Shown one piece after another: positions 1-40,505 of a DNA stretch of 40,505 nt. The stretch is taken from positions 1 through 40,505 of the forward strand of contig DAHXNH010000361.1 in NCBI GenBank assembly GCA_027365485.1, read 5' to 3'. Positions within the stretch are counted from its first letter, which is position 1, and every line of letters starts with the position of its first letter. The translations under genes and the position numbers were made by a program. Source of the stretch: Clostridiales bacterium. GTDB lineage: Bacteria > Bacillota > Sulfobacillia > Sulfobacillales > Sulfobacillaceae. The notes below the pieces were generated by a model. The model worked only from the letters and a program-made list of their open reading frames with translations. It did no database searches and was not told the origin of the DNA.

Positions 1-103
1 AGGCAAATCGCAGCATGAAGCCATATTTGCGCATGAGACGGCGGAGAATCGTGTCCTGCTCCGGCGTGACCTCGAGCAAGATGCCAAAAATGGTCGTCTT
101 CAT
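1..103 (-). CDS. TnpB-like (IS605 OrfB family) protein, N-terminal fragment cut by window edge
   Basis: The first 34 codons of a minus-strand gene begin at ATG 101-103, after a GGAGGG ribosome-binding site, and run off the left edge. The visible peptide has the order V-T-P-E-Q-D, then L-R-R-L-M-R-K-Y-G, then L-R-F-A. This resembles the start of IS200/IS605 TnpB/OrfB proteins, RNA-guided nucleases carried by transposons. The RuvC-like and zinc-ribbon parts would lie outside the window, so the assignment rests on the N-terminus alone. The gene lies downstream of the ymxH cluster on the same strand. Confidence 0.5.
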   Translation of the reverse strand, partial: MKTTIFGILLEVTPEQDTILRRLMRKYGFMLRFA

Positions 104-147
104 TCCGGGACTCCCTCCTGGGCTAAGGCGGCGAATGGTTCTATCTT

Positions 148-588
148 CTAAACGAATAATACCCCATTCTTATACGGAATAGCAGAATTATTGCAAGCAG
201 TTACAACCTCCGCTGCACGGCGAGTACGCACCGCAATCAACATTCGGCCCCTCACTAGACGGTGATATTTTCCCTCGGCCCGCAGACGAGACAAGCCATA
301 GTCCACCAGCGCTCCTGCGATAGCCCCCAGGAAAGCCCCGCTGATCGCGCCTAAGCTGGGGCTGAAACTCTGGCGACTTCCCCTTCCGGCAATTGGCAGA
401 CTGCCGACCACGAGTCCCACACTCCCGCCCAGGACCATGCCGCTCAGAAACCCACCATGGCGAGAATATCCCCTGAGCCCGGGGACCACTGAAATATCGT
501 TTTCGCGTACCCCCAGCCGCTTTAGCGCCCGGACCATATTGGCCAAGCGCTCTGTCAATGGAAAGTGGCCTGCCACCGTATCGATCAT
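148..588 (-). CDS. Glycine-zipper small membrane-associated protein, unknown function
   Basis: A 146-residue protein with no certain family. The frame stays open upstream to a TTG at 660, but the ATG at 586-588 has GGGAGG seven bases upstream and is the better start. The N-terminal third (from M-I-D-T-V-A-G-H-F) is a short alpha/beta-looking module. It is followed by a Gly/Ala-rich hydrophobic stretch (about residues 45-95) with G-x-x-x-G spacing, typical of glycine-zipper segments that pack in membranes, then a basic C-terminal part. The layout recalls general-stress proteins of the YflT or 17M-like type, but this is only resemblance. It follows the ymxH-like gene by 34 bases and is probably the last gene of that transcript. 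Confidence 0.6.
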   Translation of the reverse strand: MIDTVAGHFPLTERLANMVRALKRLGVRENDISVVPGLRGYSRHGGFLSGMVLGGSVGLVVGSLPIAGRGSRQSFSPSLGAISGAFLGAIAGALVDYGLSRLRAEGKYHRLVRGRMLIAVRTRRAAEVVTACNNSAIPYKNGVLFV

Positions 589-622
589 CCTCATGCCTCC
601 CACCTCGCAGCCAAGCGGCTGT

Positions 623-874
623 TCATAGCCGCCTTTTGGGATGAAGATCGTCAAGATCAATAATCACCACTTCAGGACCCACCCTTCGGACACACGTCCA
701 CGGCACCTCTGTATATTGCCCGGTTCGTGAAAATCGAGACTTCGGCGGCACTAAAATGGTTTGCAGTCTTCCGCTCAACTCGTCAAACACCAAATCCGCC
801 TCGCCAATGGGACCGAGTCGAGATCCATCGGTTAGACTAATAATCTCCTTGCTTGCCAGTTCGCTAAAGCGCAC
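623..874 (-). CDS. ymxH: YlmC/YmxH-type PRC-barrel sporulation protein
   Basis: An 83-residue protein starting at GTG 872-874, with AGGAGG eight bases upstream. The sequence fits a single small PRC-barrel domain: R-F-S-E-L at the start, then a D-G-S-R-L-G turn, a D-L-V-F-D strand and a P-W-x-C-V-x-R-V-G segment near the end. Small proteins of this YlmC/YmxH family are common in spore-forming Bacillota, often next to the mlpA-type peptidase gene, as here (54 bases upstream). Their molecular role is not settled. The gene name follows family and position, not any test in this organism. Confidence 0.8.
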   Translation of the reverse strand: MRFSELASKEIISLTDGSRLGPIGEADLVFDELSGRLQTILVPPKSRFSRTGQYTEVPWTCVRRVGPEVVIIDLDDLHPKRRL

Positions 875-928
875 CTCGGTCGCCTCCTAGTTAGGTTGAA
901 CCTCCAACCCCAAGATATGCGAGTTCGG

Positions 929-2212
929 CTACAATAGATGTTTAATGCCTTGATTGACGATATTCCCTAACGGCCCCACGGCGGCCACCGCAATCTGGGT
1001 CGAATCCGCCCACAGTTGGCCCATCATCTGACTTAAATCCTCGGCTTCAACCGCGTCAATTTTGGCTTCCATCTCCGGGATGGTCGACGGAATGCGGTGG
1101 CGCAGGAGATGCCGACCGAGATGCAGCATCCGATGATCGACGGTTTCCAGACCGAACCAGAGTCCCGCCCGCAACTGGACCTTGGCTCGACGGATTTCGT
1201 CGGCGCTAAATCCGTTGACGATGGCCAGGTGAATCTCGTCGCCAATGAGTCTCACCGCCTGTTCCAGGCGGCTTGGATGAACGCCGATGCCGATAGTCAT
1301 GAGCGCCCAGTCGGGCTCAGCTTGGTAATCGGCATCGACCGAATAAACAATCCCCTCTTCCTCACGCAAGCGCTGCCATAGCCGAGATGAGGTCTGACCT
1401 CCGAGCAATGTCGTTAATAAATCACAGGTGTATGACCCCTCGCTGCCCCAGTTGGGCGCGACCACTCCCAACAGTACTTGCACTTGCTCCCGGTCCTCTT
1501 CCAAGAGCACTTCGCGAGGCCGTACTTTGGGCGCCATCCGGATCATTGAGTCGACGGCTCCATTTCCCGCGATCAAGCGATCCATCACCGCTTTGCCCCC
1601 CTCCCCGGCCAAGGCCAAGGCCATGCGTGAGGGCACGTAGAACTGTTGATGAAACCGGCGCAAAGACGGTTGCGACAACGCCTCGATGCTGGTTTGGGTT
1701 CCGAGAATATCGTGCGTAAATCCGGGGTCGTCGTATACGGCCCAAAGCAAGGCTTCGGCCACACGATCGCTGGCATCGTCATAGGATTCCCGCATTTCTT
1801 CAACAATCACTTGGCGTTCCCGATCAATGTCCGCTGCGGCCAACCAAGGTTCGGTCACCAGGCTTTCGATTACTTCGTACACCGCATCGAGCATCGGGTC
1901 CATGGCCTTGCCGTAAAAGCAGGTATAGTCTCTGGTAGTAAATGCATTGATTTCCGCACCCAGACGATCTCCCACTTCCGCAATCTCCCGGCCGCTGCGT
2001 GCTCCTGCCCCTTTAAACACTGCATGTTCCAAAAAATGGGATGCTCCCCACACCGCGTTCCATTCATCCCGTGAACCGACATCGATAAACAGGCCTAAAG
2101 CCGACGTACCTACCGACGGGGTCGGGTCCCACGCTACCCGCAACCCCGATTGTAATGTCATCCGATCGACGGCAACATCCCTCCACATCTGACTAACCTC
2201 TCTACTGATCAT
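929..2212 (-). CDS. mlpA: M16 family zinc peptidase (MlpA/YmxG-like processing protease)
   Basis: A 427-residue member of the pitrilysin/M16B family, about the usual length for a single-chain bacterial processing peptidase. The inverted zinc motif H-F-L-E-H appears near residue 61 and the downstream ligand region E-E-M-R-E-S-Y follows at about 137. The rest forms the two homologous M16 halves. ATG 2210-2212 has a GAGG nine bases upstream; a second ATG at 2186-2188 has GAGAGG eight bases upstream and is an equally good start, closer to the family's usual beginning. In Bacillus the equivalent gene follows pnp and the ylxY-type deacetylase, as here. Substrates are unknown. Confidence 0.9.
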   Translation of the reverse strand: MISREVSQMWRDVAVDRMTLQSGLRVAWDPTPSVGTSALGLFIDVGSRDEWNAVWGASHFLEHAVFKGAGARSGREIAEVGDRLGAEINAFTTRDYTCFYGKAMDPMLDAVYEVIESLVTEPWLAAADIDRERQVIVEEMRESYDDASDRVAEALLWAVYDDPGFTHDILGTQTSIEALSQPSLRRFHQQFYVPSRMALALAGEGGKAVMDRLIAGNGAVDSMIRMAPKVRPREVLLEEDREQVQVLLGVVAPNWGSEGSYTCDLLTTLLGGQTSSRLWQRLREEEGIVYSVDADYQAEPDWALMTIGIGVHPSRLEQAVRLIGDEIHLAIVNGFSADEIRRAKVQLRAGLWFGLETVDHRMLHLGRHLLRHRIPSTIPEMEAKIDAVEAEDLSQMMGQLWADSTQIAVAAVGPLGNIVNQGIKHLL

Positions 2213-2233
2213 ATCAGCATCCCTCGAGACTGC

Positions 2234-2980
2234 CTAGCCGTCGCCGACTGGGCTCCCCATGGTCAACAGTTGGCTCACCGTGACCCATTGATACCCGCGG
2301 CGAGACAAGGTCGCGAGGATTTCTGGCAGAGCTTGGGCGGTTCGCTCCGTCGGATGCATCAACACGATGGATCCTGCGGCGGCTCGGCGCAGCACGCGGC
2401 TGACAATCATGGCTGGAGAGGAAGTGGCCCGCCAGTCGATGGTGTCAATCGTCCACATAATCAGCGGCATATTGGCGGCGGCCGCCGCTTTGAGAACGGT
2501 TTGATTAAATTCTCCGTAGGGCGGTGCAAATACTTTAGGCAAGTGCCCGGTAATTCCGGCAACGACCGTATTCGTGCGTTCAATCTCGTCGAGGTTTGCT
2601 TGGTACGATAGCAAAGAGACATGACGGTGGGCATAGCCGTGATTGCCGATCTCCATTCCGCTCTTTTCCAGTTCGCGGACCAACGCCGGATGCTCGGCCG
2701 CCCAAGCACCCCCTACCATAAACGTGGCTTTGACATGATCTTGGCTCAACGTGTGCAAGATCGCCGGAAGAAACTCCGTCCCCCAAACTACGTTGATGGT
2801 CAGCGCGATAGCGGGCTTTTTTGTAATCACTCGATACACCGGTCCGGTGTACCCGCTATGTCCTTCCGCCCGTACTGGTGTATGCTGCGGAACCAGCAGC
2901 AAGAGTGCCGCCAGAGCCAAAGCGAAGAAGTAAAATCTTCGAGCTGCATCCGAGCGCAGCGATACCACCCGTATCCACAT
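2234..2980 (-). CDS. ylxY: YlxY-like polysaccharide deacetylase-family sporulation protein
   Basis: A 248-residue exported protein. The ATG at 2978-2980 has GAGGAGG eight bases upstream, so longer readings back to 3130 are unlikely. Residues about 10-35 form a signal or anchor segment (F-Y-F-F-A-L-A-L-A-A-L-L-L-L-V), then a NodB/polysaccharide deacetylase fold. The metal-binding N-H-G-Y-A-H-R-H motif is present, and so is A-P-P-Y-G-E-F. The first catalytic motif, usually T-F-D-D-G, reads T-I-N-V-V-W-G, so the canonical aspartates are gone. As I recall, similar changes occur in YlxY relatives, which may make it a non-catalytic or altered member. It stands between pnp and mlpA, the conserved Bacillus position. 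Confidence 0.85.
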   Translation of the reverse strand: MWIRVVSLRSDAARRFYFFALALAALLLLVPQHTPVRAEGHSGYTGPVYRVITKKPAIALTINVVWGTEFLPAILHTLSQDHVKATFMVGGAWAAEHPALVRELEKSGMEIGNHGYAHRHVSLLSYQANLDEIERTNTVVAGITGHLPKVFAPPYGEFNQTVLKAAAAANMPLIMWTIDTIDWRATSSPAMIVSRVLRRAAAGSIVLMHPTERTAQALPEILATLSRRGYQWVTVSQLLTMGSPVGDG

Positions 2981-3586
2981 AGGACTTCCCTCCTCTTTCT
3001 GTCCTATGTAGGGCTCATCGCTGATAGACCGTTCTGATAGACCCTGACGGCCACTCGGCCCAACCTCGCTCACCAATAACGACCCGTGCCTACCAGGGCT
3101 CGCATCGGCCAGCTTTTTTGCTGTCCTCATCTCGTCCGATTGGACGTGGTCCTGATTGATCGATACCTTTAAAAATCGCCCACTTTTGCCTCAACCCATG
3201 GAAATCGCTCGCTTTGAAAAGCCGAACCCAAAAGAGGGCATCCTGTCCGCCCAGGTTTTTTCATATCCCGTCGATCTTCTGACCTTCCCCGGCTTGCCGC
3301 GTCGGGGCACGCCCAGGAAACGCCCGATGAATGTCGGAACCTCGCCTACCTGGCCGCACGCTACCCCCAAAAACGATCCTCGGCGGCCCAAGAGGGTTTA
3401 AGGGCCATGGCCGAGACCGCAAAAAAGGTCTACAAAATCGAAAGACTCTCGCTCACAGGCGGGAGTCCCTTTGATTGATCGCCCACTGGCTGGTCCAATA
3501 CCTCAACGATACCTAGTCCCGAGTGGGTTTCATTAAATCTACTAATCAACATCGAGTGCCAAAGGAGCACTAGGCTCCCATTCCGA
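2981..3586. other. 606-base gene-free interval between pnp and ylxY
   Basis: No convincing gene is seen. On the plus strand a stretch of about 64 codons (3299-3475) reads like a broken protein end (L-A-Y-L-A-A-R-Y-P, later A-E-T-A-K-K-V-Y-K-I-E-R-L-S), but it has no start and no family I can name. On the minus strand a small GGAGC/GCTCC hairpin (3564-3578) followed by TTT lies just after the pnp stop and could be a weak terminator. The region probably holds decayed insertion DNA plus the ylxY leader. Confidence 0.4.
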
Positions 3587-5785
3587 TCAACGAGCGGGTC
3601 GGTCCCGACCCGGACCCGATGGTCTCGCCCCCTCACGTGGCCGTCTTGGCCCCCGATCTGAAGACGCCGCCACTTGCGGCACATAGCCCGGAGGCACCGG
3701 CAAGGTCTCTTTGTGCGAGAGATTCACTCGGCCCATCTGGTCGATTTCGATGACCTTGACTGCCAACGCATCGCCTACTTTGACGACGTCCTCTACGCTG
3801 TTGACTCGTTCGTAAGCCAATTGGGAAACGTGCACCAAGCCCTCTTTGCCGGGCAAGATCTCTACAAACGCTCCGAAGTTCATCAATCGCGTCACTCGGC
3901 CCTCATACACTTCTCCGACTTGCACTGTTCGGGTCAAATCCTCAATCATCGCAATAGCGTTTTGCGCCATCTCTTCGCTAATCGCAGCAATGTAAATGGT
4001 TCCATCGTCATCAATGTCGATGTCTACCTTCTTGTCACCGACTCGCGTGGCCTCAATGATCTTGTTGATCGTCTTGCCTCCCGGGCCAATCACTTCGCGA
4101 ATTTTCTCGGGCTCGATGTGCACCGTCACAATGCGCGGCGCATGCGCTGAAAGCTGGGCCCGTGGTTCGCCAATCGTTTCGACAATCTTGTCCAAAATAT
4201 ACAAACGCGCGTCCCGAGCTTGTTCCAACGCCAATTGCAAGATTTCTTGGTCCAACCCGTGGATCTTAATATCCATCTGGATAGCCGAAATGCCATCGCG
4301 CGTCCCCGCCACCTTGAAGTCCATATCCCCCAATGCATCTTCCATGCCTTGGATATCGGTCAATACCGCAAATCCTTCGTCGTTTTTCACCAGTCCCATG
4401 GCAATCCCCGCCACCGGCGCCTTAATCGGTACGCCGCCGTCCATCAATGCCAAGGTGCTGCCACACACCGATGCCATAGAACTAGACCCGTTGGATTCCA
4501 AAATGTCCGAAACCAGTCTTAACGCATACGGAAATTCCTCGACGGAAGGAATGACCGGTTCCAGCGCCCGTTCGGCAAGCGCTCCATGGCCAATGGCGCG
4601 ACGATTCGGGCCGCGCATGGGTCCGGTTTCCCCGGTGGCAAACGGAGGAAAGTTATAGTGGTGGATATAGCGCTTGGATTCTTCTTCCCCAATCCCATCG
4701 AGCATTTGCTGGTCGCTGAGCGGTCCTAAGGTCATCGCGGTGAGCGCCTGAGTTTGGCCCCGCGTAAAGAGCCCGGTCCCATGCACCCGCGGCAAAATGC
4801 CCACCTCAATGGAAATCGGACGGATCTCCTTCAGGCCACGTCCATCGGGTCGCATCCCTTCGACAATAATGGCGCGTCGGACCACTTCTTTAAGCACCTT
4901 TTTCAACACCGAAGCAATTAGCCCTTCGTGTTCCGGATAGGCCTCCGCTAAATCCTGGGCCACCTCGCGGTTCACCCGATCGATGTTTTTCTCCCGTGCC
5001 AACTTGTCGGGCGTTCTGAGCGCCGCACTCAGTCGTGCCTCTGCTCGCTCTCTGACCGCCTCGACGAAAGTTCGATCGGGCACAAAGGTGGCAAACTCGG
5101 TCTTGGGCTTTCCCGCGATCGTTTGGAAATTTTTAATCCCGGCTACAATTTTTTGGATTTCTCGGTGTCCAAAAAAAATCGCTTCCAGCATCTCCGCTTC
5201 GGATATCAAATCCGCTCCGGCTTCAATCATAAGCACCGCGGTCTCGGTGCCGGCAATCATCAACTTCAACCGACTGACTCTGGCCTGAGCCGAGGTTGGA
5301 TTAATGATAAACTCCCCATCCACCAAGCCTACCTCAACCGCACCAATGGGGCCGTCAAACGGAATATCGGAAACGCTTAATGCTGCAGAAGCTCCGACCA
5401 TGGTGCAAATCTCGGGCGAGTGATCATAATCCACTGAGAGCACCGTCGAAACGATATGCACGTCGTTTCGAAATCCCTCAGGAAATAGCGGGCGAATCGG
5501 GCGATCGGTCAAGCGTGCGGACAGGATTGAACGTTCGCTCGGACGTCCTTCTCGTTTAATAAACCCCCCGGGGATTTTTCCGACAGAGTAAAGACGTTCC
5601 TCAACATCTACCGTCAGCGGGAAAAAATCGATGCCTTCGCGGGGATTTTTGGACGCGGTAGCAGTGACTAATACCGCCGTCTCTCCATAGCGGACCAAAA
5701 CCGCCCCATTGGCTTGCCTCGCCAAGCGGCCTGTCTCCAAGTGCATCGTACGCCCGCCGAGAATCAATTCGGTGGTCTGTACCAT
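3587..5785 (-). CDS. pnp: Polyribonucleotide nucleotidyltransferase (PNPase)
   Basis: A 732-residue phosphorolytic 3'-to-5' exoribonuclease that degrades mRNA, using phosphate to release nucleoside diphosphates. Two RNase PH-like cores are visible, the second with F-T-R-G-Q-T-Q and the D-M-D-F-K-V-A-G-T active-site strand. They are followed by a KH domain ([11 protein letters not shown]) and an S1 domain ([17 protein letters not shown]), then a short Arg/Pro/Gly-rich tail. The ATG has GGGAGG just upstream. Length and domain order are normal. It lies 79 bases downstream of rpsO, the widespread rpsO-pnp pairing, with a hairpin between. Confidence 0.98.
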
Positions 5786-5843
5786 ATTTGTCCTCCCATA
5801 TTCTACTTAAGATAGTATATCCTACAACGACGCACTCATACGG

Positions 5844-5866
5844 AAAAGAGCGGGCTAGCCCGCTCT
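5844..5866 (-). terminator. Hairpin at the end of rpsO, likely terminator or processing site
   Basis: A perfect 20-base palindrome (AGAGCGGG-CTAG-CCCGCTCT) at 5847-5866 reaches into the rpsO stop codon. On the minus strand it is followed by TTTTCC. The stem is strong but the T-run is short, so read-through into pnp is likely. It could serve as partial terminator or as an RNA-processing and stability structure between rpsO and pnp. Confidence 0.7.
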
Positions 5867-6134
5867 ACCTTCGCAATCCTAAATCAGCCACAATTTGATG
5901 ATACCGACGCACATCTTTTGAATGAAGATAGTTCAAAAACGCTCGCCGCTGCCCCACCATCTGCAACAATCCTCGACGCGAATGGTGATCTTTCTTGTGG
6001 ATTTTCAGATGTTCGGTCAACTCCAAAATTCTCTCGGTCAACAGCGCAATCTGCACTTCTGGTGATCCCGTATCCGTCTCATGCATGCGATGGGCTTCAA
6101 TGACCGTTTGCTTCTTGGCTTCGGACAATGCCAT
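5865..6134 (-). CDS. rpsO: 30S ribosomal protein S15
   Basis: An 89-residue protein, the normal length for S15, which binds 16S rRNA in the central domain early in small-subunit assembly. The diagnostic helices are all present: H[15 protein letters not shown], then H[10 protein letters not shown] and the R-R-A-F-L-N-Y-L segment. The ATG at 6132-6134 follows GGGGAGG by six bases. The gene is 23 bases downstream of a 66-residue unknown gene and probably shares its promoter at about 6386-6415. Confidence 0.98.
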
Positions 6135-6157
6135 GCTAATCCTCCCCTCTACTCACT

Positions 6158-6358
6158 CTAGTGGACTTCGACCTGAGGAACAGAGTCCTCTTCTGCTAAG
6201 ATCGCCAGCAGCGCATCCTGATAAGCCTGAACCGCCGGTTTAGGCAATCCTCCGCGACGATATAAATCTTCGAGTTCTCGCCTAAGACGTTTAAACTGGC
6301 CCGACACGCAAATGACCGAAATTTTACCCACGACATCGCGCAAATCGGTGAGTTCCAT
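6158..6358 (-). CDS. Unrecognised 66-residue protein upstream of rpsO
   Basis: A short protein starting at ATG 6356-6358 after a purine-rich GGGGGCGGAG. The frame is open to 6397, but that would put the start upstream of the likely transcription start. The sequence is mostly helical by eye: an N-terminal half with L-T-D-L-R-D-V-V-G-K-I-S-V-I, a charged middle rich in Arg/Leu/Glu (F-K-R-L-R-R-E-L-E-D-L-Y-R-R), and a C-terminal helix with A-Y-Q-D-A-L-L-A-I-L-A-E-E-D. No membrane segment or known motif is seen. It is the first gene after a good promoter and is followed after 23 bases by rpsO, so it is expressed with ribosomal genes. I assign no function. Confidence 0.65.
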   Translation of the reverse strand: MELTDLRDVVGKISVICVSGQFKRLRRELEDLYRRGGLPKPAVQAYQDALLAILAEEDSVPQVEVH

Positions 6359-6385
6359 GCTCCGCCCCCAATCCAAGCAGCATTT

Positions 6386-6415
6386 ATTGTAGCACATGCC
6401 TTATTCTCGGAGCAA
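6386..6415 (-). promoter_or_regulatory. Candidate sigma-A promoter for the small ORF-rpsO(-pnp) transcript
   Basis: On the minus strand, TTGCTC (6410-6415) and TACAAT (6386-6391) are separated by 18 bases. The -10 box matches the consensus at five of six positions and the -35 at three. Transcription would begin near 6379, about 20 bases before the ATG at 6358, leaving just room for the ribosome-binding site. Confidence 0.55.
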
Positions 6416-6480
6416 TTGCACGAATCCTGCTGTATCTCCGCCTCCACGCTGCCACGGATTAGGCCCCTCCACCGGTCATC

Positions 6481-7404
6481 TTATTTCCATCGGGCAGGAT
6501 CATACCCAGCACGTGCTATCGCCACGTCGTCTTCCATGCGTCGGACTAAGTCCTCCACCTGGTCAAAATATAGTTCCTCGCGAATTTTTTGGATAAACCC
6601 AAACCACAGCGGCAGTCCCGTAAGGTTAGCGATTCGGTCGATCACGTGCACCTCCAGCAAAGGCTGGTCCAAATCGGCAAAAGTCGGTCGCAGACCCCAA
6701 CTGGCCACGGCCGCCGCCGTTTCCCCCGAAGGTAAGACACAATAGCCGGCGTAGACCCCCATCGGCGGCATGACGTGATCGATCCCAATCGCCATATTGG
6801 CGGTAGGGATTCCCATACTCCGTCCCCTTCCGGCCCCACTCACGACGCGCGCGCGCACTTGAAACGGACGCCCCATCAACTGGGCGGCTTCGTCCAAGTC
6901 TCCAGCAGCGATGGCGGAACGCACCCGACTGCTGGAGATTTGTCGTCCGCCCAGGTCATACACCGGATCGAGAACCTCCACCTCTACGCCATGCTCTTGG
7001 CCCCAATGTTGCAGCAATTCCGGCGCACCCTGACCGCCCCGCCCAAACGTGAAGTTGTGCCCCACTACCACCATTCGAGATTTCAACCGTTGGCCGATTT
7101 CTTCATCCAAAAACGCGTGCGCGGTCATTTCAGAAAATTCTCGCGTAAAAGCTATAACATCGACCCGAGATACTCCTAATCGCTTGAGCAAGACTTGTTT
7201 CTCAGCGGTATTGGTAATAATAAAAGAACGCGTAGGCTCCGATCTGAGCACCGTCCGGGGATGGGGATCAAAGGTCACCGCGACCAAATCCACTCCCAAT
7301 TGCTCCGCCTGGCGCCGCCCGCATTCGATCAATTGCTGATGCCCGCGGTGCACTCCGTCAAAATTTCCGATAGTGACCACGTTACCCTGGCTCACTCTAT
7401 CCAT
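6481..7404 (-). CDS. ribF: Bifunctional riboflavin kinase / FAD synthetase
   Basis: A 307-residue enzyme that phosphorylates riboflavin to FMN and adenylylates FMN to FAD. The N-terminal nucleotidyltransferase domain shows G-N-F-D-G-V-H-R-G-H at its start and the I-S-S-S-R-V-R turn. The C-terminal flavokinase domain shows G-R-S-M-G-I-P-T-A-N. The ATG at 7402-7404 is chosen because GGGGAGGG lies about five bases upstream; the frame is open to 7425. The gene overlaps the end of truB by eight bases, so the two are translationally coupled. It is the last gene of the nusA-infB cluster. Confidence 0.96.
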   Translation of the reverse strand: MDRVSQGNVVTIGNFDGVHRGHQQLIECGRRQAEQLGVDLVAVTFDPHPRTVLRSEPTRSFIITNTAEKQVLLKRLGVSRVDVIAFTREFSEMTAHAFLDEEIGQRLKSRMVVVGHNFTFGRGGQGAPELLQHWGQEHGVEVEVLDPVYDLGGRQISSSRVRSAIAAGDLDEAAQLMGRPFQVRARVVSGAGRGRSMGIPTANMAIGIDHVMPPMGVYAGYCVLPSGETAAAVASWGLRPTFADLDQPLLEVHVIDRIANLTGLPLWFGFIQKIREELYFDQVEDLVRRMEDDVAIARAGYDPARWK

Positions 7405-8290
7405 CGATGCCCTCCCCGATCGCATGAATCAATACCTTGCGATACTTCCAGGGAGGTCCCGCGACGACAGACACGACCTCGGAGCCTGCCACCAACGCCA
7501 CCTCGCCTCGATAATTTTCCAGTTCATGCCAATCCAATATCGGCTGCCCGTGAGCAATCACCGGCAAACGCTCCCGATCTACGCACACCCGGGGGATGCA
7601 AAGCCCCCATGCGGTTGGCTTAAGCAGATCCCGCCAGTGCTGGCCAAGGTCCGCCAGCGGGACCCCTTGTTCCCACCGATAGACCCCTACTCGCCTTCGT
7701 TCCAATGCCTCGAGGTGAGACGCATGACCTAAAATATCCCCTAGGTCTCGAACCAAAGAGCGCATATAGGTCCCCTTGCCGACCTCGGCCTCCACCTGCC
7801 AGCGGCTTGACGAACCCTGAATAATCTCCAGGCGATACACCTCGACGCGCCGAGGCCCTGGCCACACCGACCGACCTTGACGAACCAAATCGTGGAGGGT
7901 GCGCCCGCGTTGTTTTAACGCGGAAACTTGAGGGGGAGTCTGGAGGATCGATCCCATCAGAAATGGCAACGCCCACTCGATATTTTGCAGATCAGGATAC
8001 GGCAAGCCCGACTGCGCATTCAAAACACCGCCAGCATCTCCGGTGGTGGTTAACGATCCTAGCACCATCCAGCCTCGATATACTTTGGGCACATCATCGC
8101 ACCACTCGAGCAGCCTGGTGGCCGCACCGACTGCCATAGGCAATACCCCTATCGCATCAGGATCCAGCGTCCCGGCGTGCCCGACCCTTTGGGTTCCGAC
8201 TATCTTTTGAACCGCTCGCACCGCATCGAACGAGGTCATACCGACCGGTTTAAGCACATTCAACCATCCGTTGACCGTGCCTTTACTCAT
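7397..8290 (-). CDS. truB: tRNA pseudouridine(55) synthase
   Basis: A 297-residue enzyme making pseudouridine 55 in the T-loop of tRNAs. The catalytic motif G-H-A-G-T-L-D-P-D-A-I-G-V-L-P holds the nucleophilic aspartate. The N-terminal G-W-L-N-V-L-K-P-V-G-M-T-S and the later G-T-Y-M-R-S-L-V-R-D-L-G segment are also typical. Length is normal. Its ATG overlaps the rbfA stop by eight bases and its end overlaps ribF, the usual infB-rbfA-truB-ribF order. The nrnA phosphoesterase gene often found between rbfA and truB is absent. Confidence 0.97.
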   Translation of the reverse strand: MSKGTVNGWLNVLKPVGMTSFDAVRAVQKIVGTQRVGHAGTLDPDAIGVLPMAVGAATRLLEWCDDVPKVYRGWMVLGSLTTTGDAGGVLNAQSGLPYPDLQNIEWALPFLMGSILQTPPQVSALKQRGRTLHDLVRQGRSVWPGPRRVEVYRLEIIQGSSSRWQVEAEVGKGTYMRSLVRDLGDILGHASHLEALERRRVGVYRWEQGVPLADLGQHWRDLLKPTAWGLCIPRVCVDRERLPVIAHGQPILDWHELENYRGEVALVAGSEVVSVVAGPPWKYRKVLIHAIGEGIDG

Positions 8291-8639
8291 GCTCGTCGGG
8301 ACCGTGAAGATCGTGCATCAGTCGTTGAATCACCATGCTTTTCTCAATAGACTCATCAAGGCGAAAATCGAGTTCTGGCGCATGACGCAACTTCAACCGA
8401 CGACCCACCTCGCCTCTGAGAAATCCCACGGCGTGAGTCAATCCCTCCATGGTCTGATGAGCGTTTTGGGCAGAACCCAAAACGCTCACGAACACTTTGG
8501 CGACACTCAAATCGCGGCTGACCTCGACCCGAGTAATGGAGGCAAATCCGATCCTCGGATCCTTCAACTCGGTCTGGATCATTGTTCCCAGCTCACGCTG
8601 CATCATTTGCGCTACCCGTTCTGCCCGAGTGTTTTGCAC
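8283..8639 (-). CDS. rbfA: 30S ribosome-binding factor A
   Basis: A 118-residue KH-type protein that assists late 16S rRNA maturation. Family marks include R-x-x-R-V-A-Q-M-M-Q-R-E-L-G near the N-terminus, D-P-R-I-G-F-A-S-I-T-R-V-E-V-S-R-D-L, and R-R-L-K-L-R-H-A-P-E-L-D-F-R-L-D-E-S. The start is GTG 8637-8639, 12 bases after infB, with an AGGTGA-like site in the gap. It overlaps truB by eight bases. Confidence 0.96.
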   Translation of the reverse strand: MQNTRAERVAQMMQRELGTMIQTELKDPRIGFASITRVEVSRDLSVAKVFVSVLGSAQNAHQTMEGLTHAVGFLRGEVGRRLKLRHAPELDFRLDESIEKSMVIQRLMHDLHGPDEHE

Positions 8640-8651
8640 TGGGTCACCTAC

Positions 8652-11339
8652 CTAACTGGCCTTTACCTCTTCTTCAGTAAAGACCTCCATGACGTCGCCC
8701 ACTTTAATGTCATTGAATCGTTCAAGCCCTATCCCGCACTCAAACCCCGACGCTACTTCGCGGACGTCATCCTTAAACCGCTTGAGCGAAGCAATCGGCC
8801 CTTCGTGAATCACTGCTCCATCGCGCAAAAGCCGAACCTGAGCAGTGCGCAAGACCTTGCCATCCACCACATAACAGCCCCCAACCGCACCGATTCGAGG
8901 CACTCGAAAAACCTCCCGGACTTCGGCTCGGCCCAAAATGATTTCCTGGAATTTGGGCGACAACATCCCCTTGAGGGCGCGCTCAACATCCTCGATAATC
9001 TCATAAATCACTCGATAGGTACGGACGTCGACATGCTCTCGCTCAGCAATCTGCCTTGCCTTCGACTCCAATCCCACCCCGAAGCCAATGATGATCGCTC
9101 CCGATGCCTGAGCCAGCATGACGTCGGTCTCGGTAATGGAACCCACTCCGGTATGCAACACCCGAACTCGGGCCTCAGAATGAGATAACTTACTGAGCGA
9201 CTGCGACAACGCTTCCGACGAACCGTGAACATCCGCTTTAATCACCAGATTGAGATCGCGGACCTCTTCGTCTTTTAGTCGTTGGTAAAACTCATCCAAC
9301 GAAACTCCGCGCGTACCTTCATCGGCAGCCCGACGCGTACGTTCCGCGCGAGCATCAGCGATATCTTTGGCCTGACGCTCATCGGTGAGGATGACAAAGT
9401 CATCGCCAGCATCGGGAAGCTGGTTAAACCCTAAGACCTCGACCGGAATCGAAGGCCCAGCCTCCGCGATGCGCTCCCCTTGATCGGTCAACAGCGCTCG
9501 TACTCGACCAAACACGGTTCCCGCCAAGAACACATCCCCGACCTTAAGCGTTCCCCGTTTCACCAATACGGTAGCCACAGGACCTCGGCCTTTATCCAGC
9601 TTTGCCTCGATAATCACGCCCTGCGCTGGACGGTCGGGATTGGCTTGCAGTTCCAACAACTGAGCTTGGAGCACAATCGCCTCCAGCAACTGATCAAGCC
9701 CTTCCCCGGTGCGCGCAGACACCGGCACCACCATCGTATCGCCACCCCAATCATCCGACACCACGCCGTGCTGGGTCAGTTCGGTTTTCACTCGGTCCGG
9801 TTGTGCACCATCCACATCAATCTTGTTGACCGCCACCACCATGGGCACACCTGCTGCTTTAGCATGATTGATCGCCTCTATCGTCTGCGGCATGACCCCG
9901 TCATCCGCGGCTACGACTAAGACGGCTAAATCCGTCACTTGAGCCCCACGGGCCCGCATCGCCGTAAACGCTTCGTGGCCAGGAGTATCCAGAAAGACGA
10001 TCTCATGATCGTGCCAAGAAATGACCGAGGCCCCAATGTGCTGAGTAATCCCGCCTGCCTCCGATTGGGTCACCCGACTTGACCGAATCCTATCTAACAG
10101 CGAGGTCTTGCCGTGGTCCACGTGGCCCATTACCGTCACCACTGGAGGTCGCGATTGCAAGGATTCTTGGGTATCTTCGGCTCCTTGAATCAGGATTTCC
10201 TCGCGTTCTTCCACACTGGCGCGTTCTTCAACCTCGGCACCATACTCGGTAGCCACAATCACCGCGGTTTCCCGGTCTAGATCATGGTTCACTGTAGCCA
10301 TGACCCCAAGACCAATGAGACGCTTGATTAACTCGTTGCTCTTCACCCCTAATTGGTCCGCCAATTCTTTCACCATAATCGGCCCACTGATGATTGCTCG
10401 GCGTTGCACCGGCGGCATATTGGTCTCATGGCGGGGTACACCACTTCGGTGTTTGGATTTGCGCTTATTGCCAAACTGTGCCTCGTCCCAATCCCTCGCA
10501 CCCCGTTCTGGGGGCCGATTGCTCCGCGACCGATCCCTGGGATTGGGACTGGTGTTGGTCCGCCGATTGGGTCCAGGCCGTCCCGGCTGGGGCGCCTGAG
10601 CGCCAGGGCTAGAAGGCCGAGTCGGCCGTCCTCCAGCCGGAGCCGGCGGTCGATTCGTCGATCCGGGCCGGGCTGGTCCGCCTTGCGACGGCCCCCCACC
10701 CGGTCGGGCCGGCCGAGGGCCAGATGATCCTTGGCCGGCGCCAGGGGGACGATTGTCCCGATTTCCATAGCTTGGCCGCGGCGATCCTGGTGCCGTCGGT
10801 CGATAGGGAGCGGAGCCCGAACGGTCCCCACTCGGGCCGCTACGTGCCGGCGATCGACCTTGATAACCCGAACTCTGGGGTCGGGAATCAGACGACGCTG
10901 GGGGACGACTGCCATAGGGTCGCGACGGATTAGTGGGGCGAGCGCTTTGGGCCGGACGATTGCTCGCGGAGCCGACCGGACGACTGCTTGGTGATCCGGC
11001 GGGGCGAGGGCTTACCGCCCCTTGACGGGTACCCGGACTGGCGGCTCTCGGATTGGCTCCTGCGGGCATGCTCGGCGGCTGGCTGGTGTTCGGAGCCGCC
11101 TCGCTCGACGGAGGGGGTGCCATGACCCCGGTTGGAGTCGCCGGTTTTGGCTCCGGAGGCAGTTTGCCTTGCATGATATCGCGAACCGTTAGCACCGCCT
11201 CTGGTTCCACTGTGCTCATGTGGTTCTTGATGTTTTCGACTTTCAGTCGATGCAGTAGATCGATCAGGCGCTTGCTGTCCAATTTGAGTTCTTTGGCCAG
11301 TTCGTACACCCGAATTTTGTCCTTGTCTTTGTCCGCCAA
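8652..11339 (-). CDS. infB: Translation initiation factor IF-2
   Basis: An 895-residue GTPase that places initiator tRNA on the 30S subunit and promotes subunit joining. An IF2N domain (about 10-60) is followed by a long low-complexity linker rich in Pro, Arg, Ser and Gly (about 70-300), a second IF2N module ([10 protein letters not shown]), the GTPase domain with G-H-V-D-H-G-K-T-S and N-K-I-D, then the C-terminal barrels. The start codon is TTG 11337-11339, with GGGGGG seven bases upstream; the peptide [14 protein letters not shown] is a normal IF-2 beginning. The first 136 codons overlap the upstream ylxQ reading frame in another phase. Confidence 0.97.
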
Positions 11340-11655
11340 ACTCCATCCCCCCTATTTGCTTTCCCATGGCCATCCACAGTTTTTTGGCTAATGCCACATC
11401 TAAGATCGCAAGAATCGCGTGCGGTCCCATTCCAATCGCCGAGCCCAAGTCGACCTTCATTCCTGCCCGTACAACCGGGACCTTAAGATCTTGGGCCCAC
11501 AGGTGATACTTGCGATATACCGACGTGCCTGCGTCTTCGGCGACCACAATGAGAGCTACCTGCCCGGACTTTAGCGCCATTTCTACCTGATGCGAACCGG
11601 GAGCCAACTTGCCCGCTTTGCGCGCCAAACCCAACCAATTAAGCCAAGTCGCCAT
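10930..11655 (-). CDS. ylxQ: YlxQ-type L7Ae/L30e-like RNA-binding protein with long out-of-frame extension
   Basis: The first 95 residues form an L7Ae/L30e-family domain (L-G-L-A-R-K-A-G-K-L-A-P-G at the start, then A-L-I-V-V-A-E-D-A-G and P-V-V-R-A-G-M-K-V-D-L-G). Members of this family bind kink-turn-like RNA and sit between ylxR and infB in many Bacillota. The frame does not stop after the domain: it stays open for about 136 more codons inside infB in a different phase, giving 241 residues. That tail is Gly/Arg/Gln/Ser-rich and may only reflect the skewed bases of the IF-2 linker. The ATG at 11653-11655 overlaps the end of ylxR by 17 bases. Confidence 0.85.
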   Translation of the reverse strand: MATWLNWLGLARKAGKLAPGSHQVEMALKSGQVALIVVAEDAGTSVYRKYHLWAQDLKVPVVRAGMKVDLGSAIGMGPHAILAILDVALAKKLWMAMGKQIGGMEFGGQRQGQNSGVRTGQRTQIGQQAPDRSTASTESRKHQEPHEHSGTRGGANGSRYHARQTASGAKTGDSNRGHGTPSVERGGSEHQPAAEHARRSQSESRQSGYPSRGGKPSPRRITKQSSGRLREQSSGPKRSPH

Positions 11656-11926
11656 GGTCTTCCGCTCCCTCGAGATCCCGATACAATGCGCTCACCATCT
11701 CATCCGTCATGGCGACTTCCAAGGCACGCTCAAGACGCTTAGTCTTCACCGCCTGTTCAATGCAGGCCCGCGTTCCACAAACGTAGGCACCGCGCCCGGA
11801 CACCTTTCCTTTTTTATCCAACACCAACTCATGGTTAGGCGTTCGCACCACCCGGACCAGTTCCCGCTTGGGACGCTTGGTTTGGCAAGCAACACAGGTG
11901 CGCATCGGTATCTTTCGGGTCTTCAC
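11639..11926 (-). CDS. ylxR: YlxR (DUF448) RNA-binding protein
   Basis: A 95-residue YlxR-family protein; in Bacillus subtilis the homologue has been linked to RNase P and called RnpM. The signature R-T-C-V-A-C-Q-T-K-R-P-K-R-E-L-V-R is followed by the G-R-G-A-Y-V-C turn. The GTG start at 11924-11926 has GGAGG ten bases upstream, partly inside the nusA end. It lies three bases after nusA and overlaps ylxQ, the conserved order for these genes. The last residues are acidic. Confidence 0.92.
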   Translation of the reverse strand: MKTRKIPMRTCVACQTKRPKRELVRVVRTPNHELVLDKKGKVSGRGAYVCGTRACIEQAVKTKRLERALEVAMTDEMVSALYRDLEGAEDHGDLA

Positions 11927-11929
11927 CGC

Positions 11930-12976
11930 CTACCAACCTCCGTGACCGGTCTGTGACTCCGGATGAATGTCTACCTTCCATCCGGTCAGCCGGGCAGCCA
12001 ACCGGGCATTTTGCCCTTCTTTGCCAATCCCTAGGGATAACTGATTGTCAGGCACTATCACTCGCGCCACCCGGCTAAGCGTGTCAATTTGCACATCGGT
12101 CACATGCGCTGGCGACAACGCATTGGCTACCAAGGCCACGGGATCGTCGTCCCAGCGAATAATGTCTAGTTTTTCTCCGCGAAGTTCCTGAACGATCGTT
12201 TTCACTCGGGCACCGTTCGGGCCTACGCAAGCCCCTATCGGATCCACATTCTCATCTTCCGACCAAACCGATATCTTAGTTCGCGCCCCCGCTTCGCGGG
12301 CGATCCCCTTAATCTCGACCACCCCATCGTGAATCTCAGGCACTTCGAGCTCAAACAAACGCTTGATAAGCCCGGGGTGACTTCTCGACAAATAGACTTG
12401 CGGACCCTTTGTCGTCTTTTTGACTTCCACCACATAAAACTTGACCCGTTCCCCCGGGCGAAGCATTTCCGACGATACTTGTTCGCTCGGCATCATAATG
12501 GCTTCCGTCCGACCGAGATCGATAAAAATAAGACCACGTTCTCCACGATGGACAATCCCGGAAACGATATCTCCGGCACGATTGGAATATTCCTCGTAAA
12601 TAAGACCGCGTTCGGCCTCACGAATCCTTTGCACAATGACTTGCTTCGCGGTTTGAGCCGCGATGCGTCCAAAATTTTTCGGCGTCACTTCAAACTCTAC
12701 CACGTCTCCGGGCATGGCACCCGGAAGAATCTCCCGTGCTTCGTCCTCGGACACTTCCAGTCGATGGTCGGTCACGTTTTCTATTACCGTCTTTTGCGCA
12801 AAGACCTGGGTCTGCCCGGACAGCCGATCAATGCCAACTCGCACATTTTGGACCGATCCAAAATTTCGACGATACGCCGAAATCAGGGCAGACTCGATGG
12901 CCTGAAAGAGCACTTCTTTATCAATGCCTTTTTCGCGTTCCAAATCCTCCAGTGCGCTTAGCAACTCGGCGTTCAT
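11930..12976 (-). CDS. nusA: Transcription termination/antitermination protein NusA
   Basis: A 348-residue RNA polymerase accessory factor controlling pausing, termination and antitermination. Domains in order: an N-terminal polymerase-binding domain (L-L-S-A-L-E-D-L-E-R-E-K-G-I), an S1 domain (about 130-200) and two KH modules (V-G-P-N-G-A-R-V-K-T-I-V-Q-E-L-R-G-E-K and G-I-G-K-E-G-Q-N-A-R-L-A-A-R-L-T-G-W). Length is normal for Bacillota, which lack the acidic repeats of the E. coli protein. The ATG has AAGGAGG seven bases upstream. The usual upstream partner rimP is missing. Confidence 0.97.
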   Translation of the reverse strand: MNAELLSALEDLEREKGIDKEVLFQAIESALISAYRRNFGSVQNVRVGIDRLSGQTQVFAQKTVIENVTDHRLEVSEDEAREILPGAMPGDVVEFEVTPKNFGRIAAQTAKQVIVQRIREAERGLIYEEYSNRAGDIVSGIVHRGERGLIFIDLGRTEAIMMPSEQVSSEMLRPGERVKFYVVEVKKTTKGPQVYLSRSHPGLIKRLFELEVPEIHDGVVEIKGIAREAGARTKISVWSEDENVDPIGACVGPNGARVKTIVQELRGEKLDIIRWDDDPVALVANALSPAHVTDVQIDTLSRVARVIVPDNQLSLGIGKEGQNARLAARLTGWKVDIHPESQTGHGGW

Positions 12977-13026
12977 GGGCGAACCTCCTTGTCAACGTGA
13001 AAACCTCGATGGGCCCTTCTCAAGCG

Positions 13027-13054
13027 AAAAGAGTGGGCAAAAATCCCCCCACTC
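13027..13054 (-). promoter_or_regulatory. Terminator-like hairpin in the nusA leader (possible attenuator)
   Basis: On the minus strand GAGTGGG pairs with CCCACTC around a loop containing GGATTTTTG, and TTTTCGC follows directly. It lies 54 bases upstream of the nusA start. The next minus-strand gene upstream, polC, ends more than 1 kb away, so this is more likely an attenuator acting on nusA than the terminator of an earlier gene. Confidence 0.5.
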
Positions 13055-13431
13055 CGAATTCGAGCGTCTACCAGCTTAGGTTTCTGACCCGTCGGTCAGC
13101 CTGAGGCAACCGCCCAAAACCCGAGAACGACAACGATTCAATGGTACCACAATCGCGCTGATACCACAACGCTGGTTCGACAACAGAGCATCATTGGCCA
13201 AGAATGTTCGAGATCCGCGAACCTTTTCGCTGCCACCTTCCCTCACCGCCTCGCTCTCACTTCGGCGCCCAACCCCCGACCTCAGCCGAGATATCTGCCC
13301 TTCTGCTCAGTGGAGCAGGGTTGTCATGATGTTGCGCCTCTTCGGGCAGGAATCGGCCGTTCATTGTCGAATCCAAACCGTGTACACAAAAACCCTTGCA
13401 TCAACCAGTGCGTAACCATTGGCGCGCACCA

Positions 13432-13460
13432 TTGTCGGCGACACCAATGGGAATTATGGT
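13432..13460 (+). promoter_or_regulatory. Candidate sigma-A promoter of the SLOG gene
   Basis: TTGTCG (13432-13437) and TATGGT (13455-13460) are separated by exactly 17 bases, each matching the consensus at four of six positions. The predicted start is about 60 bases upstream of the ATG at 13529. Confidence 0.5.
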
Positions 13461-13528
13461 AGAGCATAAAGCAGCGGGCAAGCAATCTGAACCTCGCGCC
13501 GCGCAGACGTCCAAGGAGGAAGAGGCCC

Positions 13529-13894
13529 ATGGCCCAGACAGTGTTATTGTGCGGTAGCCGTGATTGGACCGATATCACTACGCTACACCGAACGTTAGAT
13601 CATCTCGGTCCGGATGTTCGTATCATCCATGGCACCGGGGCCACCGCTTTCGAAGCCTTGTTAGCCGAAGAAACCAGCAAGCGCAGACTCTCGGTGGTAG
13701 CCTTTCCGGTAGAATGGTCAAAGTATGGAGAAAATGCCCGCAATGTGCGCAATCGAGCCATGCTCCGAATGGGGATAGATCAAGTGATTGCTTTTCGATT
13801 AGACGGACCGAGTCCCGGAACCGACCACCTAATCCGTCTGGCCACGGAAGTCGGCATTCCCGTGCACGTTATCCATTCTGGTTCCACGCCATAA
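13529..13894 (+). CDS. DUF2493/YspA-type SLOG superfamily protein
   Basis: A 121-residue Rossmann-like protein. The N-terminal V-L-L-C-G-S-R-D-W-T-D, the central I-I-H-G-T-G-A-T and the A-R-N-V-R-N-R-A-M-L segment fit the DUF2493 (YspA, cpYpsA-related) branch of the SLOG fold, proteins thought to bind nucleotides or nucleotide-derived ligands. The ATG has AAGGAGG eight bases upstream. It is the only plus-strand gene among the conserved block and has its own promoter and terminator. Members of this family occur in phage and plasmid DNA as well as chromosomes, so recent arrival is possible. The ligand is unknown. Confidence 0.85.
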   Translation: MAQTVLLCGSRDWTDITTLHRTLDHLGPDVRIIHGTGATAFEALLAEETSKRRLSVVAFPVEWSKYGENARNVRNRAMLRMGIDQVIAFRLDGPSPGTDHLIRLATEVGIPVHVIHSGSTP

Positions 13895-14240
13895 TCCCAT
13901 CAAAGCATCAAAGCAGGCGATGGGGGCTTAGAACCCTTGCCCCCGTCGCCTTGTTCTTTTTCGGCTGGCCTTGGGCCCCGGCGCGAGGTTGGGGAGGCGG
14001 CGGCCAAATCGTTTGACTTGGCGTCTTCCACGGCCTTTAACCACCCGATCACCCGCAGTCCGGTGAGATCGTGGGCCGTCCGGGCCCCGAGTCTTGATTG
14101 GCGGAGTCCGGGTGCAGCGCATTGGTCAATCTGATGCACCCTGCCAAAATGGGATAATTTGGGCCGGGCCAGCGCTCACCGAGCGCCCATGACCCCTTCG
14201 AGTCCGCGCCCGGCGCCGTCAGCCCAGATGGTCGCCGACG
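13895..14240. other. Convergent intergenic region between the SLOG gene and polC
   Basis: Apart from the SLOG terminator (13916-13961), this GC-rich interval holds no credible gene. Open frames on the minus strand (13900-14139) are Arg/Gly/Pro-rich and run through the terminator. A GCGCTC-ACC-GAGCGC hairpin at 14172-14186 lies after the polC stop but lacks a T-run, so the polC terminator is not clear. Confidence 0.5.
13916..13961 (+). terminator. Rho-independent terminator of the SLOG gene
   Basis: A 12-base-pair stem (GGCGATGGGGGC with GCCCCCGTCGCC, one G-T pair) with an 11-base loop is followed by TTGTTCTTTTT. It begins 22 bases after the stop codon. Confidence 0.85.
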
Positions 14241-17200
14241 TCAAAGAAAGGTCAATTGACTAGACTCCCCCAGATCTTTGAGTGCTCCCTGCCGACGCAA
14301 CAGTTCCACCACGGGCTTGCTGACATGGGCTCGTTCTCTAAGATCGGCAATGGACAAGAACTCAGATTGCTGCCTGGCTTCCACAATGCTCTCGGCTAAC
14401 GACTGACCCAAACCGCTCAAAGCGCTGAAAGGAATGCGCAGCCCATCCTCCTCGATGAGAAATCGGCTGGCATGCGATCGCATCAAATCGACCGGCAAAA
14501 ACCGTAGGCCACGAGCCATCATTTCCCGCACCACCTCTAACACGGTCACCATTCCCCGCTCTTTGGGACTGGCATCGTTACCCTTCTCTTCGATGAGACG
14601 CATCGCCTGAATGACTGTTTTGATATCGCCCAGAGCCGCTTCATCGGGAAAATCGGAGGCCCGTACCGAAAAATAGGTCGCGTAATAAGCGGCGGGTTGA
14701 TGCACCTTGAACCAAGCGATTCGCCATCCCATCATGACATAAGCGGCAGCATGGGCTTTAGGAAAGAGATAGCTGATCTTGTGACACGATTCAATATACC
14801 AGTCGGGCACGCCCTGCTCTCGCATCCGGCGCTCATACTCAGGGCTCAGGCCTCGGCCCTTGCGCACCGATTCCGAGATGCTAAAGGCAGTCTTTGGTTC
14901 CAAACCGCGGTGAATCAAATACAGCATGATGTCGTCACGGGTCGCGATGACTTCAGACAGAGTCGCCTGGCCGCTGCGTATGATGTTCTGTGCGTTATTG
15001 GTCCACACTTCTGTGCCATGAGAAATGCCTGAAATGCGTACCAAGTCCGCAAACGAGGCCGGATGAGTCTCAGTCAACATGCCTCGAACAAACGAAGTCC
15101 CAAATTCAGGGATGCCTAAACTGCCAACCGGACTGCCAATCGCTTCCGGGGTGACTCCGAGCGCCTGCACACCGCTAAACAGGCTCAGCGTCTCTGCATC
15201 CCGAAACGGCACCTGGTCCGGCCCAATTCCTGTCAGTTCCTGCAGCAACCGAATCGCCGTCGGATCATCATGACCCAAGAGGTCCAATTTCACTAACCGA
15301 CCCTCAATCGCGTGGTAGTCAAAATGGGTCGTCACCACATCGGAATCGCTCTTGTCGGCCGGACGTTGGACCGGACAAAAATGGTGGATATCCTGGTCTT
15401 GGGGGACGACCATCACCCCCCCGGGATGCTGGCCGGTGGTCTTTTTGACCCCGGTCAAACCGTCGGCGAACCAGTCCACCTCCGCCGGTTTTAGGGTTCT
15501 CCCCGTTTCCCGTTCCCAGGCTTTGACCAGGCCGAATGCGGTTTTGGCAGCTACGGTAGCGATGGTTCCGGCGCGAAAGACATGTCCTTTGCCGAACAAT
15601 TCCTCGGTATAGCGATGAATTTCCGATTGGTACTCGCCTGAGAAGTTCAGATCAATATCCGGCACTTTATCGCCTTCAAACCCTAAAAACGTTTCGAAAG
15701 CGATATCGTGGCCATCACCCAGCAGGGGTTGGCCGCAGCGCGGACAATCCTTATCCGGCAAATCAAAGCCAGAGCCCACGCCGTCATCATTGCTAAAGTC
15801 ACTCCATTGACAGCGACTACAGCGATAATGCGGCGGCAGCGGGTTCACTTCCGTTATCTGCAGCAATGTGGCCACCAGTGACGATCCGACCGACCCCCGG
15901 GATCCGACCAGATATCCATCCCTGAGCGACTTCTTGACTAATAGATGGGCGATATAATAACTGACGGAAAACCCATTGTTCACGATGGAACTAACTTCTT
16001 TGTCCAGCCGTTCGGCTACAATTGCTGGCAAGGGATCGCCATATAAGCGGACGGCTTCCTCTTTAGGCAGGGTCGATACGACCGCTTCCGCGTCGGGCAT
16101 GGTCGGAGCAAAAAGTCCCTTGGGAATGGGAGATACCGGGCCGATCTTTTCCGCCAAAGCCTTCGGCTCGTCGATGACCACCCGACGCGCCGTCTCTTCG
16201 CCCAAAGGGGCAAAGCTGTCCAACATTTCCCTCGTGGTTCGATAGAAAAGATTCGCCGAGCGTTGATGAAGCTCCCCCTTGGCTGTTTCAGCCAAAATAT
16301 CTCGCAATATCTTTTGCTCTGGACGCAAATAATGGGCATCCGATACGGCGACCACCGGCTTATCACAGCGTTGACCGAGCTCAATCAGCGCCCTTTGGGA
16401 CTCGATGGCCGTGGTCATGTCCCCGTAATTCTCTTCAGCCAACAACGTGTGCTCGGCATCTAACGGAATCACTTCCCAATAGTCGTACCAGTCTGCCAAT
16501 GCGGTCAGGGTTTCGTCGCTGGCGCCGCGAAAATAGGCTTCTTGCAGTTCTCCTCCGTGCCCGGGACTTCCCAACAGCCAGTGCGCCCGGTGCTTCACCA
16601 ATTCCGCTTTGGCAATGCGGGGCACATAATGAAAAGATTCAAGATGCGATTGGCTGATTAGACGATAAAGAGGTTCGATTCCATCTTGGTCCTTGACCAA
16701 CACCACCACCGGCGTTGGTCGACCAAGAGTATAGGCCAGAGCATGCGGCTGACGCAGCCAACCCTCATCTCCGGCCTTTTCTTCCAGCACGGGCAACAGC
16801 TTGCCAATGACGGCGGCGGTGGCCTCAGCATCCGCTAATGCTCGATGGTGTTGCGACAGCGGGACGCCGAAGGCTTTGACTAGCGGACCGAGACCGTGGC
16901 TCTTTAATTCCGGTCGGGCCAAACGAGCCAATGCCAACGAATCGAACACGGCATACGGCCAGGGATGCGAGACGTAGCGTCGATAGCTGGCCTGCAAAAA
17001 ACCCATGTCAAATCGTGCATTGTGCGCCGCTAACACGGACCCCCGACAAAACTCAAAAAATTCCGGCCACACCGCGTCTTCGGGCAATGCATCCGCCAAT
17101 TCCTCCGGTCGGATGCCGGTAATCTCGTACGAAGTCTTGGACACCGTGCGCGAGGGGCGCACCATGCGATGAAATCGTTCCGCAATTTCTCCCCGAACCA

Positions 17201-18374
17201 CTTTTACGGCTCCAATTTCAATCACCTCGTGACTGCGGGGGGTGAGTCCCGTGGTCTCTACGTCCACTACCACCATGGTCTGATCGGAAAACTGTCCCTC
17301 CAAAGCCGGTCCGGTCAAGACTTCGACCTCGTCAAGCATATTGACTTCAATGCCATAAATCGCGCGCACTCCGGTTTTTTCGGCCCAGATTTCTGCTTCT
17401 GGATAGGCCTGGGCCACTGCGTGGTCCACAATCGCCAACGCCCGATGGCCCAGCGACTGGGCCAATTGAAAAGCCTCAGCAACCTCATTCAAACCGTCCA
17501 TCGCACTCATTTTCGTATGCAGGTGCAGTTCGATCCGGCCCTCGCCACCAACTCCGTCCTGAAGAGCGGGCGGCGCCTCAATTACGCCTGCGTCGCGAAT
17601 TCTGAGCACAATCTCTTCCGTAAACTTGTCGACTTCAAGGTTGCCACGAGCGCGAATCCATTGCCCCCGGGTAAAGCCACCAGCCCAGAAGTCCTCTTGA
17701 CCTCGGCGTTGATCGGCGCGCAAACGTATAGCGGATACGCCATCGGTCAGGGACAGCACTACATGCAACAACTTGTCTCGTCCCTCGCGTACATTCACCG
17801 CGAAAATTTCGCCTTCGACAGTCGCTGTTCCGCTGTCGGCCAAATCCCGTATCGGCCGGGGCTCTTCCTGAGGCACCCCTTGACCCACTCGCGGTCGATC
17901 CTCACGGGCGTCTCGATCCGGCAAAAACACCGGAGCGGCAGGCGCAACCTCTACCGCCGCAGCCACCGAAAAGGCAAAAGTCGGGGCCTCGGGCCACCAT
18001 TGACGGATTCTCGCCTCGCCTCCCCAGCGCTGAAAAAGACTTTCGGCAATAGCGTTGGGAAAGACCACCCGAATTTCCCGTCCGTCACCGGCAACCGAAT
18101 CATCCACCATGAGGGCATCAAACTGAGCCCCGTCCAGCCGCCACAAGCGGCGAAGCCGCTTGACCGGATCGGCCGGCCACGGATACGCCTGCACAGAGCA
18201 AGGCACTCCCATCAGGTCGCTCAACACCTGCCCTAATGCTGCTGTGTGTTCGTCCTTTAAGGCGGCAGGCAGGTAACAAATGAGACCGTCCCCTTTGGTT
18301 TCCACCAACACCGGAATCGCCTGGAATTCACCTAAACCTCGGCTGCGACACCACTCAGCCAAACGCGAATGCAC
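14241..18374 (-). CDS. polC: DNA polymerase III alpha subunit, Gram-positive PolC type
   Basis: A 1377-residue replicative polymerase with a built-in proofreading exonuclease. After an N-terminal region and OB-fold, a PHP domain begins (R-I-E-L-H-L-H-T-K-M-S). It is interrupted by a DEDD exonuclease (V-V-V-D-V-E-T-T-G-L-T-P) and resumes later. A zinc-binding set (C-S-R-C, C-P-R-C-G) precedes the polymerase motif P-D-I-D-L-N-F-S-G-E-Y-Q, with the Y-L-F-P-K-A-H-A-A-A-Y and helix-hairpin-helix parts near the end. GTG 18372-18374 is chosen because AGGAGG lies seven bases upstream; the frame is open to 18419. It follows the glycosyltransferase gene by 11 bases. Confidence 0.97.
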   Translation of the reverse strand: MHSRLAEWCRSRGLGEFQAIPVLVETKGDGLICYLPAALKDEHTAALGQVLSDLMGVPCSVQAYPWPADPVKRLRRLWRLDGAQFDALMVDDSVAGDGREIRVVFPNAIAESLFQRWGGEARIRQWWPEAPTFAFSVAAAVEVAPAAPVFLPDRDAREDRPRVGQGVPQEEPRPIRDLADSGTATVEGEIFAVNVREGRDKLLHVVLSLTDGVSAIRLRADQRRGQEDFWAGGFTRGQWIRARGNLEVDKFTEEIVLRIRDAGVIEAPPALQDGVGGEGRIELHLHTKMSAMDGLNEVAEAFQLAQSLGHRALAIVDHAVAQAYPEAEIWAEKTGVRAIYGIEVNMLDEVEVLTGPALEGQFSDQTMVVVDVETTGLTPRSHEVIEIGAVKVVRGEIAERFHRMVRPSRTVSKTSYEITGIRPEELADALPEDAVWPEFFEFCRGSVLAAHNARFDMGFLQASYRRYVSHPWPYAVFDSLALARLARPELKSHGLGPLVKAFGVPLSQHHRALADAEATAAVIGKLLPVLEEKAGDEGWLRQPHALAYTLGRPTPVVVLVKDQDGIEPLYRLISQSHLESFHYVPRIAKAELVKHRAHWLLGSPGHGGELQEAYFRGASDETLTALADWYDYWEVIPLDAEHTLLAEENYGDMTTAIESQRALIELGQRCDKPVVAVSDAHYLRPEQKILRDILAETAKGELHQRSANLFYRTTREMLDSFAPLGEETARRVVIDEPKALAEKIGPVSPIPKGLFAPTMPDAEAVVSTLPKEEAVRLYGDPLPAIVAERLDKEVSSIVNNGFSVSYYIAHLLVKKSLRDGYLVGSRGSVGSSLVATLLQITEVNPLPPHYRCSRCQWSDFSNDDGVGSGFDLPDKDCPRCGQPLLGDGHDIAFETFLGFEGDKVPDIDLNFSGEYQSEIHRYTEELFGKGHVFRAGTIATVAAKTAFGLVKAWERETGRTLKPAEVDWFADGLTGVKKTTGQHPGGVMVVPQDQDIHHFCPVQRPADKSDSDVVTTHFDYHAIEGRLVKLDLLGHDDPTAIRLLQELTGIGPDQVPFRDAETLSLFSGVQALGVTPEAIGSPVGSLGIPEFGTSFVRGMLTETHPASFADLVRISGISHGTEVWTNNAQNIIRSGQATLSEVIATRDDIMLYLIHRGLEPKTAFSISESVRKGRGLSPEYERRMREQGVPDWYIESCHKISYLFPKAHAAAYVMMGWRIAWFKVHQPAAYYATYFSVRASDFPDEAALGDIKTVIQAMRLIEEKGNDASPKERGMVTVLEVVREMMARGLRFLPVDLMRSHASRFLIEEDGLRIPFSALSGLGQSLAESIVEARQQSEFLSIADLRERAHVSKPVVELLRRQGALKDLGESSQLTFL

Positions 18375-18385
18375 CTCGAAACCTC

Positions 18386-19024
18386 CTAAATTCTCGGTAT
18401 TTCCCGGATAATTTCCCAATACATCTTCATACGCGCAGCCAATCCTTTGACTAGGCCCAATTTTTCCTCTTTCATAACTTGAGAAACATCTTGCAAGACC
18501 ACCTCTTTCGGCACCTTGCCCAGGCGTTTCAACTGACGGTGAATCTGAAGTTCCACCCCAAAGCGCGCTTCATCAAGATTACTGCCCACATCACTCATCA
18601 AGCCTCGACGCAACGCCCGCTGCCCAGACAAAAATGGGGCCAATGCTTGTGCCCAATCGGTGGTCGGCCGCCCACCCTCGAAGATACCCACGGTCGCTTC
18701 GTATTCCTCATCTAAAATCGGTTGCAAAAGGCTGCGAACATGATCCACGGTCAGGCCGATCAGGTCGGCATCCAAAAACAACACGACGTCCGCATCGGCA
18801 CGCTCAACTCCAGCCTTCATGGCCGCGCCTTTTCCCATATTTTCGGCCAGTTCAACCACATCGGCACCCAGCGCCCGGCTGACTTCCGAGGTATGGTCCC
18901 AGGAGCCATCGTTCACCACGATGACTTGGTCGACCTCGGGTACCGTCCGCAGCACACGCAGCACATTGCTGATGTTGCCTTCTTCATTGAACGCCGGGAT
19001 GATCGCGGCCACCCGGTCTCGCAT
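18386..19024 (-). CDS. Family 2 glycosyltransferase
   Basis: A 212-residue GT-A fold enzyme. The start A-A-I-I-P-A-F-N-E-E-G-N, the V-I-V-V-N-D-G-S-W-D-H-T segment, the G-K-G-A-A-M-K-A-G region and the metal-binding D-A-D (in F-L-D-A-D-L) mark a GT2 transferase resembling dolichol-phosphate-mannose or glucosyl-3-phosphoglycerate synthases. No membrane helix is seen. The ATG at 19022-19024 has GGAG eight bases upstream; the longer frame to 19213 would overlap proS and is unlikely. The gene sits between proS and polC, which are often direct neighbours, so it may be a lineage-specific insertion. Donor and acceptor sugars are unknown. Confidence 0.85.
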   Translation of the reverse strand: MRDRVAAIIPAFNEEGNISNVLRVLRTVPEVDQVIVVNDGSWDHTSEVSRALGADVVELAENMGKGAAMKAGVERADADVVLFLDADLIGLTVDHVRSLLQPILDEEYEATVGIFEGGRPTTDWAQALAPFLSGQRALRRGLMSDVGSNLDEARFGVELQIHRQLKRLGKVPKEVVLQDVSQVMKEEKLGLVKGLAARMKMYWEIIREIPRI

Positions 19025-19059
19025 TTGGCTATCTCCGATCCATCCCGTGCAGACCACGG

Positions 19060-20490
19060 TTAATAGGCGCGCGCAAATACCACCCGATGCCGGCTGGGTT
19101 GATGACAAACCGCACAGCCGGTCAATGCGGGCGACAGTCCTAACGGAAGACAGCGAATGGTCATACTCGTCTCCTCTTGGAGATGAGCGGCACACGCTTC
19201 CTCGCCACACCAATCGCCGTAAAAAAATCCCCGTCGATCTCTAGCCAACGCTTCTTGGTAATCCGTGATCTCCCAACTCCCGGCTTTCAAGTTGGCTAGG
19301 GCTTGTGCATACAGTGAGTGCTGAATTTCATCGAGCACCACGCTTACCGCTCTTTCCAACTCAGAGGAAACGATGGCGAACTTGGCTCCCCCATCCCGCC
19401 TCGATGCCATCACCTGGCCTGCCGCCACATCTCTCGGTCCGACCTCAAGACGCAGCGGAACCCCGCGCATCTCCCAATCGTTAAACTTATAGCCCGGAGT
19501 AAATTCGTCTCGATCATCGACCATTACCCGAGTGGACGGATCCAATCGCTTCTTCAAGGCATGGCAATATTCCACAATCTGTGCCCGTTCTCCGCCTTTG
19601 CCAATGGGTACGATGACGACCTGAATCGGAGCCACCCGCGGCGGCAGTCTGAGCCCGCGGTCGTCGCCGTGGACCATGATTAAAGCGCCCAACAGCCGGG
19701 TGCTAGCACCCCATGATGTGGTCCATCCATACTTTAACGCACCGTCTTCATCCAAGAACTGGATATCGAACGCCTTGGAAAAATTTTGCCCTAAGAAATG
19801 AGATGTGGCCGCCTGCAGCGCTCTGCCGTCGCCCATTAAGGCCTCTAAGGTATAAGTCTCCACCGCTCCCGCAAATCGTTCCCCAGCACTCTTGACCCCG
19901 GAGACCGCAGGAATGGCCAGCACTTCTTGCATTAACCCCCGATACGCCTCCAACTGCTGCTCGGCTTCCCGCACCGCCTCGTCCTCAGTGCGATGCACGG
20001 TATGCCCCTCTTGCCACAAAAACTCGGTGGTCCGCAAAAACGGACGTGTCGACTTCTCCCAGCGGACCACACTGTTCCACTGGTTGATTAAAACCGGCAG
20101 ATCCCGATAGGATTGAATCCAACGCGCATACATCGCGCCGACAATGGTTTCGGAGGTCGGTCGGACGGCCAAGCGTTCACTGAGCACTTCCCCGCCTCCG
20201 ATGGTGACCCAGGCCACTTCAGGGGAAAACCCCTCCACATGTTCCGCTTCGCGAGTTAATAAGCTCTCAGGAATTAGCAAAGGAAAGTACGCATTTTCAT
20301 GCCCCGTGGCGCGAAATCTCGCATCCAAATCAGCCTGAATAAATTCCCAGATGCGGTACGCGTACGGGCGAATCACAATAAAACCTTTGACCGGAGCATA
20401 ATCCATCAAATCTGCCTTTTTTACCACATCCGTATACCATTGCGAAAAATCCTCGGATTTAGGCGTGATTTCCTTGAGCGCCTTGTCCAC
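19060..20490 (-). CDS. proS: Prolyl-tRNA synthetase, archaeal/eukaryotic-like class
   Basis: A 476-residue class II synthetase that charges tRNA(Pro). The F-S-Q-W-Y-T-D-V-V-K-K-A-D-L opening, R-P-T-S-E-T (motif 2 region) and the W-Q-E-G-H-T-V-H segment match the shorter ProRS form without the inserted editing domain of E. coli-type enzymes. A C-terminal extension with several cysteines (C-G-E-E-A-C, C-A-V-C) is consistent with the zinc domain of this class. GTG 20488-20490 is preferred because GAGGAGG lies nine bases upstream; a TTG at 20520 is also in frame. It overlaps ispG by 32 bases. Confidence 0.95.
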   Translation of the reverse strand: MDKALKEITPKSEDFSQWYTDVVKKADLMDYAPVKGFIVIRPYAYRIWEFIQADLDARFRATGHENAYFPLLIPESLLTREAEHVEGFSPEVAWVTIGGGEVLSERLAVRPTSETIVGAMYARWIQSYRDLPVLINQWNSVVRWEKSTRPFLRTTEFLWQEGHTVHRTEDEAVREAEQQLEAYRGLMQEVLAIPAVSGVKSAGERFAGAVETYTLEALMGDGRALQAATSHFLGQNFSKAFDIQFLDEDGALKYGWTTSWGASTRLLGALIMVHGDDRGLRLPPRVAPIQVVIVPIGKGGERAQIVEYCHALKKRLDPSTRVMVDDRDEFTPGYKFNDWEMRGVPLRLEVGPRDVAAGQVMASRRDGGAKFAIVSSELERAVSVVLDEIQHSLYAQALANLKAGSWEITDYQEALARDRRGFFYGDWCGEEACAAHLQEETSMTIRCLPLGLSPALTGCAVCHQPSRHRVVFARAY

Positions 20491-21556
20491 CCAATCGTAC
20501 CTCCTCGGCCACGTCTTCAATCTCTTTCCACAATTCGTCTACCATGTCCTTTTGGGCCACCTTGCGCACCATCCGTCCATGGCGATAGATGAGTCCCTCA
20601 TCCTTGCCGCCAGCCAAGCCAACATCGGCATCTTTGGCCTCTCCCGGTCCGTTCACCGCACATCCCATGACGGCTACCGTGATGGGTTCAGCTATTTTAG
20701 CCAACCTCCGCTCCAATTCGTTGGTCACGGGCCACATATCAAATTGCAGACGTCCGCAGGTCGGACAAGCCACCAAGTTAGCACCCCGTTCGCGCAGTTT
20801 GAGTGCTTTTAAGATTTCCCAGGCCACCCGGATTTCTTCTTCGCCGGGCGCGGTCAACGAAATTCGAATTGTATCACCAATGCCTTCAGCCAGCAAAGTG
20901 CCAATGCCCACCGCTGATTTAATCGTCCCTTGAAAAATGGTGCCGGCCTCGGTCACTCCCAGATGCAACGGATATTGATAACGCTCTGCCATCAGTCGAT
21001 ACGCCTCGACCATCGTCGGTACATCCGAAGCCTTCAAAGACACCACAATCTGATCGTAGTCCAGATCATTCAAAATTTGTATGTGCTTGGCCGCGGAGGC
21101 CACCATGGTTTCCGCCGTTCGCCCCAAATCATGCAACAGCCCTTTTTCAATCGAGCCCGAATTGACGCCAATGCGGATCGGAATGTCCCGTTCTTTGGCC
21201 GCCTTGACCACCGCTTCGACTCTTGAGCGATCGCCGATGTTTCCCGGATTGAGGCGCAGTTTGTCCACCCCGTGTTTGATCACGGTCAAGGCCAAACGAT
21301 AGTCAAAGTGGATGTCAGCCACTACCGGTATCGGCGAATGCTTGACAATGTCTTTCACCGCATCGGCCGCTTGCGGGTCCAGGACTGCCACCCGGACCAT
21401 TTCACAGCCGACCTCGACGTAGCGCTGAATTTCTTCCAGGGTCGCCTTGACATCGCGAGTATCGGTCTTGGTCATACTTTGCACCACCACCGGAGCCCCT
21501 CCGCCGATTTTAAGGTCTCGCACACGAACCGCTTTGGTCGTTTTACGCTGTTCCAC
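20459..21556 (-). CDS. ispG: 4-hydroxy-3-methylbut-2-enyl diphosphate synthase (GcpE)
   Basis: A 365-residue iron-sulfur enzyme of the MEP isoprenoid pathway, converting MEcPP to HMBPP. The TIM-barrel part shows P-V-V-V-Q-S-M-T-K-T-D-T-R-D and R-L-N-P-G-N-I-G-D. The C-terminal domain holds the cluster cysteines in C-P-T-C-G-R and G-C-A-V-N-G-P-G-E. Start is GTG 21554-21556 with GAGGGG upstream. It works in the same pathway as dxr, two genes upstream, and overlaps proS. Confidence 0.97.
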   Translation of the reverse strand: MEQRKTTKAVRVRDLKIGGGAPVVVQSMTKTDTRDVKATLEEIQRYVEVGCEMVRVAVLDPQAADAVKDIVKHSPIPVVADIHFDYRLALTVIKHGVDKLRLNPGNIGDRSRVEAVVKAAKERDIPIRIGVNSGSIEKGLLHDLGRTAETMVASAAKHIQILNDLDYDQIVVSLKASDVPTMVEAYRLMAERYQYPLHLGVTEAGTIFQGTIKSAVGIGTLLAEGIGDTIRISLTAPGEEEIRVAWEILKALKLRERGANLVACPTCGRLQFDMWPVTNELERRLAKIAEPITVAVMGCAVNGPGEAKDADVGLAGGKDEGLIYRHGRMVRKVAQKDMVDELWKEIEDVAEEVRLGGQGAQGNHA

Positions 21557-21600
21557 GCTACCACCCCTCGCTAGTCTTATCTTATCATGAATTCACAGCC

Positions 21601-22635
21601 TCAAGACGACAGCCGGTGGCTAATCAAGGAAGCCACATCATGAAAGGTGACAATGATCACAAAGAGCAGCAAGATCACCATGCCCACTAAATAGATGAGA
21701 CTCTCATGATCGGGGTCCATTTTCTTTTTGCGTACCCCTTCCAACCCGAGAAAGAAGAGTCGGCTGCCATCGAGCACTGGGAACGGCAAAATATTAAATA
21801 AGCCTAAATTGGCTGATAAGGCGGCCGCCAATAAGAAGAGATAGTAAGCGCCTCCCTGCAAGGCGATGCCCACATCCTGAGCAATCCCGACCGGCCCTTG
21901 CACAGGCACTCCCTTTTGGCCTTCGACGAGGTGAACTAGAGCCACAAACCAGGATCCGGTCAGTTGGACCGTGGTGCTCACCCCGGTCGACAGCGACGCC
22001 AGCGGCCCCAGACGAAGACCCGTGGCCGCCGGCCGTATCCCGATTAGATGTTGATGGACAGCGGCATCATAGCGGGTGCGGATGCGAACCTGCCGAACAT
22101 GGTGGTTCGACTCCACGCCAATCACCATCAGCTGATTTTGATGGGCTTTAATGCTCTCGTCTAAGGCAGTCCAGGTGGGAACAGGACGACCATCCACCGA
22201 GACAATCCGGTCCCCCGGACGAATGCCTGCCTGAGCGGCAGGATAGCCCGAAAGCGTATTAGCGATGGTGGTCGTGGCCACAGGCACTCCGACGGCGCCC
22301 AAGGCCAACGCGTAGAGCACCATGGCCAAAATGAGGTTCATGACCGGCCCAGCAAAAATCACTAGAAACCGCTGCCACAAGGCGCGATTGGGGAAGTCGC
22401 GGGCATTGGCCTCGACATTGGGATCCATGCCGGCCAGACGCACATACCCGCCTAACGGCACCACCCTGAGCGCGTAGAGCGTGCCCCGCCAGCGCCTCTT
22501 CCATAACGCCGGCCCAAATCCTATCGAATATTCATCAACCCCCATGCCAAATCCCTTGGCCACGAAATAATGGCCCAGCTCGTGGATAGCCACCAACACA
22601 CCGAGGACGACAATCCATGCAACGATAGTAGCCAT
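21601..22635 (-). CDS. rseP: RseP-type site-2 (M50) membrane metalloprotease
   Basis: A 344-residue intramembrane zinc protease that cuts membrane-bound anti-sigma factors or signal peptides. The first helix carries H-E-L-G-H-Y-F, and the last part the third zinc-ligand motif N-I-L-P-F-P-V-L-D-G. A PDZ domain lies between (Y-P-A-A-Q-A-G-I-R-P-G-D-R-I-V). Four membrane segments can be seen. ATG 22633-22635 is chosen because GGGAGG lies five bases upstream; an in-frame GTG is two codons earlier. The position between dxr and ispG is conserved in many bacteria. Confidence 0.95.
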   Translation of the reverse strand: MATIVAWIVVLGVLVAIHELGHYFVAKGFGMGVDEYSIGFGPALWKRRWRGTLYALRVVPLGGYVRLAGMDPNVEANARDFPNRALWQRFLVIFAGPVMNLILAMVLYALALGAVGVPVATTTIANTLSGYPAAQAGIRPGDRIVSVDGRPVPTWTALDESIKAHQNQLMVIGVESNHHVRQVRIRTRYDAAVHQHLIGIRPAATGLRLGPLASLSTGVSTTVQLTGSWFVALVHLVEGQKGVPVQGPVGIAQDVGIALQGGAYYLFLLAAALSANLGLFNILPFPVLDGSRLFFLGLEGVRKKKMDPDHESLIYLVGMVILLLFVIIVTFHDVASLISHRLSS

Positions 22636-22657
22636 GAGCACCTCCCCCCAGGTTCCT

Positions 22658-23812
22658 TCATGATCGGGCAGAAATCAAGTCCTGAGCCATCGCTCGCGCC
22701 CAGCGATCGCCTGCTTGAATTGCCTCTAAGTTCAGTGGTCCCGACGGTCCTTTCCAACCTTCAACTACGGCTCGGGTCATGGCCACAATATCTAAAAACG
22801 GGAGCTTTCCCTCTAAAAATGCATGCACCGCTACTTCATTGGCCGCATTCATCACACACGGCACCAGCCCTCCCGCGCGACCGACCTCACGGGCCAGATT
22901 CAGGGCAGGAAAGGTCTCATCGTCCGGCGATTCGAAGCTCAAGCTGGTTCCAGCCAGATCCAACCGCTCCGTGGTAATCGCCCATCGCTCAGGCCAAGCC
23001 AATGCCACTTCGATCGGCACCTGCATATCCGGCCGCCCCATCTGGGCCATCACCGCGCCGTCTTCAAATTCCACCATCGAGTGAACAATACTCTGGGGAT
23101 GAACCACCACGGCGATTTGAGAATACCTAGCTCCAAACAACCAATGGGCTTCGATGACTTCCAGACCCTTGTTCATCAGAGTCGCCGAGTCCACAGTGAT
23201 TTTTGCTCCCATATTCCAGGTCGGATGCTGCAAGGCGTCGGCAACGGTCACCTCCGCTAATGCTTGCCGAGTCTTTCCCCGAAAAGGACCTCCCGAACAC
23301 GTTAAGATAATCCGTCGAAAAGGTTGATCTGGTCTAAGACACTGGAACACGGCCGAGTGTTCGCTGTCCACCGGGATAATCTGACTACCGCTAATTTGAG
23401 CGCGCTCCATCACCAGTGCCCCCGCAGCGACGAGAGTTTCTTTATTGGCTAAGAGCACATCCATGCCTCGATCAATGGCTGCCAACGTGGGGATCAATCC
23501 TGAAAATCCACTCATCGCAGCCAACACGCGCGCCTTGGGCGAATCCGCTAAAGCCGCTAGAATTTCGTCCATTCCGGCAAGAATCCGCGGACCGTGACCA
23601 TCCGTCTCAGCTTTTAGGCGACTGGCCCCAGCCAGATCGGTCAAACCCACCCAACGAGCGTTGAGTTCCCGGCCCAATTCCCACAATTTTTCACCATTGT
23701 GATGGGCCACCATGCCTTCGACTGAGACTCTTCCTTGGAGTGATCGAACGACTTTAGCCGTGGTTTGTCCGACGGAGCCGGTCGCTCCCAACACAATTAG
23801 CCGCTGTTCCAT
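22658..23812 (-). CDS. dxr: 1-deoxy-D-xylulose-5-phosphate reductoisomerase
   Basis: A 384-residue NADPH enzyme making MEP, the first committed step of the MEP isoprenoid pathway. The cofactor loop L-G-A-T-G-S-V-G-Q-T-T opens the protein. The metal and substrate residues appear in P-V-D-S-E-H-S-A-V-F-Q and in A-T-L-M-N-K-G-L-E-V-I-E-A-H-W. ATG 23810-23812 fits the family start; an ATG ten codons earlier (23842) is possible, and neither has a strong ribosome-binding site. It lies 55 bases after the AI-2E-type gene. Confidence 0.96.
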   Translation of the reverse strand: MEQRLIVLGATGSVGQTTAKVVRSLQGRVSVEGMVAHHNGEKLWELGRELNARWVGLTDLAGASRLKAETDGHGPRILAGMDEILAALADSPKARVLAAMSGFSGLIPTLAAIDRGMDVLLANKETLVAAGALVMERAQISGSQIIPVDSEHSAVFQCLRPDQPFRRIILTCSGGPFRGKTRQALAEVTVADALQHPTWNMGAKITVDSATLMNKGLEVIEAHWLFGARYSQIAVVVHPQSIVHSMVEFEDGAVMAQMGRPDMQVPIEVALAWPERWAITTERLDLAGTSLSFESPDDETFPALNLAREVGRAGGLVPCVMNAANEVAVHAFLEGKLPFLDIVAMTRAVVEGWKGPSGPLNLEAIQAGDRWARAMAQDLISARS

Positions 23813-23867
23813 CTTGCCCAGATCCCTTCTTAAGACACCCATCGCTCAAAGGCCGATCCTCTTAACG

Positions 23868-24914
23868 TTACTCCCCAACCATCGTCGGATCAAACAAGAG
23901 ATGGCCGACGGCTCGCAGCATCACCGCCGAAATCGGCCCGACAAGAAAGCCAATAGGTCCAAACAGCTGAATCCCAACATAAAATGCGAACAATACCCAC
24001 AGTGGATGCAGGCCGGTTTGATGGCTGACTAATCTCGGCTCGACAAGTTGTCTGGTTAGGGCTACCGATACCAGCACCGCCAACAGTTTGACCGCTCCCA
24101 GCACATCCCCCAGGGCGACCAACATCACCGCCCAGGGCAGAATCAAAGCCGTCGGTCCCAAAAACGGGATAAGATCCAGCAGGCCAGCGGCTAATCCCAA
24201 GACCACGGCGTAGTGACTCCCAATGAGAGCCAAGCCCAGCATGGTCGTGACGGCGGTAATAGCCACCAAGACCAATTGCGCTTTCAAAAAGCCCAAGGTC
24301 CCTACCATGACCTCGTGTTCGAGCGCTTTAATGCGCGGTTGGAGGACTTCGGGAAATCCCAGTGCCCAGCTGCGTTCGATGCTTCGACCATCACGCAGCA
24401 AAAAATATACGGCAACCGCCGCCACCACCATGACTAAAATTCCCGCCGGAAGCCCTGATGCGGCGAGCAACAGTTGGCGCAGCAGGGCATCTAACAGTTT
24501 AACCGCCGAGGTGAATTCCGCGTTCAAAACCGATGAACTGACGCCCAATGTAGAGCGCACCTGGGCAGCCTTCTGCACCCACGCATCCAAAGCCAGGTGC
24601 CAGTGCTGCGTGTACTGTGGCAGCCTGCCGGTCAACCGCACCAGCTCTTTGGCTACTAACGAAGACACCACCGCCAGCACTACTGCGGTCAGCGCCACCC
24701 CCAGCCCCAGAGCCATCCAGATGGCGGTAGCACTCGATAATCCCACTTGCTTAAGCCAGCGGACCATCGGGTCCAGAAGGGTGGCAATGACCACGGCAAT
24801 GGCAAATGGCAAGACGTATACCGCTAACCACTTCCAAAAGACGTACGTCAGCACCACCAAAATCGTCCAGATCCCAGCCCGCTTCAGCATCGAACCCAGA
24901 TTGGGGCTTGCCAT
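23868..24914 (-). CDS. AI-2E (PerM/YtvI-like) family membrane protein
   Basis: A 348-residue integral membrane protein. About seven hydrophobic segments are visible, beginning with I-W-T-I-L-V-V-L-T-Y-V-F-W and ending with L-F-G-P-I-G-F-L-V-G-P-I. The G-L-L-D-L-I-P-F-L-G-P motif near residue 235 is typical of the AI-2E/UPF0118 family, whose members include proposed autoinducer exporters and Na+/H+ antiporters. The ATG follows GAGGTG by five bases. It interrupts the usual cdsA-dxr pair by close co-oriented insertion, 14 bases after cdsA. The transported substrate cannot be told. Confidence 0.88.
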   Translation of the reverse strand: MASPNLGSMLKRAGIWTILVVLTYVFWKWLAVYVLPFAIAVVIATLLDPMVRWLKQVGLSSATAIWMALGLGVALTAVVLAVVSSLVAKELVRLTGRLPQYTQHWHLALDAWVQKAAQVRSTLGVSSSVLNAEFTSAVKLLDALLRQLLLAASGLPAGILVMVVAAVAVYFLLRDGRSIERSWALGFPEVLQPRIKALEHEVMVGTLGFLKAQLVLVAITAVTTMLGLALIGSHYAVVLGLAAGLLDLIPFLGPTALILPWAVMLVALGDVLGAVKLLAVLVSVALTRQLVEPRLVSHQTGLHPLWVLFAFYVGIQLFGPIGFLVGPISAVMLRAVGHLLFDPTMVGE

Positions 24915-24928
24915 AGGTCACCTCTAGC

Positions 24929-25711
24929 CTACCTTATGCCCAAGCCCCACAATAAATAATAGGCTAGTGGCAAAGCCACCAACGCCGAATCAAAGCGGTC
25001 CAACATTCCCCCGTGACCGGGCAGCACGCTACCCGAGTCCTTAACCCCGGTATAGCGTTTTAGATTGCTTTCAACCAAATCGCCAATTTGGCCGGCTACC
25101 GAAATCACCAATCCCAAGAGCAGACCCTGCCACAAGGGAACCTGGGTTCCGTATGCCAGGGCCATTCCTGCCAGCATCCCGGCCCCCGTCCCGCCCAGAG
25201 AACCTTCCCATGTTTTGCCCGGACTAACCCTTAGAGTAAGCTTATGCCGACCGAAACGCCGCCCCACAAAATAGGCAGCGGTATCCGTCAACCAAATCAC
25301 CACAATAAAACCAAAAGCCAAATACCATCCGTGGCTCAGATCTCGAATGCGAACAAAAAAGGAGAAAAACCAACCCAGGTAGAGGCCGCTCCACAACGTA
25401 TTGACGGCTCCCTGAAAGCCCAACGGCGCTGACACCCAAAGGGTCTTAGCGGCACCAAACACCGCCAAAAGCGCCATCAGCAGCCCGAGTGGCCAAGCCA
25501 ACGGAACCGCGATAAAAAACGCCCAAACAAATAGACCGGCTAGCCACGGAAAATACGTCAGGCCGGCATGTTTCATCATCCGAGACATTTCGTAAACCAT
25601 GATGCTGGCCAAAATGCCAAGCCCGAGGACCAAGACCCAGCCGCCAAACATGAGCAGACCAATCAAAATAGGAACGCCTACGGCCGCAGTTAACAATCGT
25701 TTGGTTAGCAT
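24929..25711 (-). CDS. cdsA: Phosphatidate cytidylyltransferase
   Basis: A 260-residue membrane enzyme that makes CDP-diacylglycerol from phosphatidic acid and CTP. The C-terminal signature of the family is complete: S-N-L-K-R-Y-T-G-V-K-D-S-G, then L-P-G-H-G-G-M-L-D-R-F-D. Several membrane helices precede it. The ATG at 25709-25711 starts one base after the uppS stop; the same frame is open much further upstream, but that part lies inside uppS and is not coding. The gene pairs with uppS in most Bacillota. Confidence 0.96.
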   Translation of the reverse strand: MLTKRLLTAAVGVPILIGLLMFGGWVLVLGLGILASIMVYEMSRMMKHAGLTYFPWLAGLFVWAFFIAVPLAWPLGLLMALLAVFGAAKTLWVSAPLGFQGAVNTLWSGLYLGWFFSFFVRIRDLSHGWYLAFGFIVVIWLTDTAAYFVGRRFGRHKLTLRVSPGKTWEGSLGGTGAGMLAGMALAYGTQVPLWQGLLLGLVISVAGQIGDLVESNLKRYTGVKDSGSVLPGHGGMLDRFDSALVALPLAYYLLWGLGIR

Positions 25712-25712
25712 C

Positions 25713-26501
25713 TTACTCGGCCGCCCCAAAGCGGCGGGTCCGTCGCTGAAAATCGGAGATCGCTTCCAACAGCGTCGTCGGAGTAAAATCAGGCCACAGC
25801 GTCTTGGTGACATAAATTTCCGCATAGGCAATTTGCCACAACATGAAATTCGAGATCCGTTCCTCCCCGCTCGACCGGATGAGCAAATCGGGATCCGGCA
25901 AACCTCGTGTATCCAGGTGCTTGGCCAAATCCGCTTCGGACATCTCGCCCGGGGGCCAGCGTCCCTCCACAGAAACACTGGCCAGCCATCGGTTAACGGC
26001 GCGCACCAATTCATCCCGTCCGCCATAGTTCAATGCCAAATTCAAGATCATCCGGCATTGGTCCGATGTGGTCTCCATCGCCTCGTTCAGCGCCTCCTGA
26101 GCACGTTTGGGCAACGCGGACACATCCCCGATTGCCCGAATCGACACCCCTTGGTCCTTCAGTTCCTGTGTCTCTTTGCGAAGAAATTCCATCAATAAAT
26201 CCATCAGGGCATCCACTTCTGCCTGCGGGCGAATCCAGTTTTCGGTGGAGAAGGCGTATACCGTCAACACTTGCACGCCCAAACTAACGGTGGCTTTAAC
26301 GATAGGTTTAAGCGCCAGAACCCCCTGACGGTGCCCGAGCGCACGGGGTAGATTTCGGGCTTTGGCCCACCGCCCGTTGCCGTCCATGATAATTGCGATA
26401 TGCCGGGGAACCCGGGCCGGGTCAATGCCCAAGGCTTCTAACTCCGACTCGGACGTCGGCAGGTTCACGTCCGTAAGGTTCGCCTCCTTCGCTTTTGGCA
26501 C
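25713..26501 (-). CDS. uppS: Undecaprenyl diphosphate synthase (isoprenyl transferase)
   Basis: A 262-residue cis-prenyltransferase making the C55 lipid carrier for cell-wall synthesis. I-A-I-I-M-D-G-N-G-R-W-A-K contains the catalytic Asp and diphosphate-binding residues; R-S-S-G-E-E-R-I-S-N-F-M-L-W-Q and A-Y-A-E-I-Y-V follow near the end. The start is uncertain: GTG 26499-26501 has little ribosome-binding sequence, though AAGGAGG occurs just inside the frame. The N-terminal 30 residues before P-R-H-I-A-I are longer than usual. It lies three bases after frr. Confidence 0.96.
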   Translation of the reverse strand: MPKAKEANLTDVNLPTSESELEALGIDPARVPRHIAIIMDGNGRWAKARNLPRALGHRQGVLALKPIVKATVSLGVQVLTVYAFSTENWIRPQAEVDALMDLLMEFLRKETQELKDQGVSIRAIGDVSALPKRAQEALNEAMETTSDQCRMILNLALNYGGRDELVRAVNRWLASVSVEGRWPPGEMSEADLAKHLDTRGLPDPDLLIRSSGEERISNFMLWQIAYAEIYVTKTLWPDFTPTTLLEAISDFQRRTRRFGAAE

Positions 26502-26504
26502 CGA

Positions 26505-27062
26505 TTAGGGCGTCATCAAGTCTTTCTCGCGGGCTTCGCTGATCTCATCGATAATTTTAATATAACGGTCGGTCAATTTCTGCACCTCAGTCTCTGCACG
26601 GCGCAGGTCGTCTTCAGAAATCGCCTTGGTTTTCAGCCCTTCTTTTAGGCTATCCACGGCCTCGCGACGAATATTGCGAATGGCCACTTTTTCATCTTCT
26701 GACCGACGTTTTAACTGCCTAACCAGGTCCCGGCGCCGCTCCTCAGTCAACGCTGGCACCGATACCCGCAGCAGCGTCCCATCCACTCTCACCGATACCC
26801 CTAAGTCAGCTCGCTGGATAGCCTTGTCAATCGCGCCTAAACTCCCCTTATCAAACGGCTGCACCACCAAGATCCTGGGTTCAGGAACATTAATCTGCGC
26901 CAAGTGCAATAAAGGGGTTGGCGTTCCATAATATTCTACAACAATCCGTTCCAACAAAGCGGGATGCGCCCGTCCCGCCCGCATGCCGGCCAACTCGTGT
27001 TCAAAAATCTCCACCGTCTTCCCCATTTTTTCTTCGGCGGCTGTGAGCGTCTCCTTAACCAT
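26505..27062 (-). CDS. frr: Ribosome recycling factor
   Basis: A 185-residue factor that splits the post-termination ribosome with EF-G. Family marks: M[21 protein letters not shown] near the start, the Y-Y-G-T-P-T-P-L loop, and [24 protein letters not shown] in helix 3, quoted here residue by residue. Length is normal. The ATG lies inside the end of pyrH (eight-base overlap), the conserved tsf-pyrH-frr order. Confidence 0.97.
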
Positions 27063-27786
27063 GATGGTTACCCCCGACTAGAGTTCCAATAGATTCACCT
27101 AAGATTACCTTTCGAATGTTACCATAAACGTTCATATCAAAAACGACGATGGGAATCGAGTTGTCCATACAAAGCGACGTAGCGGTGGCATCCATCACTT
27201 TCAAGTTTTCTTTCAACACATCCAAGTACTCGATATTGTCTAACTTTCGAGCGTTGGGATGGGTCCTCGGGTCGGCATCGTACACCCCCGACTCTTTCGT
27301 AGCTTTCAACATCACGTCGGCCTCAATTTCTGCCGCTCGGAGCGCTGCGGTGGTATCGGTGGAAAAGTAGGGATTGCCGGTACCGGCAGCAAAAATGACC
27401 ACTCGGCCTTTTTCCAGATGAGTCATTGCGCGGCGACGAATATATGGCTCCGCCACTTCTTTCATCTCAATGGCCGTCTGCACTCGCACGATCACGCCAT
27501 GCTTCTCAAGCGCGTCCATCAGCGCCAAGGCATTAATCACCGTGGCCAACATGCCCATATAATCCGCGGTGGCTCGATCCATGCCTTTGGCTGACCCGGC
27601 AATGCCTCGCCATATATTGCCGCCTCCGACCACCACCGCGATTTGCACACCGAGATCCAGCACCTCATGAATCTGACGCGCTAGACTGTCCACGACGACA
27701 GGATCGATGCCGTAGCCAACATTGCCAGCCAAGGCTTCGCCCGAGAGTTTTAAGACGACCCGATGGTACTTTGGATCTCCTTCCAC
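27055..27786 (-). CDS. pyrH: UMP kinase
   Basis: A 243-residue bacterial UMP kinase (amino acid kinase fold), phosphorylating UMP to [15 protein letters not shown] is the N-terminal phosphate-binding segment, [10 protein letters not shown] the next loop, and [10 protein letters not shown] the C-terminal substrate region. GTG 27784-27786 is chosen because AAGGGG lies ten bases upstream and the frame before it runs into the tsf terminator. It overlaps frr by eight bases. Confidence 0.97.
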
Positions 27787-27814
27787 GTTTCGTTGTCCCC
27801 TTTCCCTACCCGAA

Positions 27815-27846
27815 TATAAAAATGAGGGCACTCATGTGCCCTCATT
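27815..27846 (-). terminator. Rho-independent terminator after tsf
   Basis: On the minus strand an 11-base-pair perfect stem (AATGAGGGCAC with GTGCCCTCATT) around a four-base loop is followed by TTTATATT. The stem includes the tsf stop codon at 27842-27844. It should end most rpsB-tsf transcripts before pyrH. Confidence 0.88.
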
Positions 27847-28459
27847 GCGCTGGCGACGATGCCTCGAGTTCCTCTCCACGTTCAAATCGAACGAATCTTC
27901 GCACTTGAATGTGTTCGCCCAACTTAGCCACTTGTTGCTGAATCAATTGCTCCACGGTCGTTTCTGGATCTTTCACGAAGGGCTGTTCTAACAGCACGAT
28001 GTCCTGATAAAACTTCTGAATCCTGCCCTCAACCATTTTCGCCACGATATTCTGCGGCTTGCCTTCGTTTTCTGCTTGCCGAGTCAGAACTTCGCGTTCG
28101 CGCACTACATCGGATTCTGGAACCTGGCCCCGGTCCACGTACCGCGGCCGGGCCGCAGCGATGTGCATGGCCAAATCATGGGCTAAGCCCCGAAATTCTT
28201 GGGTGTTGGCTACAAAGTCAGTCTCGCAGTTAATCTCTAGCAGTACTCCGATTCGACCTTGAAGATGGATGTAGCTCTCAATCAAGCCCTCCGACGCCTC
28301 TCGTCCGGACTTTTTCGCAGCCTGGGACAACCCTCGCTCGCGCAGCACGTCAATCGCCTTTTCCATATTACCCGACGTTTCCTCGAGGGCTCGTTTGCAC
28401 TCCATCATGCCGGCACCCGTCCTGGTCCTCAGTTCCTTCACTTGTTCCGCTGTGATCAT
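27842..28459 (-). CDS. tsf: Elongation factor Ts (short form)
   Basis: A 205-residue nucleotide exchange factor for EF-Tu. The N-terminal UBA-like domain ([16 protein letters not shown]) and the core motif [12 protein letters not shown], which contacts EF-Tu, are intact. The protein is about 80-90 residues shorter than the E. coli form, having only one core subdomain, as in Thermus and some Bacillota. The ATG has GGGAGGG seven bases upstream. Confidence 0.97.
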
Positions 28460-28487
28460 CTCATTGCCCTCCCGTCAATTCCCATCC

Positions 28488-28521
28488 AAAAGCTAGGCGA
28501 CCCCAAGGCCGCCTAGCTTTT
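28488..28521 (-). terminator. Hairpin between rpsB and tsf
   Basis: A perfect 12-base-pair stem (AAAAGCTAGGCG with CGCCTAGCTTTT) around a ten-base loop. On the minus strand only four T bases follow the GC part, so it is a partial terminator or RNA-stability element that could lower tsf relative to rpsB. Confidence 0.6.
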
Positions 28522-28546
28522 CTATCATCATAAGTTTCAAACCCGA

Positions 28547-29320
28547 CTAGGCTTCAGCGACTACCGACGTCTCTTCGTCCTGAACACTGGCTGCAGCCGA
28601 AGAACCCGCCGATGCCACCGGGGCTGCCGTCACCACTTCGCCCTGGCGGCCTTCCGCCAAGGCTTCCGCCATCTTGGCCGTCAACAAGCGCACCGCCCGA
28701 ATCGCGTCGTCATTGCCGGGAATGACATAGTCAATTTCGTCAGGATCACAGTTGGTATCAACAATCGCCACCACCGGGATTCCTAATTTGCGAGCCTCCA
28801 TGACGGCAATGTGCTCTTTTCTCGGATCGACTACAAAAACCGCCGCTGGCACCGTTCGCATGCCTTCAATTCCACCCAAAGATTTTTCCAACTTTTCCTT
28901 CTTGCGACTGAGTTGACTCACTTCTTTCTTAGAAAAGCGCTCCCACTGGCCCGAACTCTCTTGCTCTTTTAGATCGGCCAGTTGGCGCACACTCTTCTTA
29001 ATGGTCTCGAAGTTGGTCAGCATTCCACCCAACCAGCGTTGATTAACAAAGAAGTCGCCAGACCTTTGCGATTCCTCTGCCACCGCTTCCTGGGCCTGTT
29101 TTTTGGTACCAATAAACAGAACACGCCCGCCATCTTGACCTACCTGACGCATGAAATTGTAAGCCTCTTCTACTTTGCGCACGGTTTTTTGCAGATCAAT
29201 GATGTAGATCCCGTTCCGTTCTGTAAAAATGTAGGGCTTCATCTTGGGGTTCCAACGGCGAGTTTGATGACCAAAATGTACTCCCGATTCCAACAACTGT
29301 TTCATCGAAATGACTGCCAC
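28547..29320 (-). CDS. rpsB: 30S ribosomal protein S2
   Basis: A 257-residue S2 protein, with the signatures [18 protein letters not shown] near the start and [12 protein letters not shown] near residue 190. The last 30 residues form an Ala/Ser/Glu-rich tail. The start is GTG 29318-29320 with GGGAGG just upstream. Transcription starts from the promoter at 29404-29432 with a leader of about 75 bases. Confidence 0.97.
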
Positions 29321-29339
29321 AAAGCACCTCCCTGGTTAA

Positions 29340-29393
29340 TCCTCCGTAGCTGCTCACGTTCTCACCAGGCAGCAACGCTACGTGTGAATTTTT
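29340..29393 (-). promoter_or_regulatory. Structured 5' leader of rpsB (possible S2 autoregulatory element)
   Basis: On the minus strand CGTAG and CTGC pair with GCAG and CTACG around a loop, with a five-base bulge, just before the start of translation. S2 leader elements are known in several bacterial groups; this one is proposed only from position and pairing. Confidence 0.35.
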
Positions 29394-29403
29394 GTGCTTG
29401 CCT

Positions 29404-29432
29404 AGTATAGCATGACCTCACGATGGGCTCAA
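29404..29432 (-). promoter_or_regulatory. Sigma-A-like promoter of rpsB-tsf
   Basis: On the minus strand TTGAGC (29427-29432) and TATACT (29404-29409) are separated by 17 bases. The -35 box overlaps the stop codon of the upstream gene at 29429-29431, so promoter and gene end share bases. Confidence 0.7.
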
Positions 29433-29917
29433 GCAGGGCCAGAGCGGAGATGAAGAGGAATCCCAAGCCGCAATCCCCCTACCCGAACCGCCACCCTCTG
29501 ACCGTTCAATTGGGAAATCGCCCAGGCCGCCAAGGGCCTTTCGACGTTATTGGGTACGGCCAACATTTTCCTTAGATCTTGATCGATCCACGACCTCGCA
29601 GTTTTTGTGAGCGCTCGGTCTAAGGCGTCAGAAGTGGATGGCCCCAAAGCAATTCTGCGGCCATCCACTTCGAGGAAAACCCTTCGGTTCAATTGCCACA
29701 CCTGTTGTTGGACCATTGGATCCAGTTTCGCTTCGATGAGGTCAACGATTTGACGATGATGACGAGCTAGCACTTCCGCTTCAGCGTGATCCACTACCCG
29801 CCCCATTTCCGAGCGCGACACCCACACTCCAGATGACACCCCAATGAAGCCCAGAGCGATTACCAAGGCGGCTCCGCAAGCCGCTCCAGCCGCAAATTGT
29901 CCGAGTCGCCACACCAT
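29429..29917 (-). CDS. Unrecognised membrane-anchored protein
   Basis: A 162-residue protein with one N-terminal hydrophobic segment (about residues 8-33, Gly/Ala-rich then G-V-S-S-G-V-W-V) and a soluble domain predicted outside the membrane. The middle is charged and helical (H-A-E-A-E-V-L-A-R-H-H-R-Q-I-V-D-L-I-E-A-K-L), followed by a mixed alpha/beta tail that ends with G-Q-R-V-A-V-R-V-G-G-L-R-L-G-I-P. The ATG has GGAGG eight bases upstream. It lies between miaB and rpsB on the same strand. I do not recognise the family. Confidence 0.75.
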   Translation of the reverse strand: MVWRLGQFAAGAACGAALVIALGFIGVSSGVWVSRSEMGRVVDHAEAEVLARHHRQIVDLIEAKLDPMVQQQVWQLNRRVFLEVDGRRIALGPSTSDALDRALTKTARSWIDQDLRKMLAVPNNVERPLAAWAISQLNGQRVAVRVGGLRLGIPLHLRSGPA

Positions 29918-30086
29918 AATCTGAGCCTCCGGTTCAAAATCCGAACCTTGCCATTTTTCCCCAAATTCTCCGAATCACTCCTAGCCTATGCCCGTCATGA
30001 AGGTCCGAGTCCGCTCTGAGAAATGAAAAACCATCGAATAAAAGGTCATCGTCCCCGGCGCTGCAGTACGCTGATTCGCTGGCTGC

Positions 30087-31475
30087 CTACAGTAAAGGAA
30101 GCGCCTGCAGCCGACGTTTCGGCTGGTTCAAGGCTTTGCCTTTTACCGAACCGGTTAGGTAAAAGGTTTTGGCGCTTTCGATGCGCACGGGCACGAAACA
30201 GTCAGTCAGATCGATGTCCTTTTGCCGACCGAGCAGAACCACCTTGCCGGTTTGGGTGCGGCCAGCCCACACGTCGTCATTTTTCTTAGAGACGCCGTCC
30301 ACTAATACCAACAGATCTTTGCCAATCAAACGCCGATTCGCTTCCAAACTTATTTCATATTGCAGCGCCATCAACCGATTCAATCGGTCTTTCTTAACTG
30401 GATTGGCGACCGGGTCGCGACCCTCCCAACGCGCTGCGGGGGTCCCTTCACGTGGCGAATACACAAAGGTGAAGGCGGAGTCAAATCGAATCATTCTGAC
30501 TAATTCCAGAGTTTGTTCAAAATCCTCTTCGGTCTCCCCAGGGAACCCGACGATAATATCGGTAGTAAAACTGACATCAGCAATTTTCGATCGCGCTTTC
30601 GCAATGAGCTCCAAGTACTGCTCACGCGTATACTTTCGATTCATTCGCCGCAAAATAGCATTTGAACCAGCTTGCAACGGCAAGTGCAATTGGTGAGAAA
30701 TCTTTTCGCTGGAAGCAATAATCTCAATCAATCGGTCAGAAAAGTCACGGGGGTGCGGCGTCATATAATGGATCCAGCGAATGCCATCCACGGTCTCGGC
30801 CGCTTCCATCAAATCAGCCAAATCCACTCTGGGATCCAGGTCGTGACCGTAGGAATTGACATTTTGCCCAAGAAACATGATGTCTTCAAATCCTTGGTCG
30901 GCTAGGGCGCGAACTTCTCGCATCACATCGCTCAAGACTCGCGATCGTTCTCTTCCTCGAGTGAACGGCACAATGCAATACGTACAAAACTTGTCACAAC
31001 CGTAAATAATATTCACCTGCGCGCGAATACCCTCCTTGCGTCGCGAGGGCACGTGCTCGGCTAGGGTTTCGCCGGCGCTCTTCCACACTTCCACCAACAT
31101 CTCATCGCGCTCTTCAGCCTCTTCCAAAAGCCGCGGCAACTCATGCAAATTGTGGGTCCCAAATACTAGATCGACATGGGGGGCGTGCTTTTTTAGCCAG
31201 GCGATAGTTCCTGGTTCCTGCGCCATACAGCCAGCCACCGCCAATGTCATCGCCGGCCGTTCATCTTTCAACTGCTTTAAACGACCGACATGTCCAAAGG
31301 CATGATCTTCGGCGCCCGCGCGTACGGCACAGGTATTAATAATGATAAGATCGGCTTCGGCTTCGCTACCGGCGGCCCGATAACCCATGGTCTCTAATTG
31401 TCCGGCCATTATCTCCGAGTCTCGTTCATTCATTTGACAGCCCAAGGTGTGAATCAAGTACTGCGGTACCGCCAC
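30087..31475 (-). CDS. miaB: tRNA-2-methylthio-N6-dimethylallyladenosine synthase
   Basis: A 462-residue radical SAM methylthiotransferase that modifies adenosine 37 next to the anticodon. The N-terminal cluster cysteines appear in T-L-G-C-Q-M-N-E-R-D-S-E, N-T-C-A-V-R and V-A-G-C-M-A-Q. The radical SAM triplet is in G-C-D-K-F-C-T-Y-C-I-V-P-F-T-R-G. A TRAM domain ends the protein. GTG 31473-31475 is chosen because GGGAGGAGG lies seven bases upstream; the frame is open to 31610. A 9-base inverted repeat (CCTTTTACC / GGTAAAAGG, 30139-30166) lies inside its last codons. Confidence 0.95.
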   Translation of the reverse strand: MAVPQYLIHTLGCQMNERDSEIMAGQLETMGYRAAGSEAEADLIIINTCAVRAGAEDHAFGHVGRLKQLKDERPAMTLAVAGCMAQEPGTIAWLKKHAPHVDLVFGTHNLHELPRLLEEAEERDEMLVEVWKSAGETLAEHVPSRRKEGIRAQVNIIYGCDKFCTYCIVPFTRGRERSRVLSDVMREVRALADQGFEDIMFLGQNVNSYGHDLDPRVDLADLMEAAETVDGIRWIHYMTPHPRDFSDRLIEIIASSEKISHQLHLPLQAGSNAILRRMNRKYTREQYLELIAKARSKIADVSFTTDIIVGFPGETEEDFEQTLELVRMIRFDSAFTFVYSPREGTPAARWEGRDPVANPVKKDRLNRLMALQYEISLEANRRLIGKDLLVLVDGVSKKNDDVWAGRTQTGKVVLLGRQKDIDLTDCFVPVRIESAKTFYLTGSVKGKALNQPKRRLQALPLL

Positions 31476-31625
31476 CTGACTTCCTCCTCCCAGTTGCTTC
31501 TCCATCAATATCTCGTCCCCCAGCCGCGCCACCGCTGCCTCTTTTACCGCGTTTAGGCTATGGCTTCCTGCCTCGTCACCTTCATTGATTGTAGCACGCC
31601 CCGAATCCAACAGAGTTCGTGGGGG

Positions 31626-32477
31626 TTAGGCGCCCAAGGTTTTCGAACCATCCACGGGATATTCTCCCGAAACATGCTTCTTCCAATGCGCCAACGCCGA
31701 CGGCAAACTTTGCAATAACAACCAAGCTTGACTGCTTCCCGGGTCGTCGGCCAACGCCGCGCGCAGCTGCCGCCCGGCAAATGCTACCCGATGTCGACGA
31801 AGCGCCGCCCTGGCCAAATCGTAGTGCGGCTGCCACCAAGCCGGATCCGCCACTTCCGCCTGATGATAATACCGCGTGGCTAACGACCAATTGCCCTCCG
31901 CTTGCGCCATACTCCCCCAAATTTGCCAGGTCGGCGCCTCCGGGCCACCGGCTGCCATGGCGCGTTCCAACCAACGTGCCGCCTGAATATAGTGTTTAGA
32001 TGCCACATCGAGTTGGGCGAGACCATCCATGGCCGACCATCCACCCGGATTCAACTCTACGGCGCGCTGATAGGCCGATCGAGCCAGTGACGATCGGCCC
32101 AGGCTCGTCGCCAGTTTTCCTAAATTAGTCTCATACAGTGAAGTCTTGGGAGCGACTCGAACCGCGTCTTTTGCCGTCGTCAGCGCCGCCTCCGGCTCGC
32201 CCAGAGTCAAAAACAAGGTCGCCAACCGAGCGTACGCTGGGGCCCACGAAGGATCGTGGGCGATCGCCAATTCTTCGGCGGTCACAGCCGCCTGCACATT
32301 ACCTTGGACACTGCGATAGTGGGATTCGACGGCCTCTTGGTAGGCTCTGGCGATGGATCCGCCGCCACTATGGGGAGGAAGAAGGTACGCCCCGCTACCG
32401 CATCCAGTGACACCCAGCAACACCAAAACCAAGGTCGCGGTCCAACGGCCCTTAGCCTGCCTCACCGTCAAGCCCAT
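31626..32477 (-). CDS. TPR-repeat lipoprotein
   Basis: A 283-residue exported protein. A basic N-terminus and hydrophobic segment end in V-T-G-C, a good lipobox with the lipidated cysteine at residue 26. The rest is a tandem of tetratricopeptide repeats, for example A-I-A-H-D-P-S-W-A-P-A-Y-A-R-L-A, then A-V-E-L-N-P-G-G-W-S-A-M-D-G-L-A-Q-L. Such proteins act as scaffolds on the outer face of the membrane. The ATG has GGAG nine bases upstream and overlaps the Nudix gene by ten bases. The C-terminal 50 residues are less repeat-like. The partner is unknown. Confidence 0.85.
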   Translation of the reverse strand: MGLTVRQAKGRWTATLVLVLLGVTGCGSGAYLLPPHSGGGSIARAYQEAVESHYRSVQGNVQAAVTAEELAIAHDPSWAPAYARLATLFLTLGEPEAALTTAKDAVRVAPKTSLYETNLGKLATSLGRSSLARSAYQRAVELNPGGWSAMDGLAQLDVASKHYIQAARWLERAMAAGGPEAPTWQIWGSMAQAEGNWSLATRYYHQAEVADPAWWQPHYDLARAALRRHRVAFAGRQLRAALADDPGSSQAWLLLQSLPSALAHWKKHVSGEYPVDGSKTLGA

Positions 32478-32896
32478 GCCAAAAATCTCCGCACTCGAGA
32501 GTCCGTCAAGAGGCCAACCATCCCTTGGGCAAGATTAAGATCCTGACACTCGGACTCCGAAAAGTAGCCTAGAGTTTTCGCATCAGACAAAGCCTGGCCT
32601 GCTTTGGTCGAGTACACGTGTTCAATGCCAAAATCCAAAATCAGAATTCGCTCCGGCCCATTTTGCAACTCCGACACGTACAGCAAGGGACCCACTTCCA
32701 CCTCCAATGATGTCTCCTCCCAGACTTCGCGACAAAGAGCCTTTTCATATCCTTCTCCTGATTCCACATGGCCTCCTGGCACAGCCCAACGTCCACTCTC
32801 TGGAGCGTGTCCGCGTTGGATTAATAAGATCCTGTTGCCTACCCCCCGAATCACTGCCGCCACCGCAACATTAAGTTGCATCGACATCGTGCCCAT
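32468..32896 (-). CDS. Nudix hydrolase
   Basis: A 142-residue pyrophosphohydrolase of the Nudix fold. The box reads G-H-V-E-S-G-E, seven residues, then R-E-V-W-E-E-T-S-L: all acidic catalytic positions are present, with serine in place of the final glycine. P-G-G-H just before it is typical of MutT-like clean-up enzymes. The substrate is not predictable. Three closely spaced ATGs exist (32896, 32887, 32881) and none has a strong ribosome-binding site, which fits coupling to the overlapping upstream gene. Confidence 0.9.
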   Translation of the reverse strand: MGTMSMQLNVAVAAVIRGVGNRILLIQRGHAPESGRWAVPGGHVESGEGYEKALCREVWEETSLEVEVGPLLYVSELQNGPERILILDFGIEHVYSTKAGQALSDAKTLGYFSESECQDLNLAQGMVGLLTDSRVRRFLAWA

Positions 32897-33071
32897 CGTA
32901 AATGGTCAATTCATAGTCGTCCTCAAGCTGGCGCAAGCCAAAGATTAACCCGCGCTCCTTTAGAATTTGATTTAAGAACGTCACCACCTGATAGCCTGTA
33001 AACCCGGTAAAGCGACGCTGGCCCAACACCATCAGCTTGTCGTGGTCTGCAGCAATCTTAAACTCTTTCAT
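32871..33071 (-). CDS. YpmA/DUF4264-like small protein
   Basis: A 66-residue protein. The segment F-L-N-Q-I-L-K-E-R-G-L-I-F-G-L followed by an acidic turn and Y-E-L-T-I-Y resembles the short YpmA (DUF4264) proteins of Bacillota, whose function is unknown. The ATG at 33069-33071 is chosen by family length; the ribosome-binding site is weak and the frame is open to 33185. It overlaps the Nudix gene by 26 bases and is probably the first gene of the miaB cluster. The mutS gene often found near miaB is not present. Confidence 0.6.
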   Translation of the reverse strand: MKEFKIAADHDKLMVLGQRRFTGFTGYQVVTFLNQILKERGLIFGLRQLEDDYELTIYDGHDVDAT

Positions 33072-34119
33072 CTCATTGCGCGGGAATCCCCGGAATTCAT
33101 GCCGGGCAGGGATAGCGCGAGCAATCGAGCCTGCGCCGTTCCCGCTCCTCCTTTTTTCGGTGCTGTCTTTGTCCGCCAATACCAATGCCTATAGCCATCC
33201 GCTGCCGGGGTTCAGATTCCAAGCCCCGGTCTTCAAGCGGAACCCGCCGAGCTCGTGTTCAACTGCCCACCCCCAACCCATCTCGAGGCAAGGCGATGGT
33301 CTGCCCCAGGATAAGGATAGTCGAAGCCAACTGGCCAATAACGGGCCTTTCTAGGGGACTGGTGCGAAACCCGACAAATCGTCTTTCGAAGATCGCAACC
33401 ACGTCGATTTCAGGGTTCTCGATCCAGCCTTTTAGGACTGATGCACCAGGTCTCCGGGTTTCCATCGGCCAAATTCTCGCAGTGAACCATCCGATCGAGG
33501 TGGGTGTACCCACCGAGCCCCCATCGGGCAGAAGTCGAGAGATTCTACGGCACAAGCATTCACGGTCTCTTTCTCCCTCCACCGAGTGAGTGGTTTCTTC
33601 ATTTTAGCGCAACACCAAGACCGCCATCATTCTCGCCGACTTTCTCGTCGACGATGTCACGCTGTCTTTGGGATGACTGCCCAACCTCTTCATCCTTCAC
33701 CAAGCTGACACGCCACTCAGAAAACGGTCTTCCACGGCCTCACTCAGGGGAGTTTTAGGGCCTTTGGTCCGGCGTTTAGGCCCATTTACACCCACTCTAA
33801 GCGAGGATCTTGACACCCGACCTCTAGAGACTGTCTCTACTCGCTTGGCCTCCGAATGCGTTCGGCACTCCGCGGCTTTGCTGGGCTTGATGCTCACGTT
33901 CCCGGGTGCGAGACCGAGGACACGCCCCAGGTCGGGTTAAGCCAACGTTGGCCCAGGTATGCGCGTTCTGATTCCGTGCGCCCTGGTCTACCCGCAATGA
34001 AGCGCTTGGCAAAATTCTTCGTTCCAACCGAGGTGGTTGCCCGTTATTGCGCCCTAGGACTTTTCTTGCCTTGACTATTCACTACTTCTCCCATCATACA
34101 CCAAGCACGCGGCTGGGGC
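33072..34119. other. Gene-poor 1-kb interval left of the IS110 chimera
   Basis: No intact gene is seen. All six frames contain only short, overlapping stretches with unusual composition; the longest are 33185-33589 on the plus strand and 33259-33582 on the minus strand, and neither resembles a known family. The frame containing T-K-T-A-I-I-L-A-D-F-L-V-D-D-V (about 33610-33660) breaks at a stop. This looks like decayed mobile or coding DNA at the edge of the conserved block. Confidence 0.45.
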
Positions 34120-35646
34120 ATGCAACCGAGGCGGTCAGCCAAGGCCCCGTCAAAGTCTCGCAAACCCTTGTGTTTACGCCGTTTTTTAAGGGAGTGGACA
34201 TTTTTCGATCGATCTGTTAAAGTGAAGCTCTGTCAGCAAAATTACGGGTGGGGTGGAGCCACGGGCGCTCAGCGTCCGGACGAGCATCTCGCTCAGACGG
34301 AGGCGATTGTTCTTCCTGATCGATCTGGATACACTCAACTGGGCGGGGCCTTCCGGTCTCCGGACCGTCTCTCGACCCTGATTGATCCCCGTCATCAGCG
34401 AGGCATCCGTTTCCCCTTAGAGGAAATCCTGCTGTTGGCCCTAGCCGCTGTACTCGCTGGGAGGATCTCCGATGTCGCGATAAGCGACTGGATTCACGAC
34501 TTGAGTCCAGAACACCGCGAGCGCTTCGGGTGTCGACGCTGCAGACCGACCTTTACTGTCCCCAGTGAGGCGACCATCCGTCGGACCCTGCAAAGCCTAG
34601 ACGGCGATGCCGTGGACGCCGTCCTGCGTTGGATCCGAAGACAATCCGATAGCACGACGATCCTGATCGCCTACGAAGCCGGTCCCACCGGTTTCGGTCT
34701 CGCTCGTCTCTGTCAACGGGAAGGCATCGCCTGCGAGGTCATTGCCCCCGGGCTGGTTCCGGTCCGCCCGACGGATCGTGTCAAAACCGATCGCCGAGAC
34801 GCTCGCAAGTTGGTCGTCGATTTGCGTGCCGGCCAACTCACTCCGATTCATCTGCCCACGCCGATCGAGGAGGCCTTTCGCGATTTAGTCAGGACCCGAG
34901 AAGCGGTCGTTTACGACCGCCGTCGGGTACGCCAGCGGATGCAAAGCGCGTTGTTGCGGTGGGGCATTCGTCGGCCTGAGCGCTTCATCGCCTGGTCTCC
35001 CCGGTGGCGAACTTGGATACGCACCATTCATCCCGAGTCTGAATGGGCTCAGAGCGTGTGGGACGAGTTGCTCAGTCAACTCGAAGCACTCGATGCCCGG
35101 GTCACTCGCCTCGAGCGCTTAATCCAAACGGCCATGTCCACGCATCCTCACTCGTCCCTTTTGGTCGCTCTGCAAGCCCTGCGAGGGATTGATTGGATCA
35201 CCTCGGCGACTTTAGTCTCCGAGTTTGGCGGCTTCGCTCAATTTGCGCATCCGCGGGCGGTCATGAGTAGTGTCGGTCTGGTCCCGAGGGAGGCTTCCGG
35301 TGGTTCCAGTCGTCGCCAGGATCCCATTACGAAAACGGGCAATGCCCATGTGCGTCGGGTGTTAGTCGAAGCGGCCCATAGCTATCGCTATCCGCCCACG
35401 AAACAGGGGCGATCGGCCCAACGGGTGGGCAAAGCCCCCGTGGCCTGGCACCTGCCCCTACACACCATCGACTGGTGGGCTCAACAACGTTTACATGCCC
35501 GACTTCGGAGGCTGTCGGGAGCCCGAGGGAAAGCCCAGGCGGTGACCGCCGTGGCCCGGGAACTCTGCGGCTGTTGCTGGGAGATCGCCGTCTGGGTGCG
35601 AACCGAGACCCGCCGAGAGGAGGCGGTGCACGCTTCGACGTTGTAA
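34120..35646 (+). mobile_element. Chimeric transposase ORF: ISAs1-type N-domain fused to IS110 transposase
   Basis: A continuous 508-codon frame. Residues about 84-172 match the ISAs1 (H-repeat) transposase-associated N-terminal domain: L-I-D-P-R-H-Q-R-G-I-R-F-P-L, then L-A-L-A-A-V-L-A-G, and P-S-E-A-T-I-R-R-T-L-Q-S-L. From about residue 178 it is an IS110-family transposase: A-Y-E-A-G-P-T-G-F-G, D-R-V-K-T-D-R-R-D-A-R-K-L, and near the end L-R-G-I-D-W-I-T-S-A-T-L-V and I-T-K-T-G-N-A-H-V-R-R-V-L-V-E-A. IS110 proteins normally begin with a segment holding the first acidic residue of the DEDD set (G-I-D-V-type); that segment is absent. The ATG at 34120 is only the first in frame; the true start is unknown. 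Probably inactive. Confidence 0.85.
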
Positions 35647-36113
35647 AAATCTCCTCATCCGGCGTCTAGACGACTGGGTGGACGATGTAGACGGTGTGGT
35701 TCCGGCTCCAGGGAGAGTTCTCGTCTTTCCTATGCGTTAAAGATCTCCGGGTCTGAGCACGCGCCATCAGATTGAGATGGCTCCCTTCAGATCGCTAACT
35801 TGCAATTACGCTCTCGTGAGAGAGTCAGTCAAGCCCGCACACATGAGAATGATCCGCCGTCGCTATCGTGCCGTTTTGGGCACACTGTCTGCCTCGTCCA
35901 GCCAATCGCGTATCCCAGCTGGGGGGCCATCCAAGTATTGGGCATAGCCAGGGCCAGCCGCAAGGCTTCCCTAGCGGCGGCTCCGCCGGCCTACCCCCTG
36001 GCCCTGGCTATGCCCTTGAAAGGAATTGCCCCCCAAACTCGACAACTGGTCATCATATGAGGAATTAGCAGCCGTTGGTTAACCTGACAACATTGGAGAG
36101 CAAGCTACCTCGT
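35647..36113. other. Interval between the IS110 chimera and the permease gene
   Basis: Gene-free. It contains small palindromes (CGTCTAGACG at about 35664) and the large inverted repeat at 35940-36015. Part of it is presumably the IS110 right end; a clear boundary is not visible. The permease gene ends at 36114 and may use one arm of the repeat as its terminator. Confidence 0.4.
35940..36015. repeat. Perfect 18-bp inverted repeat with 40-base spacer
   Basis: GGGCATAGCCAGGGCCAG at 35940-35957 is repeated as its exact reverse complement at 35998-36015. The 40-base spacer contains its own CGGCGG-CT-CCGCCG hairpin. The whole unit can fold into one long stem with an internal stem-loop in either strand. 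It could be a small mobile element end, a terminator for the minus-strand permease gene or a transposon-derived structured element. Confidence 0.85.
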
Positions 36114-37958
36114 TCAGGAAGGCTCGGTACTGTCAGGCTGAGGCTCCTCCGCGAGATGCATTGGCACTGTGCCCAACACCACGTCTGTACGGCTGTGTAG
36201 GGCAGCCCCAACAGCCGCTCCAAGACGATTATGGAGCAAACTAGCAGGCAAATTGCCGGGAATAATTTCCGGAATTAATACTACGACGCGTTCATCAGCA
36301 CGCCGCTCCAGCGTGCCGATAAAGCGAAGAAGTGGGCGTACGACGGAATGGTATTGCGATTTTACTACGACTAATCGCACCGGTGGGGCCCATTTGTTCC
36401 ATGCGTCTTCAAAGCTTTTCGCACGCGCATCATCGTCTTCTCCTTCGAACAATACCACCACCGCAATCACGTGATCGCTCAACGAGAGCGCATGCGCCAA
36501 CGCCCGCCGGGTTAACGTTGATAGCACCGGAACAATGGGCACGACAACTAACGGCTTATGGAATGCAACCAGGGGGCTTGGAATCTCCCCTAAATGCAAA
36601 ATCTGCGCGACGCCGTCATAATAGCGATGGATTCTCCGGAAGAGAAATATCAAGACAGGAATGACCAAGATTACGATCCACGCGCCTTCGACAAATTTAG
36701 TGATAACAAACAACGTGGTCGCAATGCCCGTAAGCAGCGCACCTAGCAGATTTAATCCTGCCCGAGCCTTCCAAAATTTCGGCCGATTTTTTATCCAATG
36801 AATCACCATACCGGTCTGGGAAAGCGTAAATCCGGTAAACACCCCGATGGCAAACATCGGGATCAACGCCTGAGTATTACCATTGACCGCGATGAGCAGC
36901 ATGGCGGCTGCGATGGCGAGAACCCAGATACCTCTCTCAAATACGAGCCGGTCTCCCCGGGTTGCGAATCCCCTGGGTAGGTATCCGTCACGAGCCAGCA
37001 GGCTGGCCAACACCGGGAGTCCTCCAAATGAGGTATTAGCAGCCAATCCCAACACGACCATGATGTCGAGAGAGAGTACAAAGAATATCCAGCCGTGTCC
37101 GACGGACGCACTGATGATTTTACTTAAAAGCGTGACATGCCCACCTGGCAAAACCCCAAACTGAATGGTCAAAAGCGCGATACCAAGTAACATCGCGCCT
37201 AAAAAGGTACCTAGTAGCCATTCGGTCCGCCGGGCCCGCACCACCCGTGGTTCGCGAAACAGCGGAACCCCGTTAGCAATCGCTTCCACTCCCGTCAAAG
37301 CGGTCAATCCGGCCGCAAACGCCTTCGCCACAAAAAAGAGGCTTACAGGTGGGGACTGAGATGGAATCACCATCTTAGGGTGTATCGTGGGATGAATCAG
37401 CCCCCAGGCCAAAACGGCCAATAGGCCCACAACAAAGACCAGCGTGGGCAAAAGAAAGGCCCGCGCACTTTCTCCAACTCCACGAAGATTTAGTAGGGTG
37501 ACAATCGCGAGAACAAAGAGGCACAGCGGCAGGGTCAACGGCAAGAGACTAGGGAATGTAGAGGTTAGGGCCCCAATGCCGGCCGCAATCGAAATCGCGA
37601 CCGTCAAAATATAATCTACAATTAATGCTGCGCCGGCTAGTTGACTGCCAGCCACACCCAGATTTTCCCGGGATACAGCGTAGGCTCCACCCCCTTGAGG
37701 ATACACTTCAATCACTTGACTGTAGGACAACACTAAAATGGACAAGAGTCCAATAATCGCTAGCGAGACGGGTAGCAACAGGCGAATACCCGCCGCGCCG
37801 ACCCCCACCAAGACGATCGCGATGGCTTCAGGGCCATAGGCGACCGACGTTAATGCATCGAGCGAAAGAGCCGCCAACCCCTCGGATGTTCCGATTTCTT
37901 CCTTCGCCGCTTCCCCCGACTTCAGAGGACGCCCGACCAAAAATCTCCATATATCCAT
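36114..37958 (-). CDS. kimA: KimA/YdaO-like APC-family potassium permease
   Basis: A 614-residue membrane transporter, close to the length of Bacillus KimA (YdaO). The segment L-S-L-D-A-L-T-S-V-A-Y-G-P-E-A-I and the following 12 or so membrane helices fit the KimA branch of the APC superfamily. The soluble C-terminal part (about 440-600) resembles the cytosolic domain of KimA with P-L-V-V-V-P-I-V-P-V-L-S and a D-D-D-A-R-A motif. KimA imports K+ and is controlled by c-di-AMP in Bacillus. I found no recognisable c-di-AMP riboswitch upstream. Ordinary amino acid permease is the alternative. The ribosome-binding site is weak. It is flanked on both sides by insertion-sequence remnants. Confidence 0.8.
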   Translation of the reverse strand: MDIWRFLVGRPLKSGEAAKEEIGTSEGLAALSLDALTSVAYGPEAIAIVLVGVGAAGIRLLLPVSLAIIGLLSILVLSYSQVIEVYPQGGGAYAVSRENLGVAGSQLAGAALIVDYILTVAISIAAGIGALTSTFPSLLPLTLPLCLFVLAIVTLLNLRGVGESARAFLLPTLVFVVGLLAVLAWGLIHPTIHPKMVIPSQSPPVSLFFVAKAFAAGLTALTGVEAIANGVPLFREPRVVRARRTEWLLGTFLGAMLLGIALLTIQFGVLPGGHVTLLSKIISASVGHGWIFFVLSLDIMVVLGLAANTSFGGLPVLASLLARDGYLPRGFATRGDRLVFERGIWVLAIAAAMLLIAVNGNTQALIPMFAIGVFTGFTLSQTGMVIHWIKNRPKFWKARAGLNLLGALLTGIATTLFVITKFVEGAWIVILVIPVLIFLFRRIHRYYDGVAQILHLGEIPSPLVAFHKPLVVVPIVPVLSTLTRRALAHALSLSDHVIAVVVLFEGEDDDARAKSFEDAWNKWAPPVRLVVVKSQYHSVVRPLLRFIGTLERRADERVVVLIPEIIPGNLPASLLHNRLGAAVGAALHSRTDVVLGTVPMHLAEEPQPDSTEPS

Positions 37959-38955
37959 ATGTCATTGTCTCACATTTCGCACGCCTGGTTAGGGTTCCTG
38001 GGATAATTCGTCATCCTCGACGGAATCTGCCCTGAGCGACTCGAGAAGGGCACCAGCGAAGCCTTTTCTTCGCGCGGTGTTATGGCTAACTCCTTTTGTC
38101 CTTGGTTTGGCTAAGTCCGTGGTCATCAGTTCTAGCCTATTTCCGAGGATGTACCGGTGGCCTCGGAACTCCCCCAGGTGTCCTCACAGTATTCGCTGAT
38201 TAGCGTAGGCAGTGGGTTTTCTGGTGAGCTGTACAGCGAATACTGGTGGTACGTCAATCAGCGAATCCCAGCCCCTAGGGCTGATCTCGACTTTACGTCT
38301 GTCCCTGATCGGTTGTGTATCTGATGACACGAAAGTTAGCGGAAGTGATGACAAAACCAGTTAGCGCCAACACGCGGTTTTGGACTCGGTGAGTGTGCCA
38401 CCGCTGGTGGCACGATGAATGGTTCCAGTTTTTTCGCCGTTCCGGGGGGCCCGTGCCCATTCCGTGTTGTTGTATCCCAGGGACGAGGTTTAACGCCCAG
38501 GCCGAGAGTCCGATCGCTAGGAAAATCCCCACGCGACCCTGACGAAATGAAGCCCGCCACGTTTCGTAAACTCCTGAACAAGCCACGCACTGGACACGGG
38601 CTGAAGGAACTCCAGTAGAAACGGTCAACGAAATTGAGAGACGTTCTCGACCAAACCTATCGATAGAGGAGCCCACGACCATAGAGACCGCCTCAGCAGC
38701 GTGAACAGGCTCAATCGTTTGCGCCATCGCGATCGCGCAGCAAGCCCTTGAGGCGAATGGTCACGCGGTGTCAAGGCCGGCGAGCGGGCACCCTCCGAGC
38801 AGTTTGGCACCAGAACCTGTCCAAGCCATCGATGCCCCCAGGATCCCGACGAAACCCAGCGCCCGAGAGGCACGCTCTGCCTCGAGACGGGATTCAGTGC
38901 GCTCTGGCTCAGCCCTACCAGACACGACGTTTTCGAGGGGCAAGCCCCTCGCGAA
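37959..38955. other. 1-kb upstream region of the permease, gene-free
   Basis: No credible gene. On the minus strand the leader of the permease holds two neat hairpins: CACC-GC-GCGAAG pairing with CTTCGC-T-GGTG (38051-38079) and CCGAGG/CCTCGG (38141-38164). Further upstream lie the ATTCGCTG-type repeats (38187-38266). The part from 38300 to 38933 has only shadow frames. A 7-bp perfect hairpin (CGAGGGG/CCCCTCG, 38934-38951) follows the stop of the IS1634 relic. Confidence 0.4.
38187..38266. repeat. Inverted copies of a CAGTATTCGCTG motif upstream of the permease gene
   Basis: CAGTATTCGCTG at 38187-38198 recurs as its exact reverse complement at 38234-38245, and ATTCGCTGATT (38191-38201) recurs inverted at 38256-38266. 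Three copies of the core ATTCGCTG thus lie within 80 bases. They might be protein-binding sites for control of the permease, or the end of an insertion element. Confidence 0.6.
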
Positions 38956-39223
38956 TCATCCCGAGGGCACCTGGGTAAAACGCCGCGATTGCATGCCGAG
39001 TAACAGTAAGGCTTGCCGTTGGACCAGGCTGAGGTCACTACGCCGACGATGCAGGTGGCCCTGATCATCCCGCCCTTGAATGATCTGCACGGGTTGGATG
39101 ATTTCCTTGAGGCGTTTGGTCGTCGGAGCCGGTTGGAGTCTTTGGTTCGGATAGGGCAACGTAATGCCTAAGCGTTCTTGGTTGACCCTCATGACCGCTT
39201 GCATGCAACGCCAGAGTAGGAGC
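38956..39223 (-). pseudogene. IS1634-type transposase, C-terminal relic
   Basis: About 88 codons of a minus-strand frame ending at 38956 and running without a start codon up to the left end of the IS21 element. The order L-L-L-W-R-C-M-Q-A-V, then P-Y-P-N-Q-R-L-Q-P-A-P-T-T-K-R-L-K-E-I, then L-S-L-V-Q-R-Q-A-L-L-L-L-G-M resembles the C-terminal end of IS1634-family DDE transposases. The upstream nine-tenths is missing, apparently removed or displaced by the IS21 insertion at about 39224. Confidence 0.55.
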
Positions 39224-39353
39224 TGTCAACGACAGGTTTAAAATCCCTAATAAGGACAATTCAATTTCCCTGAAAACGGCAGGTGCAAGTCCCCACGAAC
39301 GCCAGGTGAAATTCCTCAAAAGCGACAAGTGAAATTCCCTATTTTCGACAGGA
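39224..39353 (+). repeat. IS21-family left end with six direct repeats
   Basis: The element seems to begin TGTCAACGACAGG at 39224. Six copies of a unit resembling CGACAGGTGAAATTCC follow at a regular 23-24 base period; the GACA or equivalent tetrads begin at 39231, 39255, 39278, 39301, 39324 and 39347. Repeated sites at the ends are known for the IS21 family and are bound by the IstA transposase. The array lies about 80 bases upstream of the istA start. Confidence 0.8.
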
Positions 39354-39435
39354 TTAGGCCGTGGTGAAAGGGAATGAAGCAAGGCGCCGTCGGCCGATCC
39401 GGGCGGTGACTTGCTGAGGATGAGGGGATGAACCC

Positions 39436-40505
39436 ATGGCGTATTATCTTTCGCGCGAGGAGGCGCAAGCCATTATGACCAATTTGGCAACAAGGAATCC
39501 ATTCAGGCCATTAGTGTGGCTACGGGGCGGGATCCGAAGACCATTCGGAAGGTCGTGACGGACCCGACCCCACAGAGCACTCGACCTCGACGGGCTCGGG
39601 GCAGCAAACTGGATCCCTATGAACCGTATCTGGCCGAGCGATTGGATCAGGGGTGTCATAACGCCCAAGTACAGTGGGAAGAACTGCACCAGCGAGGATT
39701 TACCGGCAGCTTGAGTTTAGTGAAGCAGTATGTGGCGCTGCTGCGTTCGCAGCGGGGAGTGGAACCGACGCCCCGCTTTGAAACGACGCCAGGCGAGCAG
39801 GCGCAGTGTGATTGGGCGAACTTTGGCACATTGGTGTATCCAGACGGGCCGCGGAAACTGTATATCTTCGCCTACACAATGGGCTATTCGCGTCGGATGT
39901 ATATCGAGTTCGTCCATGATCAGCGCTAAGACACGTTGTTCCAGTGTTTGGAGCACGCGTTTGCCTGGTTCGGATGTGTCCCTACCCAGATCTTGTCGCA
40001 CAACATGACGCCGATGGTAGTCAGCCATCCGTATGATGGTGAGGTGGTGTGGAACCCCCGGTTTAAAGCTTTTGCGGACTTTCATGGGTTTCGTCCCAAA
40101 GCCGCCAAGCCCTATCGCGCCCGGACCAAGGGAAAGGTCGAACGGACGGTGTCCTATGTCCGCCAAAACTTTTGACCTCGCGTGCCCGACGCCATCACCC
40201 TCGCGGGCCTGAACAGCCTGGTCGCGCGCTGGACCGAAGAGCGCGACCAACGGATTCATGGCACCACCTTTGCGAAGCCGGCCGACCGGTGGGCGGCAGA
40301 TTCTGCTGGGGCGACCCCCTATGGCCTCAGCCACCTCTGGGCCTTTGGAGAACCCTGGGATCGGAAAGTCACCACCGATGCCTTCGTGCACTGGGAGGGC
40401 CACCGCTTCGCCATGCCGTGGGAGGCGGCTGGTCACCATGTGGAAGTGCGGCGCACTCCCTCAGGGATCGAAATTCAATGGGACCATCGGGTGGTCGCCA
40501 CCTAC
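39436..40505 (+). pseudogene. istA: Decayed IS21-family transposase istA, runs off window edge
   Basis: Beginning at ATG 39436 (M-A-Y-Y-L-S-R-E-E-A-Q-A-I) the frame shifts near 39474, apparently by loss of one T, to continue as Y-D-Q-F-G-N-K-E-S-I-Q-A-I and the helix-turn-helix A-T-G-R-D-P-K-T-I-R-K. The DDE domain starts at Q-C-D-W-A-N-F-G. A TAA at 39927 and a TGA at 40173 interrupt the same frame; the second replaces the tryptophan usual after N-F. The second catalytic motif, usually D-N-M or D-N-L, reads S-H-N-M, so its aspartate is lost. The glutamate in G-K-V-E-R remains. The istB helper would lie beyond the window. Confidence 0.88.

What the first reader, a model, noticed from the sequence alone, without database searches (positions are those of the whole stretch)
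34120..35646. In-frame chimera of an ISAs1 N-terminal domain and an IS110 transposase
Two unrelated transposase families are joined in one uninterrupted frame. The N-terminal half carries the ISAs1-associated domain, while its DDE catalytic domain is absent. The C-terminal half is IS110, lacking its first 50 or so residues including the first acidic position of the DEDD centre. The junction is near residues 171-178 (about 34630-34656). It could be a scar of an IS110 inserting into ISAs1 followed by deletion, or a retained fusion with a new role such as DNA binding. The long open frame argues for recent origin or some selection. The IS110 guide (bridge) RNA for many members comes from the left end, which is missing here.
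Basis: partly seen in the sequence, partly recalled or inferred. Interest (0 to 1): 0.75.

Follow-up and report, generated by a model that had tools for sequence, protein, structure and literature searches.

The report
Dead junction of two jumping genes
Two decayed bacterial jumping genes were joined by a deletion between ten matching bases, and the long reading frame this left shows no sign of selection and is already broken in the sister species, so it is an ordinary genomic scar.

Summary
The 508-codon frame is real. Residues 83-168 are an ISAs1 DDE_Tnp_1_assoc domain; residues 168-508 are an IS110-family transposase lacking about 40 N-terminal residues. The junction is at 34614-34623 (residues 165-168), a 10-bp microhomology (GGACGCCGTC) shared by an ISAs1 copy and a decayed IS110 copy in the same genome. 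Best explanation: a deletion between short direct repeats in two same-strand elements, in frame by chance. It is not a new protein. The ATG lies 20 bp outside ISAs1; residues 1-82 are ISAs1 5' DNA in the wrong frame because of a 1-bp deletion. The same junction exists base for base in a sister species at the same locus, so it is neither recent nor an assembly error. That copy has a TGA, a TAG and a further 1-bp deletion. Substitutions fall evenly over codon positions (IS110 part dN/dS 0.98; neighbouring genes 0.03-0.22). No other genome searched has it. One correction: this IS110 is IS1111-type, whose guide RNA normally comes from the right end, and that end is retained here. Interest is low. 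A conserved frame break in related DruA-ISAs1 elements, noticed in passing, is a better lead.

The parts
34120..34139 (+). chromosomal flank holding the fortuitous ATG of the 508-aa frame
   Evidence: homology to ISAs1 copies begins at about 34140 (34132 with C202)
34140..34365 (+). left end and 5' part of an ISAs1 element, read in a non-native frame; 1-bp deletion near 34363 relative to C227
   Evidence: alignment to C227 (L003); tblastn frame break 34316-34363 / 34363-34647
34366..34623 (+). ISAs1 DDE_Tnp_1_assoc domain in native frame
   Evidence: Pfam PF13808; 94.7% DNA identity to C227 over 34140-34623
34614..34623 (+). junction: 10-bp microhomology GGACGCCGTC shared by ISAs1 and IS110
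   Evidence: both parental-type copies (C227 and C365) hold these 10 bases; identical in the G001 ortholog
34624..35646 (+). IS110-family (IS1111-type) transposase lacking about 40 N-terminal residues; neutrally evolving
   Evidence: Pfam PF01548/PF02371; 53% aa identity to intact copy C80; dN/dS 0.98 and codon positions 8/8/7
35647..36059 (+). IS110 right non-coding end; conserved RNA-like block about 35700-35870, hairpin about 35940-36015; outer boundary approximate
36047..36056 (+). right sub-terminal inverted repeat TGGTCATCAT, complementary to ATGATGACCA at the left end of decayed copy C365

Best explanation
A dead composite scar. An ISAs1 element and an IS110-family (IS1111-type) element lay close together on the same strand. 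A deletion between two copies of the 10-bp sequence GGACGCCGTC (replication slippage or another short-homology event) removed the ISAs1 catalytic domain and right end together with the IS110 left end and first ~40 codons. The join happened to be in frame, so both halves stayed open. It happened before the two species split. Shown: both parental element types in the genome, the 10-bp overlap, the shared orthologous locus, the neutral substitution pattern, and lesions in the sister copy. Inferred: that the elements were neighbours rather than nested, and the slippage mechanism. The broader claim 'non-functional relic' I hold at about 0.95.
For: The 10-bp overlap is present in the ISAs1 copy C227 and in the decayed IS110 copy C365, whose left part reads YLGWDVH...SDAVLRWIRRQSD. 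The same junction lies in G001 at the syntenic locus, 96% over 8.7 kb. G001 carries TGA at residue 26, TAG at residue 44 and a 1-bp deletion near 34767; substitutions by codon position are 11/13/13; IS110-part dN/dS is 0.98 against 0.03-0.22 in four flanking genes, and the codon-position contrast gives Fisher p = 0.0007. The 1-bp deletion near 34363 is present in both species. Fusion found only in G000 and G001 among 42 genomes of the order and 61 genomes of the wider search; no relative in viral contigs. No ISAs1 3' remnant beyond the IS110 part.
Against: The frame is still fully open in G000. Only 27 substitutions fall in the native-frame part, so weak or lineage-specific selection cannot be excluded. 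The ISAs1 domain alone has 4 substitutions (2 synonymous, 2 not), too few to judge. The two G001 stops lie in the non-native residues 1-82. The parental copies are 93-95% relatives, not exact parents.
Confidence: 0.78

Rival explanations
1. The IS110 inserted inside the ISAs1 element, and deletions later removed the IS110 left end and the rest of ISAs1.
For: Same end product; ISAs1 and IS110 copies are common in this genome.
Against: No ISAs1 3' sequence follows the IS110 right end at 36056, so a second deletion would be needed; the junction is a 10-bp microhomology, not an IS110 terminus.
Confidence: 0.17
2. A domesticated fusion protein: the ISAs1-associated domain gives DNA binding and the IS110 RuvC/Tnp part gives RNA or DNA binding.
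For: The frame is open for 508 codons in G000.
Against: Neutral dN/dS, stops and a frameshift in the sister species, start codon outside the element, first catalytic Asp missing, no other occurrence.
Confidence: 0.03
3. An assembly or sequencing artefact joined two repeat families.
For: Draft assembly of 440 contigs with many IS fragments.
Against: The identical junction with identical flanks is in a separate assembly of another species at 96% identity; the shared word is only 10 bp.
Confidence: 0.01

Closest known systems
ISAs1 family (DDE transposase with PF13808 associated domain)
   Same: Left end and associated domain, 94.7% DNA identity to an ISAs1 copy in the same genome
   Different: No DDE domain, no right end, frame shifted upstream of the domain
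IS110 family, IS1111 group (DEDD transposase with right-end seekRNA/bridge RNA; PMC11187229, PMC11208160)
   Same: Transposase core, right non-coding end and right sub-terminal inverted repeat retained
   Different: Left end and first ~40 residues including the first catalytic Asp are missing

Membership tests
ISAs1 family (functional member) | DDE_Tnp_1_assoc domain | tested here: met
   PF13808, E 5e-17
ISAs1 family (functional member) | DDE catalytic domain | tested here: not met
   homology stops at 34623; no DDE_Tnp_1 hit
IS110 family (functional member) | complete DEDD RuvC-like domain | tested here: not met
   PF01548 matched only from profile position 30; GWDVH absent
IS110 family (functional member) | Transposase_20 (Tnp) domain | tested here: met
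   PF02371 at 351-421; IS621 matched at 320-419
IS1111 group | short left end, long right non-coding end | tested here: met
   relatives L056 and L057: left end ~105 nt, right end ~415 nt; homologous long right end in the window. The window's own left end is deleted.
IS1111 group | sub-terminal inverted repeats of 7-17 bp | tested here: met
   10 bp in relatives, TGTTAGCACC/GGTGCTAACA; window right copy TGGTCATCAT is complementary to ATGATGACCA at the left end of C365
IS1111 group | structured guide RNA in the right end | tested here: inconclusive
   strong sequence conservation at 35700-35870, weak covariation with 7 sequences, no Rfam match

The most novel reading that the evidence does not exclude
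The retained right end still makes an IS1111-type guide RNA that works in trans with an intact transposase of the same group elsewhere in the genome, so the scar would be a surviving RNA source although its protein is dead.
Probability: 0.03. Interest if true: 0.45.

Novelty: new member of a known kind. Interest (0 to 1): 0.13.

Why it matters
As a fusion protein it does not matter. It is a clean worked example of how a microhomology deletion between two insertion sequences can mimic a multi-domain gene, and a reminder that such frames need a sister genome and a codon-position test before a role is proposed.

Tried and rejected
Assembly artefact: rejected because the junction is orthologous in G001. 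Fusion elsewhere: none among 42 genomes of the order, the wider set of 61 genomes, genome contigs (only the JAMCVM010000232 record, a contig of the same length as G001:C54, covers both parts) or viral contigs. ISAs1 remnant to the right of IS110: none. I first read 35928-36028 as an insertion because L058 lacks it; other relatives have a hairpin at the same place, so it is native to the right end. Rfam: nothing. Structure prediction was not run: the neutral pattern already answers the question and a model could not show function.

Full report
The frame and its domains. The ORF 34120-35646 exists and is uninterrupted. Pfam places DDE_Tnp_1_assoc at residues 83-171, DEDD_Tnp_IS110 at 161-279 (profile start 30) and Transposase_20 at 351-421. 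IS621 and ISCro4 transposases are the only solved relatives found by sequence.

Where the halves come from. The window is contig C437 of a 4.9-Mb, 440-contig genome. The nearest named record by this locus is a Bacillota MAG (JAMCVM010000232); Sulfobacillus harzensis is among the relatives with related elements. An ISAs1 copy on C227 matches 34140-34623 at 94.7% DNA identity, and the match ends at 34623. Decayed IS110 copies on C365 and C193 match from 34614 onward. C365 reads upstream into the missing IS110 N-terminus (GWDVH..., then SDAVLRWIRRQSD), and C193 is similar. The ten bases 34614-34623, GGACGCCGTC, are common to the C227 ISAs1 and the C365 IS110. This is what a deletion between short direct repeats leaves. 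The mechanism itself is inferred.

The first 82 residues are not native protein. ISAs1 DNA begins at about 34140, so the ATG at 34120 is in the flank. A missing base near 34363 (CTCCGCGACC in C227, CTCCGGACC here) puts the native ISAs1 N-terminus (FMIDLDTLN...) in another frame. G001 also has CTCCGGACC, so this lesion is older than the species split.

Age and selection. G001, another species of the genus, holds the same junction at the same locus; 29442-38153 aligns at 96%. Its copy has TGA at residue 26, TAG at residue 44 and a 1-bp deletion near 34767 that shifts the rest of the IS110 frame. Between the two species, substitutions in the ORF fall 11/13/13 on codon positions 1/2/3. In the IS110 part dN/dS is 0.98. 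The four flanking genes give 0.03, 0.12, 0.16 and 0.22. The codon-position contrast with the flanking genes is significant (Fisher p = 0.0007). The frame therefore behaves as non-coding DNA. With about 2.4% divergence, one lineage still being open is unremarkable (inference).

Occurrence. Of 42 genomes of the order only G000 and G001 have both halves at one place. In the wider search the stronger IS110 matches begin at residue 163 or later and the ISAs1 matches end by about residue 189; one weak alignment that runs across (G039:C55, residues 82-282, 43%) lies in a DruA-ISAs1 element (L071) and is not an IS110 fusion. A few further weak matches that start between residues 124 and 151 were not examined one by one. 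Viral contigs gave none.

Right end of the IS110. In the relatives L056 (G028) and L057 (G006) the element is about 1,650 bp, with a left end of about 105 nt, a right end of about 415 nt and 10-bp sub-terminal inverted repeats TGTTAGCACC/GGTGCTAACA. These are the published marks of the IS1111 group, whose guide RNA is normally downstream of the transposase gene (PMC11187229; PMC11208160). The window keeps this right end: a conserved block at about 35700-35870, a hairpin at about 35940-36015 and TGGTCATCAT at 36047-36056, complementary to ATGATGACCA at the left end of the C365 copy. The consensus fold had only weak covariation, so a guide RNA here is plausible by position but not shown.

Verdict. 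A separate and more interesting lead, a conserved frame break in DruA-ISAs1 elements of related genomes, is listed under things noticed in passing.

Noticed in passing
L035, L036, L037, L039, L043, L054, L064, L067, L071, L076, L077 (other genomes of the class): ISAs1-type transposases, most with an N-terminal DruA-like extension (Pfam PF14236 confirmed in the two tested), whose DDE frame breaks at one conserved site. The downstream frame is +1 in 10 of 11, and the stretch expected to hold the catalytic Glu lies after the break. Across copies 53-91% identical, ATTTTTCCCCC is the only invariant run of 8 or more bases in about 780. Candidate programmed +1 frameshift or transcriptional slippage. 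Copies for one search were chosen by the motif, but, which searched without it, found it in 11 of 13 distinct copies; the own-genome copy C227 lacks it and reads through.
   Followed up: partly
window 35647-36059: Right end of an IS1111-type element with a block conserved across genera that is probably its guide RNA; no Rfam family matches.
   Followed up: partly
left ends in L014, L016, L027, L028, L031, L055, L057: The IS1111-type copies sit after a similar flank, AGATA(G/T)CATG, which may reflect their target site.
   Followed up: no
window 39516-39929: ORF that looks like part of an IS21-type IstA transposase and may be frame-broken near 39929 (judged by eye, no family search).
   Followed up: no
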